Shown piece by piece: positions 1 to 43,066 of a stretch of 43,066 nucleotides of DNA (the first letter of the stretch is position 1; each line of letters starts with the position of its first letter). A program made the position numbers and the translations under genes. The notes beneath the pieces are model-generated. The model searched no databases. It was not told the origin of the DNA and was given only the letters and a program-made list of their open reading frames with translations. Source of the stretch: Candidatus Iainarchaeum sp. (GTDB taxonomy: Archaea > B1Sed10-29 > WALL01). The DNA lies in assembly GCA_021162685.1 (NCBI GenBank), contig JAGGYF010000044.1:1-43066 (forward strand). Reading direction: 5' to 3'.

Positions 1-881
1 GAATTGTATCCCAAAACCTTATCAATAAATCCTTCGATAATCAGCTTAGTATTTGTGCTTCTCACCCACTTATTCTCACTCTTCAACACATTCAAAAAAT
101 CCTTCATCACATCCTTATCAAACGCCTTTGGATTATACTCTAAAATCTTATCAATAAATCCCTCTTTTATCAACTCAACGGTCCCCTCCCTCACTCTCCA
201 ATCATCACTCTTCAACCCATTCAAAAAACTTTCCACATGATCCTTAGTAATCATCTCTGGATCAAATGCATCTGGACTGTACTTTTTAACATTTTCTAGA
301 ACGCCCCTGTTTATTACACTAGCAATACTTATTCTTACCTCCCCATCCTCACTCTTCAACAAATCCAAAATACCTTTCATCACATCCTTATCAAACGCCT
401 TTGGATTATACTCTAAAATCTTATCAATAAATCCCTCTTTTATCAACCAAGCAGTTAGGTATCTTACATCCTCATTCTCACTCTTCAACAAATCCAAAAT
501 ACCTTTCATCACATCCTTATCAAACGCCTCTTTATTATATTTCAAAACCTTTTCAACAAACCCAAATCTCATCAACCAAGCAGTTTTCTTCCTTACATCC
601 CCATCCTCACTCTTCAACCCATTCAAAAAACTCTCCACATGCTTCTTTGTAATCATACTAGGATCAAACGCATTTGAATTGTATCCCAAAACCTTTTCAA
701 TAAATCCTTTATTTATCAACCAAGCAGTTTCCTTCCTTACATCCTCATCCTTACTCTTCAACAAATCCAAGATAGTTCCCACAACATCTTTTCTTGCATA
801 TTCTTCAGGATTTTCATCAACTAGTCGCAATACATCATCAGTTCTCCCTGCTTTTATCAACTCTTTTATATCTTTCATCAT
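1..881 (-). CDS. HEAT/Armadillo-like repeat protein, C-terminus beyond window edge
   Basis: Minus-strand frame from ATG at 881 stays open to the window edge (absent from the ORF track). Reads MMKDIKELIKAGRTDDVLRLVDENPEEYARKDVVGTILDLLKSKDEDVRKETAWLINKGFIEKVLGYN..., with ~43-46 aa repeats (LLKSEDxxVRxxTAWLIxxGFIDKxLxYNPxAFD). Confidence 0.75.
   Translation of the reverse strand, partial: MMKDIKELIKAGRTDDVLRLVDENPEEYARKDVVGTILDLLKSKDEDVRKETAWLINKGFIEKVLGYNSNAFDPSMITKKHVESFLNGLKSEDGDVRKKTAWLMRFGFVEKVLKYNKEAFDKDVMKGILDLLKSENEDVRYLTAWLIKEGFIDKILEYNPKAFDKDVMKGILDLLKSEDGEVRISIASVINRGVLENVKKYSPDAFDPEMITKDHVESFLNGLKSDDWRVREGTVELIKEGFIDKILEYNPKAFDKDVMKDFLNVLKSENKWVRSTNTKLIIEGFIDKVLGYN
103..174. repeat. 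72-bp direct repeat copy 1 inside HEAT-like gene
   Basis: Identical to 376-447; spacing 273 bp (91 codons, in frame). Confidence 0.9.
376..447. repeat. 72-bp direct repeat copy 2 inside HEAT-like gene
   Basis: Identical to 103-174. A separate 52-bp identity links 349-400 and 478-529 (129 bp = 43 codons apart). Confidence 0.9.
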
Positions 882-1028
882 GTAAATTAATATTATTGCA
901 AATATAAAAAGGTTTGGGCACTGGTTAAATCAAGTTAAATAGGTCCAAATAAAATAAACCATATCTTTTATTGATCTGACCAAGATAAATCGGCTTTCCG
1001 GAACCTGACTTTATCGGGCACTGTCAAC

Positions 1029-1931
1029 TTAACCCTTCTTCTCTCTCTTCTTAACAAGATCTATAATCTCATCAGCGCTCTCGGATTCATCAAGTTCTTT
1101 CTGTCTTATGACTGATACTCCCTTTATGTTATCTGGAACCTGCACTTTCTCTAGTATATAGATTGGATGCGTCTCAAAAAATGAGCCCGTTTTTTTCATA
1201 AAATCTGCTTTCATCCTTGCATACCTTGATGTTGTTTTATCCACAAGTAATGCTTCTTTCTCTTTTGCAATGGCATCAAATCCACGATAGACAGGCACAA
1301 CCTCAAAACCTATGTCTTGCATCTTTTTCAAATAAGGAGGAAGTTCTTCGCTTTCACAACTCGCCGGTGTTGTCAACAAATCAATATTCTTTATCACATT
1401 TGTATCCAGCACACTTTCAATATGTTTCGCTTTTTGGAACTCAATATTCATCTCGCCTCTCTGATAGTTGTATATTGTCTCCCTGCTTACACCTAATAAG
1501 TGTGCAAGTTGTGAGATGCTTATATTGAGTTCTCTCATCCGTTCTTGAAGCACATGGGGTTTTATCTCAGCAACAACCTTTCCTTTGAAAAAACGTTTTT
1601 CTGGAGCAATGTTATCCAAAAAATAATTTGAAAGTGTACCAACAGTTATTGCTTTTATGCCATATCTCTCATAAACAACTCCATCCTCTAATTCACGTAC
1701 CTTTGTTTTTTCGCCAACAATGAGAGGTGTTGCACATAAACTTGCACTAATAGCTTTCAATTCTTTTGCCTGGCTTTCCCTGATGGAATCTATGTTTGAA
1801 AGCACTTTAAAAAGAAGAAGTGTAGCCCCCTTTTTTGCAGCTAAGTCAAAACAACTTTTTCTCTCAAGCGGTGCAAAGCAGGCGAACCCCGCTTTTTCAA
1901 GCGTGGCCACCAGCTTATCTTTTATGTTCAT
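1029..1931 (-). CDS. archaeal HTH (XRE-type) transcriptional regulator
   Basis: 300 aa; central helix-turn-helix ISQLAHLLGVSRETIYNYQRGE; resembles the archaeal HTH-type regulator family of this length. Confidence 0.8.
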   Translation of the reverse strand: MNIKDKLVATLEKAGFACFAPLERKSCFDLAAKKGATLLLFKVLSNIDSIRESQAKELKAISASLCATPLIVGEKTKVRELEDGVVYERYGIKAITVGTLSNYFLDNIAPEKRFFKGKVVAEIKPHVLQERMRELNISISQLAHLLGVSRETIYNYQRGEMNIEFQKAKHIESVLDTNVIKNIDLLTTPASCESEELPPYLKKMQDIGFEVVPVYRGFDAIAKEKEALLVDKTTSRYARMKADFMKKTGSFFETHPIYILEKVQVPDNIKGVSVIRQKELDESESADEIIDLVKKREKKG

Positions 1932-1932
1932 G

Positions 1933-2073
1933 CTACTTCTTTGATTTCTTTGATTTATCTCTTAGGTGCTTGCTACCGCATTTTCTACATCTTGTCGCCT
2001 TTTTCGGATTTGTAGCATTACACCTAATACATACCTTTTTCTCTAAACGGACATCTGATAAATCCTTTGGCAT
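1933..2073 (-). CDS. rpl40e: 50S ribosomal protein L40e
   Basis: 46 aa [46 protein letters not shown]; two CxxC motifs; below ORF-track cutoff. Confidence 0.9.
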
Positions 2074-2156
2074 TTTCTCACCTAAAATATGGTATGGATT
2101 TTTAAATAAAGATGAGGAAAATATTATGCTCCTTGGGGTTTTTAAACCTATTTAAT

Positions 2157-2231
2157 GCTCCGGTAGTCTAGTCCGGTTAAGGATACAGGCCTTTCGAGCC
2201 TGCGACCCGGGTTCAAATCCCGGCCGGAGCA
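2157..2231 (+). tRNA. tRNA-Glu (anticodon TTC)
   Basis: GCTCCGG/CCGGAGC acceptor; CAGGC-CTTTCGA-GCCTG anticodon arm; GGGTTCAAATCCC T arm. Confidence 0.95.
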
Positions 2232-2256
2232 TTTTATATCAAGAGGAGGAGTAGAT

Positions 2257-2370
2257 ATGGGAACAAAAGGCAGCAAAAAAGGTGAAAAGTACAAGAAAAC
2301 AGGCCATATGAGATGGAAATGGAAGAAAAAGAAGATGCGAAGAAAGAAGAGAGCGATGAAGAAGAGCTGA
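2257..2370 (+). CDS. L41e-like ribosomal protein with N-terminal extension
   Basis: 37 aa MGTKGSKKGEKYKKTGHMRWKWKKKKMRRKKRAMKKS; C-terminal part matches the MRxKWRKKRMRRxKRK pattern of L41e; strong RBS GAGGAGGAG upstream. Confidence 0.65.
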   Translation: MGTKGSKKGEKYKKTGHMRWKWKKKKMRRKKRAMKKS

Positions 2371-2378
2371 TAGCGTAA

Positions 2379-2462
2379 GCAGGGGTGCCGGAGCGGACAA
2401 ACGGGCAGGGCTTAGGACTCTGTGGCTTAGTGCCTTCGGGGGTTCGAATCCCCTCCCCTGCA
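2379..2462 (+). tRNA. tRNA-Leu (anticodon TAG)
   Basis: GCAGGGG/CCCCTGC acceptor; anticodon loop CTTAGGA; long class II variable arm; GGGGGTTCGAATCCCC T arm. Confidence 0.93.
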
Positions 2463-2766
2463 TTCAGGGGCCTTGTGCCCCTGTTGATTCGGAGATTTTG
2501 ATGAAACTTTTGTAAAAAGTTTCTTCGAATCCCCTCCCCTGCACCAGCGTCTTGGGGGGAGCTGTGCTCCCCCCGAAACCCTGGGGTTCATCCCCCCTCC
2601 TAGTGGGCTGGTCGCCGAAGGCGAGCACCCACGCTCGTCGACGGAGCACCGTCGTTTGGATCCCCTCCCCTGCATTCACCAAATTATACATATGGTCGTT
2701 CGTAGTGGGATACAAGATCCCACTATTAGAAATCATTGGAGGAGGATAACAAACGCTCCCCTGCAT
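2443..2766 (+). repeat. Array of tRNA-Leu 3'-end copies separated by hairpins
   Basis: TTCGAATCCCCTCCCCTGCA at 2443-2462 (tRNA) and 2524-2543 (20/20); ATCCCCTCCCCTGCATTCA at 2448-2466 and 2660-2678 (19/19); CTCCCCTGCAT at 2756-2766 (11/11). Confidence 0.9.
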
Positions 2767-2801
2767 GTAGTTACTTATACTTCTTTTCATAAAATTTGTT
2801 C

Positions 2802-3509
2802 ATGCCAATCAAAGCCATAATTTTTGATTTTGATGGACCCCTAGCAAACAGCTACAAGCACTTGCATAAAGGGATAATCAAAACACTGAAAGATGACCCA
2901 CGGATAAACAAAAACAAGCTGCGATTTCTTATTAAATCGCCAAGATTTTACTCCTTCTGGAAGAACGTGAACTGGAAGACATTTGTTAATGACATTTATA
3001 GGAGGTTTGGCATTTCTCTCTCAGAAAAGGAGGCTGCCAGAATAAAAGAAAAGATGATGGGGGTGATGGATAAGGAAATGGCAGACGCACCACTCTACAA
3101 AGATGTGCATAAAACAATAAAACAGCTCAAAAAGGACGGATATAAAATAATTATAGCATCGTACGCTCCAGAGGAGCGAATAAGACAGAAGCTTATGGAA
3201 GAAAACCTCTTAGATTATGTTGATGGAATTTTTGGCAGACAGGTATCTACTAATAGGATAGAACGAACAAAGCATGTAATCAACCATTTGTCAGGTTTGG
3301 GTATCAACCCAGAGGAGTGCCTTCTTGTTGGAGATATGCCAGATGATGTGCTGGCAAGTAGGAAAGTTGGAGCAATCAGTGCAGTTATTCTCAGAAAAAG
3401 ATTTGGGAAGACAATTGTCCCAAAACCACTGTTCAAGAAGCGCAATCTAGAACCTGACTACTATATAAAATCACTTTCTGAACTCAAGAAGCTGTTAACT
3501 ATATCCTAA
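2802..3509 (+). CDS. HAD-superfamily hydrolase (phosphoglycolate phosphatase-like)
   Basis: MPIKAIIFDFDGPLANS...IIIASYAPEER...CLLVGDMPDDVLASRKVG: HAD motifs I-IV. Confidence 0.85.
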   Translation: MPIKAIIFDFDGPLANSYKHLHKGIIKTLKDDPRINKNKLRFLIKSPRFYSFWKNVNWKTFVNDIYRRFGISLSEKEAARIKEKMMGVMDKEMADAPLYKDVHKTIKQLKKDGYKIIIASYAPEERIRQKLMEENLLDYVDGIFGRQVSTNRIERTKHVINHLSGLGINPEECLLVGDMPDDVLASRKVGAISAVILRKRFGKTIVPKPLFKKRNLEPDYYIKSLSELKKLLTIS

Positions 3510-3624
3510 AATGCTCGTTTAGTTCCCTGTACTTCCCCATATGCTTTTTGATGTACTCATTTGGATTTCTTAGATAGTTGTTGGTATGAGTTAGAAGTAC
3601 GCTTTCAAATCTTACATCTATGCA
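3499..3624 (-). pseudogene. Possible C-terminal gene remnant
   Basis: Minus frame reads CIDVRFESVLLTHTNNYLRNPNEYIKKHMGKYRELNEHFRI*, protein-like, but no start codon and a stop shortly upstream. Confidence 0.25.
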
Positions 3625-3688
3625 AAAATGTATTTATATTCATTATTCTACCAATTGAGTTAAATATCCCTTTGGATAAACTATAATC

Positions 3689-4291
3689 ATGCGAGGTAAA
3701 TTTATAGTTTTTGAAGGTGTAGATGCATCTGGAAAAGCGACCCAGCAGAGGCTATTGGCAGAACGTTTAAAGAAAGAGGGCTATGATGTTGAGATTATTG
3801 ATTTTCCAGATTATAATGCGCCCATAGGCAAGGCAATAAAGGAATTCCTCTTTGAGCGGTATGACATTGACAGAGAGACAGCATCCTTACTATATGCTGC
3901 AGATAGGAGACAACACTACAAGCAAATTACGAATTGGCTAAAAGAAGGAAAAATTGTTTTAAGTGACAGATACATCTATTCCAACATCGCATTCCAGCAC
4001 GCCGCAGGTGTCTCTCTGAAATGGCTTTTTGAGATTGATTCTGTGAATGTCCAGGCAGATTATGTTTTACTTCTGGATCTGGACCCAAAGATATCATATA
4101 TGAGAAAGAAACGGAGAGACAGAAACGAACGTGATTTGAAATACCTGACAAAGGTTAGGAAGATTTACCTAGATATGTGTGATGGTGTAATCCCTACTGA
4201 TCCAACATGGGTAAAAATAGACGCGTCAAAATCCATTGAGGAGGTACACAATCAGATATGGGAAGAGGTGAGTAAATGGATACGGAAGTAA
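3689..4291 (+). CDS. tmk: Thymidylate kinase
   Basis: MRGKFIVFEGVDASGKATQQRLLAERL; DRYIYSNIAFQ motif. Confidence 0.9.
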   Translation: MRGKFIVFEGVDASGKATQQRLLAERLKKEGYDVEIIDFPDYNAPIGKAIKEFLFERYDIDRETASLLYAADRRQHYKQITNWLKEGKIVLSDRYIYSNIAFQHAAGVSLKWLFEIDSVNVQADYVLLLDLDPKISYMRKKRRDRNERDLKYLTKVRKIYLDMCDGVIPTDPTWVKIDASKSIEEVHNQIWEEVSKWIRK

Positions 4292-4761
4292 TTGACATAA
4301 AATTGGATAAAGGGCAAGAAGTAATTGTTGGCCAGGGAAACTTCAGTTTGAAAACTACTGATGATATTGCAAGGGTTATGTTAACAAGTGCCCCAAATAT
4401 CAAAGTCGGGGTTGCAATGAACGATGGCGGCATGAAGATAACACGAAGTAGTGGAAACGATGAAAAACTTGAAAAAAAGGCAGCTGAGATCTGTTATAGA
4501 ATTGGTGCAGGTCATGTTTTTGTTGTTATTTTAGAAGGTGCATTCCCAGTAAATGTTCTGAACGATCTACAACATGTGCATGGTGTTTGTAGCATATATG
4601 CTGCAACAGCAAACACATTACAACTCATTTTGGTAAAGACGGAGCAGGGCAAGGGCATCATTGGTGTAGTGGATGGAGCAAGCCCACAGTCCGTGGAGGA
4701 CGAGCCAACAAAGGAGGAGAGAAGAAAACTGCTGAGGAAGATAGGGTATAGGTTGGGTTAG
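4276..4761 (+). CDS. Adenosine-specific kinase family (DUF355) protein
   Basis: 161 aa; IKVGVAMNDGGMKITRSSGND... AGHVFVVILEGAFPVNVLNDLQHVHGVCSIYAATANTLQLILVKTEQGKGIIGVVDGASP is characteristic. Confidence 0.85.
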   Translation: MDTEVIDIKLDKGQEVIVGQGNFSLKTTDDIARVMLTSAPNIKVGVAMNDGGMKITRSSGNDEKLEKKAAEICYRIGAGHVFVVILEGAFPVNVLNDLQHVHGVCSIYAATANTLQLILVKTEQGKGIIGVVDGASPQSVEDEPTKEERRKLLRKIGYRLG

Positions 4762-4763
4762 TT

Positions 4764-4901
4764 ATGTATATGTCAGAAGAAGAGGAAGTAAAATTAGTTA
4801 ACAGAGGAATTGAGATTGAGATGCAAGATATAAAATCCGGCAAAATAAAGACAAAACCATACAAGAGGATTAGAAAGAAGTATGGATTTAGCGAAAAGTA
4901 A
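4764..4901 (+). CDS. Small hypothetical protein
   Basis: 45 aa MYMSEEEEVKLVNRGIEIEMQDIKSGKIKTKPYKRIRKKYGFSEK; sits in a same-strand gene run. Confidence 0.5.
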   Translation: MYMSEEEEVKLVNRGIEIEMQDIKSGKIKTKPYKRIRKKYGFSEK

Positions 4902-4909
4902 GGGAGAGC

Positions 4910-5554
4910 ATGAGTAAACTCGAAGATCTACTTTCAAAGTACGGAATGCTTTTCTCTGAAGAATTAGGGATAGATGTTTCAAGGAAGCCATTTCAGTGGC
5001 TTTTAGCTTCTGTCCTTTTTGGTATGAGAATCAATACAACAATTGCCAAAAACACCTTTCTGGCTTACAAACGCAATGGATTAACAACACCAGAAGCGAT
5101 ATTAAATGCAGGATGGTATAAGCTAGTTAGGGTGCATGGTGAAGGAGGCTATGTCCGCTATGATGGAATGACTGCTGATTACATGTTAGATATTGCCAAG
5201 AAGCTTTTGGACGATTATGATGGAAACGTAAGAAAACTTGATGAGTTGAGCAAAAGCCCAAAAGAATTAGAAGAGAGACTTCTAGAATTTAGGGGGATTG
5301 GTCCAGTAACTGTTAGCATATTCCTTAGGGAGCTGAGGGGCATTTGGAAGAACGCAGATCCATTACCAACAAATGTTGAGATAATAGCGGCAAGGAAGCT
5401 AGGCATAACAAAAGCAAAGACAAGGGAAAAGGCACTTGATGCCATGAAAAGATTCTGGAAGAAAAATAAGATTAAAGGTTATGATTTCAGAAACTTTGAG
5501 GCTATGCTTGTTAGGATAGGACTCAAACTGAGACGAACATTACGGGCCCCATAG
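4910..5554 (+). CDS. HhH-GPD (endonuclease III-like) DNA glycosylase
   Basis: LEERLLEFRGIGPVTVSIFLRELRGIW: HhH motif with downstream acidic region. Confidence 0.75.
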   Translation: MSKLEDLLSKYGMLFSEELGIDVSRKPFQWLLASVLFGMRINTTIAKNTFLAYKRNGLTTPEAILNAGWYKLVRVHGEGGYVRYDGMTADYMLDIAKKLLDDYDGNVRKLDELSKSPKELEERLLEFRGIGPVTVSIFLRELRGIWKNADPLPTNVEIIAARKLGITKAKTREKALDAMKRFWKKNKIKGYDFRNFEAMLVRIGLKLRRTLRAP

Positions 5555-6027
5555 CAGAATATGTTGCATACTCTAAGTCTTTCTCTGGATAAACTTTTGT
5601 CCCTCCATAGATTGCATGGGGGTCATTAACAATGATTTTTCCTCTTTTGAAGCCAACAGCAATGACATCAATTTTACTACCACTCTCTAAAAACGTTATG
5701 TAACTCCTCAAAGTTCTTTTTATATGAGTATCTTTCCCTCTTTTATTCTTCTTTTCATGTCCCTGATAATTTTATCATTGTTCATTGTCTTATATTCTGG
5801 AGCAAAATAATCTGGATTACATCCAACTATTTTACATTTTAGACCGTTTTTTATAAGAAATGTACCAAGATCTGCAATATATGTTCCTTCGCTTTTATAC
5901 ACTTTCATGTGTTTTAGAATTGTATCGTTAGCTCTCTTCCATAGTAATCCAAAATCATTTTCATACAATAAACACCACATAACATAGAGCCTTTTGGTTG
6001 TCTATAGATTGGCACATTCAGCTTCAT
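5523..6027 (-). pseudogene. Peptidase C39-like protein split by two frameshifts
   Basis: Three consecutive frames: 6027 MKLNVPIYRQPKGSMLCGVYCMKMILDYYGRELT; ORF 5720-5980 ...NDTILKHMKVYKSEGTYIADLGTFLIKNGLKCKIVG...; ORF 5523-5711 ...RSYITFLESGSKIDVIAVGFKRGKIIVNDPHAIYGG.... Confidence 0.7.
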
Positions 6028-6653
6028 CTTTGGCCATCCTTGTCAAAAATCCCCAACAATTCCTCCAAATCTTTAATAGTATAATCGGGTTTAACTCCTT
6101 TCATTCCCTTTGTATGTCTCCCTTTTAACAAAACAGTAAGCGCAATTCCAGCATCTTTTGGCCCTTTAATATCTTCCAAAACCATGTCCCCAACAAATGC
6201 TGTTTCCTTTGGCTTAACTCCAAGCTTCTTCATAGCAACCTGATAGATTTTTTTCTTTGGCTTTCTAACACCGACATCCCTTGAATATACTTCAACATCC
6301 ATATATCTACTTATACCAAATCGTTTGGCATCTATGGGATTTGCCTTGCTAGTACAATTACTTACTATGCCTAATTTGTAACCTCTTTTCTTCAACTCCC
6401 GCAGTACTTTTAGGGCATTCTTCTTTTTCCACATTTTAACATTCTTCCTGTTCAATCGCAGCAAAAATCTCTCTGGGTCTTTTACCTTAACCTTCAACCA
6501 TTTCCCACATACCTCTTTTGCACTTAATTCTATTCTCTTTGCATGCTTTACTTTACAGTACTCATTATATCTTTCTATGTACTTGTCTGTGTAATCAGTG
6601 TATTCATAGTCTGTCAATGTTCCCCCAAAGTCAAAAAGAATTGCTTTTATCAA
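6024..6653 (-). CDS. HAD-superfamily hydrolase
   Basis: IKAILFDFGGTLTDYEYTD...GIVSNCTSK...KPKKKIYQVAMKKLGVKPKETAFVGDM; start probably TTG near 6653, just after the upstream stop. Confidence 0.8.
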   Translation of the reverse strand: MIKAILFDFGGTLTDYEYTDYTDKYIERYNEYCKVKHAKRIELSAKEVCGKWLKVKVKDPERFLLRLNRKNVKMWKKKNALKVLRELKKRGYKLGIVSNCTSKANPIDAKRFGISRYMDVEVYSRDVGVRKPKKKIYQVAMKKLGVKPKETAFVGDMVLEDIKGPKDAGIALTVLLKGRHTKGMKGVKPDYTIKDLEELLGIFDKDGQR

Positions 6654-6655
6654 TG

Positions 6656-7204
6656 TTACACCTCTAGCACTGTATACTTTCCTCTTCCAAGTATGAAATG
6701 ATTTCTGGTTACATGATATAATGGATTTAGTTTTGTGCGCAGTTTCCATTTTTCCTTTGAAAAGACCTTTTTGTTTACATCTGCCTCAACAACTTCACCA
6801 ATGATCAAGATATGGTCGCCAGTTTTCTTTTTCCATCTGAAAACACATTCTAGATTAGTTTGACATTCCTTAATTCTGTATGGTTTAACTTTTTTTGGTT
6901 TTATGGGGGTTAATCCACTATGCTTGAATTCATCTTCAACCTTCTTCCCACAAGACCATACCTTATCAACAATGTCAGGAGAGGGAATACTAACAACAAA
7001 TTCTTTTGTTTTCATTATGTTTTTGTAGGTATCCGTTTCTTTTCTTGTGCCGAAGCACACCATGGGTGGTATATGTGAGCAAGTGGCAAAAAATGCGAAG
7101 GGAGCAACATTTTTCTTTTTCTTTTCGTCTATTGTTGAAACCAATACAACAGGTGCAGGCGGTGTCGCATATACAACAAGGTTTAATGGCAATTTCATGT
7201 TCAC
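6656..7204 (-). CDS. Flavin reductase-like (FMN-binding) family protein
   Basis: VVLVSTIDEKKKKNVAPFAFFATCSHIPPMVCFGTRKETDTYKNIMKTKEFVVSIP pattern. Confidence 0.8.
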   Translation of the reverse strand: MNMKLPLNLVVYATPPAPVVLVSTIDEKKKKNVAPFAFFATCSHIPPMVCFGTRKETDTYKNIMKTKEFVVSIPSPDIVDKVWSCGKKVEDEFKHSGLTPIKPKKVKPYRIKECQTNLECVFRWKKKTGDHILIIGEVVEADVNKKVFSKEKWKLRTKLNPLYHVTRNHFILGRGKYTVLEV

Positions 7205-7467
7205 ACCAAGTATTCATCTGCTGGTTGATTTCCAGGTATTCTTATACAGATCATTGCCTTTTTCTTCTTCCCTTTGTTATCATACTCATGTACCTCTCCT
7301 TCTTTCCATATATCTATGTTCCCCTTCTCATCTATAATAATCTCCTTCACAATTCTGTGATAATGTTTTGGTATTGTCTTGTTTGCATATAACACAATCT
7401 TGCTAAGCTCAAATTCAGGATTTTGTTCAATTACTTCCACATAACCCCATGGTTTCTTTATCTTCAT
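7201..7467 (-). CDS. Cupin-fold protein (mannose-6-phosphate isomerase-like)
   Basis: MKIKKPWGYVEVIEQNPEFELSKIVLYANKTIPKHYHRIVKEIIID; PWGYxE and HYH motifs. Confidence 0.55.
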   Translation of the reverse strand: MKIKKPWGYVEVIEQNPEFELSKIVLYANKTIPKHYHRIVKEIIIDEKGNIDIWKEGEVHEYDNKGKKKKAMICIRIPGNQPADEYLV

Positions 7468-7471
7468 GATA

Positions 7472-7954
7472 TCACCTGCACATACTTCCAAAACATTTGT
7501 TTTTCATCTTACATAGACAACATGCCTTTTTATGTACAACCATAAATATCAACACAAGCAATATATAACTCATAGTTAATCCGAAGATATATGCAGAAAA
7601 TCCAACAATATTCTCATAGATCATTGCGATTAACGGAACACCCATAATTACTGGCCAAGTTACTCCTGCAATTTTTGCCCCTAATTCGTAATTTCCAGAT
7701 TTTTTTCTAAAAAGCATTGCAGATAACTTACCCCATCCTGTTGAACACCATTTTCCATAATAGTAACAATGCGTGCATATCTCTTTCCTCAACACAATGT
7801 ACACTACCAGCAATGAGCCTAATAGGTACAAATATGCTAAAACAGAGTTGAAGAGAGATATGCCTATAAAACCTATACCTAGAACAACCAAAAGGTTTAC
7901 ATTTGTTATAAGTGCCCAGTATCTTTCATATTCATTTTTCATTTCTAACACCAT
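7472..7954 (-). CDS. Membrane protein, cysteine-rich, hypothetical
   Basis: 160 aa; several hydrophobic segments; CTHCYYYGKWC and CCLCKMKNKC motifs. Confidence 0.65.
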   Translation of the reverse strand: MVLEMKNEYERYWALITNVNLLVVLGIGFIGISLFNSVLAYLYLLGSLLVVYIVLRKEICTHCYYYGKWCSTGWGKLSAMLFRKKSGNYELGAKIAGVTWPVIMGVPLIAMIYENIVGFSAYIFGLTMSYILLVLIFMVVHKKACCLCKMKNKCFGSMCR

Positions 7955-8366
7955 CTATAAATGTTTTCATCTCATCTGTGATTCTTTGGAGCTCTTCCTG
8001 TGGTATATGTTTTGTGGCATCTACACCATAGTACTCTCCCATAACCATATGCGTCATTGCTATCTCTTCTGGATACATCTGAAAGTGCAGGTGTTGCGGC
8101 TGTGTTCCGTTTTCCATCCCACAGAACAGAGTCACACCTCTTGTCCCATACTTCTTTTTCAATATCTTCCTCATGAATTCTATTTCGTCAATGAGGTACA
8201 ACTTTTCCTCATCTGTAAGGTCTTCTAGGTTTGGAACGCATTTTTTTGGAAGTATCAAGATATGCCCTGCTTTTACTGGGTTTATGGACATAATGGTATA
8301 TGCGTATTTATTCTCATGCACTACCCTGTTCCTTCTATGCTCCTTACACAGCACGCACTCACTCAT
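7932..8366 (-). CDS. HIT-family protein
   Basis: CVLCKEH...GHILILPKKCVPNLEDLTDEE...NGTQPQHLHFQMYP. Confidence 0.8.
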   Translation of the reverse strand: MSECVLCKEHRRNRVVHENKYAYTIMSINPVKAGHILILPKKCVPNLEDLTDEEKLYLIDEIEFMRKILKKKYGTRGVTLFCGMENGTQPQHLHFQMYPEEIAMTHMVMGEYYGVDATKHIPQEELQRITDEMKTFIDGVRNEK

Positions 8367-8778
8367 TTATCCACCTCTCTATACTCAACCTTGTTGCTAG
8401 TGATGTATTTTCTGGAAGATTATTTAATGAAAACCAACCCATCTTCTCGTGCTTTTCCGGCTCCATTATGTTCGGTGTGCCATTAATAGTACACACAAAT
8501 GGTGTTGTGACCCAGTGCTGATTATCTACTATATGATCAACTGCCTTTAGTTGTTTTATCGGTTTGCACGTTACTCCTAGTTCCTCTTCTACCTCTCTTG
8601 TGATAGCATCAGCCAGTCTCTCGTTAAATTCCACACGTCCACCGGGAATCATCCACTTACCTTTTTCTGGCGCTTTTTTTCTCAATAGCATGAGCAATTC
8701 GTTTTTGTCATTGAATATCAGGGCACCTACCCCTACTCCTATATAGTCAATCCCCGGTCTCATAGTTTTCACTTCCAT
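8359..8778 (-). CDS. Nudix hydrolase
   Basis: Nudix box GGRVEFNERLADAITREVEEELGV. Confidence 0.9.
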   Translation of the reverse strand: MEVKTMRPGIDYIGVGVGALIFNDKNELLMLLRKKAPEKGKWMIPGGRVEFNERLADAITREVEEELGVTCKPIKQLKAVDHIVDNQHWVTTPFVCTINGTPNIMEPEKHEKMGWFSLNNLPENTSLATRLSIERWINE

Positions 8779-8902
8779 ATCCGAACCCCTCTGCTAATGT
8801 TAATAGTTTGTCAATCTCGCTACCTTTTTCTATTGTAATCTCCTTTTCATCCTTGATGTATTTATCCATAAGCATGGCGATGAAGTCATAGATTGTTCCC
8901 AT
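8747..8902 (-). CDS. Small hypothetical protein
   Basis: 51 aa MGTIYDFIAMLMDKYIKDEKEITIEKGSEIDKLLTLAEGFGYGSENYETGD, overlaps start of Nudix gene. Confidence 0.45.
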   Translation of the reverse strand: MGTIYDFIAMLMDKYIKDEKEITIEKGSEIDKLLTLAEGFGYGSENYETGD

Positions 8903-8935
8903 GACATCACCCAATGTTTCTACTGAGGAGCATCG

Positions 8936-8965
8936 CGATGCGCCGGTCCATGCGCATTATGGACT
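8936..8965 (-). repeat. 30-bp repeat copy A beside tRNA-Ala
   Basis: CGATGCGCCGGTCCATGCGCATTATGGACT; identical to 9063-9092. Confidence 0.95.
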
Positions 8966-8967
8966 AG

Positions 8968-9040
8968 TGGACCTGCCGGGATTTGAACCCGGGACCTCTC
9001 GCACGCCAAGCGAGCACTCTTCCAGCTGAGCTACAGGCCC
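8968..9040 (-). tRNA. tRNA-Ala (anticodon GGC)
   Basis: Minus strand GGGCCTGTAGCTCAGCTGGAAGAGTGCTCGCTTGGCGTGCGAGAGGTCCCGGGTTCAAATCCCGGCAGGTCCA; full cloverleaf. Confidence 0.95.
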
Positions 9041-9062
9041 TTGAGTGGTACCTTGTGTACCA

Positions 9063-9092
9063 CGATGCGCCGGTCCATGCGCATTATGGACT
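9063..9092 (-). repeat. 30-bp repeat copy B beside tRNA-Ala, fused to a duplicated tRNA 5' end
   Basis: Identical to 8936-8965; followed by CTGAGCTACAGGCCC (9091-9105) = tRNA 5' end 9026-9040. Confidence 0.95.
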
Positions 9093-9159
9093 GAGCTACA
9101 GGCCCATCCAATATTTTTACAAGCATATCTATATAAACTTGATTTTTCAAAAGAATAAC

Positions 9160-9540
9160 ATGGCACTTATTCTAAAAGGAAGGGTTGTTTCTGGCTCAAA
9201 AGAGGGGGCATATTTCATCAGTAAATATACTGATAAACTTGAAAAGATAACAAAGTTCCACCCCTTTCCAGGTACACTCAATATAGAGTGTAATGTTGCT
9301 CCAAATTACCCATCGCGGGGGCACTTCATATCAAGCTGGACAGAGGGGGGCAAGAGGTTTGGAGCAGTTTGGTTGTATCCATGCATACTGCTGAACACAA
9401 GGGGATACGTTATTGTGCCAGAGATGGCAAGGCACGCACCAAATATCATTGAGGTCATATCCCCCTATTGTCTAAGGCATAAATTTAATCTAAAGGATGG
9501 GGATTATCTGGAAGTTGAGGTTGAGGAAGTAAAAGCATAA
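9160..9540 (+). CDS. ribK: Archaeal CTP-dependent riboflavin kinase (DUF120)
   Basis: LKGRVVSGSKEGAYFIS...FHPFPGTLNIE...FGAVWLYPC...LRHKFNLKDGDYLEVEV. Confidence 0.85.
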   Translation: MALILKGRVVSGSKEGAYFISKYTDKLEKITKFHPFPGTLNIECNVAPNYPSRGHFISSWTEGGKRFGAVWLYPCILLNTRGYVIVPEMARHAPNIIEVISPYCLRHKFNLKDGDYLEVEVEEVKA

Positions 9541-9571
9541 CTTTTTATTGCATGACTCTCTATCTTTTATC

Positions 9572-10018
9572 ATGAGCCACATAAGCGAACTCCCAGTTAC
9601 AAAACTCATGAAGAAGAAGTTTGTCAAACTAAAACCTAATGACTCCATAAAAAAGGTATTCAAGTTATTTTCTGAGAAGAGGGTAAATTCAATACCTGTG
9701 TTTGAAGGAAAAAAGTTCATTGGTGAAGTCCACAAACTAGACCTCCTAAAACTTGTTGTAAATCCAAGGAAGATGCCATTTGAGCAAGTTATAAAGTTCG
9801 GTGTAAAAGCGGATTTTGGTTATTATGCCAAGAAGGTTTCAGATATCCTGACAAGACATGAGACAACAATCAATGCTGATGCAACAGTTGGGGAGGCTGC
9901 GATGATGATGTTGGTTGAGGGCGATTCTCTGATCCCAGTTGTGAAGGACGGGAAGATAATAGGTGTGATAACAGAGCAGGACATAGTAAATGCAATATTC
10001 AGAAGAATGAAGAAGTGA
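9572..10018 (+). CDS. CBS-domain protein
   Basis: Two CBS repeats: LKPNDSIKKVFKLFSEKRVNSIPVFEGKKFIGEV and INADATVGEAAMMMLVEGDSLIPVVKDGKIIGVITEQDIV. Confidence 0.85.
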   Translation: MSHISELPVTKLMKKKFVKLKPNDSIKKVFKLFSEKRVNSIPVFEGKKFIGEVHKLDLLKLVVNPRKMPFEQVIKFGVKADFGYYAKKVSDILTRHETTINADATVGEAAMMMLVEGDSLIPVVKDGKIIGVITEQDIVNAIFRRMKK

Positions 10019-10022
10019 TAAT

Positions 10023-11174
10023 ATGGAGTTCCTTTTGGATCTTGCGTTAATTCTCATTTTTACTAAACTATTCGGTGAATTTTTTGAACGCATTGGGATG
10101 CCTGAGCTTCTTGGAGCAATCCTAGCAGGATTTGTCTTTGGTCCTGTGCTTGGTATAGTTGACATAACAAACATAGAGGGATTTGGTCAGATAGGCCTTA
10201 TCCTCTTGCTTTTTGTTGCTGGTTTTTCTGAGGTTGATGTTGAACAGATGTTAAAAGACAAAAAAGCAGGCATACTCATTGGTGTATTTGACTCTATATT
10301 GCCCCTAGCTGTTGGGTTTTACTTTTCTAGTTACTTTGGATTGCCCTTTACAACCTCTCTTTTCATTGGTGTTGCATTGGCAGCAACATCCATCTCCATA
10401 TCGCTTGGGGCATTTATTGAGAAGGGAAAACTGAATACGCGAGTGGGTCGCTCTATATTAGGTGCTTCAGTTGTTGATGACATCATAGGCCTTCTACTGC
10501 TAGCGATTGTTGTTTCAATAGGCAAAAGAGGGACTCTACCTTCCATCTCTGATATTGGTGAAATAGTATTTGGCATTGGATTGTTTGCAGTCATATTTCT
10601 TGTTGCAGCAGTTGTCTTTCCCGTACTTGTGAAATACAGCAGAAAGTTTGAGGCAGATGAGGCCCAATTCTCCACTGTTATTGTGCTGGTTATTTTACTG
10701 GCATTTCTTGCAGAGAAACTCGGACTGTCAACCGTGCTGGGCGCATTTCTCGGTGGATTACTCCTCTCAAAGGTATCCCAACTTGCAACAAAGTCCTTCC
10801 TTGAAAAACTGCACGTCGTTTCTGAGGGAATCTTCATCCCCATGTTCTTTGCATGGGTTGGACTGAAGATTGTTTTAGACCCACAGGCAATCAGCTTTTT
10901 TACACTTGGTTTGATCATCCTGGCGATACTTAGCAAGTTTATAGCTGCATACATATCTGGAAAAATAAATAGGTTTAACAACGATGAATGTTTGGCATTA
11001 GGCGTAGGCATGATACCAAGGGGAGAGGTTGCATTAGTCGTTCTGATTTTGGGCATGCAGTTGGGGGTTATCCCAGACTATGTCTTCTCATCATTCATGC
11101 TCTTAATCTTTATTTCGGTATTCTTGACACCTCTTTTGCTCTCTCCGATTCTCAAAAGGAGATTGCCTAGATAA
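10023..11174 (+). CDS. CPA2/Kef-type cation:proton antiporter
   Basis: 383 aa polytopic; FERIGMPELLGAILAGFVFGP; SVVDDIIGLLLLAIV; IPRGEVALVVLILG. Confidence 0.88.
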   Translation: MEFLLDLALILIFTKLFGEFFERIGMPELLGAILAGFVFGPVLGIVDITNIEGFGQIGLILLLFVAGFSEVDVEQMLKDKKAGILIGVFDSILPLAVGFYFSSYFGLPFTTSLFIGVALAATSISISLGAFIEKGKLNTRVGRSILGASVVDDIIGLLLLAIVVSIGKRGTLPSISDIGEIVFGIGLFAVIFLVAAVVFPVLVKYSRKFEADEAQFSTVIVLVILLAFLAEKLGLSTVLGAFLGGLLLSKVSQLATKSFLEKLHVVSEGIFIPMFFAWVGLKIVLDPQAISFFTLGLIILAILSKFIAAYISGKINRFNNDECLALGVGMIPRGEVALVVLILGMQLGVIPDYVFSSFMLLIFISVFLTPLLLSPILKRRLPR

Positions 11175-11230
11175 GCTCTAATCCCATAAACTTTTTATTC
11201 TCCTATTTGTTCTATACCTATGGTGATATT

Positions 11231-11668
11231 GTGAGAATAGGCATTATTGAGGTTTTAGGGGCAGAAGAGGTAAATGACGTTCTGGAGAAAGAATTTGAGA
11301 AGGAGGTATCCACTGTAGAGATAAAGCGTTTACTTGTACCAACAATAGATGATGCAGCATTGGGTGCAAAGAAACTGTTTGAGGATGCAAACTGTGATTT
11401 TGTTGTCATTGGTTATGCTCTAGAAGAAGGAGAAAAGCTGTCACAGGCATTTCAATATTCTGTACTAAAGGCTCAATACGACTTTAAAAAGCACGTTTTT
11501 AGGGTGATAGTGCCTCATGACCAGGATATAGAACCATATGCGAAAGCAGCAGCAATGGAGATTATAAGATACTTCTATAAGCCTTCTGAGTTACAGAGAG
11601 AAAAGAGCACATTGGCAGAAAATCAACAAACAACGGAAACATTTAATCCATTTGCGATGTTTGGGTGA
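11231..11668 (+). CDS. Archaeal-type riboflavin synthase / lumazine synthase family protein
   Basis: GTG start; RIGIIEVLGAEEV...VEIKRLLVPTIDDAALGAKKLFEDANCDFVVIGYALEE...FRVIVPHDQD. Confidence 0.65.
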   Translation: MRIGIIEVLGAEEVNDVLEKEFEKEVSTVEIKRLLVPTIDDAALGAKKLFEDANCDFVVIGYALEEGEKLSQAFQYSVLKAQYDFKKHVFRVIVPHDQDIEPYAKAAAMEIIRYFYKPSELQREKSTLAENQQTTETFNPFAMFG

Positions 11669-11672
11669 TTAG

Positions 11673-11990
11673 ATGCAGAAATGCGATGATGTTTCAGTAG
11701 TTTTTGTTACTGCTCCAACGTTGACAGAAGCCAGGTTAATAGCGAAGACTCTTATTGCAGAAAAAAAGGCAGCATGTGTTCAAATACAAAAGGTTGAATC
11801 GTTTTTCAAATGGGAAGAACAGTTGAAAGAAATTGAAGAGTACCTGATTATAATAAAGGCAAAAACATCAAGGCTTGATGAGATTGAAGACCATGTAAAG
11901 CAGTATAGTACGTATGATACACCAGAGATCATATCACTACCAGTGCAATACGGGAGTAAGGATTATCTGGATTGGGTTAGGAGTCATTGA
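11673..11990 (+). CDS. cutA: CutA1-family divalent-cation tolerance protein
   Basis: VFVTAPTLTEARLIAKTLIAEKKAACVQIQKVESFFKWEEQLKEIEEYLIIIKAK. Confidence 0.92.
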   Translation: MQKCDDVSVVFVTAPTLTEARLIAKTLIAEKKAACVQIQKVESFFKWEEQLKEIEEYLIIIKAKTSRLDEIEDHVKQYSTYDTPEIISLPVQYGSKDYLDWVRSH

Positions 11991-12642
11991 AATCATTCAG
12001 TTTTCTTTGGTACTTTTTATCCTCAATCCTCTTGGACGTATCCCAACTCTTTCTTACTTCAGGAGGCATCTTTCCATGCTCCTCAAAATAACTATTAAGG
12101 AATTTCTGAGTTAATGGGTCGCTTGGATATCCACTGCCGATCTCCCCATATCTTTTTTTCAGACGTTCAATTACTTTATCTCTTTCAACTTTAGCAATTA
12201 TAGATGCTGCTGAAACTATTGGATGATTAACATCTGCTTTGTGTTCAACAACCAACTCAAACTCTTTTCCTAAGTACTTATGTAATCTTCTGACAAATAC
12301 ACTCGTATCTGTGTCTGGGCAATCCACAATTATCCGTTTTGGTTTTTCCTTAAAACTTAAAACAAGTTCTGCAATCTTTTTTGCTTCAACCTCATTTAAG
12401 CTCATTATAGAACGTAGCCCATCTATTTCTTTTGCAGGGATTTCAACAAAATGTACCTCTTTCGCTACCTTTCGTATCTTATCAGCAAGTTCTTCTCTTC
12501 TGCTGGGGCTCAGCATCTTTGAATCCTTGCATCCCATCTCGGAGTAGGTAATGCTAGCATTTTCTGTGTCTAGTACGCCTGCGATAATCATGGGTCCTAT
12601 AACTGGACCCCGTCCTGCTTCATCAATGCCCAAGATAAGCAT
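11977..12642 (-). CDS. rnhB: Ribonuclease HII
   Basis: MLILGIDEAGRGPVIGPMIIAGV...DSKMLSPSRREELADKI...ADVNHPIVSAASIIAKVERD. Confidence 0.95.
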   Translation of the reverse strand: MLILGIDEAGRGPVIGPMIIAGVLDTENASITYSEMGCKDSKMLSPSRREELADKIRKVAKEVHFVEIPAKEIDGLRSIMSLNEVEAKKIAELVLSFKEKPKRIIVDCPDTDTSVFVRRLHKYLGKEFELVVEHKADVNHPIVSAASIIAKVERDKVIERLKKRYGEIGSGYPSDPLTQKFLNSYFEEHGKMPPEVRKSWDTSKRIEDKKYQRKLNDFNDS

Positions 12643-12863
12643 TACACCAACGCCTTTTCTGATTTTTTCATGTCAAATCTAATTTTAAAAAGAGCAATGA
12701 GTACAACTGCCAGCAATAGCATATATGTGTTCCAAAACAAGGAGAACGGCTTTACATTATAGAACATCAGAAAAGAATACAGCCAAGAAACAAAAACAAG
12801 TAGCATTACAACCATCTCAAACCTACAAACATTTTGTATATACCTACTTACTCTTTTTTCCAT
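12642..12863 (-). CDS. Small membrane protein, hypothetical
   Basis: 73 aa, two hydrophobic helices. Confidence 0.5.
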   Translation of the reverse strand: MEKRVSRYIQNVCRFEMVVMLLVFVSWLYSFLMFYNVKPFSLFWNTYMLLLAVVLIALFKIRFDMKKSEKALV

Positions 12864-13252
12864 ATTTTTTTCCTCCTTATAATTGTCCCTCTATACTTAT
12901 GTGGATGATACCAATATGTGTCAACAACCTTTATGCCTGCTTTTTCAAAGCATCTTCTTGTCCAATCATTTCCAGTTATTGCCACATCTACATGAACTTT
13001 ATCCAAGATTTGCTTTACCCATTTTTCATCATCGTTTACGTCTGGGATAGGTATAACCTTAATTCTTGGAAATTTCTCTTTAATCATTCTTACTCGTTCT
13101 TCATAGGAGTATGGGTTACGCAAGGTCCCAGATTCCTGGCTGCTTCCTATGCCTATGATAACCTCGTCATAATCCTTCAATGCCTGTTTTATGGCATGTA
13201 TGTGTCCTTTGTGCAGTGGTTGGAACCTTCCTACAAAGATTGCAGTGGTCAT
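12848..13252 (-). CDS. Nicotinamide-nucleotide adenylyltransferase-like nucleotidyltransferase
   Basis: MTTAIFVGRFQPLHKGHIHAIKQAL: HxGH; YSYEERVRMI; ends soon after the GTIIRR motif. Confidence 0.8.
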   Translation of the reverse strand: MTTAIFVGRFQPLHKGHIHAIKQALKDYDEVIIGIGSSQESGTLRNPYSYEERVRMIKEKFPRIKVIPIPDVNDDEKWVKQILDKVHVDVAITGNDWTRRCFEKAGIKVVDTYWYHPHKYRGTIIRRKKIWKKE

Positions 13253-13331
13253 ACATTAATTTCTCGTTCTGTATTAAAAACCCCTTTCTCTTGGCAATAA
13301 GTTTTTAAACATTACAGTTAAAATATAACTG

Positions 13332-14240
13332 ATGTTATCCACCTCTTTTGCGGGGATAGAGCTAGAAAACCCCACAGTTTTAGCAGCAGGCATTCTCGGG
13401 ACAAGTGCTGCAATCCTAAAACGGGTTGCAGATTCTGGTGCTGGTGCAGTTACTATAAAGTCTATTGGGCCGAAAAAGAGGGAAGGCCATTCTAACCCCA
13501 CGGTGCTGTTTTTTGATTCATATCTTATGAATGCTGTTGGTCTTCCAACCCCTGGGTATAGAAATATGGAAAGAGAGTGGGAGGAATTAAAAGAAATTAA
13601 TGTACCAGTTATCGCTAGTATCTATGCCAGTTCCATAGAAGAGTTTGTAGAAGTCGCGCAATATGTAGCGTCAAGAAAACCAGATGCAATTGAGCTGAAT
13701 ATAAGTTGCCCCAACACAAAAGCGCACGGAATGTTGTTCGGAAAAGACCCAAGTATTGCACACGATGTTGTTTCTCAAGTAAAAGAAGTCACTAATAATA
13801 TTCCGATATTTGCAAAACTCACCCCAAACACTGACAGGGTTATAGAAGTTGCTAGGGCGTGTGAAGAAGCAGGAGCTGATGCTATAGTAGCATTTAATAC
13901 ATGGGGTCCTGGTATGTACATTGATATAAACACAAGAAGACCAGTACTCCACTACAGAACAGGAGGGGTCTCTGGCCCAGCGGTGAAACCACTTGTTGTC
14001 AAAGGCATTTACGAATTGTACGAACATGTATCACTACCCATCTTAGGAGTAGGAGGCATTACAAATGGTAATGATGCAATAGAGATGATTATGGCTGGCG
14101 CATCCGCTATTGGCATAGGCTCTGCTGTTTACTACAGAGGAATAGATGTGTTCAAGAGGATATGTGATGAGATGCAGGGGTGGATGTTAACCCATGACTA
14201 CAAGAGCATAAAGGAGTTAGTAGGGGTTGCACATGAATGA
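13332..14240 (+). CDS. pyrD: Dihydroorotate dehydrogenase
   Basis: FAGIELENPTVLAAGILGTS...ELNISCPNTKAHG...GVGGITNGNDAIEMIMAGASAIGIGSA. Confidence 0.95.
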   Translation: MLSTSFAGIELENPTVLAAGILGTSAAILKRVADSGAGAVTIKSIGPKKREGHSNPTVLFFDSYLMNAVGLPTPGYRNMEREWEELKEINVPVIASIYASSIEEFVEVAQYVASRKPDAIELNISCPNTKAHGMLFGKDPSIAHDVVSQVKEVTNNIPIFAKLTPNTDRVIEVARACEEAGADAIVAFNTWGPGMYIDINTRRPVLHYRTGGVSGPAVKPLVVKGIYELYEHVSLPILGVGGITNGNDAIEMIMAGASAIGIGSAVYYRGIDVFKRICDEMQGWMLTHDYKSIKELVGVAHE

Positions 14241-15006
14241 TGTAACAAAAACCTACAAAATCTTGGAGATAAAACAGGAGACCCCAACAATAAAAACATT
14301 TACATTGGATACTGCTTTGGAGGGCACACCAGGACAATTTGTTATGGTATGGGTTCCAGGTGTTGATGAAATCCCCATAAGCATTTCTAATTTTGATCCA
14401 TTACAAATTACTGTCAAAGAGGTGGGGGAAGCAACAAAAGCATTACATAAGAAGAGGATAGGTGATTACATAGGCATAAGGGGGCCATACGGAAATGGAT
14501 TTGGGTTGGTTGGAGAACGAGTTTTAGTAGTTGGTGGTGGCGTAGGTATTGCTCCTTTACGAACCCTTATGAAAAATAAAAATAAACAGTTCACAGTTGT
14601 CTTAGGAGCACAGACGAAGTCGGAGATATTTTTTGAGGAAGATTTCAAAAGAAATGCCGATGTTTTTGTATGCACAGATGACGGAAGCTATGGAAAAAAG
14701 GCATTTGCAACCCAACTTGCTGAGGAGTTGATACAGAACAATAGATATGATATGGTTGTAGCATGCGGTCCAGAAATTATGTTGAAGTATCTATTCGGAA
14801 TAACTGAGAAACATAAAATCAATGCTCAGTTCTCCATGGAAAGATGGATGAAATGTGGTGTTGGTTTATGTGGCCATTGTAGCCTAGACCCTACTGGTTG
14901 GAGGGTATGTAAAGAAGGCCCTGTATTCAGTTCAGAACAACTGAGAAAAGTAACGGAGTTTTTCAGATATAAGAGAGACCAATCTGGTACAGAGGTAGAA
15001 CTATGA
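14233..15006 (+). CDS. pyrK: Dihydroorotate dehydrogenase electron-transfer subunit
   Basis: VVGGGVGIAPLRTLM; MERWMKCGVGLCGHCSLDPTGWRVCKEGPVF Fe-S motif. Confidence 0.93.
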   Translation: MNDVTKTYKILEIKQETPTIKTFTLDTALEGTPGQFVMVWVPGVDEIPISISNFDPLQITVKEVGEATKALHKKRIGDYIGIRGPYGNGFGLVGERVLVVGGGVGIAPLRTLMKNKNKQFTVVLGAQTKSEIFFEEDFKRNADVFVCTDDGSYGKKAFATQLAEELIQNNRYDMVVACGPEIMLKYLFGITEKHKINAQFSMERWMKCGVGLCGHCSLDPTGWRVCKEGPVFSSEQLRKVTEFFRYKRDQSGTEVEL

Positions 15007-16325
15007 GTTTCGTGTTGAAGAATTGTAGGATTATAAAGAATGGAAGAGTGGTGGAAACCGACATAGAGATTGAAAACGGCAAAATAATTAAGGTTGCAAA
15101 AGGTCTGCATGCTGATGAAGAGAGGGACGCGAAAAGGAATATAGTTCTACCAGGTTTAATTGATTCACATGTGCATTTTAGGTATCCAGGACACGAATAT
15201 AAAGAGACGTGGGAAACAGGCTCTAGGGCTGCTGCAAAGGGAGGCGTAACAACTGTTTTAGATATGCCAAATAACGCCCCATCATGCAAGACATTATCTA
15301 TTTTAGAGATGAAACGAAAGAAAGCCAGCAAAGATTCAATTATTGATTTTGGATTCCATTTTGGCGCAGCGCCAGATAACTTTGATGAGATTAAAAACGC
15401 GGAGAACATAGCATCCGTGAAGGTATATATGGGCAGCACAACCGGAACTTTACTTTTAGATGATGACGGAAAACTTTTAGAGCTTTTTCAGATACTTTCT
15501 AGTAAAGACATCATAGCAACTGTCCATGCTGTAAATGACCAATTAATGAATCACTTTGTGAAAATCGCGAAAAGCATTGCAGAGGCAGACCCATCTATAC
15601 ATTGCTTTATAAGGCAAAACATATGTGTTGCAGAGCCAGCATCAAGAGCCGCTATCCTTGCAAAGCATGCAGGCGCGAGGTTACATATCACGCATATGAG
15701 CACAAGACAAGAACTTGAGGTTGTTAAGCTTGCAAAGCAGAATGGGTCCCCAGTGACTTGTGATGTTACTCCTCATCATCTCTTCTTCAATTCAGATAAG
15801 ATGCGAACCCTAAAAAACTTTGCGAAGATGAACCCATGCCTGAAAAGTGAAGCTGATAGGCAAGCAATGTGGTATGGCTTAAAAGCGGGACTTATTGATA
15901 TTGTTGCCACAGACCATGCTCCTCATACAATAGAAGAAAAAGAGAGGGATTATTGGTATGCCCCCTCTGGTGTCCCAGGCGTAGAATATAGATTGCCATT
16001 AATGCTTGATGCTGTAAACAAAGGCATCATTGACCTTGCTCTACTACAAAAGGTATGCTGTGAGAATCCTGCCAGGATATACAGAATAAACAACAAAGGG
16101 AAGATTGAACCAGGATACGATGCTGACCTTGTTGTTATTGACATGAACATGGAAAGAACAATAACGAAGGATGACATAGTATCAAAGTGTGGGTGGAGCC
16201 CATATGAAGGTATGACACTAAGAGGATGGCCCATACAAACATATCTACGCGGAAAGTTAATATATGATAATGGAGAATTCTATCATGCAGAAGGAAGAGA
16301 AGTTTCCTATTCGCGAGGTGTTTGA
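15003..16325 (+). CDS. pyrC: Dihydroorotase
   Basis: GLIDSHVHFRYPGHEYKETWETGSRAAAKGGVTTVLDMPN...DIVATDHAPHT. Confidence 0.95.
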   Translation: MSFVLKNCRIIKNGRVVETDIEIENGKIIKVAKGLHADEERDAKRNIVLPGLIDSHVHFRYPGHEYKETWETGSRAAAKGGVTTVLDMPNNAPSCKTLSILEMKRKKASKDSIIDFGFHFGAAPDNFDEIKNAENIASVKVYMGSTTGTLLLDDDGKLLELFQILSSKDIIATVHAVNDQLMNHFVKIAKSIAEADPSIHCFIRQNICVAEPASRAAILAKHAGARLHITHMSTRQELEVVKLAKQNGSPVTCDVTPHHLFFNSDKMRTLKNFAKMNPCLKSEADRQAMWYGLKAGLIDIVATDHAPHTIEEKERDYWYAPSGVPGVEYRLPLMLDAVNKGIIDLALLQKVCCENPARIYRINNKGKIEPGYDADLVVIDMNMERTITKDDIVSKCGWSPYEGMTLRGWPIQTYLRGKLIYDNGEFYHAEGREVSYSRGV

Positions 16326-16326
16326 G

Positions 16327-17088
16327 ATGGAGGATTATAAAAAAGAATTCGCTAAGTTACTTGCAGATACAGGCGCGCTATTCTTTGATGAAGGTTTGAT
16401 CCTAAAAGACGGGAGACCAACGCCCTATTTTGTTAATATGGGGAAATTTAAAACAGGCAAATTAAACTTTCTTTTGGGTACGTACTATGCAGATATGCTC
16501 GTTAGTAAAGGCATTGCTGATAACATTGATGTTATCTTTGGACCATCTTACAAAGGAAGTGCAATAGCAAACGCAACTGTCGCAGCCCTATGGGTAAAAC
16601 ATAGCATAGACAAAGCATTTGAGTATGATAGAAAGGAGGCTAAGACCCATGGAGATGCAAGTAAGTCTGCAAAGCTTTTCGTAAATGGTGCATTTTTTGA
16701 CGGTTGCAAAGTATTTTTGGTTGATGATGTAGGTACTTCTATGAAAACAAAATACGAAGCAATTGAAAAGTTGAATGCAGAGAGCGAAAGAAAAGGTATA
16801 AAAATAAATTTGGTTGGCGTTGGCATAGGAGTAGACAGAGAGCAAACAACAGCGGTTTATGATGAAAACGGAAATGTCATACTAAATGCCAGAGGAGAAG
16901 ACGCCATAGGCGACTTTATGAAAAAGACAGGTATTCCTGTATACTCTGTTGTGGGTATAAGAGAGGTGATAGATTACCTATATGCAGAGAAGTATCCAGT
17001 CCTAGTTAACAAAAAGAAACAGCCAATCCCAGAGGAGATAAAGAAGGAATTTGATGAATATATGAAAATATATGGAGTAGAGAGGTGA
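16327..17088 (+). CDS. pyrE: Orotate phosphoribosyltransferase
   Basis: GALFFDEGLILKDGRPTPYFVNMG; PRPP motif VFLVDDVGTSMKTK; follows pyrC. Confidence 0.92.
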   Translation: MEDYKKEFAKLLADTGALFFDEGLILKDGRPTPYFVNMGKFKTGKLNFLLGTYYADMLVSKGIADNIDVIFGPSYKGSAIANATVAALWVKHSIDKAFEYDRKEAKTHGDASKSAKLFVNGAFFDGCKVFLVDDVGTSMKTKYEAIEKLNAESERKGIKINLVGVGIGVDREQTTAVYDENGNVILNARGEDAIGDFMKKTGIPVYSVVGIREVIDYLYAEKYPVLVNKKKQPIPEEIKKEFDEYMKIYGVER

Positions 17089-18026
17089 ATGATATGAACT
17101 TTGCGGATCTTCTAATACAAAAGATTGAGGAAAGGAACAATCCAAGTGTTGTTGGGTTAGACCCAAGGATTGAAAACATACCCTCTTCCATAAGGGAAGA
17201 AAAAGCCAACAAATATGGAGATACAGCACAGGCAGTTGCTGCAGCGTTTCTTGAATTTAATAGAGGAATCATAGATGCAGTTCACGATATTGTTCCAGCA
17301 GTCAAGCCACAAATGGCATTTTATGAGCAATATGGTCCTTATGGCGTTGAGGCATTTATTGAAACAGTAAAGTATGCCAAATCAAAAGGTTTGGTTGTGA
17401 TAGAGGATGCAAAAAGAAATGATATTGGGAGCACTGCTGTTGCATATGCAAACGGCCATCTTGGAGAAGTAGCAACATGTAAAGGGAATAAAATAGCAAT
17501 TTATGGCGTAGATGCCATTACAGTAAATGCCTATTTAGGTACAGATGGAATAAAACCATTTGTTGATAACATAAAAGAACACGGCAGAGGTTGTTTTATC
17601 CTCGTGAAAACATCAAACAAGAGTTCAGGAGAATTACAAGACCTAAAATTGCAAGATGGTAATACTGTTTATGAGAAGATGGCTCAGCTTGTGAACCAGT
17701 GGGGGGAAGGAACAGAAGGAACACTCGGATACTCATCTGTTGGAGCAGTTGTCGGTGCGACATATCCACAAGAAGCAAAGCGTTTAAGGGAAATCATGCC
17801 AAAGGCAATCTTTCTTGTTCCTGGTTATGGCGCACAGGGAGGAGGCGCTGATGATGTCTTGCCTTGTTTTAACCCAGACAAAAGAGGAGCGATAGTGAAC
17901 AGCTCAAGGGGCATAATTTTCGCATACCAGAGAAGAGAGGGATTTACAGAGGAGCAGTATAAAGAAGCAGCAAGGGCAGCAGCAGAGGATATGAGGGATG
18001 ATCTCAGGAGGGCATTAAATCTATGA
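17085..18026 (+). CDS. pyrF: Orotidine 5'-phosphate decarboxylase
   Basis: PSVVGLDPRIENIP...KSKGLVVIEDAKRNDIGSTAVAYA...FLVPGYGAQGGG. Confidence 0.95.
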   Translation: MNDMNFADLLIQKIEERNNPSVVGLDPRIENIPSSIREEKANKYGDTAQAVAAAFLEFNRGIIDAVHDIVPAVKPQMAFYEQYGPYGVEAFIETVKYAKSKGLVVIEDAKRNDIGSTAVAYANGHLGEVATCKGNKIAIYGVDAITVNAYLGTDGIKPFVDNIKEHGRGCFILVKTSNKSSGELQDLKLQDGNTVYEKMAQLVNQWGEGTEGTLGYSSVGAVVGATYPQEAKRLREIMPKAIFLVPGYGAQGGGADDVLPCFNPDKRGAIVNSSRGIIFAYQRREGFTEEQYKEAARAAAEDMRDDLRRALNL

Positions 18027-18383
18027 ATGTAATCAGAAAGGCAGGTAGACAGAGAGGTTTGGAATGTTTCTCAAAAAGTCCTTGCAGATGCAGTTAGAGG
18101 GTATAGGTTGATTATTGCTGAGGAGGATAAAGAGAACCCAGAGTTGATTGGATACCTTTTGTTACACAAGAAAGATGATGATGTGTGGCATATCCACACA
18201 TTAAATGTTTTGGATTCATATAGAAAAAAAGGAATAGGTTCAAAGCTTGTTGAAAAAGCGATACAGCATGTAAAAAACAGAAAAGGCAATACAATACTTG
18301 TACAGTCAGATATACTCGCACATGGATTTTGGCGGAAAAAGGGATTTGAGAAGAAAGGCAAATATTATGTATTAAGGCTCTAA
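18023..18383 (+). pseudogene. GNAT acetyltransferase with N-terminal frameshift
   Basis: ATG at 18023 overlaps the pyrF stop, reads MNVIRKAG; frame then needs a +1 shift to (V)DREVWNVSQKVLADAVRGYRLIIAEEDKENPELIGYLLLHKK...LNVLDSYRKKGIGSKLVEKAIQ. Confidence 0.65.
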
Positions 18384-18568
18384 GGCGTTTTTCTTTCCCT
18401 GTATCTGGTTTTCTTAAACGCTGCCTGGACAGACTTTGCAATACTCATAGCAATGGTGTCTTTCTGATGGTCCGAGATACCTGGTATTGTGCTTTCTCCT
18501 CGGAGTTCCTTTGCCTTTTTCTTTACCCTCTTCCAGAGATGTGCAACACGTTCTGCCCATTCTCCCAT
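18380..18568 (-). CDS. Small basic hypothetical protein
   Basis: 62 aa, convergent with GNAT. Confidence 0.5.
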   Translation of the reverse strand: MGEWAERVAHLWKRVKKKAKELRGESTIPGISDHQKDTIAMSIAKSVQAAFKKTRYRERKTP

Positions 18569-18576
18569 GCTACCAC

Positions 18577-20394
18577 CTATTTTAATTCCTCTGTCTTTAA
18601 ATGCCTTTTCACTAATGACACAATGTATTCTCCTTTTTGCGGAGCCCTCTCAAGTATCTTTTTTCTGGCAACATCAAAAAATGCATTAATGTTCTCCCTT
18701 CCTGTTACAATCCCCTCCTTTTCTGCGCTGTGAGATATTAGCTTTGCGATCTCTCTTGCCAATACATCAGCAGCTTCCTCTTTCTTTGGGCTGTATATGC
18801 TTTTGCTTACATAATATACCTCTGGCTTTTCCTTTTCTTCAACTGTGAAGTTAGACAAGTCCCCATCTAACACCCAACCCGTTTTTCCAAACGCAGTAAG
18901 CATATGGTCAATTGCCCTCCCCACATGTTGCCTTAGCTTTCCCTGTTTGATCTCCTCCTCTGTAAATATCTTCCTCCACAGGTCTTCACCTTTATATTCC
19001 TCCCTTGTTATAAGCCCTCCTCCAACAAACACAAAATCAATTATCCTTGAGATGGGTATATGCTTGGAAAGTGTTTCGTCTACCTTCATCCTTTTCTCAA
19101 TTTCAAGTGTTGGTTCACGCGGGTGTTTTATAACCACACCATCTATAGTTTTATGTACTGTATGTTTGTCTGTTGATGCTAGGTACTCTCCAGTTATGGC
19201 AACATCTTTTATCTTGTGCACCAATCCCAATTTATCAATCTTACCAAATATCTTGTCCAAGAGGGATGGTCTTCCTACAACATATAAGGGAACCTTTATG
19301 TCAGGTGGTGGCTCTACTGGTTTTAGTGTTGTGGATGATACCTTTGCCTCCCCTTTTTTTAAATCCTTTATCTTCCATTTTTCCTCATGTAGATTTATCC
19401 CAGCCTTTTCCAATTCCTTATATCTGTTGAGCAGGGACTCCATCTCGTTTATAATCTCCTTTGCAGTTGATTGTGGATACTCATCATATATCCTTCTTTT
19501 GACATATTCTTTTAACTTCTCATAAACATGTTCCTCACCAGTTACCTTTTTCTCCTTTATTCTTGCATGGTCAAGTTGTGTAGCAATCATCCCAGCAGTA
19601 AAAAAAGGGACTTGTTCTTTGTTTATGTGCTCGCCTGGTACAATTATGCCTCTGTCTATATAGACAACATCATACTTTCTGCCTGATCTTGATATGTTGT
19701 CCAGGAATGTTCTCAATGTGTTTATCCTGGTTTTGTACTCATTCTGTACGTAATCTGGAAGGTATTTGAAATCAATCTTTTCTGTTTCCCCCTCCAAATC
19801 CTCTAATGTCTTCTGGAGTTTCTCCCTTAGATATACATCAGCCTCTCTTACAACAAAATTCGTCTGCTTTCCATCAATCACATATCCCTTTTTGGATGCA
19901 ACATCAATGATTGCATCCAACTGTTTTTTTATAATCTCTTCAAAGTCTCCTCTTCTGATTGCATCCTCATCAAACTCAATCCTAGACAAGTCATATGGCC
20001 CCTCATACGTTTCTGTCACTATTGCACCGTGTTTCTTATCTATAAATGGGGTGTACACAGGAATAGATGTTAAGATGACACTCCCAACCTCCATAAAATG
20101 CTTTGCTTTCTTCATGGTTTTTCCTATATCCAATGATTCCTTGATAGTGTCAGAGGTAGGGAATTTTGCGACAATGGGCCCTCTTGCTTCTTCATAGTCC
20201 CTGAGTGCCATATCTTTTATGAAACCAATACCTTCTCTTCTAAGCCCATGCTTTGTTGTAAATACATGGTATTCATTGCCTGAACGTATGTATTTATCTA
20301 CCTGGATAAAAGTAGCAAAAGGTTCTGGAATCCTCTTTTCCTTTAAGGATTCTGGAATCTCCTTAAAAGGCTCTGCCTTCTTCTTAAATACCAC
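18577..20394 (-). CDS. Large protein with two kinase-like (possibly degenerate) domains
   Basis: 605 aa; GYVIDGKQTNFVV...YDVVYIDRG and GWVLDGDLSNFTV resemble D-x(4)-N catalytic loops of kinase-like folds. Confidence 0.6.
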   Translation of the reverse strand: MVFKKKAEPFKEIPESLKEKRIPEPFATFIQVDKYIRSGNEYHVFTTKHGLRREGIGFIKDMALRDYEEARGPIVAKFPTSDTIKESLDIGKTMKKAKHFMEVGSVILTSIPVYTPFIDKKHGAIVTETYEGPYDLSRIEFDEDAIRRGDFEEIIKKQLDAIIDVASKKGYVIDGKQTNFVVREADVYLREKLQKTLEDLEGETEKIDFKYLPDYVQNEYKTRINTLRTFLDNISRSGRKYDVVYIDRGIIVPGEHINKEQVPFFTAGMIATQLDHARIKEKKVTGEEHVYEKLKEYVKRRIYDEYPQSTAKEIINEMESLLNRYKELEKAGINLHEEKWKIKDLKKGEAKVSSTTLKPVEPPPDIKVPLYVVGRPSLLDKIFGKIDKLGLVHKIKDVAITGEYLASTDKHTVHKTIDGVVIKHPREPTLEIEKRMKVDETLSKHIPISRIIDFVFVGGGLITREEYKGEDLWRKIFTEEEIKQGKLRQHVGRAIDHMLTAFGKTGWVLDGDLSNFTVEEKEKPEVYYVSKSIYSPKKEEAADVLAREIAKLISHSAEKEGIVTGRENINAFFDVARKKILERAPQKGEYIVSLVKRHLKTEELK

Positions 20395-20419
20395 AACAAT
20401 ATTATTGCAGAATTAGTTA

Positions 20420-20650
20420 TTAAATCTTCTGCAATTGCTCAATGAGGAACTTTTTTACGCCCTCATCATCTGGGATACCTATGCCCCCTTTATACCTCTT
20501 GTTTCCGTTTGGCATAAAGTAGCCCTTTGAGAGGCTTATAAATTCGTTGTCCTCAACCTTCTTTCTTGCGATTTCTATAAAGTTGTTGTTTCCATATCTA
20601 TATTCTTGTACAGATATTGTTGTGTATTCAACCATTCTAAACTCCTCCAT
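20420..20650 (-). CDS. Small protein, possibly PC4/YdbC-like ssDNA-binding fold
   Basis: FIEIARKKVEDNEFISLSKGYFMPNGNKRYKGGIGIPDDEGVKKFLIEQL. Confidence 0.4.
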   Translation of the reverse strand: MEEFRMVEYTTISVQEYRYGNNNFIEIARKKVEDNEFISLSKGYFMPNGNKRYKGGIGIPDDEGVKKFLIEQLQKI

Positions 20651-20749
20651 AATGCAGTGCTCTAATTGCTACATTTGGGGTTTAAAAAGCATGTGGTTTA
20701 TAAAGGATGGGATACATAATTAAAAGAGCTTTATAAAGAGGCGGTTTCT

Positions 20750-21022
20750 ATGGAGAACAAGTATAATATAAAAATAGTAAACATGGTTGCATCTGCAAAT
20801 TTTAATATAAATCTAGACCTCTTTGCGCTGGCAAGGGAGGTTGATACAGTAGAATACGAGCCAGAGCAGTTCCCAGGCGCTATTCTGAAGCTGAGCAACC
20901 CAAAAACAAGCCTCCTATTGTTCAAGAATGGAAAGGTTATATGCACTGGCGCCCGCTCTGAGAAGGATGTTGAGAAAGCGCTCAAGAAGACCATAGAAAT
21001 CATAAAGAAGTTTGCAGCATGA
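20750..21022 (+). CDS. Single-repeat (half) TATA-box-binding protein
   Basis: 90 aa IKIVNMVASANFNINLDLFALAREVDTVEYEPEQFPGAILKLSNPKTSLLLFKNGKVICTGARSEKDVEKALKKTIEIIKKFAA matches one TBP repeat; no second repeat follows. Confidence 0.88.
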   Translation: MENKYNIKIVNMVASANFNINLDLFALAREVDTVEYEPEQFPGAILKLSNPKTSLLLFKNGKVICTGARSEKDVEKALKKTIEIIKKFAA

Positions 21023-21054
21023 TTTTTATACTGCTATTGCCTTCTATGTAGTCA

Positions 21055-21795
21055 ATGGTACGCAGATGGAAAACAGGCATAAAGGGGTTAGATGAGCTGT
21101 TGAGCGGGGGCATTCCAGAGTCATCTCTTATTGGTTTAGTTGGAAGCCCCGGCACTGGAAAAACAACATTTGTTATGCAGATGACCTATAACGCGCTCAA
21201 GGAAGATATGCCTGTAATCTATGTAGTAACTGGTTACCCTATAGATGAGTTCAAGGGGAGAATGAAGGAGGAGGGATATCTCCTAAAATCATTTAAAAAG
21301 AATATATGCTTCATAGATGCGTTCTCATGGAGGCTGCCAAATGCAAGAAAGGACGAGCACACACTCAGCTCATTAACTGCCTTGAACGATCTAAACGCAA
21401 TGATAAAAAATGCCATAGTTGATTTACAAATGGATACTAGTCCTGGGCTCATAGCAATTGATTCATTATCAGATTTCCTGTTGTATAATGACCCAACAAG
21501 TGTGTACAAGTTTCTCCAACTCCTTTCTGGTTTAGTGAAGGCATATACCTCTGTTGGTATCGTGGTTATTGAGCAAGGATTGCATGATGAGCAGGTACTA
21601 AAGACCATTGAATACATTACAGATGGAACCTTAGAGCTGAAGATGTTTGGCGATAAAAGAATGGGCAGAATAAAACGAATGAAGGACACTGCTCACCCGT
21701 TAGATTGGGTTGAGTTTGAACTCGGAAAGGAAATTATTATAAAAGTGAATGGCGATTTATTGTTTAAACATGGGATGATAAAAAAACCCAGGTGA
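21055..21795 (+). CDS. KaiC/RadA-like RecA-superfamily ATPase
   Basis: TGIKGLDELLSGGIPESSLIGLVGSPGTGKTTFVMQMTYNALKEDMPVIYVV; Walker A GSPGTGKT; Walker B LIAIDSLSD. Confidence 0.85.
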   Translation: MVRRWKTGIKGLDELLSGGIPESSLIGLVGSPGTGKTTFVMQMTYNALKEDMPVIYVVTGYPIDEFKGRMKEEGYLLKSFKKNICFIDAFSWRLPNARKDEHTLSSLTALNDLNAMIKNAIVDLQMDTSPGLIAIDSLSDFLLYNDPTSVYKFLQLLSGLVKAYTSVGIVVIEQGLHDEQVLKTIEYITDGTLELKMFGDKRMGRIKRMKDTAHPLDWVEFELGKEIIIKVNGDLLFKHGMIKKPR

Positions 21796-21799
21796 TATT

Positions 21800-22216
21800 A
21801 TGAATGGCATATGTGATGTTGGAGCATTTGAGACATGTATATACGCCCTCTACTTTGTGAGCTTTGTACTGAACATTATAGCAGTATATTATGCATGGCA
21901 GTTCCGCAAATGGTATGCAGAGGAGGTTGGGAGGGCATTGAAGTTTATATGTTACTCATTCACGCTTCTTCTGGTTATCTACGTGACTATTGGGCTTTCT
22001 ATTATCTACAGTCAGGTAGAATATGGCGTTGTTTTGATGCCGCAGATAGATAATTCATGTGTTCCATGGTTATTAATACCATGGATCCTTATGTCACTAG
22101 TTGCAAGCGCACTCCTGTGGAAAGCGAGTACAATTATGAGAGACATGGCTGAACGTATTATTGAAAAGGAAAAACAGGATAGAAAACGAAAAGCCAGGAA
22201 ATCAAAGCCCAAGTGA
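21800..22216 (+). CDS. Membrane protein with three hydrophobic helices and a basic tail
   Basis: 138 aa immediately downstream of the ATPase; C-terminus KEKQDRKRKARKSKPK. Confidence 0.65.
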   Translation: MNGICDVGAFETCIYALYFVSFVLNIIAVYYAWQFRKWYAEEVGRALKFICYSFTLLLVIYVTIGLSIIYSQVEYGVVLMPQIDNSCVPWLLIPWILMSLVASALLWKASTIMRDMAERIIEKEKQDRKRKARKSKPK

Positions 22217-22633
22217 GGTTGGGATTTGCCCTACCTCATTATCCTGCTTTTGACGGCAGGGTGAGAGATTTCCTCTCGCCTTAACCGCTTGACGCTTACG
22301 CGTCAATTGGTTTCCTGGTTTCGGACAAGCCTACACCAGGACCGTAACCTACTCGCAGGAACTTGAGTTGCTCTTCCCTGGCTCGTTTCCAGGCATCTGA
22401 GCTTAAGCCAAGCAGGATGTTTCTTCCTGCTTAGTCACCTCCGTTTGGGGGAACACATGGTTCCGACCTACTCCGGAGAGCTTAAGTTGCTCTGCCTGGA
22501 TCCCCGGATTTCAGAGCTCAGGCGTCGGAGCATTTTGCTCCAACACTTAGGCTTGGTTCGGTGTGAGATGAGGAGCCATGAAGGCCCTCTTCAGTGACCT
22601 ACTACAAGCACCTGAGTTGCTCAATCCGGGGGG
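22194..22633 (-). ncRNA. Candidate structured RNA with three tandem homologous domains
   Basis: D1 22502-22631, D2 22389-22499, D3 22194-22381. Closing helices CCCCGGATT/AATCCGGGG, CCAGGCA/TGCCTGG, CCAGGGAA/TTTCCTGG; each followed by GAGCAA-CTYAGG/AAG helix and AGTAGGTY; no credible ORF across most of it. Confidence 0.85.
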
Positions 22634-22650
22634 CAATACTAGTGGAAATC

Positions 22651-22667
22651 TTATTATAAAAATATAT
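22651..22667 (-). promoter_or_regulatory. TATA-like promoter element for the tandem-domain RNA
   Basis: Minus ATATATTTTTATAATAA, centred about 27 nt upstream of the first closing helix. Confidence 0.55.
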
Positions 22668-22694
22668 CGTGCAAAAAATATATCTACTCATTTT

Positions 22695-23273
22695 TTAGTT
22701 ATCTCTTCTGAGTGCATTTGTAAATACTTCTCTAACCCAACTCTTCTCTTTGAGAAAATCCCGTAGGAAATGCTCAAAATACTGTTTGTTTACAAAAAGC
22801 ACACCATTGTATAATGCCCACCGTGATGGAGTGTCTAGTACATCAATACTGTAATCAACAAGACCTATGGGCAGAACTGTATGGTCCATTCCTGTTGCAA
22901 TAGAGAATGCCTTTCCAAGGTATCCAGCACCACAGCATTGCAAAAACAGGTCATCAGCGCTATTAAGAACATTACTACCTGCAACCATGAGCATACCGTT
23001 ATTATCAAATCTCAGCTGCTTCTCTGTGCCTTTCTGTGTCTTTTCTTCTATGGAAAGCGCGGCCCAATGGTCTGGTTTCCACGCAAATATATCTACTTCA
23101 TAGGTATATGAGCGCCTCGGCAATGCCTTGTTCTTTTCAATCCATACCCTTGCCTCTGTGCTATTGTTGTTTTTTATAAAATCAGAGATTGTACTCTGCT
23201 TTAATCTGTGAATATAGTTCATCCCATACTTTTTTAGGATATTAACTATCCTCAATTCCTCTTCCAGTCCCAA
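22695..23273 (-). CDS. Hypothetical protein, possible PD-(D/E)XK nuclease-like fold
   Basis: YEVDIFAWKPDHWAALSIEEKTQKG resembles D-x(n)-ExK spacing. Confidence 0.45.
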   Translation of the reverse strand: MGLEEELRIVNILKKYGMNYIHRLKQSTISDFIKNNNSTEARVWIEKNKALPRRSYTYEVDIFAWKPDHWAALSIEEKTQKGTEKQLRFDNNGMLMVAGSNVLNSADDLFLQCCGAGYLGKAFSIATGMDHTVLPIGLVDYSIDVLDTPSRWALYNGVLFVNKQYFEHFLRDFLKEKSWVREVFTNALRRDN

Positions 23274-23371
23274 ACACTCACCAGCGGCCCTTGTTACTTA
23301 AACACATCTTCTGTTTATAAATATTATGGACTTAGCCCACATTTAAATATATAAAACGCTTTTCTATACTT

Positions 23372-23971
23372 ATGAAGCGCATAAAGAAGAAATTAAGGAA
23401 TATACAATGGGCAGTTTTTATTATTGTGCTCTCTTTGATCATATTTGCTATTGCTGTTTATTGGATAAGCGGCAGCCCAACCACCTACAACCAGACATAT
23501 GAGAAACCAGAGGGCACCATTCATCAAGAAAATAAGTCTGAGCCACAGTCTGAAAATACAACATTTGCCAGGCAGGAGACCAAGGTTGAAAACGCCACCA
23601 GAGAGATTAGGTGTGTAGACCTGATCACTGGTATTGATAGCATCCCGGATGCAATGGAATGTTTTGGTGATAATTATCTTGCTTGTACATACTACTTCTT
23701 GTTGAAGGCAAGAGAAGTCCAGGGGAGTGAATATGAGGACGGATATTATAAGCAACAACTAATCGTTGCATATGCGAATAAGGCAATGGAATGTGCGCAG
23801 TTTGGGCGGTATGTTGATAATCGTTTCCCAGAGGATACTGGCAAAACAATTAGCGTGTATCTGAATACATACCAAACCTGCTACGAAAACCAGGAATGTT
23901 GGAAGAGCATAGGAACAGAAGCATTGAAGGATGTTGATGCATTGATAGCTGAACTCAGTGGTTATATCTAA
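23372..23971 (+). CDS. N-terminally anchored/secreted hypothetical protein
   Basis: 199 aa; KKLRNIQWAVFIIVLSLIIFAIAVYWISG anchor then N-glycosylation-rich linker and cysteines. Confidence 0.65.
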   Translation: MKRIKKKLRNIQWAVFIIVLSLIIFAIAVYWISGSPTTYNQTYEKPEGTIHQENKSEPQSENTTFARQETKVENATREIRCVDLITGIDSIPDAMECFGDNYLACTYYFLLKAREVQGSEYEDGYYKQQLIVAYANKAMECAQFGRYVDNRFPEDTGKTISVYLNTYQTCYENQECWKSIGTEALKDVDALIAELSGYI

Positions 23972-24004
23972 ACATTTATATACTCCTGTTTGCAAAAAAG
24001 AATC

Positions 24005-25081
24005 ATGCCAATACCACCAACAACACCAGAGGAAGTTTTTAAACAATTCAGGCGTTTCAGAAACAAGGTCAAGTCATTTGAGAGAAGGAGTAAGTACCTG
24101 AGTTGCTTAAAGAGATTGACTGTCATTACTGACATTGTCAAATCAGAACCAAAGGCAAGTTTAGTGTTTGACCTTACAGATGAGAACCTTAGGCCTTTAA
24201 CTATGAAAGAGGCAGCCAAGACAGTTCGCATAGATATCTCACCTTTATTTAGGGATGAAACACAAGAGTTACTGAAAAGGCATTTTCTTAGAGGGAAGAA
24301 GGACATTGATGAGGTATTTGCAGAAGCATTGATGAACAATGCTGAATTAAATCCAGGTCATCGTTCAAATAGAGAGATGAAAGAACAACTGGTTAGTATC
24401 ATAAAGGATATGGAGATGAACGAAAAAGAAAAGATCGTAGGGATTCTCCTGGCACGTCCAGAAAAAGCACGACTTCCTGAGGGGGCTGATGAACAACTAA
24501 TATCTCTACTGGACGAATTCGCAGAGAATAGCGATATACTCAACCCTCGACTCATATATGTTCCGACATATGTGCCGCGAAACCATATTTTAGCAAGAAT
24601 ACCTGATGAACAAAAAAGGTTGATGGAAGAACAAAAGATATTAGAAGCAGAGGGAAGAATGTTTTTAGAGCCAATAAAGAATATGTTAAGATCCATAAGC
24701 AATTCAGATATAAAAGAGAAACACCTTGAAAATCTTGATGCATTTCTATTTGATTTGAGAGAGAGGCACACACATATCCTTGAAACGAAGATCAATGATA
24801 TCCCATTTAGGATGCACTACAACCCATTTACTGGTGAGTTTGGGATTAGTTCAAACAATCTTCATAAATTATTGGAGCATTTGGGCGACCCCCTCATAAA
24901 ATATAAGGAGAACATAAGACCATACTCCTTAGAATTTGAAATAGACAAGGAGGGAAATATAACAATACCAAAAAAGCGAAAAACAGAAAACACGTTCTCC
25001 TATGTCTATGTTCCATACACTGCGCTATTCCAAGCACTACACAAAAGGTATAAAGAAAAGATTGCGGAAGAGTGGAAATAA
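24005..25081 (+). CDS. Hypothetical protein
   Basis: Long ORF from ATG MPIPPTTPEEVFKQF; charged helical. Confidence 0.7.
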   Translation: MPIPPTTPEEVFKQFRRFRNKVKSFERRSKYLSCLKRLTVITDIVKSEPKASLVFDLTDENLRPLTMKEAAKTVRIDISPLFRDETQELLKRHFLRGKKDIDEVFAEALMNNAELNPGHRSNREMKEQLVSIIKDMEMNEKEKIVGILLARPEKARLPEGADEQLISLLDEFAENSDILNPRLIYVPTYVPRNHILARIPDEQKRLMEEQKILEAEGRMFLEPIKNMLRSISNSDIKEKHLENLDAFLFDLRERHTHILETKINDIPFRMHYNPFTGEFGISSNNLHKLLEHLGDPLIKYKENIRPYSLEFEIDKEGNITIPKKRKTENTFSYVYVPYTALFQALHKRYKEKIAEEWK

Positions 25082-25084
25082 AGT

Positions 25085-25582
25085 TTACCCAATCGCCGTT
25101 TTCACATGCTCTTCTTTCTTCCTTTTCTTCACGTGTGTTGCTGCCTTTTTTATGTGTTCTTTTACTGATATCTTCTTTTTACCTTTCTTTGGTGCTTTTA
25201 GGTATAATTGAGCAGCAACAAACCCAACTGCAAAGTTATATAATGCACTCCACTGTGTTTCAACCAAACCAGCAAGTTTTTGTTTTGTGTAGAAAAGGAA
25301 TTCATACCATTTCCCAGGTGTTGAGCCAATAAATGTTACCAAATAACCATCCTTTTCTGGTGCAACCAACCATTTAAATCTGTATTCATATGGGATAAAC
25401 CTTACAACGCAAAATATAAGGCCTTTATTTGGATTTACTTCAAGTGTTGCATCAAATCCTGGCTCTTTGCCATAATTAAATCTAGCATCATCAATTAATC
25501 CTTCTGATATGGACTCAATGGCCCTTACGATAACCTCTTTTGGGATATGCCTGAAATGTGCCTGTTCCTTTATTATAGCCAT
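25085..25582 (-). CDS. Hypothetical protein
   Basis: MAIIKEQAHFRHIPKEVIVRAIESI...; lysine-rich tail. Confidence 0.65.
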   Translation of the reverse strand: MAIIKEQAHFRHIPKEVIVRAIESISEGLIDDARFNYGKEPGFDATLEVNPNKGLIFCVVRFIPYEYRFKWLVAPEKDGYLVTFIGSTPGKWYEFLFYTKQKLAGLVETQWSALYNFAVGFVAAQLYLKAPKKGKKKISVKEHIKKAATHVKKRKKEEHVKTAIG

Positions 25583-25627
25583 ATACACACCACCTTTTTG
25601 AAATACTGCATATGTATTTAAAAAGAT

Positions 25628-26614
25628 TTACCAATCTGTTAGCTTTCTCTGTGTGCTTTCTGATAAGGGCTTGGCTTTGAACCCTCTCCTACGCAGTTGC
25701 CTGGCGAATTCTTTTGCATAGCCGTGTACTGTATATACCTCTCTTGGGTTGCTCTGCTCTACATACTCAATAAGCTGGTTGAAATCTGCATGGTCACTGA
25801 GTTGAAATGCTCTATCAACTCCCCTATTTCTAAATGAATACATCTTTGCCCAGCCCGTCGCAATGCCAGTTACTACAGGATACGAGAATTGTGCTTCAAT
25901 AGCGTCAACAAATTTTCTGTTCAACATATGTGTTGGGACAATAGCAACAAAGTTATCCCGCATGATCTCTTTTGCTTCATCACTATCAAATGACAGGTAT
26001 TTTCCAAGTTTTACTCCATTTTTCTCATAGATTTTGTTGATAGCCGCAATCTTTGGATGGACAAGAACAACATCACACACTTCACTCAATATCTTTGTCA
26101 ATTCCTGCGCTTTTCCGAATGAGTATCCTCCCATCAAGATAATCCTGCCTGCATCCATGTTTTTTTTAGCCCATGCTGCTATCTCATGGCACACCTCTTC
26201 ATGTTTTGGAAATTCAAAATGATTCAATCCAAACGTTGATTCAATAATCAAGATGTCTGCGTGCAGGATGTCTGCTCCTGGAAATAAGATTGAGTCCTCC
26301 ACCCTTATGTCTCCTGTGTATACTATGCCAGAATCCAACATAAATTGAGAAGAGCCCAATACATGTCCAGCATTGTAAGATGTTATAAAATCATCTCCAA
26401 TCTGCACCTTTTTGTTATATTCTATTACTTCGCCATCTATACCCGAAATCTGTAATGTCTGCCTTGTCATCAACATCTTTGTTTTGTGAGGTACTGCATG
26501 ATCTGAATGCGCGTGTGAGATACATACTATACCCTCACTTACGCTCTTATGCGGATCAAAAAGTATTTTAGTATCCTTTCTTACATATGTTATACCGTTG
26601 TTCATGTAGAGCAT
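25628..26614 (-). CDS. Metallo-beta-lactamase-fold nuclease (mRNA 3'-end processing/SNM1-like)
   Basis: VCISHAHSDHAVPHK; GHVLGSSQFML; YTGDIRVEDSILFPG; QLSDHADFNQLIEYVEQ. Confidence 0.82.
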   Translation of the reverse strand: MLYMNNGITYVRKDTKILFDPHKSVSEGIVCISHAHSDHAVPHKTKMLMTRQTLQISGIDGEVIEYNKKVQIGDDFITSYNAGHVLGSSQFMLDSGIVYTGDIRVEDSILFPGADILHADILIIESTFGLNHFEFPKHEEVCHEIAAWAKKNMDAGRIILMGGYSFGKAQELTKILSEVCDVVLVHPKIAAINKIYEKNGVKLGKYLSFDSDEAKEIMRDNFVAIVPTHMLNRKFVDAIEAQFSYPVVTGIATGWAKMYSFRNRGVDRAFQLSDHADFNQLIEYVEQSNPREVYTVHGYAKEFARQLRRRGFKAKPLSESTQRKLTDW

Positions 26615-26656
26615 AAGAAATAAAACTCAAGTATGATATTAAAGGGTTGTGGTATC

Positions 26657-26896
26657 ATGAAAAAGCAGGCAATTCTCTTCTATGCTGTTCTCTTCGTTCT
26701 TACGCAGATCCTTATGTATTTTAATAGGGCCTTTGCCCTCATCCTATTAGGTTCTGCCTTTATACTAATTGCTCCATTTATCATTATTGAGAGACATAGC
26801 ATAAAATACCTCAGGAATGAGTATGCTGCAGTGACTGTTGCCCTCATCTTAATGTTCCTTGGTGGAGTCTGTTGGTACATTGCCTTTTCTATCTGA
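26657..26896 (+). CDS. Small membrane protein
   Basis: 79 aa with three hydrophobic helices. Confidence 0.5.
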   Translation: MKKQAILFYAVLFVLTQILMYFNRAFALILLGSAFILIAPFIIIERHSIKYLRNEYAAVTVALILMFLGGVCWYIAFSI

Positions 26897-27604
26897 CAAA
26901 ATCTCCTTTATGATGTTTTTGCTTATAGGGTCAAGCTCTCCATAATACCTATTGTACTGCTTCTCAAACCAGGTTAAGTCCCCAAGATAATTCATTATTG
27001 GAGTATGGCCAACACCAGCAAGCACAAGCACCTTGTACCTTTTCTTCTTCTTCGCGAGTTCATGTATCACCCTTAGGATTTTCCTTGTCCATTGGAGGTT
27101 TCGTATATTATCCCATATGCATTCAATACCATGACAAACAGGTATCTCATCCCTAAGCTTTTTCAGCGCAGTATAATCCCCATCCAATGCCTTTAATAAT
27201 AGCTTCTTTTTTTCAGTTTCTTCTTCTGTATACTCCTTTATCATCTCCTTTGCAACTTCTTTTGGGGCATCCTTTATTCTGTTGAAAAACTCAATGGCTT
27301 TCTCTGCACCTATCTCCTCAACTAACTCATCTATCTCTCTGTTTGAATCAAGTGGTATCCATCTCATTTTTGGGTTTGGAAATGAATATCCAACACTCTT
27401 CTCAAAATTTGATTTACTGAATGATTCAGCAAGAACAATATCAGCACTCTTTATCTCTTTATCAAGTTCCTTCTTGAATTTTTTTGATATCATATAATGG
27501 GGAGGAACACCATGCACAAAACCAAGGAAATAAACGTCAACATTTTTGTATCTAAACAAAAGCATTGGTGGTCTGCCCTTCTCATTTACTCTTGCAATTA
27601 ACAT
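26849..27604 (-). CDS. TraB/TIKI-like family protein
   Basis: VYFLGFVHGVPPHY...DIVLAESF...VLVLAGVGHTPIM. Confidence 0.55.
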   Translation of the reverse strand: MLIARVNEKGRPPMLLFRYKNVDVYFLGFVHGVPPHYMISKKFKKELDKEIKSADIVLAESFSKSNFEKSVGYSFPNPKMRWIPLDSNREIDELVEEIGAEKAIEFFNRIKDAPKEVAKEMIKEYTEEETEKKKLLLKALDGDYTALKKLRDEIPVCHGIECIWDNIRNLQWTRKILRVIHELAKKKKRYKVLVLAGVGHTPIMNYLGDLTWFEKQYNRYYGELDPISKNIIKEILSDRKGNVPTDSTKEH

Positions 27605-28546
27605 CTATACCCCCATAACCTTCAAAAACAGAGCTACAGCCAATGGAATAGTGATATTATCATCTACTTTTGGGATTGTTTCTACAATGGCAGTAAGCAA
27701 TGAGACAAATATTGCAAGCTCTCTTCCTATCAAGAAGAATAGGAAGAGATACACGGCAAAGAAACTGAATAGTGTGCCTTCCCATTGCTTTTTTGGATTA
27801 TACCACACTTTATGTGATCCTAAATACATACCAACAATTGTACTAACAGAGTCACCAACACATAATGCTATAATGGAACAAGCACTTACTTTCCAGTCAA
27901 ATAATAGAATGACAATCGCAATTACTCCGAGGAATATTCCTGCCTTTAAATAACTTCTTTCTCCATTTCTCTCAAATACTGCTGTCAATCTCCTTACCTC
28001 TGGAACTTTGTATGCTATAAACACTAATAATACACAGATAGCGATGAAGAGTAAAGCATACATCTTCCCAAAAAAGTATGAGAGAGGGACAACAAGTACA
28101 GCAAGGAAATGTATTGTCTGGCGTGCTATCTCTTTCATACTTATCTTCTTTGTTTTTGTGCTGTACATCCACAACCCAAACAGCAGACCAAATAATGCGC
28201 CAGCCATTACCTCAACTGGTGTGTGTAATCCTTTCTCAACACGTGCTATCCCAAGTAAGCCAGCAAGTACAAACAAGATAACGCTTCCTTTTGGATATCG
28301 CTGGCTCATCATCGTGGCAATAAAGAATGCTGTCTGTGTATGAAAAGAGGGGAATGCTGGGCCAAAGCCCACATTTCTTGGCACTAGAAACAGATATTTC
28401 AATGAGAACCCAAGAACCGTGTTAAGAACAACACCCGCAACAAGGTGCATGAAGAATCTGTAATGCCTTTTAATAACTGGATACAGGGGCGCAAGAGATA
28501 GAAAAAATACTACAACTATAGCATTTATAAGAGCCCAGGTGTCCAT
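27605..28546 (-). CDS. PAP2-type phosphatase fused to dolichol kinase-like CTP-transferase domain
   Basis: N half FPSFHTQTAFFIA...GIARVEKGLHTPVEVMAGALFG; C half SIIALCVGDSVSTIVGMYLGSHKVWYNPKKQWEGTLFSF...ETIPKVDDNITIPL. Confidence 0.75.
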   Translation of the reverse strand: MDTWALINAIVVVFFLSLAPLYPVIKRHYRFFMHLVAGVVLNTVLGFSLKYLFLVPRNVGFGPAFPSFHTQTAFFIATMMSQRYPKGSVILFVLAGLLGIARVEKGLHTPVEVMAGALFGLLFGLWMYSTKTKKISMKEIARQTIHFLAVLVVPLSYFFGKMYALLFIAICVLLVFIAYKVPEVRRLTAVFERNGERSYLKAGIFLGVIAIVILLFDWKVSACSIIALCVGDSVSTIVGMYLGSHKVWYNPKKQWEGTLFSFFAVYLFLFFLIGRELAIFVSLLTAIVETIPKVDDNITIPLAVALFLKVMGV

Positions 28547-28618
28547 AGGTGACTATATACCATGAAGATTTATAAACTTTCTGAGCCATAAAAACTAAGC
28601 TTGTTCTAGGTGATCAGT

Positions 28619-28915
28619 ATGAAAGGAGTAATTGTTAACTACAGAAGAGGCAGAAGGACAATGCATGGCAACCAGATGATCGTGACGTTTGAGGGCGTGG
28701 ATACAAAGGAAAAGGCAGCGCCACTCCTCGGAAAGACGGTTGTTTGGGAGACGCCAGCAAAGAAAAGGATTTTTGGGAAAGTATCAAAAGTGCATGGAAA
28801 CAAGGGAGCAGTAATTGTTAGGTTTAGAAAAGGAATGCCCGGCCAATCTATCGGAAGCAATGTTGAGATCGTAGAAAAAGAGGAGAGCAAGAAAAAGACA
28901 ACTAAAAAGAAGTGA
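28619..28915 (+). CDS. rpl35ae: 50S ribosomal protein L35Ae
   Basis: MKGVIVNYRRGRRTMHGNQMIVTFEGVDTKEKAAPLLGKTVVWETPAKKRIFGKVSKVHGNKGAVIVRFRKGMPGQSIGSNVEI. Confidence 0.9.
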   Translation: MKGVIVNYRRGRRTMHGNQMIVTFEGVDTKEKAAPLLGKTVVWETPAKKRIFGKVSKVHGNKGAVIVRFRKGMPGQSIGSNVEIVEKEESKKKTTKKK

Positions 28916-29985
28916 GGCCCTTGATTATAACTGAGGGCAAAACAAAGCTCAGTGTTCCAGAACATAATGAAGTTTTTTTCAATCCCCAGATGAAATTAAA
29001 TAGAGATATAACTATCTCCATAGTAAATGCCTGGCCAAAGAAAGGAGCATTCTGTGATACTCTCTCAGGGATTGGAGCAAAGGGTATACGTGTTGCAAAT
29101 GAGACAGATATTGAACATGTCCTCTTAAACGACCTCAACCCTCATGCACAGCGTTTCATGAAAAAAAGTATCACGTTAAACAATCTAGATAATGTTTCAA
29201 TAGAAAAAAAAGATGCCAACATACTCCTTTCTGAACATAAATATGATAAATTTGATATCATTGACATAGATCCCTTTGGTTCTCCTGCACAGTTCATTGA
29301 TTCAGCAATAAGGGCAATACTCCCTAAGAATGGTTTATTATGTGTTACAGCAACAGATACGGGTGCACTATGTGGCTCTTTTCAAAATGCTGCGCTGAGG
29401 AAATATGGAATAAAAGCAAAGAAAACGACATTCTACAATGAGTTTGGCGTGAGGGCATTGGTAGGGTTTTGCGTCAGAGAAGCAGCAAAGTACGATATTG
29501 CCTTAATTCCTGTTTTTTCACATGCAACAAGGCATTATTACCGTGTATTCTTGAAAACAGAGCGCGGAAGAACAGCTGCAACAAAAGCCATGAAAATGGT
29601 TGGGCATATTGGCTATTGCTATACATGCGATATGAGGAAATACAACCATACTGGAAAGTGTTGCAATAGAGATGTGGAAGTGCTTGGACCAATATGGCAG
29701 GGAAAAATCTATGACAAAAAACTTGTAAGAAAGATGGAACCAGTGAGCTCAGAGGCAGAAAAGCTCATTATGTTATGTACAGAAGAAAGTGAGTTTGTCA
29801 CCCCATACTATAACATCCATGCCATTGAGAAGAAACATAAGATAAAAGCAGGGTCATTTAAGAAAATAATCGCATCTCTAGGCAAGGCGTCACGAACACA
29901 TTTCAGCAATTTTGGTATAAAGACAGATGCCCCGTTTAGAACATTCATAAGAACGCTCTTCCAACAGCAACAGCAACAACGATGA
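28912..29985 (+). CDS. trm1: tRNA (guanine26-N2)-dimethyltransferase
   Basis: GTG start; ITEGKTKLSVPEHNEVFFNPQMKLNRDITI...DIDPFGSPAQFIDSA...GYCYTCDMRK. Confidence 0.93.
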   Translation: MRPLIITEGKTKLSVPEHNEVFFNPQMKLNRDITISIVNAWPKKGAFCDTLSGIGAKGIRVANETDIEHVLLNDLNPHAQRFMKKSITLNNLDNVSIEKKDANILLSEHKYDKFDIIDIDPFGSPAQFIDSAIRAILPKNGLLCVTATDTGALCGSFQNAALRKYGIKAKKTTFYNEFGVRALVGFCVREAAKYDIALIPVFSHATRHYYRVFLKTERGRTAATKAMKMVGHIGYCYTCDMRKYNHTGKCCNRDVEVLGPIWQGKIYDKKLVRKMEPVSSEAEKLIMLCTEESEFVTPYYNIHAIEKKHKIKAGSFKKIIASLGKASRTHFSNFGIKTDAPFRTFIRTLFQQQQQQR

Positions 29986-31627
29986 CTCCGGCGATAATTG
30001 CTATAAGGACAACATCCTGATCACTAAGCTTATATGGCTTTTCTATATCCACATAGAAACCATATATCTTTTCAGCACTTACATATCCTATCTTTGATGC
30101 TACTACTTTTATGGAATACTCGCCCGGATCCGAAAATGTATATCTTGCTTCATAATATCCAGTTCTCGGATTCCTCAACAGCGTTGCAGTATGATGTCCT
30201 GTTTTTGGTGTTGAGATAATGGCTCTTACATTTGCGTTTGTCACAATGTCTTTATTCTCGTCAACTACTTCCATCGCAAGTGTTATGAAATTATCCGTAA
30301 CATTCGTGTTGGGTACAGGATACACAGGATTTATGAATAACTTATGTGATGATATATGCAATGTAGTATTTTGAGTGATTTCCTTTCCATTGTACAATAT
30401 CCTAAATGAGACATCATATGTTCCCTCATCTAGTGGTGGGACCGTTGTATAGTACTCACCGTTTCTATCATACACTAATTCTTTAGTTTCCTCACCATAC
30501 CTCACAGTTACATTTGCATCTCTTACAGGGTAACTCTCATTGTCCAAGATCTGTATCCTGAACTCTATACCTTGGTCCACAGAATATGTCTTCTCCTCTT
30601 CTGGGTACACGATTGATATCCATAACCCATATGTCTCAACCATGCCCTCTGGGGGCTTTTTTGGCTCCTCCCCTACTCTTATTGCTGGGAAAATACTTCT
30701 TGCTTCCTTGTACCCTTCTCTCTCAGCAATAACCTCTATCTCATACCAAGCATTTTTATCTGCTTTGAACGCTCCAACATATTTCGGTGTGACCAAACTA
30801 TCAACAAATTTCAGGGTTATGTTCTCCTCTTCGCTTCCTGATTTTATAATTGCCATAACATTCGCACTTGGATCCCTCACTCTATTCCCATTTTCATCTA
30901 TAAGCATGACTTCTATGGGTATATTGCTCATTAATGGATATTTTCCAAGAGAAGGTTGAACCCTAACGATCTCCATATCCTTTGTTGGTATAGTTGCACC
31001 AGCAATGGTGAAAGACACACTCTTTGTCTCTTCTTCCTCCCCCTTTCTTGCATTCAATATCAATGTGTAATATCCTGGGTCCAAACCAATATATGTTCTG
31101 TAATAGTTCTGCCCTTCTGGAACATCCTGTTCTAAAACCATGCCAGACCCATTTTCCACAACAGCTTTAACATCTACATCATGCGCAAATGCGTTATCCT
31201 GCTCTATATACACCTTTACCTCAATACCTTCTTCATACGTTTCATTTTTTGGCTCAATGATTGACACAAAAAGCCTTGATGATACAACTGAGAATTCCGT
31301 ACTATTCTTATATTCAACTCCATCATATGTTGTCTCAAATAGAATCCTATACTCCCCCTTATTATCTATCTGAAATGATACATCATAATACTCTCCATCA
31401 AATACCATTGTTTTTGATTCAATAAGTACGCCTGTTTTGTATGTCAGAGTTGCTTTTATAACAGCATCCTGGATTGTTATGTTTTCCTCATCTGTTTGAT
31501 TGACAAAGTATACTTTTGCAAGGACTAATCCATGCCCTAACTCTGCACCATTTGTCGGCTCAATAACATTAAAATTTAGGGCACTAACTCCAAAAAGCAA
31601 TATGATAAACCAAAACAATCGTTTCAT
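29945..31627 (-). CDS. Surface protein with repeated Ig-like domains and C-terminal TM
   Basis: Signal MKRLFWFIILLFGVSALNF; repeated I.P....Y units; C-terminal VVLIAIIAGVIVVAVAVGRAFL. Confidence 0.7.
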   Translation of the reverse strand: MKRLFWFIILLFGVSALNFNVIEPTNGAELGHGLVLAKVYFVNQTDEENITIQDAVIKATLTYKTGVLIESKTMVFDGEYYDVSFQIDNKGEYRILFETTYDGVEYKNSTEFSVVSSRLFVSIIEPKNETYEEGIEVKVYIEQDNAFAHDVDVKAVVENGSGMVLEQDVPEGQNYYRTYIGLDPGYYTLILNARKGEEEETKSVSFTIAGATIPTKDMEIVRVQPSLGKYPLMSNIPIEVMLIDENGNRVRDPSANVMAIIKSGSEEENITLKFVDSLVTPKYVGAFKADKNAWYEIEVIAEREGYKEARSIFPAIRVGEEPKKPPEGMVETYGLWISIVYPEEEKTYSVDQGIEFRIQILDNESYPVRDANVTVRYGEETKELVYDRNGEYYTTVPPLDEGTYDVSFRILYNGKEITQNTTLHISSHKLFINPVYPVPNTNVTDNFITLAMEVVDENKDIVTNANVRAIISTPKTGHHTATLLRNPRTGYYEARYTFSDPGEYSIKVVASKIGYVSAEKIYGFYVDIEKPYKLSDQDVVLIAIIAGVIVVAVAVGRAFL

Positions 31628-31662
31628 ACTTCCCACCAATACATTATTGCAAATGTATCTAT

Positions 31663-32274
31663 TTAAAGTTTCCTACAAACAACAAGGACATGGTCCTTCT
31701 CAAATGGCTCTAAATTAACAATTTCCATGACTTGCAAAGCCTTTTCCAATTCTTTTATCTGCTCCTCAAATACTTTCTTTGGCTGCTTTGCAACATCCAC
31801 AGACCTGGCTTTTATGCATAGTAGCGCGTATCTTCCCTTCTTCAAATACTTAGTATTTTTCAGCAATATCCTGGCTTGGTTTGGTTGAGCAACATCCTGG
31901 TATATCACATCAATATCTTCCAAATACTCTGAATATCCCTCTGGTTTATTTGCATCCCCCAACACAGGAACCATGTTCTCTCTTCTTTCACATAATGGTA
32001 TAAGCTCTTCCATTGCCTTTTCTGAGATCTCTACACAGATCACATAACCCTGTTTTCCAACAATATCAGAAACAAACGAAGGTGTGTTTCCCTGTGCTGC
32101 TCCCAAATACAAGACATGAGACCCTTTTTTTATGGGCATAGTTTTCAGACCATTTAGAATAGCAGCAGCAAGTTTTGAGTGATATGGGTTCCACTCTCTA
32201 TACTCCCCATTTTCAAACGAAATAGTGAACAATCTATTCTTATCCCTAAAAACTCCATCAAAAACCCTTTTCAT
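31663..32274 (-). CDS. flpA: Fibrillarin-like rRNA/tRNA 2'-O-methyltransferase
   Basis: REWNPYHSKLAAAILNGL...HVLYLGAAQGNTPSFVSDIVG...YQDVAQPNQARIL. Confidence 0.95.
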   Translation of the reverse strand: MKRVFDGVFRDKNRLFTISFENGEYREWNPYHSKLAAAILNGLKTMPIKKGSHVLYLGAAQGNTPSFVSDIVGKQGYVICVEISEKAMEELIPLCERRENMVPVLGDANKPEGYSEYLEDIDVIYQDVAQPNQARILLKNTKYLKKGRYALLCIKARSVDVAKQPKKVFEEQIKELEKALQVMEIVNLEPFEKDHVLVVCRKL

Positions 32275-32825
32275 TGTGCACCTATCCTCTCTAAAATCCG
32301 TCTCATTTTTAGTGTCACTGCATCCTTATCATCGTCAGTTATATGGCCAACATCTCCAACTCGCTCAATTAGTTGCTCAATGTTCTCAGGAGCATCTAGG
32401 AACGACCTATGCGCGTCTATAATTCTCCTCAATACTCTCCTGCTTAACTCGTGCCCCTTTATTAACGTTGCAACTGTTTTCATGTTTCCTGTAATCTCTT
32501 CAATCTCCTGCTTCAGCCTTCTGTATTCCTCTTCATCACCTTCCAATGCATTTGCCTTTTGTATGATTTCTTCTCTTTTCTGCACATACCCCTCAAATCT
32601 TTCATTTAACTTCCTTATCTCCTTCTCCAACCTTTCATGCTCTTTAAGTAACTCTGCAAATATGGTATGTTGGTGTGTGCTGCGTTTCTCTGGTTCTAAA
32701 TTCCTCAGATGTTCTATCATGACATTAGTAACCTCTCTAGCAAATGTATGTGGTGGAGCAGTCTCTGATATCTTTTCACGTGCCCTTCTTAATATCATCT
32801 TTCCAAGCGGCTTTTCCACAGGCAT
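32271..32825 (-). CDS. Coiled-coil hypothetical protein between fibrillarin and Nop5
   Basis: 184 aa heptad-rich; 4-bp overlap with fibrillarin start. Confidence 0.65.
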   Translation of the reverse strand: MPVEKPLGKMILRRAREKISETAPPHTFAREVTNVMIEHLRNLEPEKRSTHQHTIFAELLKEHERLEKEIRKLNERFEGYVQKREEIIQKANALEGDEEEYRRLKQEIEEITGNMKTVATLIKGHELSRRVLRRIIDAHRSFLDAPENIEQLIERVGDVGHITDDDKDAVTLKMRRILERIGAQ

Positions 32826-32848
32826 AAAATCACTAAATAATTATTGCA

Positions 32849-33649
32849 TTACTTCTTTTTAAGGATTTCTACCAACTTCTCCTCAAATTCCTTTTTCAAT
32901 TCTTTTCCTCTGTCCTCATGCCCAAAATAGTCCATTTTTGCTGCTATTGATAATTTACTTGCAAGCAGTCGTGCAACCTTTCCACGCTTCTTTTTTGGTG
33001 CTCCCCTGACAGCAGGATGTTGGAATATCACACCATGTTTTGGTGGTTTAACCCCTTTTCTTATATGAGCGAACAATGCTTTTTCAGCACCAAGCAGCTG
33101 TATGGTAGATGCAGGAAATTCTGCCAGCCTTTCCAAAGAGCCAGCCAAAGCCATCAGTCTCGCAACCAACATACCTCCTGCAAGTGCATACATATTTGGC
33201 GCAATCTCTTTTATGGTCTTGTCAACATAATCTGCCAACTCCTCCCTTTCCCTTCTTGCGTGTACTGCCAATGTTGCATATTTTGCAATTGCGTCTAAAT
33301 CTTCATCACTCACCTCTGCACCCATTGACTCTTTAGCAATTCTCTCTACCTTTTCTGCTTGGTCAGGTCTAAGGTATTTTTCAAGTGCTTTCCTTGTCAT
33401 TTCCTTCCTATGTTTCAGTTCAGTTAGTATAGCAAGGTATGTTTCAGTGTTCTTTACTAATTTTTCAAGTTCTGGATAGTGTAGTGCATACCAGTGCCTC
33501 ACCCTTTCATTCATCAGGTTTACAATTTCATCAAGCTCGTCTATTGTTTCAACTGCTTGTATCACCAACTTGTCTTTTCCAAACTTCTTTTCTGCCACTC
33601 TTCTTTTTGTCTCTTTTAATGCCTTTCTCCTCAGCTCTTTAATGTTCAT
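32849..33649 (-). CDS. Nop5/Nop56-58 family protein lacking the N-terminal domain
   Basis: LVIQAVETIDELDEIVNLMNERVRHWYALHYPELEKLV; ApnmyalaGGMLVARLMALAGSLERLAEFPASTIQLLGAEKALFAHI; PKHGVIFQHPAVRGAPKKKRGKVARLLASKLSIAAKMDYF. Confidence 0.92.
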   Translation of the reverse strand: MNIKELRRKALKETKRRVAEKKFGKDKLVIQAVETIDELDEIVNLMNERVRHWYALHYPELEKLVKNTETYLAILTELKHRKEMTRKALEKYLRPDQAEKVERIAKESMGAEVSDEDLDAIAKYATLAVHARREREELADYVDKTIKEIAPNMYALAGGMLVARLMALAGSLERLAEFPASTIQLLGAEKALFAHIRKGVKPPKHGVIFQHPAVRGAPKKKRGKVARLLASKLSIAAKMDYFGHEDRGKELKKEFEEKLVEILKKK

Positions 33650-33668
33650 CTGATTCACCTTTTTCTTT

Positions 33669-34481
33669 CTACCATCTCTCTATAAGTTCTTCTGGCGCTC
33701 GCCGCCAGTCAATACCTTCTATATGTGTTGATCTTAATTTTGAGAATATATTCATAACTTTGGTCTTTCCGTCTGTTATCCCTAATTCGTACGCTATTCT
33801 TCCCATTTCTTTTGGACCCATAATTACTCCCTTTTCATCAATAACAGGTATCCCTTTATTATATAATGCCTCTACAATCTCTAACAGCTCTTTGGCATAA
33901 TCTTCCCCTCTCTTGGGCCTGTTAGACAAACTCTTTCTTGATGCTTCTACAATATTATAATATGCCTTTTTTGCTTCTGCAAATACAGGTTTCTCAATAA
34001 GATACAATGCGCTTTTTCTAAACTTATCTTTGCTCATACCTTCTGGTACAATCTCAGTCAAACTCTTTGCTGTTGGATTACTCATAAGTGCTTGATGCAC
34101 TTTCGCCAATAACAGGTCCCTCTCCAAAATAACAGTAAAAAGCCGAGTTGAATAAATGTCCTTCTCTTCCTCTATACCTGCCACATCAGCACGTATCTGA
34201 TTAGGAATCAGTCTGTTTTCTCCCCTATCCACTAATTCAGTAACATGTTTGAGGAATGATTCGCAAAGTTCAGTCGGTGTTACACCAACTGCCGTCGCAT
34301 GCTTCAAGAAAATATCATGTATCTTCCTCTTATGTGCTAGCGAGCCTCCATGAAAGAATGATGAGAGATCCTTTTTCAGCTGTTCCATAACATTGCCTTT
34401 TGGTTTAACTGCGCTCTCCCTAATTGCTTTAGCATATGTTGATCCTCTAAGCCATTCCTTCTTTTCAGCTGTTGTCGGCAT
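33669..34481 (-). CDS. Hypothetical protein
   Basis: ATG with GAGAGAGGTGA upstream; 270 aa charged. Confidence 0.65.
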   Translation of the reverse strand: MPTTAEKKEWLRGSTYAKAIRESAVKPKGNVMEQLKKDLSSFFHGGSLAHKRKIHDIFLKHATAVGVTPTELCESFLKHVTELVDRGENRLIPNQIRADVAGIEEEKDIYSTRLFTVILERDLLLAKVHQALMSNPTAKSLTEIVPEGMSKDKFRKSALYLIEKPVFAEAKKAYYNIVEASRKSLSNRPKRGEDYAKELLEIVEALYNKGIPVIDEKGVIMGPKEMGRIAYELGITDGKTKVMNIFSKLRSTHIEGIDWRRAPEELIERW

Positions 34482-34578
34482 CAGTTCACCTCTCTCCCTC
34501 TTCACAGGATTTACCAACCATTAACATCTAATATTTAACCATTATGTATTTATATAGTGATTTGCTTATTTTTCAGGT

Positions 34579-36024
34579 ATGAGCCATTTTGATACTCTTG
34601 TTGATATCTGCCTAAAGAGAGGGATAATCTATCCTGACTCAGAGATTCACGGAAGCCTATCTGGTTTCTATGACTATGGTAGCATTGGCTATGAAATAAA
34701 AAGGAGATGGGAAGAAGCGTGGAGAAAGCATTTCCTTAAACTACACCCCAATTTTCATGAAATACAAACAACAACCATTATGCCAATGAATGTTTTCAAA
34801 GCATCTGGCCACCTTGAGCATTTTTATGACCCAATAGCAGAATGCCCTCACTGTGGAACAAAGGTAAGGGCAGACCACTTATTAGAGGATTACCTAGGTG
34901 AAAAGTTTGAGGGATTAACAACAAAAGAACTCAATGAATTGATGAAAAAACATAATATTGTATGCCCCAAATGCAAGAAACCATTTAAAGAGATTGAAAA
35001 CTTCACACTTATGTTCTCTGTTGACGTTGGTGCAGGTGATGACAAAAAAGTTGCATATCTAAGGCCAGAAACAGCACAGGGTCCTTACACAGCATTCAAA
35101 AGAGAGTTCAGAGCGAACAGAGAAAAATTACCATTGGGATTAGCAATCATAGGAAAAGCGTTCAGAAATGAGATCTCCCCCAGGCAATTTGTTATAAGAA
35201 CTAGAGAATTTACACAGGCAGAACTTCAGATATTTTTTGACCCAGAGAGCCTACCAGAAGTACCGTTTGATAAAATCAAGGCATATAAGTTGAGGTTGCT
35301 TCCCCAGGGAGAAAAAGGGATTATAGAACTAACATGCGAAGAAGCAGTAAAACGTACGGGAATGGAGCCATTCTTCATATACTTTATGGCAATGAGCCAA
35401 CTCTTTATGGAAAAAATGGGATTACTAGAGCATTTCAGATTCAAACAGCTTTCTGACGAGGAGAAAGCATTTTACAACAAATATCATTGGGATCTTGAAA
35501 TAAACATGCCGAGTTTTGGAAAATGGATTGAGGTTGCAGGTTTTCACTACAGAACAGACCATGACTTGAGGGGGCACGCAGAGGTTTCAAAGCAGAAGTT
35601 GAATATACCAGGCAAAAACTACGTTCCCCATGTTCTTGAACTAAGTTTTGGCGTTGATAGGAACATCTTTGCTTTACTTGACTGTAATCTAAAACAGAAA
35701 AAGGACCAGTGGTATTTTGCTCTGCCACCAATAGTGGCTCCGTATGATGTTGCTGTTTTCCCACTGGTAAACAAGGACAGGCTTCCAGAGAGGGCAAGAG
35801 AGATCTATTACTCCTTAAACACAACATTCAAGGTATTCTATGATGACTCTGGTTCTATAGGAAGGCGCTATGCAAGAGTTGATGAGATAGGTGTTCCCCT
35901 AGCAGTGACTGTGGATTTCCAGACATTAGAGGACGATACTGTTACATTAAGAGATAGAGATACTGGCAACCAGATAAGAGTAGAAATAAACAAACTAAAT
36001 GATAAGATAGCTGGTGTTTTTTGA
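34579..36024 (+). CDS. glyS: Glycyl-tRNA synthetase
   Basis: GFYDYGSIGYEIKRRWEEAWRKHFL; YLRPETAQGPYTAFKRE; GKAFRNEISPRQFVIRTREFTQAELQIF. Confidence 0.96.
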   Translation: MSHFDTLVDICLKRGIIYPDSEIHGSLSGFYDYGSIGYEIKRRWEEAWRKHFLKLHPNFHEIQTTTIMPMNVFKASGHLEHFYDPIAECPHCGTKVRADHLLEDYLGEKFEGLTTKELNELMKKHNIVCPKCKKPFKEIENFTLMFSVDVGAGDDKKVAYLRPETAQGPYTAFKREFRANREKLPLGLAIIGKAFRNEISPRQFVIRTREFTQAELQIFFDPESLPEVPFDKIKAYKLRLLPQGEKGIIELTCEEAVKRTGMEPFFIYFMAMSQLFMEKMGLLEHFRFKQLSDEEKAFYNKYHWDLEINMPSFGKWIEVAGFHYRTDHDLRGHAEVSKQKLNIPGKNYVPHVLELSFGVDRNIFALLDCNLKQKKDQWYFALPPIVAPYDVAVFPLVNKDRLPERAREIYYSLNTTFKVFYDDSGSIGRRYARVDEIGVPLAVTVDFQTLEDDTVTLRDRDTGNQIRVEINKLNDKIAGVF

Positions 36025-36566
36025 TGGAGTTCGTTCTAAAGGATGGTAGGATAGTTGAGATAAGACCCTTACAGCCAACAGACGATGTTTTTGATCTATG
36101 CAGATTCATAAACGAATTAATTGAAGAGAAAAGCTATATAGCGATGAACGAAAAGATAACACCAGAAAGTGAAGCAAAATGGCTTGAGAACCAAATAGAT
36201 AAGATGAGACATGATGAACTAATTGATTTCCGCGCGTTTCTAGATGGAAGGTGTGTAGGAGGGGCAGAGGCCCGAAGGGGAAAATGGAAGGAGAGAGATA
36301 ATGTTGAGTTGGGTATTGCTCTCTCTAAGGAAGTTAGAGGGCAGGGCTTAGGAAGGAAGCTCCTGATGGAACTAATAAAAGAAGTAAAGAAGAAATGGAA
36401 ACCAAAACACATCTACCTATCGGTCACAGAAGGAAACGAACCTGCAAAGAAGCTATATGAAGGCCTTGGTTTTAAGGAGTTTGCTAGGTTCCCAGAGTGG
36501 GTCAACCACTATGGCGTATACAAAGATAGGATATGGATGGAATTTGCTATTCAGAAAAACTTTTAA
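36024..36566 (+). CDS. GNAT-family N-acetyltransferase
   Basis: VELGIALSKEVRGQGLGRKLLMELIKEVKKK...GNEPAKKLYEGLGFKEFARFP. Confidence 0.85.
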   Translation: MEFVLKDGRIVEIRPLQPTDDVFDLCRFINELIEEKSYIAMNEKITPESEAKWLENQIDKMRHDELIDFRAFLDGRCVGGAEARRGKWKERDNVELGIALSKEVRGQGLGRKLLMELIKEVKKKWKPKHIYLSVTEGNEPAKKLYEGLGFKEFARFPEWVNHYGVYKDRIWMEFAIQKNF

Positions 36567-36589
36567 ATTCTGCAGGTTTATTCTTAATC

Positions 36590-37396
36590 ATGATAAAAGT
36601 AGGAACAGCAGGAGCACCAATAAGCTCAAAGAAGCAGACAACATTTGATGGAATAGAAAGAATTAAAGAGCTTGGATTAGATGCAATGGAAATTGAGTTC
36701 ACACATGGCGTTAGGATGGGCAAGGAAACCGCGAAAAAGCTTGGTGAGCATAACAAGTCGTTGGGCATTGCACTTTCAGTTCATGGCCCATATTATATTA
36801 ACCTCAACTCCAAAGAAGCGAAGAAGATAAAGGATTCAGAACAACGGATTCTTGATTCAGCAGAGAGAGGTCACCTTATGGGTGCGAGGAACATTGTTTT
36901 CCATCCTGGATTTTATTCTGGGAAGAAGCCAGAAGAAGCATATGATATAATGAGACAAGAGATGGAGGACCTTGTGCAAGTAGTAGAAGAAAGAGGATGG
37001 AATGTGAGGTTATGTCCAGAAACCACAGGCAAGCTCAGGCAATTTGGCAACTGGAAGGAATTAATAAATCTTTGTAAGGACGTTGATGGTTTGGGTATGA
37101 CATTTGACTGGGCACACGTATGGGCAAGAGAAAAAGGAAAAGTAAACTTTGATGATGTGTTTAAGACAATAAAAAAGGAGTTGGGGTCAAAATTCTTGAA
37201 GGACATGCACATGCATTTCTCAGGAATAGAGTGGAATAAAGGAGGGGAATGGCATCATCTTAATCTGAACGAGTCAAAGGTGCCTGTGAAAGAGTGGGTA
37301 AGGGTGATGAAGAAGTACAAGATAGCAGGGACATTGATATGTGAAAGCCCAAACCTAGAAACCGATGCATTAAAAATGAAAAAGCTACTCTCCTGA
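36590..37396 (+). CDS. Endonuclease IV-like AP endonuclease (TIM barrel)
   Basis: IKVGTAGAPISSKKQTTFDGIERIKELGLDAMEIEFTHG...LSVHGPYYINLNS...IVFHPGFYSGK. Confidence 0.82.
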   Translation: MIKVGTAGAPISSKKQTTFDGIERIKELGLDAMEIEFTHGVRMGKETAKKLGEHNKSLGIALSVHGPYYINLNSKEAKKIKDSEQRILDSAERGHLMGARNIVFHPGFYSGKKPEEAYDIMRQEMEDLVQVVEERGWNVRLCPETTGKLRQFGNWKELINLCKDVDGLGMTFDWAHVWAREKGKVNFDDVFKTIKKELGSKFLKDMHMHFSGIEWNKGGEWHHLNLNESKVPVKEWVRVMKKYKIAGTLICESPNLETDALKMKKLLS

Positions 37397-38692
37397 TTCT
37401 TCGGTTATATCCTTTATTCTTGACGTGAGCAGATTATTCACTTCTTTTATGATTTCCTCTGCCTTTTCTGGTGGGAGTTGTTTTTCAAGTTCGTCCATTG
37501 TTGTCTCATATAAATCATTAAAATGCTCTTTGTATTCTCCTCCAAATTTCTTTATGAAATTAAACACACTGTTTACCAATGAGTGTGTTCCATATAATTC
37601 AGAAGTGTCTACATAGACCAACCTATTGTTCTCTGTATCAATGCCAAAGTTTCCTGGGTGAACATCTATAGGTATGCACTTAGATTCTGCTTGAATAAAC
37701 ATCTTTACGAATTCTGGTATAAACTCCTTAACTTTGGGATATGGCAATCTCTCCTCTGCTGATTTAACCCATCTATATTTTTTCATTACTTTTGGGCGTT
37801 GCTTTGGCCTAGATATCACTTCTATGGCTTTACCGTCAAGGGTCAGCTGTTTCCATTTTTTTGCCCTCATACCCTCAAAGGGTTTTTCACCCTCTCTCTT
37901 AAAGTATTCTTGTACCACAATATTCGGGACAAATTCAAATACTTGAACAGGACCAGCATCAAAGGTCATTTGTATACCATATAATCGCGGAACTTGATAT
38001 TCAACTTCCTTCTGGGCTATGTTCTTCAACTCTTTTCGTAATTCTGGCCGTTCTTTTTTGATGTTCTTGAGTATATTTCTGAACTCGTCAAATCTCGCTT
38101 TTGCCTTTTTGCTAATGTTTAGGTATTTATTGATCTCCCTTTCTATATACATTAAGTCCTCTTCCTTCTTTATTCTCTCTTCTTCATCTTCTGTCTCACT
38201 AATCTCCCTCAGTTTCTCAGCATATTCCCTTCCTAGCGCACGGAGTTCTTTCATCTGTTCATCCATCTTGTGCAATTCCTCAGATATTGTTTCTAGGTCT
38301 GATGTATCTACTCCTTTCTCTTTGAGAAAGTTTATCGTCTTGTTTACAACATAGGAGTCAGGCACTGTACCAAGCGCTGTTTTTATTTTGTTGTGGGCTC
38401 TCAACTGTTTTCTTGCTTCTTCAAGTGCCCTTTTGTACGATTCGTTATCTACAATAGGTATTCCTCTACCCAGTTTTTTTATTACAAGTGGATGTTTCAA
38501 ATCAGCAAGCAGGTATACATCAAATGTTTTTCCCCTTCCTATAAGGAAGACCTTTTCAGGTTCCTCATTAACCATCCTACTTGCTTTTATAAGGTCAGCA
38601 ATAATGCTTTTTTTCTCCTTTTCCTCTTTCCGTGCTCTCTCCAACTTCTTTTTTCTATACTTTGTTGGCTCTCTAACCTCAAAAAATCCCAT
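37385..38692 (-). CDS. Kinase-like protein with internal coiled-coil insertion
   Basis: VFLIGRGKTFDVYLLADLKHPLVIKKLG...IPIDVHPGNFGIDTENNRLVYVDTSE. Confidence 0.65.
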   Translation of the reverse strand: MGFFEVREPTKYRKKKLERARKEEKEKKSIIADLIKASRMVNEEPEKVFLIGRGKTFDVYLLADLKHPLVIKKLGRGIPIVDNESYKRALEEARKQLRAHNKIKTALGTVPDSYVVNKTINFLKEKGVDTSDLETISEELHKMDEQMKELRALGREYAEKLREISETEDEEERIKKEEDLMYIEREINKYLNISKKAKARFDEFRNILKNIKKERPELRKELKNIAQKEVEYQVPRLYGIQMTFDAGPVQVFEFVPNIVVQEYFKREGEKPFEGMRAKKWKQLTLDGKAIEVISRPKQRPKVMKKYRWVKSAEERLPYPKVKEFIPEFVKMFIQAESKCIPIDVHPGNFGIDTENNRLVYVDTSELYGTHSLVNSVFNFIKKFGGEYKEHFNDLYETTMDELEKQLPPEKAEEIIKEVNNLLTSRIKDITEESGE

Positions 38693-38725
38693 ACATTTCT
38701 TTTTAGAAGAAGGATGTATAAAAGC

Positions 38726-38947
38726 TCACACTGTTTCCAGTTTAAAGAGGACACCACATCCCTTCAGTGTTTCTTGTACCTTCTCGCCTAAGGCGAGTGC
38801 GTCCTCTACATTTGCGTGTTTCCCCCAATCATACACAAAGTCGTAGTTGCCTTTCACTGGTCTGAAACCCATTGACATAAGGCGTTCTGTTACTTCAGAG
38901 ACTGTTTCCCCTTCACTGTTGAACCAGATTACAAGATGGGTTTTCAT
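38726..38947 (-). CDS. Small hypothetical protein
   Basis: MKTHLVIWFNSEGETVSEVTERLMSMGFRPVKGNYDFVYDWGKHANVEDALALGEKVQETLKGCGVLFKLETV. Confidence 0.65.
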   Translation of the reverse strand: MKTHLVIWFNSEGETVSEVTERLMSMGFRPVKGNYDFVYDWGKHANVEDALALGEKVQETLKGCGVLFKLETV

Positions 38948-39047
38948 AGGTTTAGTTATGTTAGCCATCTATTTTAAATAGTATGTAATATTGCAAATAT
39001 CATTTAGACCATTTGTAAAGACAATTTTGGAATATATTTACAATAAT

Positions 39048-39095
39048 ATGAACAAATGTTCAATTATATGCCGATAAGTATATATATTTGTTCAT
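39048..39095. promoter_or_regulatory. 10-bp perfect inverted repeat bracketing a TATA-like element
   Basis: ATGAACAAAT (39048-39057) and ATTTGTTCAT (39086-39095) with TATATATAT between; TGAACA-AA-TGTTCA nested. Confidence 0.5.
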
Positions 39096-39107
39096 CTATA
39101 ATAATAT

Positions 39108-39300
39108 GTGCCCACCCTGAACCCGATTTCATTGTGGGCACCAACGGCTATGCCGGAGGTGTTCCCATGGAAAGAGATAACCCCCTAAATGAATATATGA
39201 AGCGAGGTGATCGCCAAAGAATCTCTGAAAACACCCGTCGCTCTATCATTTTTAGAGGGCAGTATTTTAGATACCCTCAACACGGAAGCAGGACTGCGTA
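39108..39300 (+). ncRNA. Candidate structured RNA
   Basis: GTGCCCAC/GTGGGCAC (39108-39115/39134-39141); nested GGTGTT/AACACC, AGAGAT/ATCTCT, GCGA/TCGC; GAGGG/CCCTC; TATA-like element about 27 nt upstream and a pyrimidine tract after 39308. Confidence 0.5.
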
Positions 39301-39366
39301 TTGGTGATTCCTCCTTCCCTTCTCTTTCTGTATCCTATTTATATGTGCTGTGAATAACCTATATAC

Positions 39367-40509
39367 ATGAGAATAGCATTCTTCACAGAGACATTTTTCC
39401 CCCAGATTAATGGCGTTTCAACAAGCATTGCTAGTTTTGCAAAGGAACTTGTTAAACAGGGACATGAGGTTGAACTATTCGCTCCAGCACCAGGTCCATC
39501 ATCGTTTGAGGACATACCTGTACATAGATTCCGTTCGTTCACATTTAAACCCTATCCTGAATTTAGAGCGACATTGCCAGTCTTGCGTGTGAGCAAGATT
39601 ATGAAAGGAAAAACATTTGATATTGTTCATACCCATGGGCCATTTGCTATGGGGTGGTTAGGGCAGAAGATTGCGAAGAAGTATGACATCCCTTCTGTGT
39701 CAACGTTTCATACTCCCATATCAGACTACGTACAATACCTCTTTGGTAAAAGAAAACGTTTGGTTCTATTTGGCAAGCATATTGCATGGAAGTACACAGT
39801 ATTCCATTATAACTCATATGACATGGTTTTGACACCAAGTTATGCTATAAAACATCTGCTTATGGAAAAAGGAGTTAAAGCGCCAATTGAGGTTATCCGG
39901 ACAGGTATTGACCTCAGACAATTTGATTCTGTCAAGAAATCAGATAAGATAAAGGAAGCATATGGCCTAGACCAATACATCCTCCATACTGGGCGCCTTA
40001 GCTATGAAAAGAATATAAGCGATGTGATAAGGGCAATGCCTTCTATAATAAAAGAAAAACCCTCTGTGAAGTTGGTTATTACAAGCAAAGGGCCAATATT
40101 TAACGAACTGAAAGCATTGGTTTCAGAGTTGAATCTGAAATCAAACATTATATTCACAGGATATGTTGAGAATGATGATCTTATAAGGCTATACAAATCA
40201 GCTGAGTGCGCGGTTATAGCATCTGAGGCAGAGACACAGGGCATAGTAATTCTTGAGGAGATGGCATGCTCACTTCCTGTTGTTGGTGCGAATTACTTAG
40301 CAATACCAGAAACAATTGAAGATGGGAAGAATGGATTTTTGTTTGAGTTACATGATGAAAAGCAGATGGCAGAGAAAATACTAACCATTCTGGATAGCAA
40401 ACGAACAAGGAATAAGCTCTCAAAGAATGCCAGAAAAACAGCAGAGCAAAACACCATAGAAAAATGGACAAAAAAACTTGTGCAGATATATGAAAAATTA
40501 AATGAGTGA
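39367..40509 (+). CDS. Glycosyltransferase family 4
   Basis: MRIAFFTETFFPQINGVSTSIASFAKELVKQGHEVELFAP...VIASEAETQGIVILEEMACSLPVVG. Confidence 0.92.
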   Translation: MRIAFFTETFFPQINGVSTSIASFAKELVKQGHEVELFAPAPGPSSFEDIPVHRFRSFTFKPYPEFRATLPVLRVSKIMKGKTFDIVHTHGPFAMGWLGQKIAKKYDIPSVSTFHTPISDYVQYLFGKRKRLVLFGKHIAWKYTVFHYNSYDMVLTPSYAIKHLLMEKGVKAPIEVIRTGIDLRQFDSVKKSDKIKEAYGLDQYILHTGRLSYEKNISDVIRAMPSIIKEKPSVKLVITSKGPIFNELKALVSELNLKSNIIFTGYVENDDLIRLYKSAECAVIASEAETQGIVILEEMACSLPVVGANYLAIPETIEDGKNGFLFELHDEKQMAEKILTILDSKRTRNKLSKNARKTAEQNTIEKWTKKLVQIYEKLNE

Positions 40510-40512
40510 GGC

Positions 40513-40734
40513 CTAGAACACGGCCTCTTCATCTATTCCTGAACCAAATTCTGATGTATCATTCAACTCTTCGCCAGTTCCTACGTCCTCTACTTGGGGG
40601 ATGTCTGCTTCAGATATCCCTATGTCCTCTGATACGCTTTGCTCTTGTTCCTGTTCTATGTTTTGTTTCTGTGTCCCTACACATCCCAGTGTTAGGATCA
40701 AAAGAACAATTGGCAGCAATACAATCAGTTTCAT
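40513..40734 (-). CDS. Small lipoprotein-like secreted protein
   Basis: MKLIVLLPIVLLILTLGCVGTQ lipobox then acidic tail. Confidence 0.6.
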   Translation of the reverse strand: MKLIVLLPIVLLILTLGCVGTQKQNIEQEQEQSVSEDIGISEADIPQVEDVGTGEELNDTSEFGSGIDEEAVF

Positions 40735-40736
40735 TG

Positions 40737-42227
40737 TTACACCTCCTGTGTCCTAATCCTTCCAATTGGTTCTTCTGGCATTTTCTCTCCCTCATGTTCT
40801 CTGGTTCTAAAGGTGTTCCTTATCTCTCTGAGTCTTTGTAGTTCTTCTGGTTTCACCCCTATAAGGTTGCTTTCATTAAGCCTTCTGATCCTTTTTATCC
40901 TTATGGCTTCTATCGGTGTAGGCTTTTTCAGATTCATCTCTTTCAGTTTCCTGAGTTCTCTCCTCTGCTTTATCTGCTTCACTAGTTTTCTTGCTTCTTC
41001 TTCTGATAATTTTATTGGTTTTCCTGGTTTCTTAATGGTGATATTTTTGTACCTTTCCCTGACGTTTCTGATAACTTTGGGCAATGCAACTACCCTCTTC
41101 TTTGCTCGCTCAACTCTTCCAACTGAAAGGTCTCTCTCCATTCCTGTCATCAATGTTCGCATCCTTTCTGCCTTGTCCATAACATCTATTACTTCATCTT
41201 CAGAAGCGCCCCTCTTTCTTAGTAGTGCAATCCTTCTCTCAACAGCCTTTAGCTTTTTGGCCATGAGTCTATGTATTCTGACCCTTTCTTTTGCTAGGTA
41301 TGCTCTTCTTAACCTTACCCATTTCTTCATCGCTTCTCTTCTAATCTGCCTTGCTTTTGTCCAGTTCCCTTCTTCAATTGCCTGTGCATATTCGTCTCTC
41401 AATGCCTTGTACTCTTCAAGGATTGCATCCAATTTTGTTGTGTTGAATCCTAGGTTGTAAAGCCTTGCAATCTTCTGCTCTGCTAAGCATAGATGTAAGT
41501 CAAATACCGCAAGTGCAACCTCGTTAACTTTTGTTTTGTATTCGTCTTCATCCTCTTTTAATTCCTCCCTCTTTTCCTTTATCTTATCTTTTACATATGT
41601 TGCAACTTCTTCCCTGTTTTCTTCAAGTTCTGCGATCTCATGTGCCTTTTCTCTGAATTCCCTTATCTTTTGCCTTATCTCCCTCACTTTTTCATTGTAG
41701 TCTCCCTTGTCTTCTATTGTGTTAAGTTCATCCAACATTGATTTCACACTATCCCTTATCTCTTCCAATTCTGCTGTATCAGCGCCATACTCCTCTGCTT
41801 TTTCTATTATTGCATCCATACCTGCAATCTTTATCTCAATGTCAATTCTATCCTTTGTTTTTCTGATTGAGAACCTTATTGGTTCTCCAATCTCCTGTCG
41901 TATCTCATCTATTCCTTTTTTGAACTCAAGTCTACACTGATTTACTGGTCTCTGTACGATTGGTGGTGTCAGTTCCTTCTCTGCATCTGGGTCGCATTCG
42001 CCTCCATATGCCACTTCTACCCCTGCTTGTGCTGCGAGACATTCGTTGCTGTACGTTTTTCCATCCTCTCCACACACTGGCTCGTATTCTGTTGTACACA
42101 TACCTGTTTCCGCATCCACACCTAACTCCTCTGCTGTAGCAGTTGTTACTTCTGTGGTCACTTGCTCCTCAGCAACAACCAGTGGCGCGAATACGAGTAG
42201 TATTCCTATAAGCATCCAGATCCTCAT
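40737..42227 (-). CDS. Secreted Kazal-like domain + long coiled-coil protein
   Basis: Signal MRIWMLIGILLVFAPLVVA; CTTEYEPVCGEDGKTYSNECLAAQAGVEVAYGGEC. Confidence 0.75.
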   Translation of the reverse strand: MRIWMLIGILLVFAPLVVAEEQVTTEVTTATAEELGVDAETGMCTTEYEPVCGEDGKTYSNECLAAQAGVEVAYGGECDPDAEKELTPPIVQRPVNQCRLEFKKGIDEIRQEIGEPIRFSIRKTKDRIDIEIKIAGMDAIIEKAEEYGADTAELEEIRDSVKSMLDELNTIEDKGDYNEKVREIRQKIREFREKAHEIAELEENREEVATYVKDKIKEKREELKEDEDEYKTKVNEVALAVFDLHLCLAEQKIARLYNLGFNTTKLDAILEEYKALRDEYAQAIEEGNWTKARQIRREAMKKWVRLRRAYLAKERVRIHRLMAKKLKAVERRIALLRKRGASEDEVIDVMDKAERMRTLMTGMERDLSVGRVERAKKRVVALPKVIRNVRERYKNITIKKPGKPIKLSEEEARKLVKQIKQRRELRKLKEMNLKKPTPIEAIRIKRIRRLNESNLIGVKPEELQRLREIRNTFRTREHEGEKMPEEPIGRIRTQEV

Positions 42228-42300
42228 GTAATCACCCCATACCTTATTCTTCTTTACATAGATATATACCTTTTTATTTTCTGGATGCAAAAATAGAACC

Positions 42301-42486
42301 ATGGACAACTTTGTTGTACTCATAGGTGCAATTGCATTCCTTAGGGGCTTGCAGTATGTTATATCCCCACAGTATATACGTATGACAATTGAGAAATGGC
42401 AGAAGATGGATAATACTACCTACCGCCTTTTCGGTGCATTTGCTATCGCAGTTGGTGCTTTCATTGTCTATTTGGGTGTGGCCTAG
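42301..42486 (+). CDS. DUF2065-like two-helix membrane protein
   Basis: 61 aa LRGLQYVISPQYIRMTIEKWQKMDNTTYRLFGAFAIAVGAFIVYLGVA. Confidence 0.5.
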   Translation: MDNFVVLIGAIAFLRGLQYVISPQYIRMTIEKWQKMDNTTYRLFGAFAIAVGAFIVYLGVA

Positions 42487-42944
42487 TGTTGCTCAGCAAA
42501 GCAATTGAGATTGCCTCTAAAGAAGATTCAGAACTTCTTGCTAGAGGGTTCTATCTGACATCAGCAATCACAACACTAGATAGTTTTGATGAGAAACCAA
42601 CATGGAGTTTGATCTATTTCAAACCAGAAACAGGAAAAGTGTTAAGCGTAGCAGTGAGTAAAGATAGGGTGGGAGTAGGAGAGGTTTCAGAACCATTAGT
42701 TAGAAATCATTACGAGAGACTTGACGTATCTGGAAACCTATCATCAGACAAGATCATAGACATCATGAAGAAGAAGTTGTCAGAAAAGCAGATAAAACCT
42801 GTTAAGATTGTGATCACATTGAGAAGTAACAAATGGCGAACAATTATCGTTACGTCAAATCTAAAATTTGTGAACATAGATATTGATCCAAAAACAGGAA
42901 ACATAACGCTTTTTGAGATTTCAAGTGTGACAAAAAGGGTATAG
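42486..42944 (+). CDS. Hypothetical protein
   Basis: 152 aa, start overlaps preceding stop (non-ATG start). Confidence 0.6.
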   Translation: MLLSKAIEIASKEDSELLARGFYLTSAITTLDSFDEKPTWSLIYFKPETGKVLSVAVSKDRVGVGEVSEPLVRNHYERLDVSGNLSSDKIIDIMKKKLSEKQIKPVKIVITLRSNKWRTIIVTSNLKFVNIDIDPKTGNITLFEISSVTKRV

Positions 42945-42954
42945 GGGGAGTTAA

Positions 42955-43066
42955 GCAGCAATCTTTATCCCTAGTTCTCTTTTCAGTTCTCTATCAACCT
43001 TTTTCCTTTCGCTTTGCTCAAGCAAAAAGCTTGACCAAAAAGTGCTGCTACGCAGCAATCTTTATC
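42955..43066 (-). repeat. Duplicated 15-bp gene-end-like sequence bracketing hairpins
   Basis: GCAGCAATCTTTATC at 42955-42969 and 43052-43066; both read IKIAA-stop on minus strand; TCAAGC-AAAAA-GCTTGA and GCTGC-TAC-GCAGC hairpins between. Confidence 0.7.

Follow-up and report, generated by a model that had tools for sequence, protein, structure and literature searches.

Three hairpin elements behind an archaeal tRNA-Leu gene probably record separate insertions that duplicated the tRNA tail

The 3′ end of a tRNA-Leu(TAG) gene in the archaeon Candidatus Iainarchaeum sp. recurs three times downstream of the gene, and the locus very probably records three separate insertions, at this one tRNA tail, of non-autonomous mobile hairpin elements that duplicate their target. 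The gene lies on a contig of 43,066 nucleotides (JAGGYF010000044.1 of assembly GCA_021162685.1), which over its whole length is called the window here; it is contig 20 of a source genome (G000) of 1.1 Mb that is 98% complete. Archaeal tRNA intron gain and tRNA gene fragmentation are an open question, and hairpin insertions offer a view of how tRNA genes become interrupted. The locus belongs to a widespread phenomenon that is apparently new to the literature and relevant to how disrupted tRNA genes arise; in the open-licence literature we found no paper describing tail-duplicating hairpin elements at archaeal tRNAs.

Results

A tRNA-Leu gene and three copies of its tail

The features of the locus are as follows, with window positions and, in brackets, the evidence on which each was placed:

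2257 to 2370, + strand: short basic ORF (MGTKGSKKGEKYKKTGHMRWKWKKKKMRRKKRAMKKS), used as a synteny anchor and, by its resemblance, likely ribosomal protein eL41 (sequence)
2379 to 2462, + strand: intact tRNA-Leu(TAG), the host of the insertions (ARAGORN, Rfam)
2443 to 2462, + strand: original tail TTCGAATCCCCTCCCCTGCA, from T-loop to discriminator base, the left copy of the target duplication (sequence, repeat finder)
2463 to 2523, + strand: element E1, 61 nt (sequence, genome searches, folding)
2524 to 2543, + strand: right copy of the E1 target duplication, 20/20 identity with the tRNA tail (repeat finder)
2544 to 2659, + strand: element E2, 116 nt, with a B head, (C)CAGCGTCTT[GGGGGGAGC..GCTCCCCCC]..CCCTGGGG, at its start (sequence, comparison of copies, folding)
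2660 to 2674, + strand: right copy of the E2 target duplication, ATCCCCTCCCCTGCA, 15/15 (repeat finder)
2675 to 2757, + strand: element E3, about 83 nt, A family (sequence, genome searches, folding)
2756 to 2765, + strand: right copy of the E3 target duplication, CTCCCCTGCA, 7-10 nt (sequence, repeat finder)

Sequence, ARAGORN, Rfam and repeat finder agree that the tail does recur after tRNA-Leu(TAG), as a preliminary description made from the DNA alone had reported, and the hairpins quoted there are present in the sequence. Comparable direct repeats are rare in the rest of the window, with only 2 in 44 background tiles of a direct-repeat scan. The copy at 2660 to 2674 grows to 19 nt if the subsequent TTCA is included, and it is preceded by TTTGG where the tRNA has TTCGA; the copy at 2756 to 2765 has 10 nt, or 11 with the subsequent T, and overlaps the ACGCTC end that belongs to E3 itself. 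The preliminary description had taken the copies to shorten stepwise. Three shortening copies are indeed there, but the better reading is of three duplications, unequal in both length and age, and not of a single process. The copy nearest the tRNA matches perfectly and the more distant ones less well, and the element nearest the tRNA looks youngest.

The spacers between the tail copies measure 61, 116 and 83 nt and are all hairpin-rich. E1 has a left hairpin, CAGGGGC-CTTGT-GCCCCTG, and a right hairpin, GAAACTTTT-GTA-AAAAGTTTC, whose - strand reads as the archaeal head GAAACTTTT..AAAAGTTTCATCAAAA discussed below. E2, when its - strand is read against other copies, is laid out like an A-B composite whose stems have diverged. 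E3 runs from a CACC..GGTC hairpin through GTTCGTA, a GTGGGATACAAGATCCCAC hairpin and TATTAGAAATCATTG to a decayed B end, ACGCTC; with its right end decayed, a hairpin flush with both ends is not universal among the elements. Measured against shuffled DNA, E1 and E2 fold far better (z -6.9 and -5.2; 0 of 200 shuffles), and E3 gives a weaker signal (z -2.2; 6 of 200 shuffles).

The short basic ORF followed by tRNA-Leu(TAG) is recognisable in relatives, which allowed the orthologous site to be compared across other genera. After tRNA-Leu(TAG), G008 (L054) has no element, G001 and G003 have an M-like element, G004 has an E1-left-type hairpin, and G011 has a tail-duplication stack of its own; further stacks of tails are found in G009 and G014 and, beyond the class, in G034. 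Presence of the same segment in all relatives had been named beforehand as an argument against mobility. In the relatives the neighbourhood carries different elements or none, an outcome in favour of mobility. Among the class mates, G017 and G018 have sequence matches to the Candidatus Diapherotrites archaeon contigs PULY01000050.1 and PWFL01000009.1, which places the lineage in Diapherotrites/Iainarchaeia.

Dispersed families with covarying stems

The genome-wide search that had been proposed for the spacers identifies them as dispersed repeats, in G000 and in its relatives. E3 is present in many copies in G000, with matches on many of its contigs, and E1 matches on two further G000 contigs; an E1-related copy (about 85% over 57 nt) lies on contig C17. 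Parts of E1 and of E2, the latter of the B family, were found in other genera and families, and a query with the A, M, N and E1 units turned up 35 places in G000 as well as matches in each of the family's four other genomes. The copies can be read as built from a few heads (A, B, M, N, E1-left and E1-right), each of them a hairpin flush with a break. Composites with two heads facing outward are common, and A elements contain nested M elements, in one case with a 14-bp duplicate. Three kinds of element are present at the locus; elements measure about 50-190 bp, and most have a hairpin at one or both outer ends.

The end of G000 contig C15 (L024) and the start of C34 (L035) both break inside a hairpin element, and if joined they would form one element behind tRNA-Leu(CAG) with a tail copy. 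Several further G000 contigs end in these hairpin repeats.

That the spacers are repeated families tells against a CRISPR-like or casposase-like array, in which a Cas1-family enzyme would integrate short DNAs at the tRNA-Leu 3′ end and duplicate the repeat. Casposases do target tRNA-Leu 3′ ends and make target duplications (PMC6977970), but these are uniform at 14-15 bp, whereas the duplications here are variable and run from T-loop to 3′ end, and searches of G000 to G012 found no Cas1. We consider such an array hardly credible.

Stem changes are often paired. In the M family 10 of 22 pairs have changed on both sides, as have 4 of 11 in the A family; for these families the covariation score was reached by none of 500 shuffles, and sliding the partner abolishes pairing. 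The paired changes support selection on the folded strand, whether as RNA or as DNA, and repair directed by the palindrome or by a template could be another source of compensatory changes. Covarying stems, and structured elements with variable duplications that resemble target-primed insertion, would also suit an RNA-mediated, SINE-like process in which a nicked tRNA gene receives a copy of a structured RNA. This is unlikely, however, as an RVT_1 reverse transcriptase was found in 0 of 21 neighbourhood genomes.

Duplications that follow the target

Around the elements, the flanking duplicates match the local target, which can be the tail of another tRNA, the 5′ part of a tRNA with its leader, another element, or the start of a protein gene, duplicated over 41 bp around the element; the flanks of a given element differ from site to site. 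Tail duplicates were read at the tRNA-Leu of C15:41 (TTCGAAGCTCGTCCCCCGCA), at a tRNA-His (AATCCCGGCTTGGGCC) and at a tRNA-Ser of G003 (GTTCAAATCTCCCCCCCAGCGC). The preliminary description had offered, as one of three options, repeated insertion of tiny hairpin elements producing target duplications, and this option gains strong support from spacers that are dispersed and duplicates that follow the target and not the element.

A scan of 150 tRNA genes from the lineage and outgroups found credible downstream tail copies at about 22, counted after T-arm look-alikes had been removed by hand, and credible upstream 5′ copies at 13. Reverse-direction nulls gave 8 downstream and 4 upstream matches of equal score; these values above zero count against our explanation, and the null also picks up some real events as well as T-arm resemblance between tRNAs (the latter excluded by hand). 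It is a better control than an earlier one at random positions, which was contaminated by positions that fell in element-rich loci. In the upstream cases the duplicate comprises the first 14-18 nt of the tRNA and 2-26 nt of leader (up to 26-45 bp of leader where identity blocks are longest), and 12 of the 13 have their inner break in the D-loop, at nt 14-21 of the tRNA. The downstream cases mostly have it 13-22 nt from the 3′ end, in the T-loop and on its edge; their outer break coincides with the tRNA 3′ end, usually to within 0-5 nt. Duplication length takes no fixed value within about 7-61 bp, boundary calls being blurred by decay and chance matches, and this spread, more variable than for any fixed-offset transposase, also counts against our explanation. 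About 13 of the 43 tRNAs of G002 have a duplicate, and the inserts there are hairpin elements with a common right-hand hairpin. Surviving insertions restore the tRNA because of selection; the frequent loop position of the inner break is not explained by selection alone.

Two individual upstream duplicates around hairpin inserts may be mentioned. One, of about 25 bp, is at a tRNA-Thr (L042, G034:C27, 280-500), and the other, at a tRNA-His (L086, G004:C32), spans 61 bp including leader, about four times the size of a casposon duplication.

Tyrosine integrases act at the anticodon loop, the T-loop or the 3′ end of a tRNA gene and leave identity blocks that extend to its 3′ end. The second option offered at the outset, stacked att scars of deleted integrative elements whose tyrosine integrase acted at the tRNA T-loop or 3′ end, draws on these known target sites and on the integrase gene present in G002, G003 and G004. 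Yet a search of G000 for a tyrosine integrase (Phage_integrase) found none, and the identity blocks range in length between about 7 and 61 bp. Nor are the blocks confined to a tRNA att core: non-tRNA DNA is duplicated too, in the form of leader joined to tRNA 5′ ends, a protein-gene start and another element, and the flanks differ between sites of the same element. Att scars are therefore decidedly unlikely.

The remaining option takes the array as a functional transcribed unit, with hairpin RNAs whose tRNA tails serve as 3′ processing signals and which were duplicated in the genome. The tail copies do keep the 3′ strand of the tRNA and lie downstream of transcribed tRNAs, but they lack the 5′ strand of the T-arm and acceptor stem, and the same elements also occur in tRNA leaders, introns and protein-gene starts, which makes this option very improbable; nor does the array require tRNA-like 3′ processing.

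An archaeal head inside and beside tRNA genes

A GTDB genome scan with the head GAAACTTTT-loop-AAAAGTTTCATCAAAA gave, among the matches listed, hits in Micrarchaeota, Diapherotrites, Aenigmatarchaeota, Altiarchaeota, Nano-, Woese- and Pacearchaeota, Methanocaldococcus, a thaumarchaeote and some Firmicutes. Of the archaeal heads among these matches, 23/60 lie in a tRNA or within 130 nt of one (controls, 10/560) and 13/60 lie inside a tRNA (controls, 3/560), and a tRNA link was seen for 0/68 of the bacterial heads listed (Defluviitaleaceae and others), which were set aside. Heads inside tRNA genes begin in the anticodon loop or the D-loop, or where D-arm and anticodon arm meet, and some of the pre-tRNA folds are compatible with a bulge-helix-bulge splice motif. 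Where a hairpin occupies the anticodon loop or D-loop and no long duplication accompanies it, it appears as an intron and would presumably be spliced. At other sites (L163, L185, L257 and the window) the head lies directly at a break in the T-loop or D-loop, with the outer part of the tRNA duplicated. The head occurs both as a presumed intron and as a scar, and therefore one hairpin sequence would have two outcomes. The window's own E1, E2 and E3 lie outside the tRNA, hence not in a tRNA-loop intron position.

When the duplication test was anchored on this pan-archaeal head, duplicates were found in only 8 of the 68 archaeal cases among the matches listed, a set that still included a few bacterial records, removed for the count of 60. 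Several of the cases without a duplicate are presumed introns; the other heads without one may be old or may have moved otherwise.

Some tRNA genes are interrupted in other ways. In L013 (G008:C1) and L020 (G030:C2), both near 1501-1640, a tRNA-Leu is interrupted within the T-loop, with about 50-60 nt between GGGTTCGAA and AATCCC or AACTCCC and little or no duplication; these are either T-loop introns or broken genes. A tRNA-Asp-like gene in L177, a Nanoarchaeota MAG, and in L279 has two interruptions, one by a GAAACTTTT hairpin in its anticodon loop, the other by an insert of tens of nt in the T-loop, between GGGTTCAAA and TCCCGG.

Discussion

The observations to be explained are dispersal, host-specific duplications, break positions, stem covariation, nesting and differences between relatives. 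Each insertion would proceed from two offset breaks, at tRNA genes one in the T-loop or D-loop and the other at the 3′ end or in the 5′ leader, and the DNA between them (about 7-61 bp) would be copied to both sides of the insert, so that the tRNA would be kept intact and the displaced fragment left as a scar. Each further insertion behind that tRNA would move older scars outward. The breaks may be made by staggered nicking at exposed hairpin loops, followed by joining of DNA with foldback ends and by gap repair, and the work could fall to an enzyme supplied in trans, perhaps from a host archaeon, or to the host repair machinery. Searches of G000 for Cas1, RVT_1, Y1_Tnp, Phage_integrase and TnpB yielded no candidate mobilising enzyme, which counts against our explanation, and no shared terminal inverted repeat was recognised among the elements, despite the outward hairpins at their ends.

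Replication-fork template switching is the main rival for the mechanism, and not for the history of the locus. A fork stalled at tRNA or element hairpins would copy a hairpin from elsewhere and return to a point upstream of where it began, leaving an insert and a variable duplication without any transposase. Variable duplications, mosaic composites, breaks at hairpin loops and the failure of our searches to find a transposase all fit such a process, but head junctions, whose contexts were compared by eye, have no consistent microhomology, and a specific head so strongly conserved across archaea hints at more than a random choice of template. We regard template switching as possible, though somewhat unlikely.

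Offset breaks, by whichever agent, lead to a broader and tentative proposal. Hairpin-ended mini-elements may constitute a new class of mobile DNA that inserts at tRNA-gene loops through offset breaks made by an enzyme or a replication process, and may be a general source of archaeal tRNA introns, of leader and trailer tRNA fragments and, eventually, of split tRNA genes. If this is true, duplication length and the spliceability of the insert would set whether a scar or an intron results. The lineage gives dozens of snapshots that include empty sites as well as duplicates and exact break points, which makes the question testable by strain comparison. The elements also amount to a substantial load of mobile DNA, carried by archaeal genomes that are very small and seemingly without the common enzymes covered by our searches.

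No system that we compared matches all of these features; tRNA-intron transposition in Thermoproteales and the mobile hairpins of mitochondria come closest. Large-scale transposition of tRNA introns has been reported for Thermoproteales, with a mechanism stated as unknown (Fujishima et al. 2010, via PMC4033280 and PMC4090602); as far as these accounts describe it, the present case differs in that like sequence is also found outside tRNA, flanked by duplicates of the tail or of head plus leader, and in other archaeal lineages, Diapherotrites and several more. In the tRNA-Thr of Caldiarchaeum, a 5′ tRNA fragment and an insert precede an intact, newly intron-bearing tRNA (PMC3293823), a geometry like that of the 5′ duplications here; that insert has 1.8 kb and a putative recombinase gene (PMC3293823), whereas ours are hairpins of 50-190 bp without a gene.

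The GC clusters of yeast mitochondria are short mobile and shuffling hairpins flanked by AG or ACT (PMC4478555). Mitochondrial double-hairpin elements and GC clusters are, like the present elements, short, non-coding, prone to merging and shuffling and constrained in their palindromes, a likeness of kind and not of descent; the present duplications, by contrast, are about 7-61 bp, and the main break points are tRNA loops. Prokaryotic MITEs and REP and RPE sequences (PMC10969869) are likewise short, multicopy, non-autonomous and palindromic, but here there is no fixed duplication length, no Y1 transposase was found, and no terminal inverted repeats were recognised as common with a resident transposon. 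IS200/IS605 and REP/RAYT systems have a Y1 transposase and no target duplication, the opposite of what is seen here; an IS200-type reading was rejected because Y1_Tnp is absent from G000 to G010 and target duplications are present. A stretch of G000 (C5:14797-14946, L286) has a sub-threshold TnpB-type domain match with in-frame stops, a decayed IS605-like remnant.

Casposons resemble the present elements in inserting at archaeal tRNA-Leu 3′ ends with a target duplication. They combine a uniform duplication of 14-15 bp with Cas1 and terminal inverted repeats, and the duplication of the M. mazei casposon includes only the last 4 bp of tRNA-Leu (PMC6977970). Uniform duplication, Cas1 and terminal inverted repeats were not seen here.

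Copies of the E1 head also occur beyond archaeal genomes. In the bacterial records L162 to L276 (Defluviitaleaceae, Oscillospiraceae) the GAAACTTTT..AAAAGTTTCATCAAAA hairpin is multicopy, mostly intergenic and never at tRNAs, and the Firmicutes hairpins adjoin variable GGGGCTCTGCCCC hairpins, a parallel hairpin family. Scans of viral contigs gave no match for the A and M heads and only two for the E1 head, on contigs where no tRNA and no evident autonomous carrier was seen. Both are single intergenic hairpin copies, at 4355-4382 of IMGVR_UViG_3300031965_000543 (L285) and at 4383-4410 of IMGVR_UViG_3300045557_000076 (L284); one of these contigs has tailed-virus-like genes, and such contigs are a possible vehicle between hosts.
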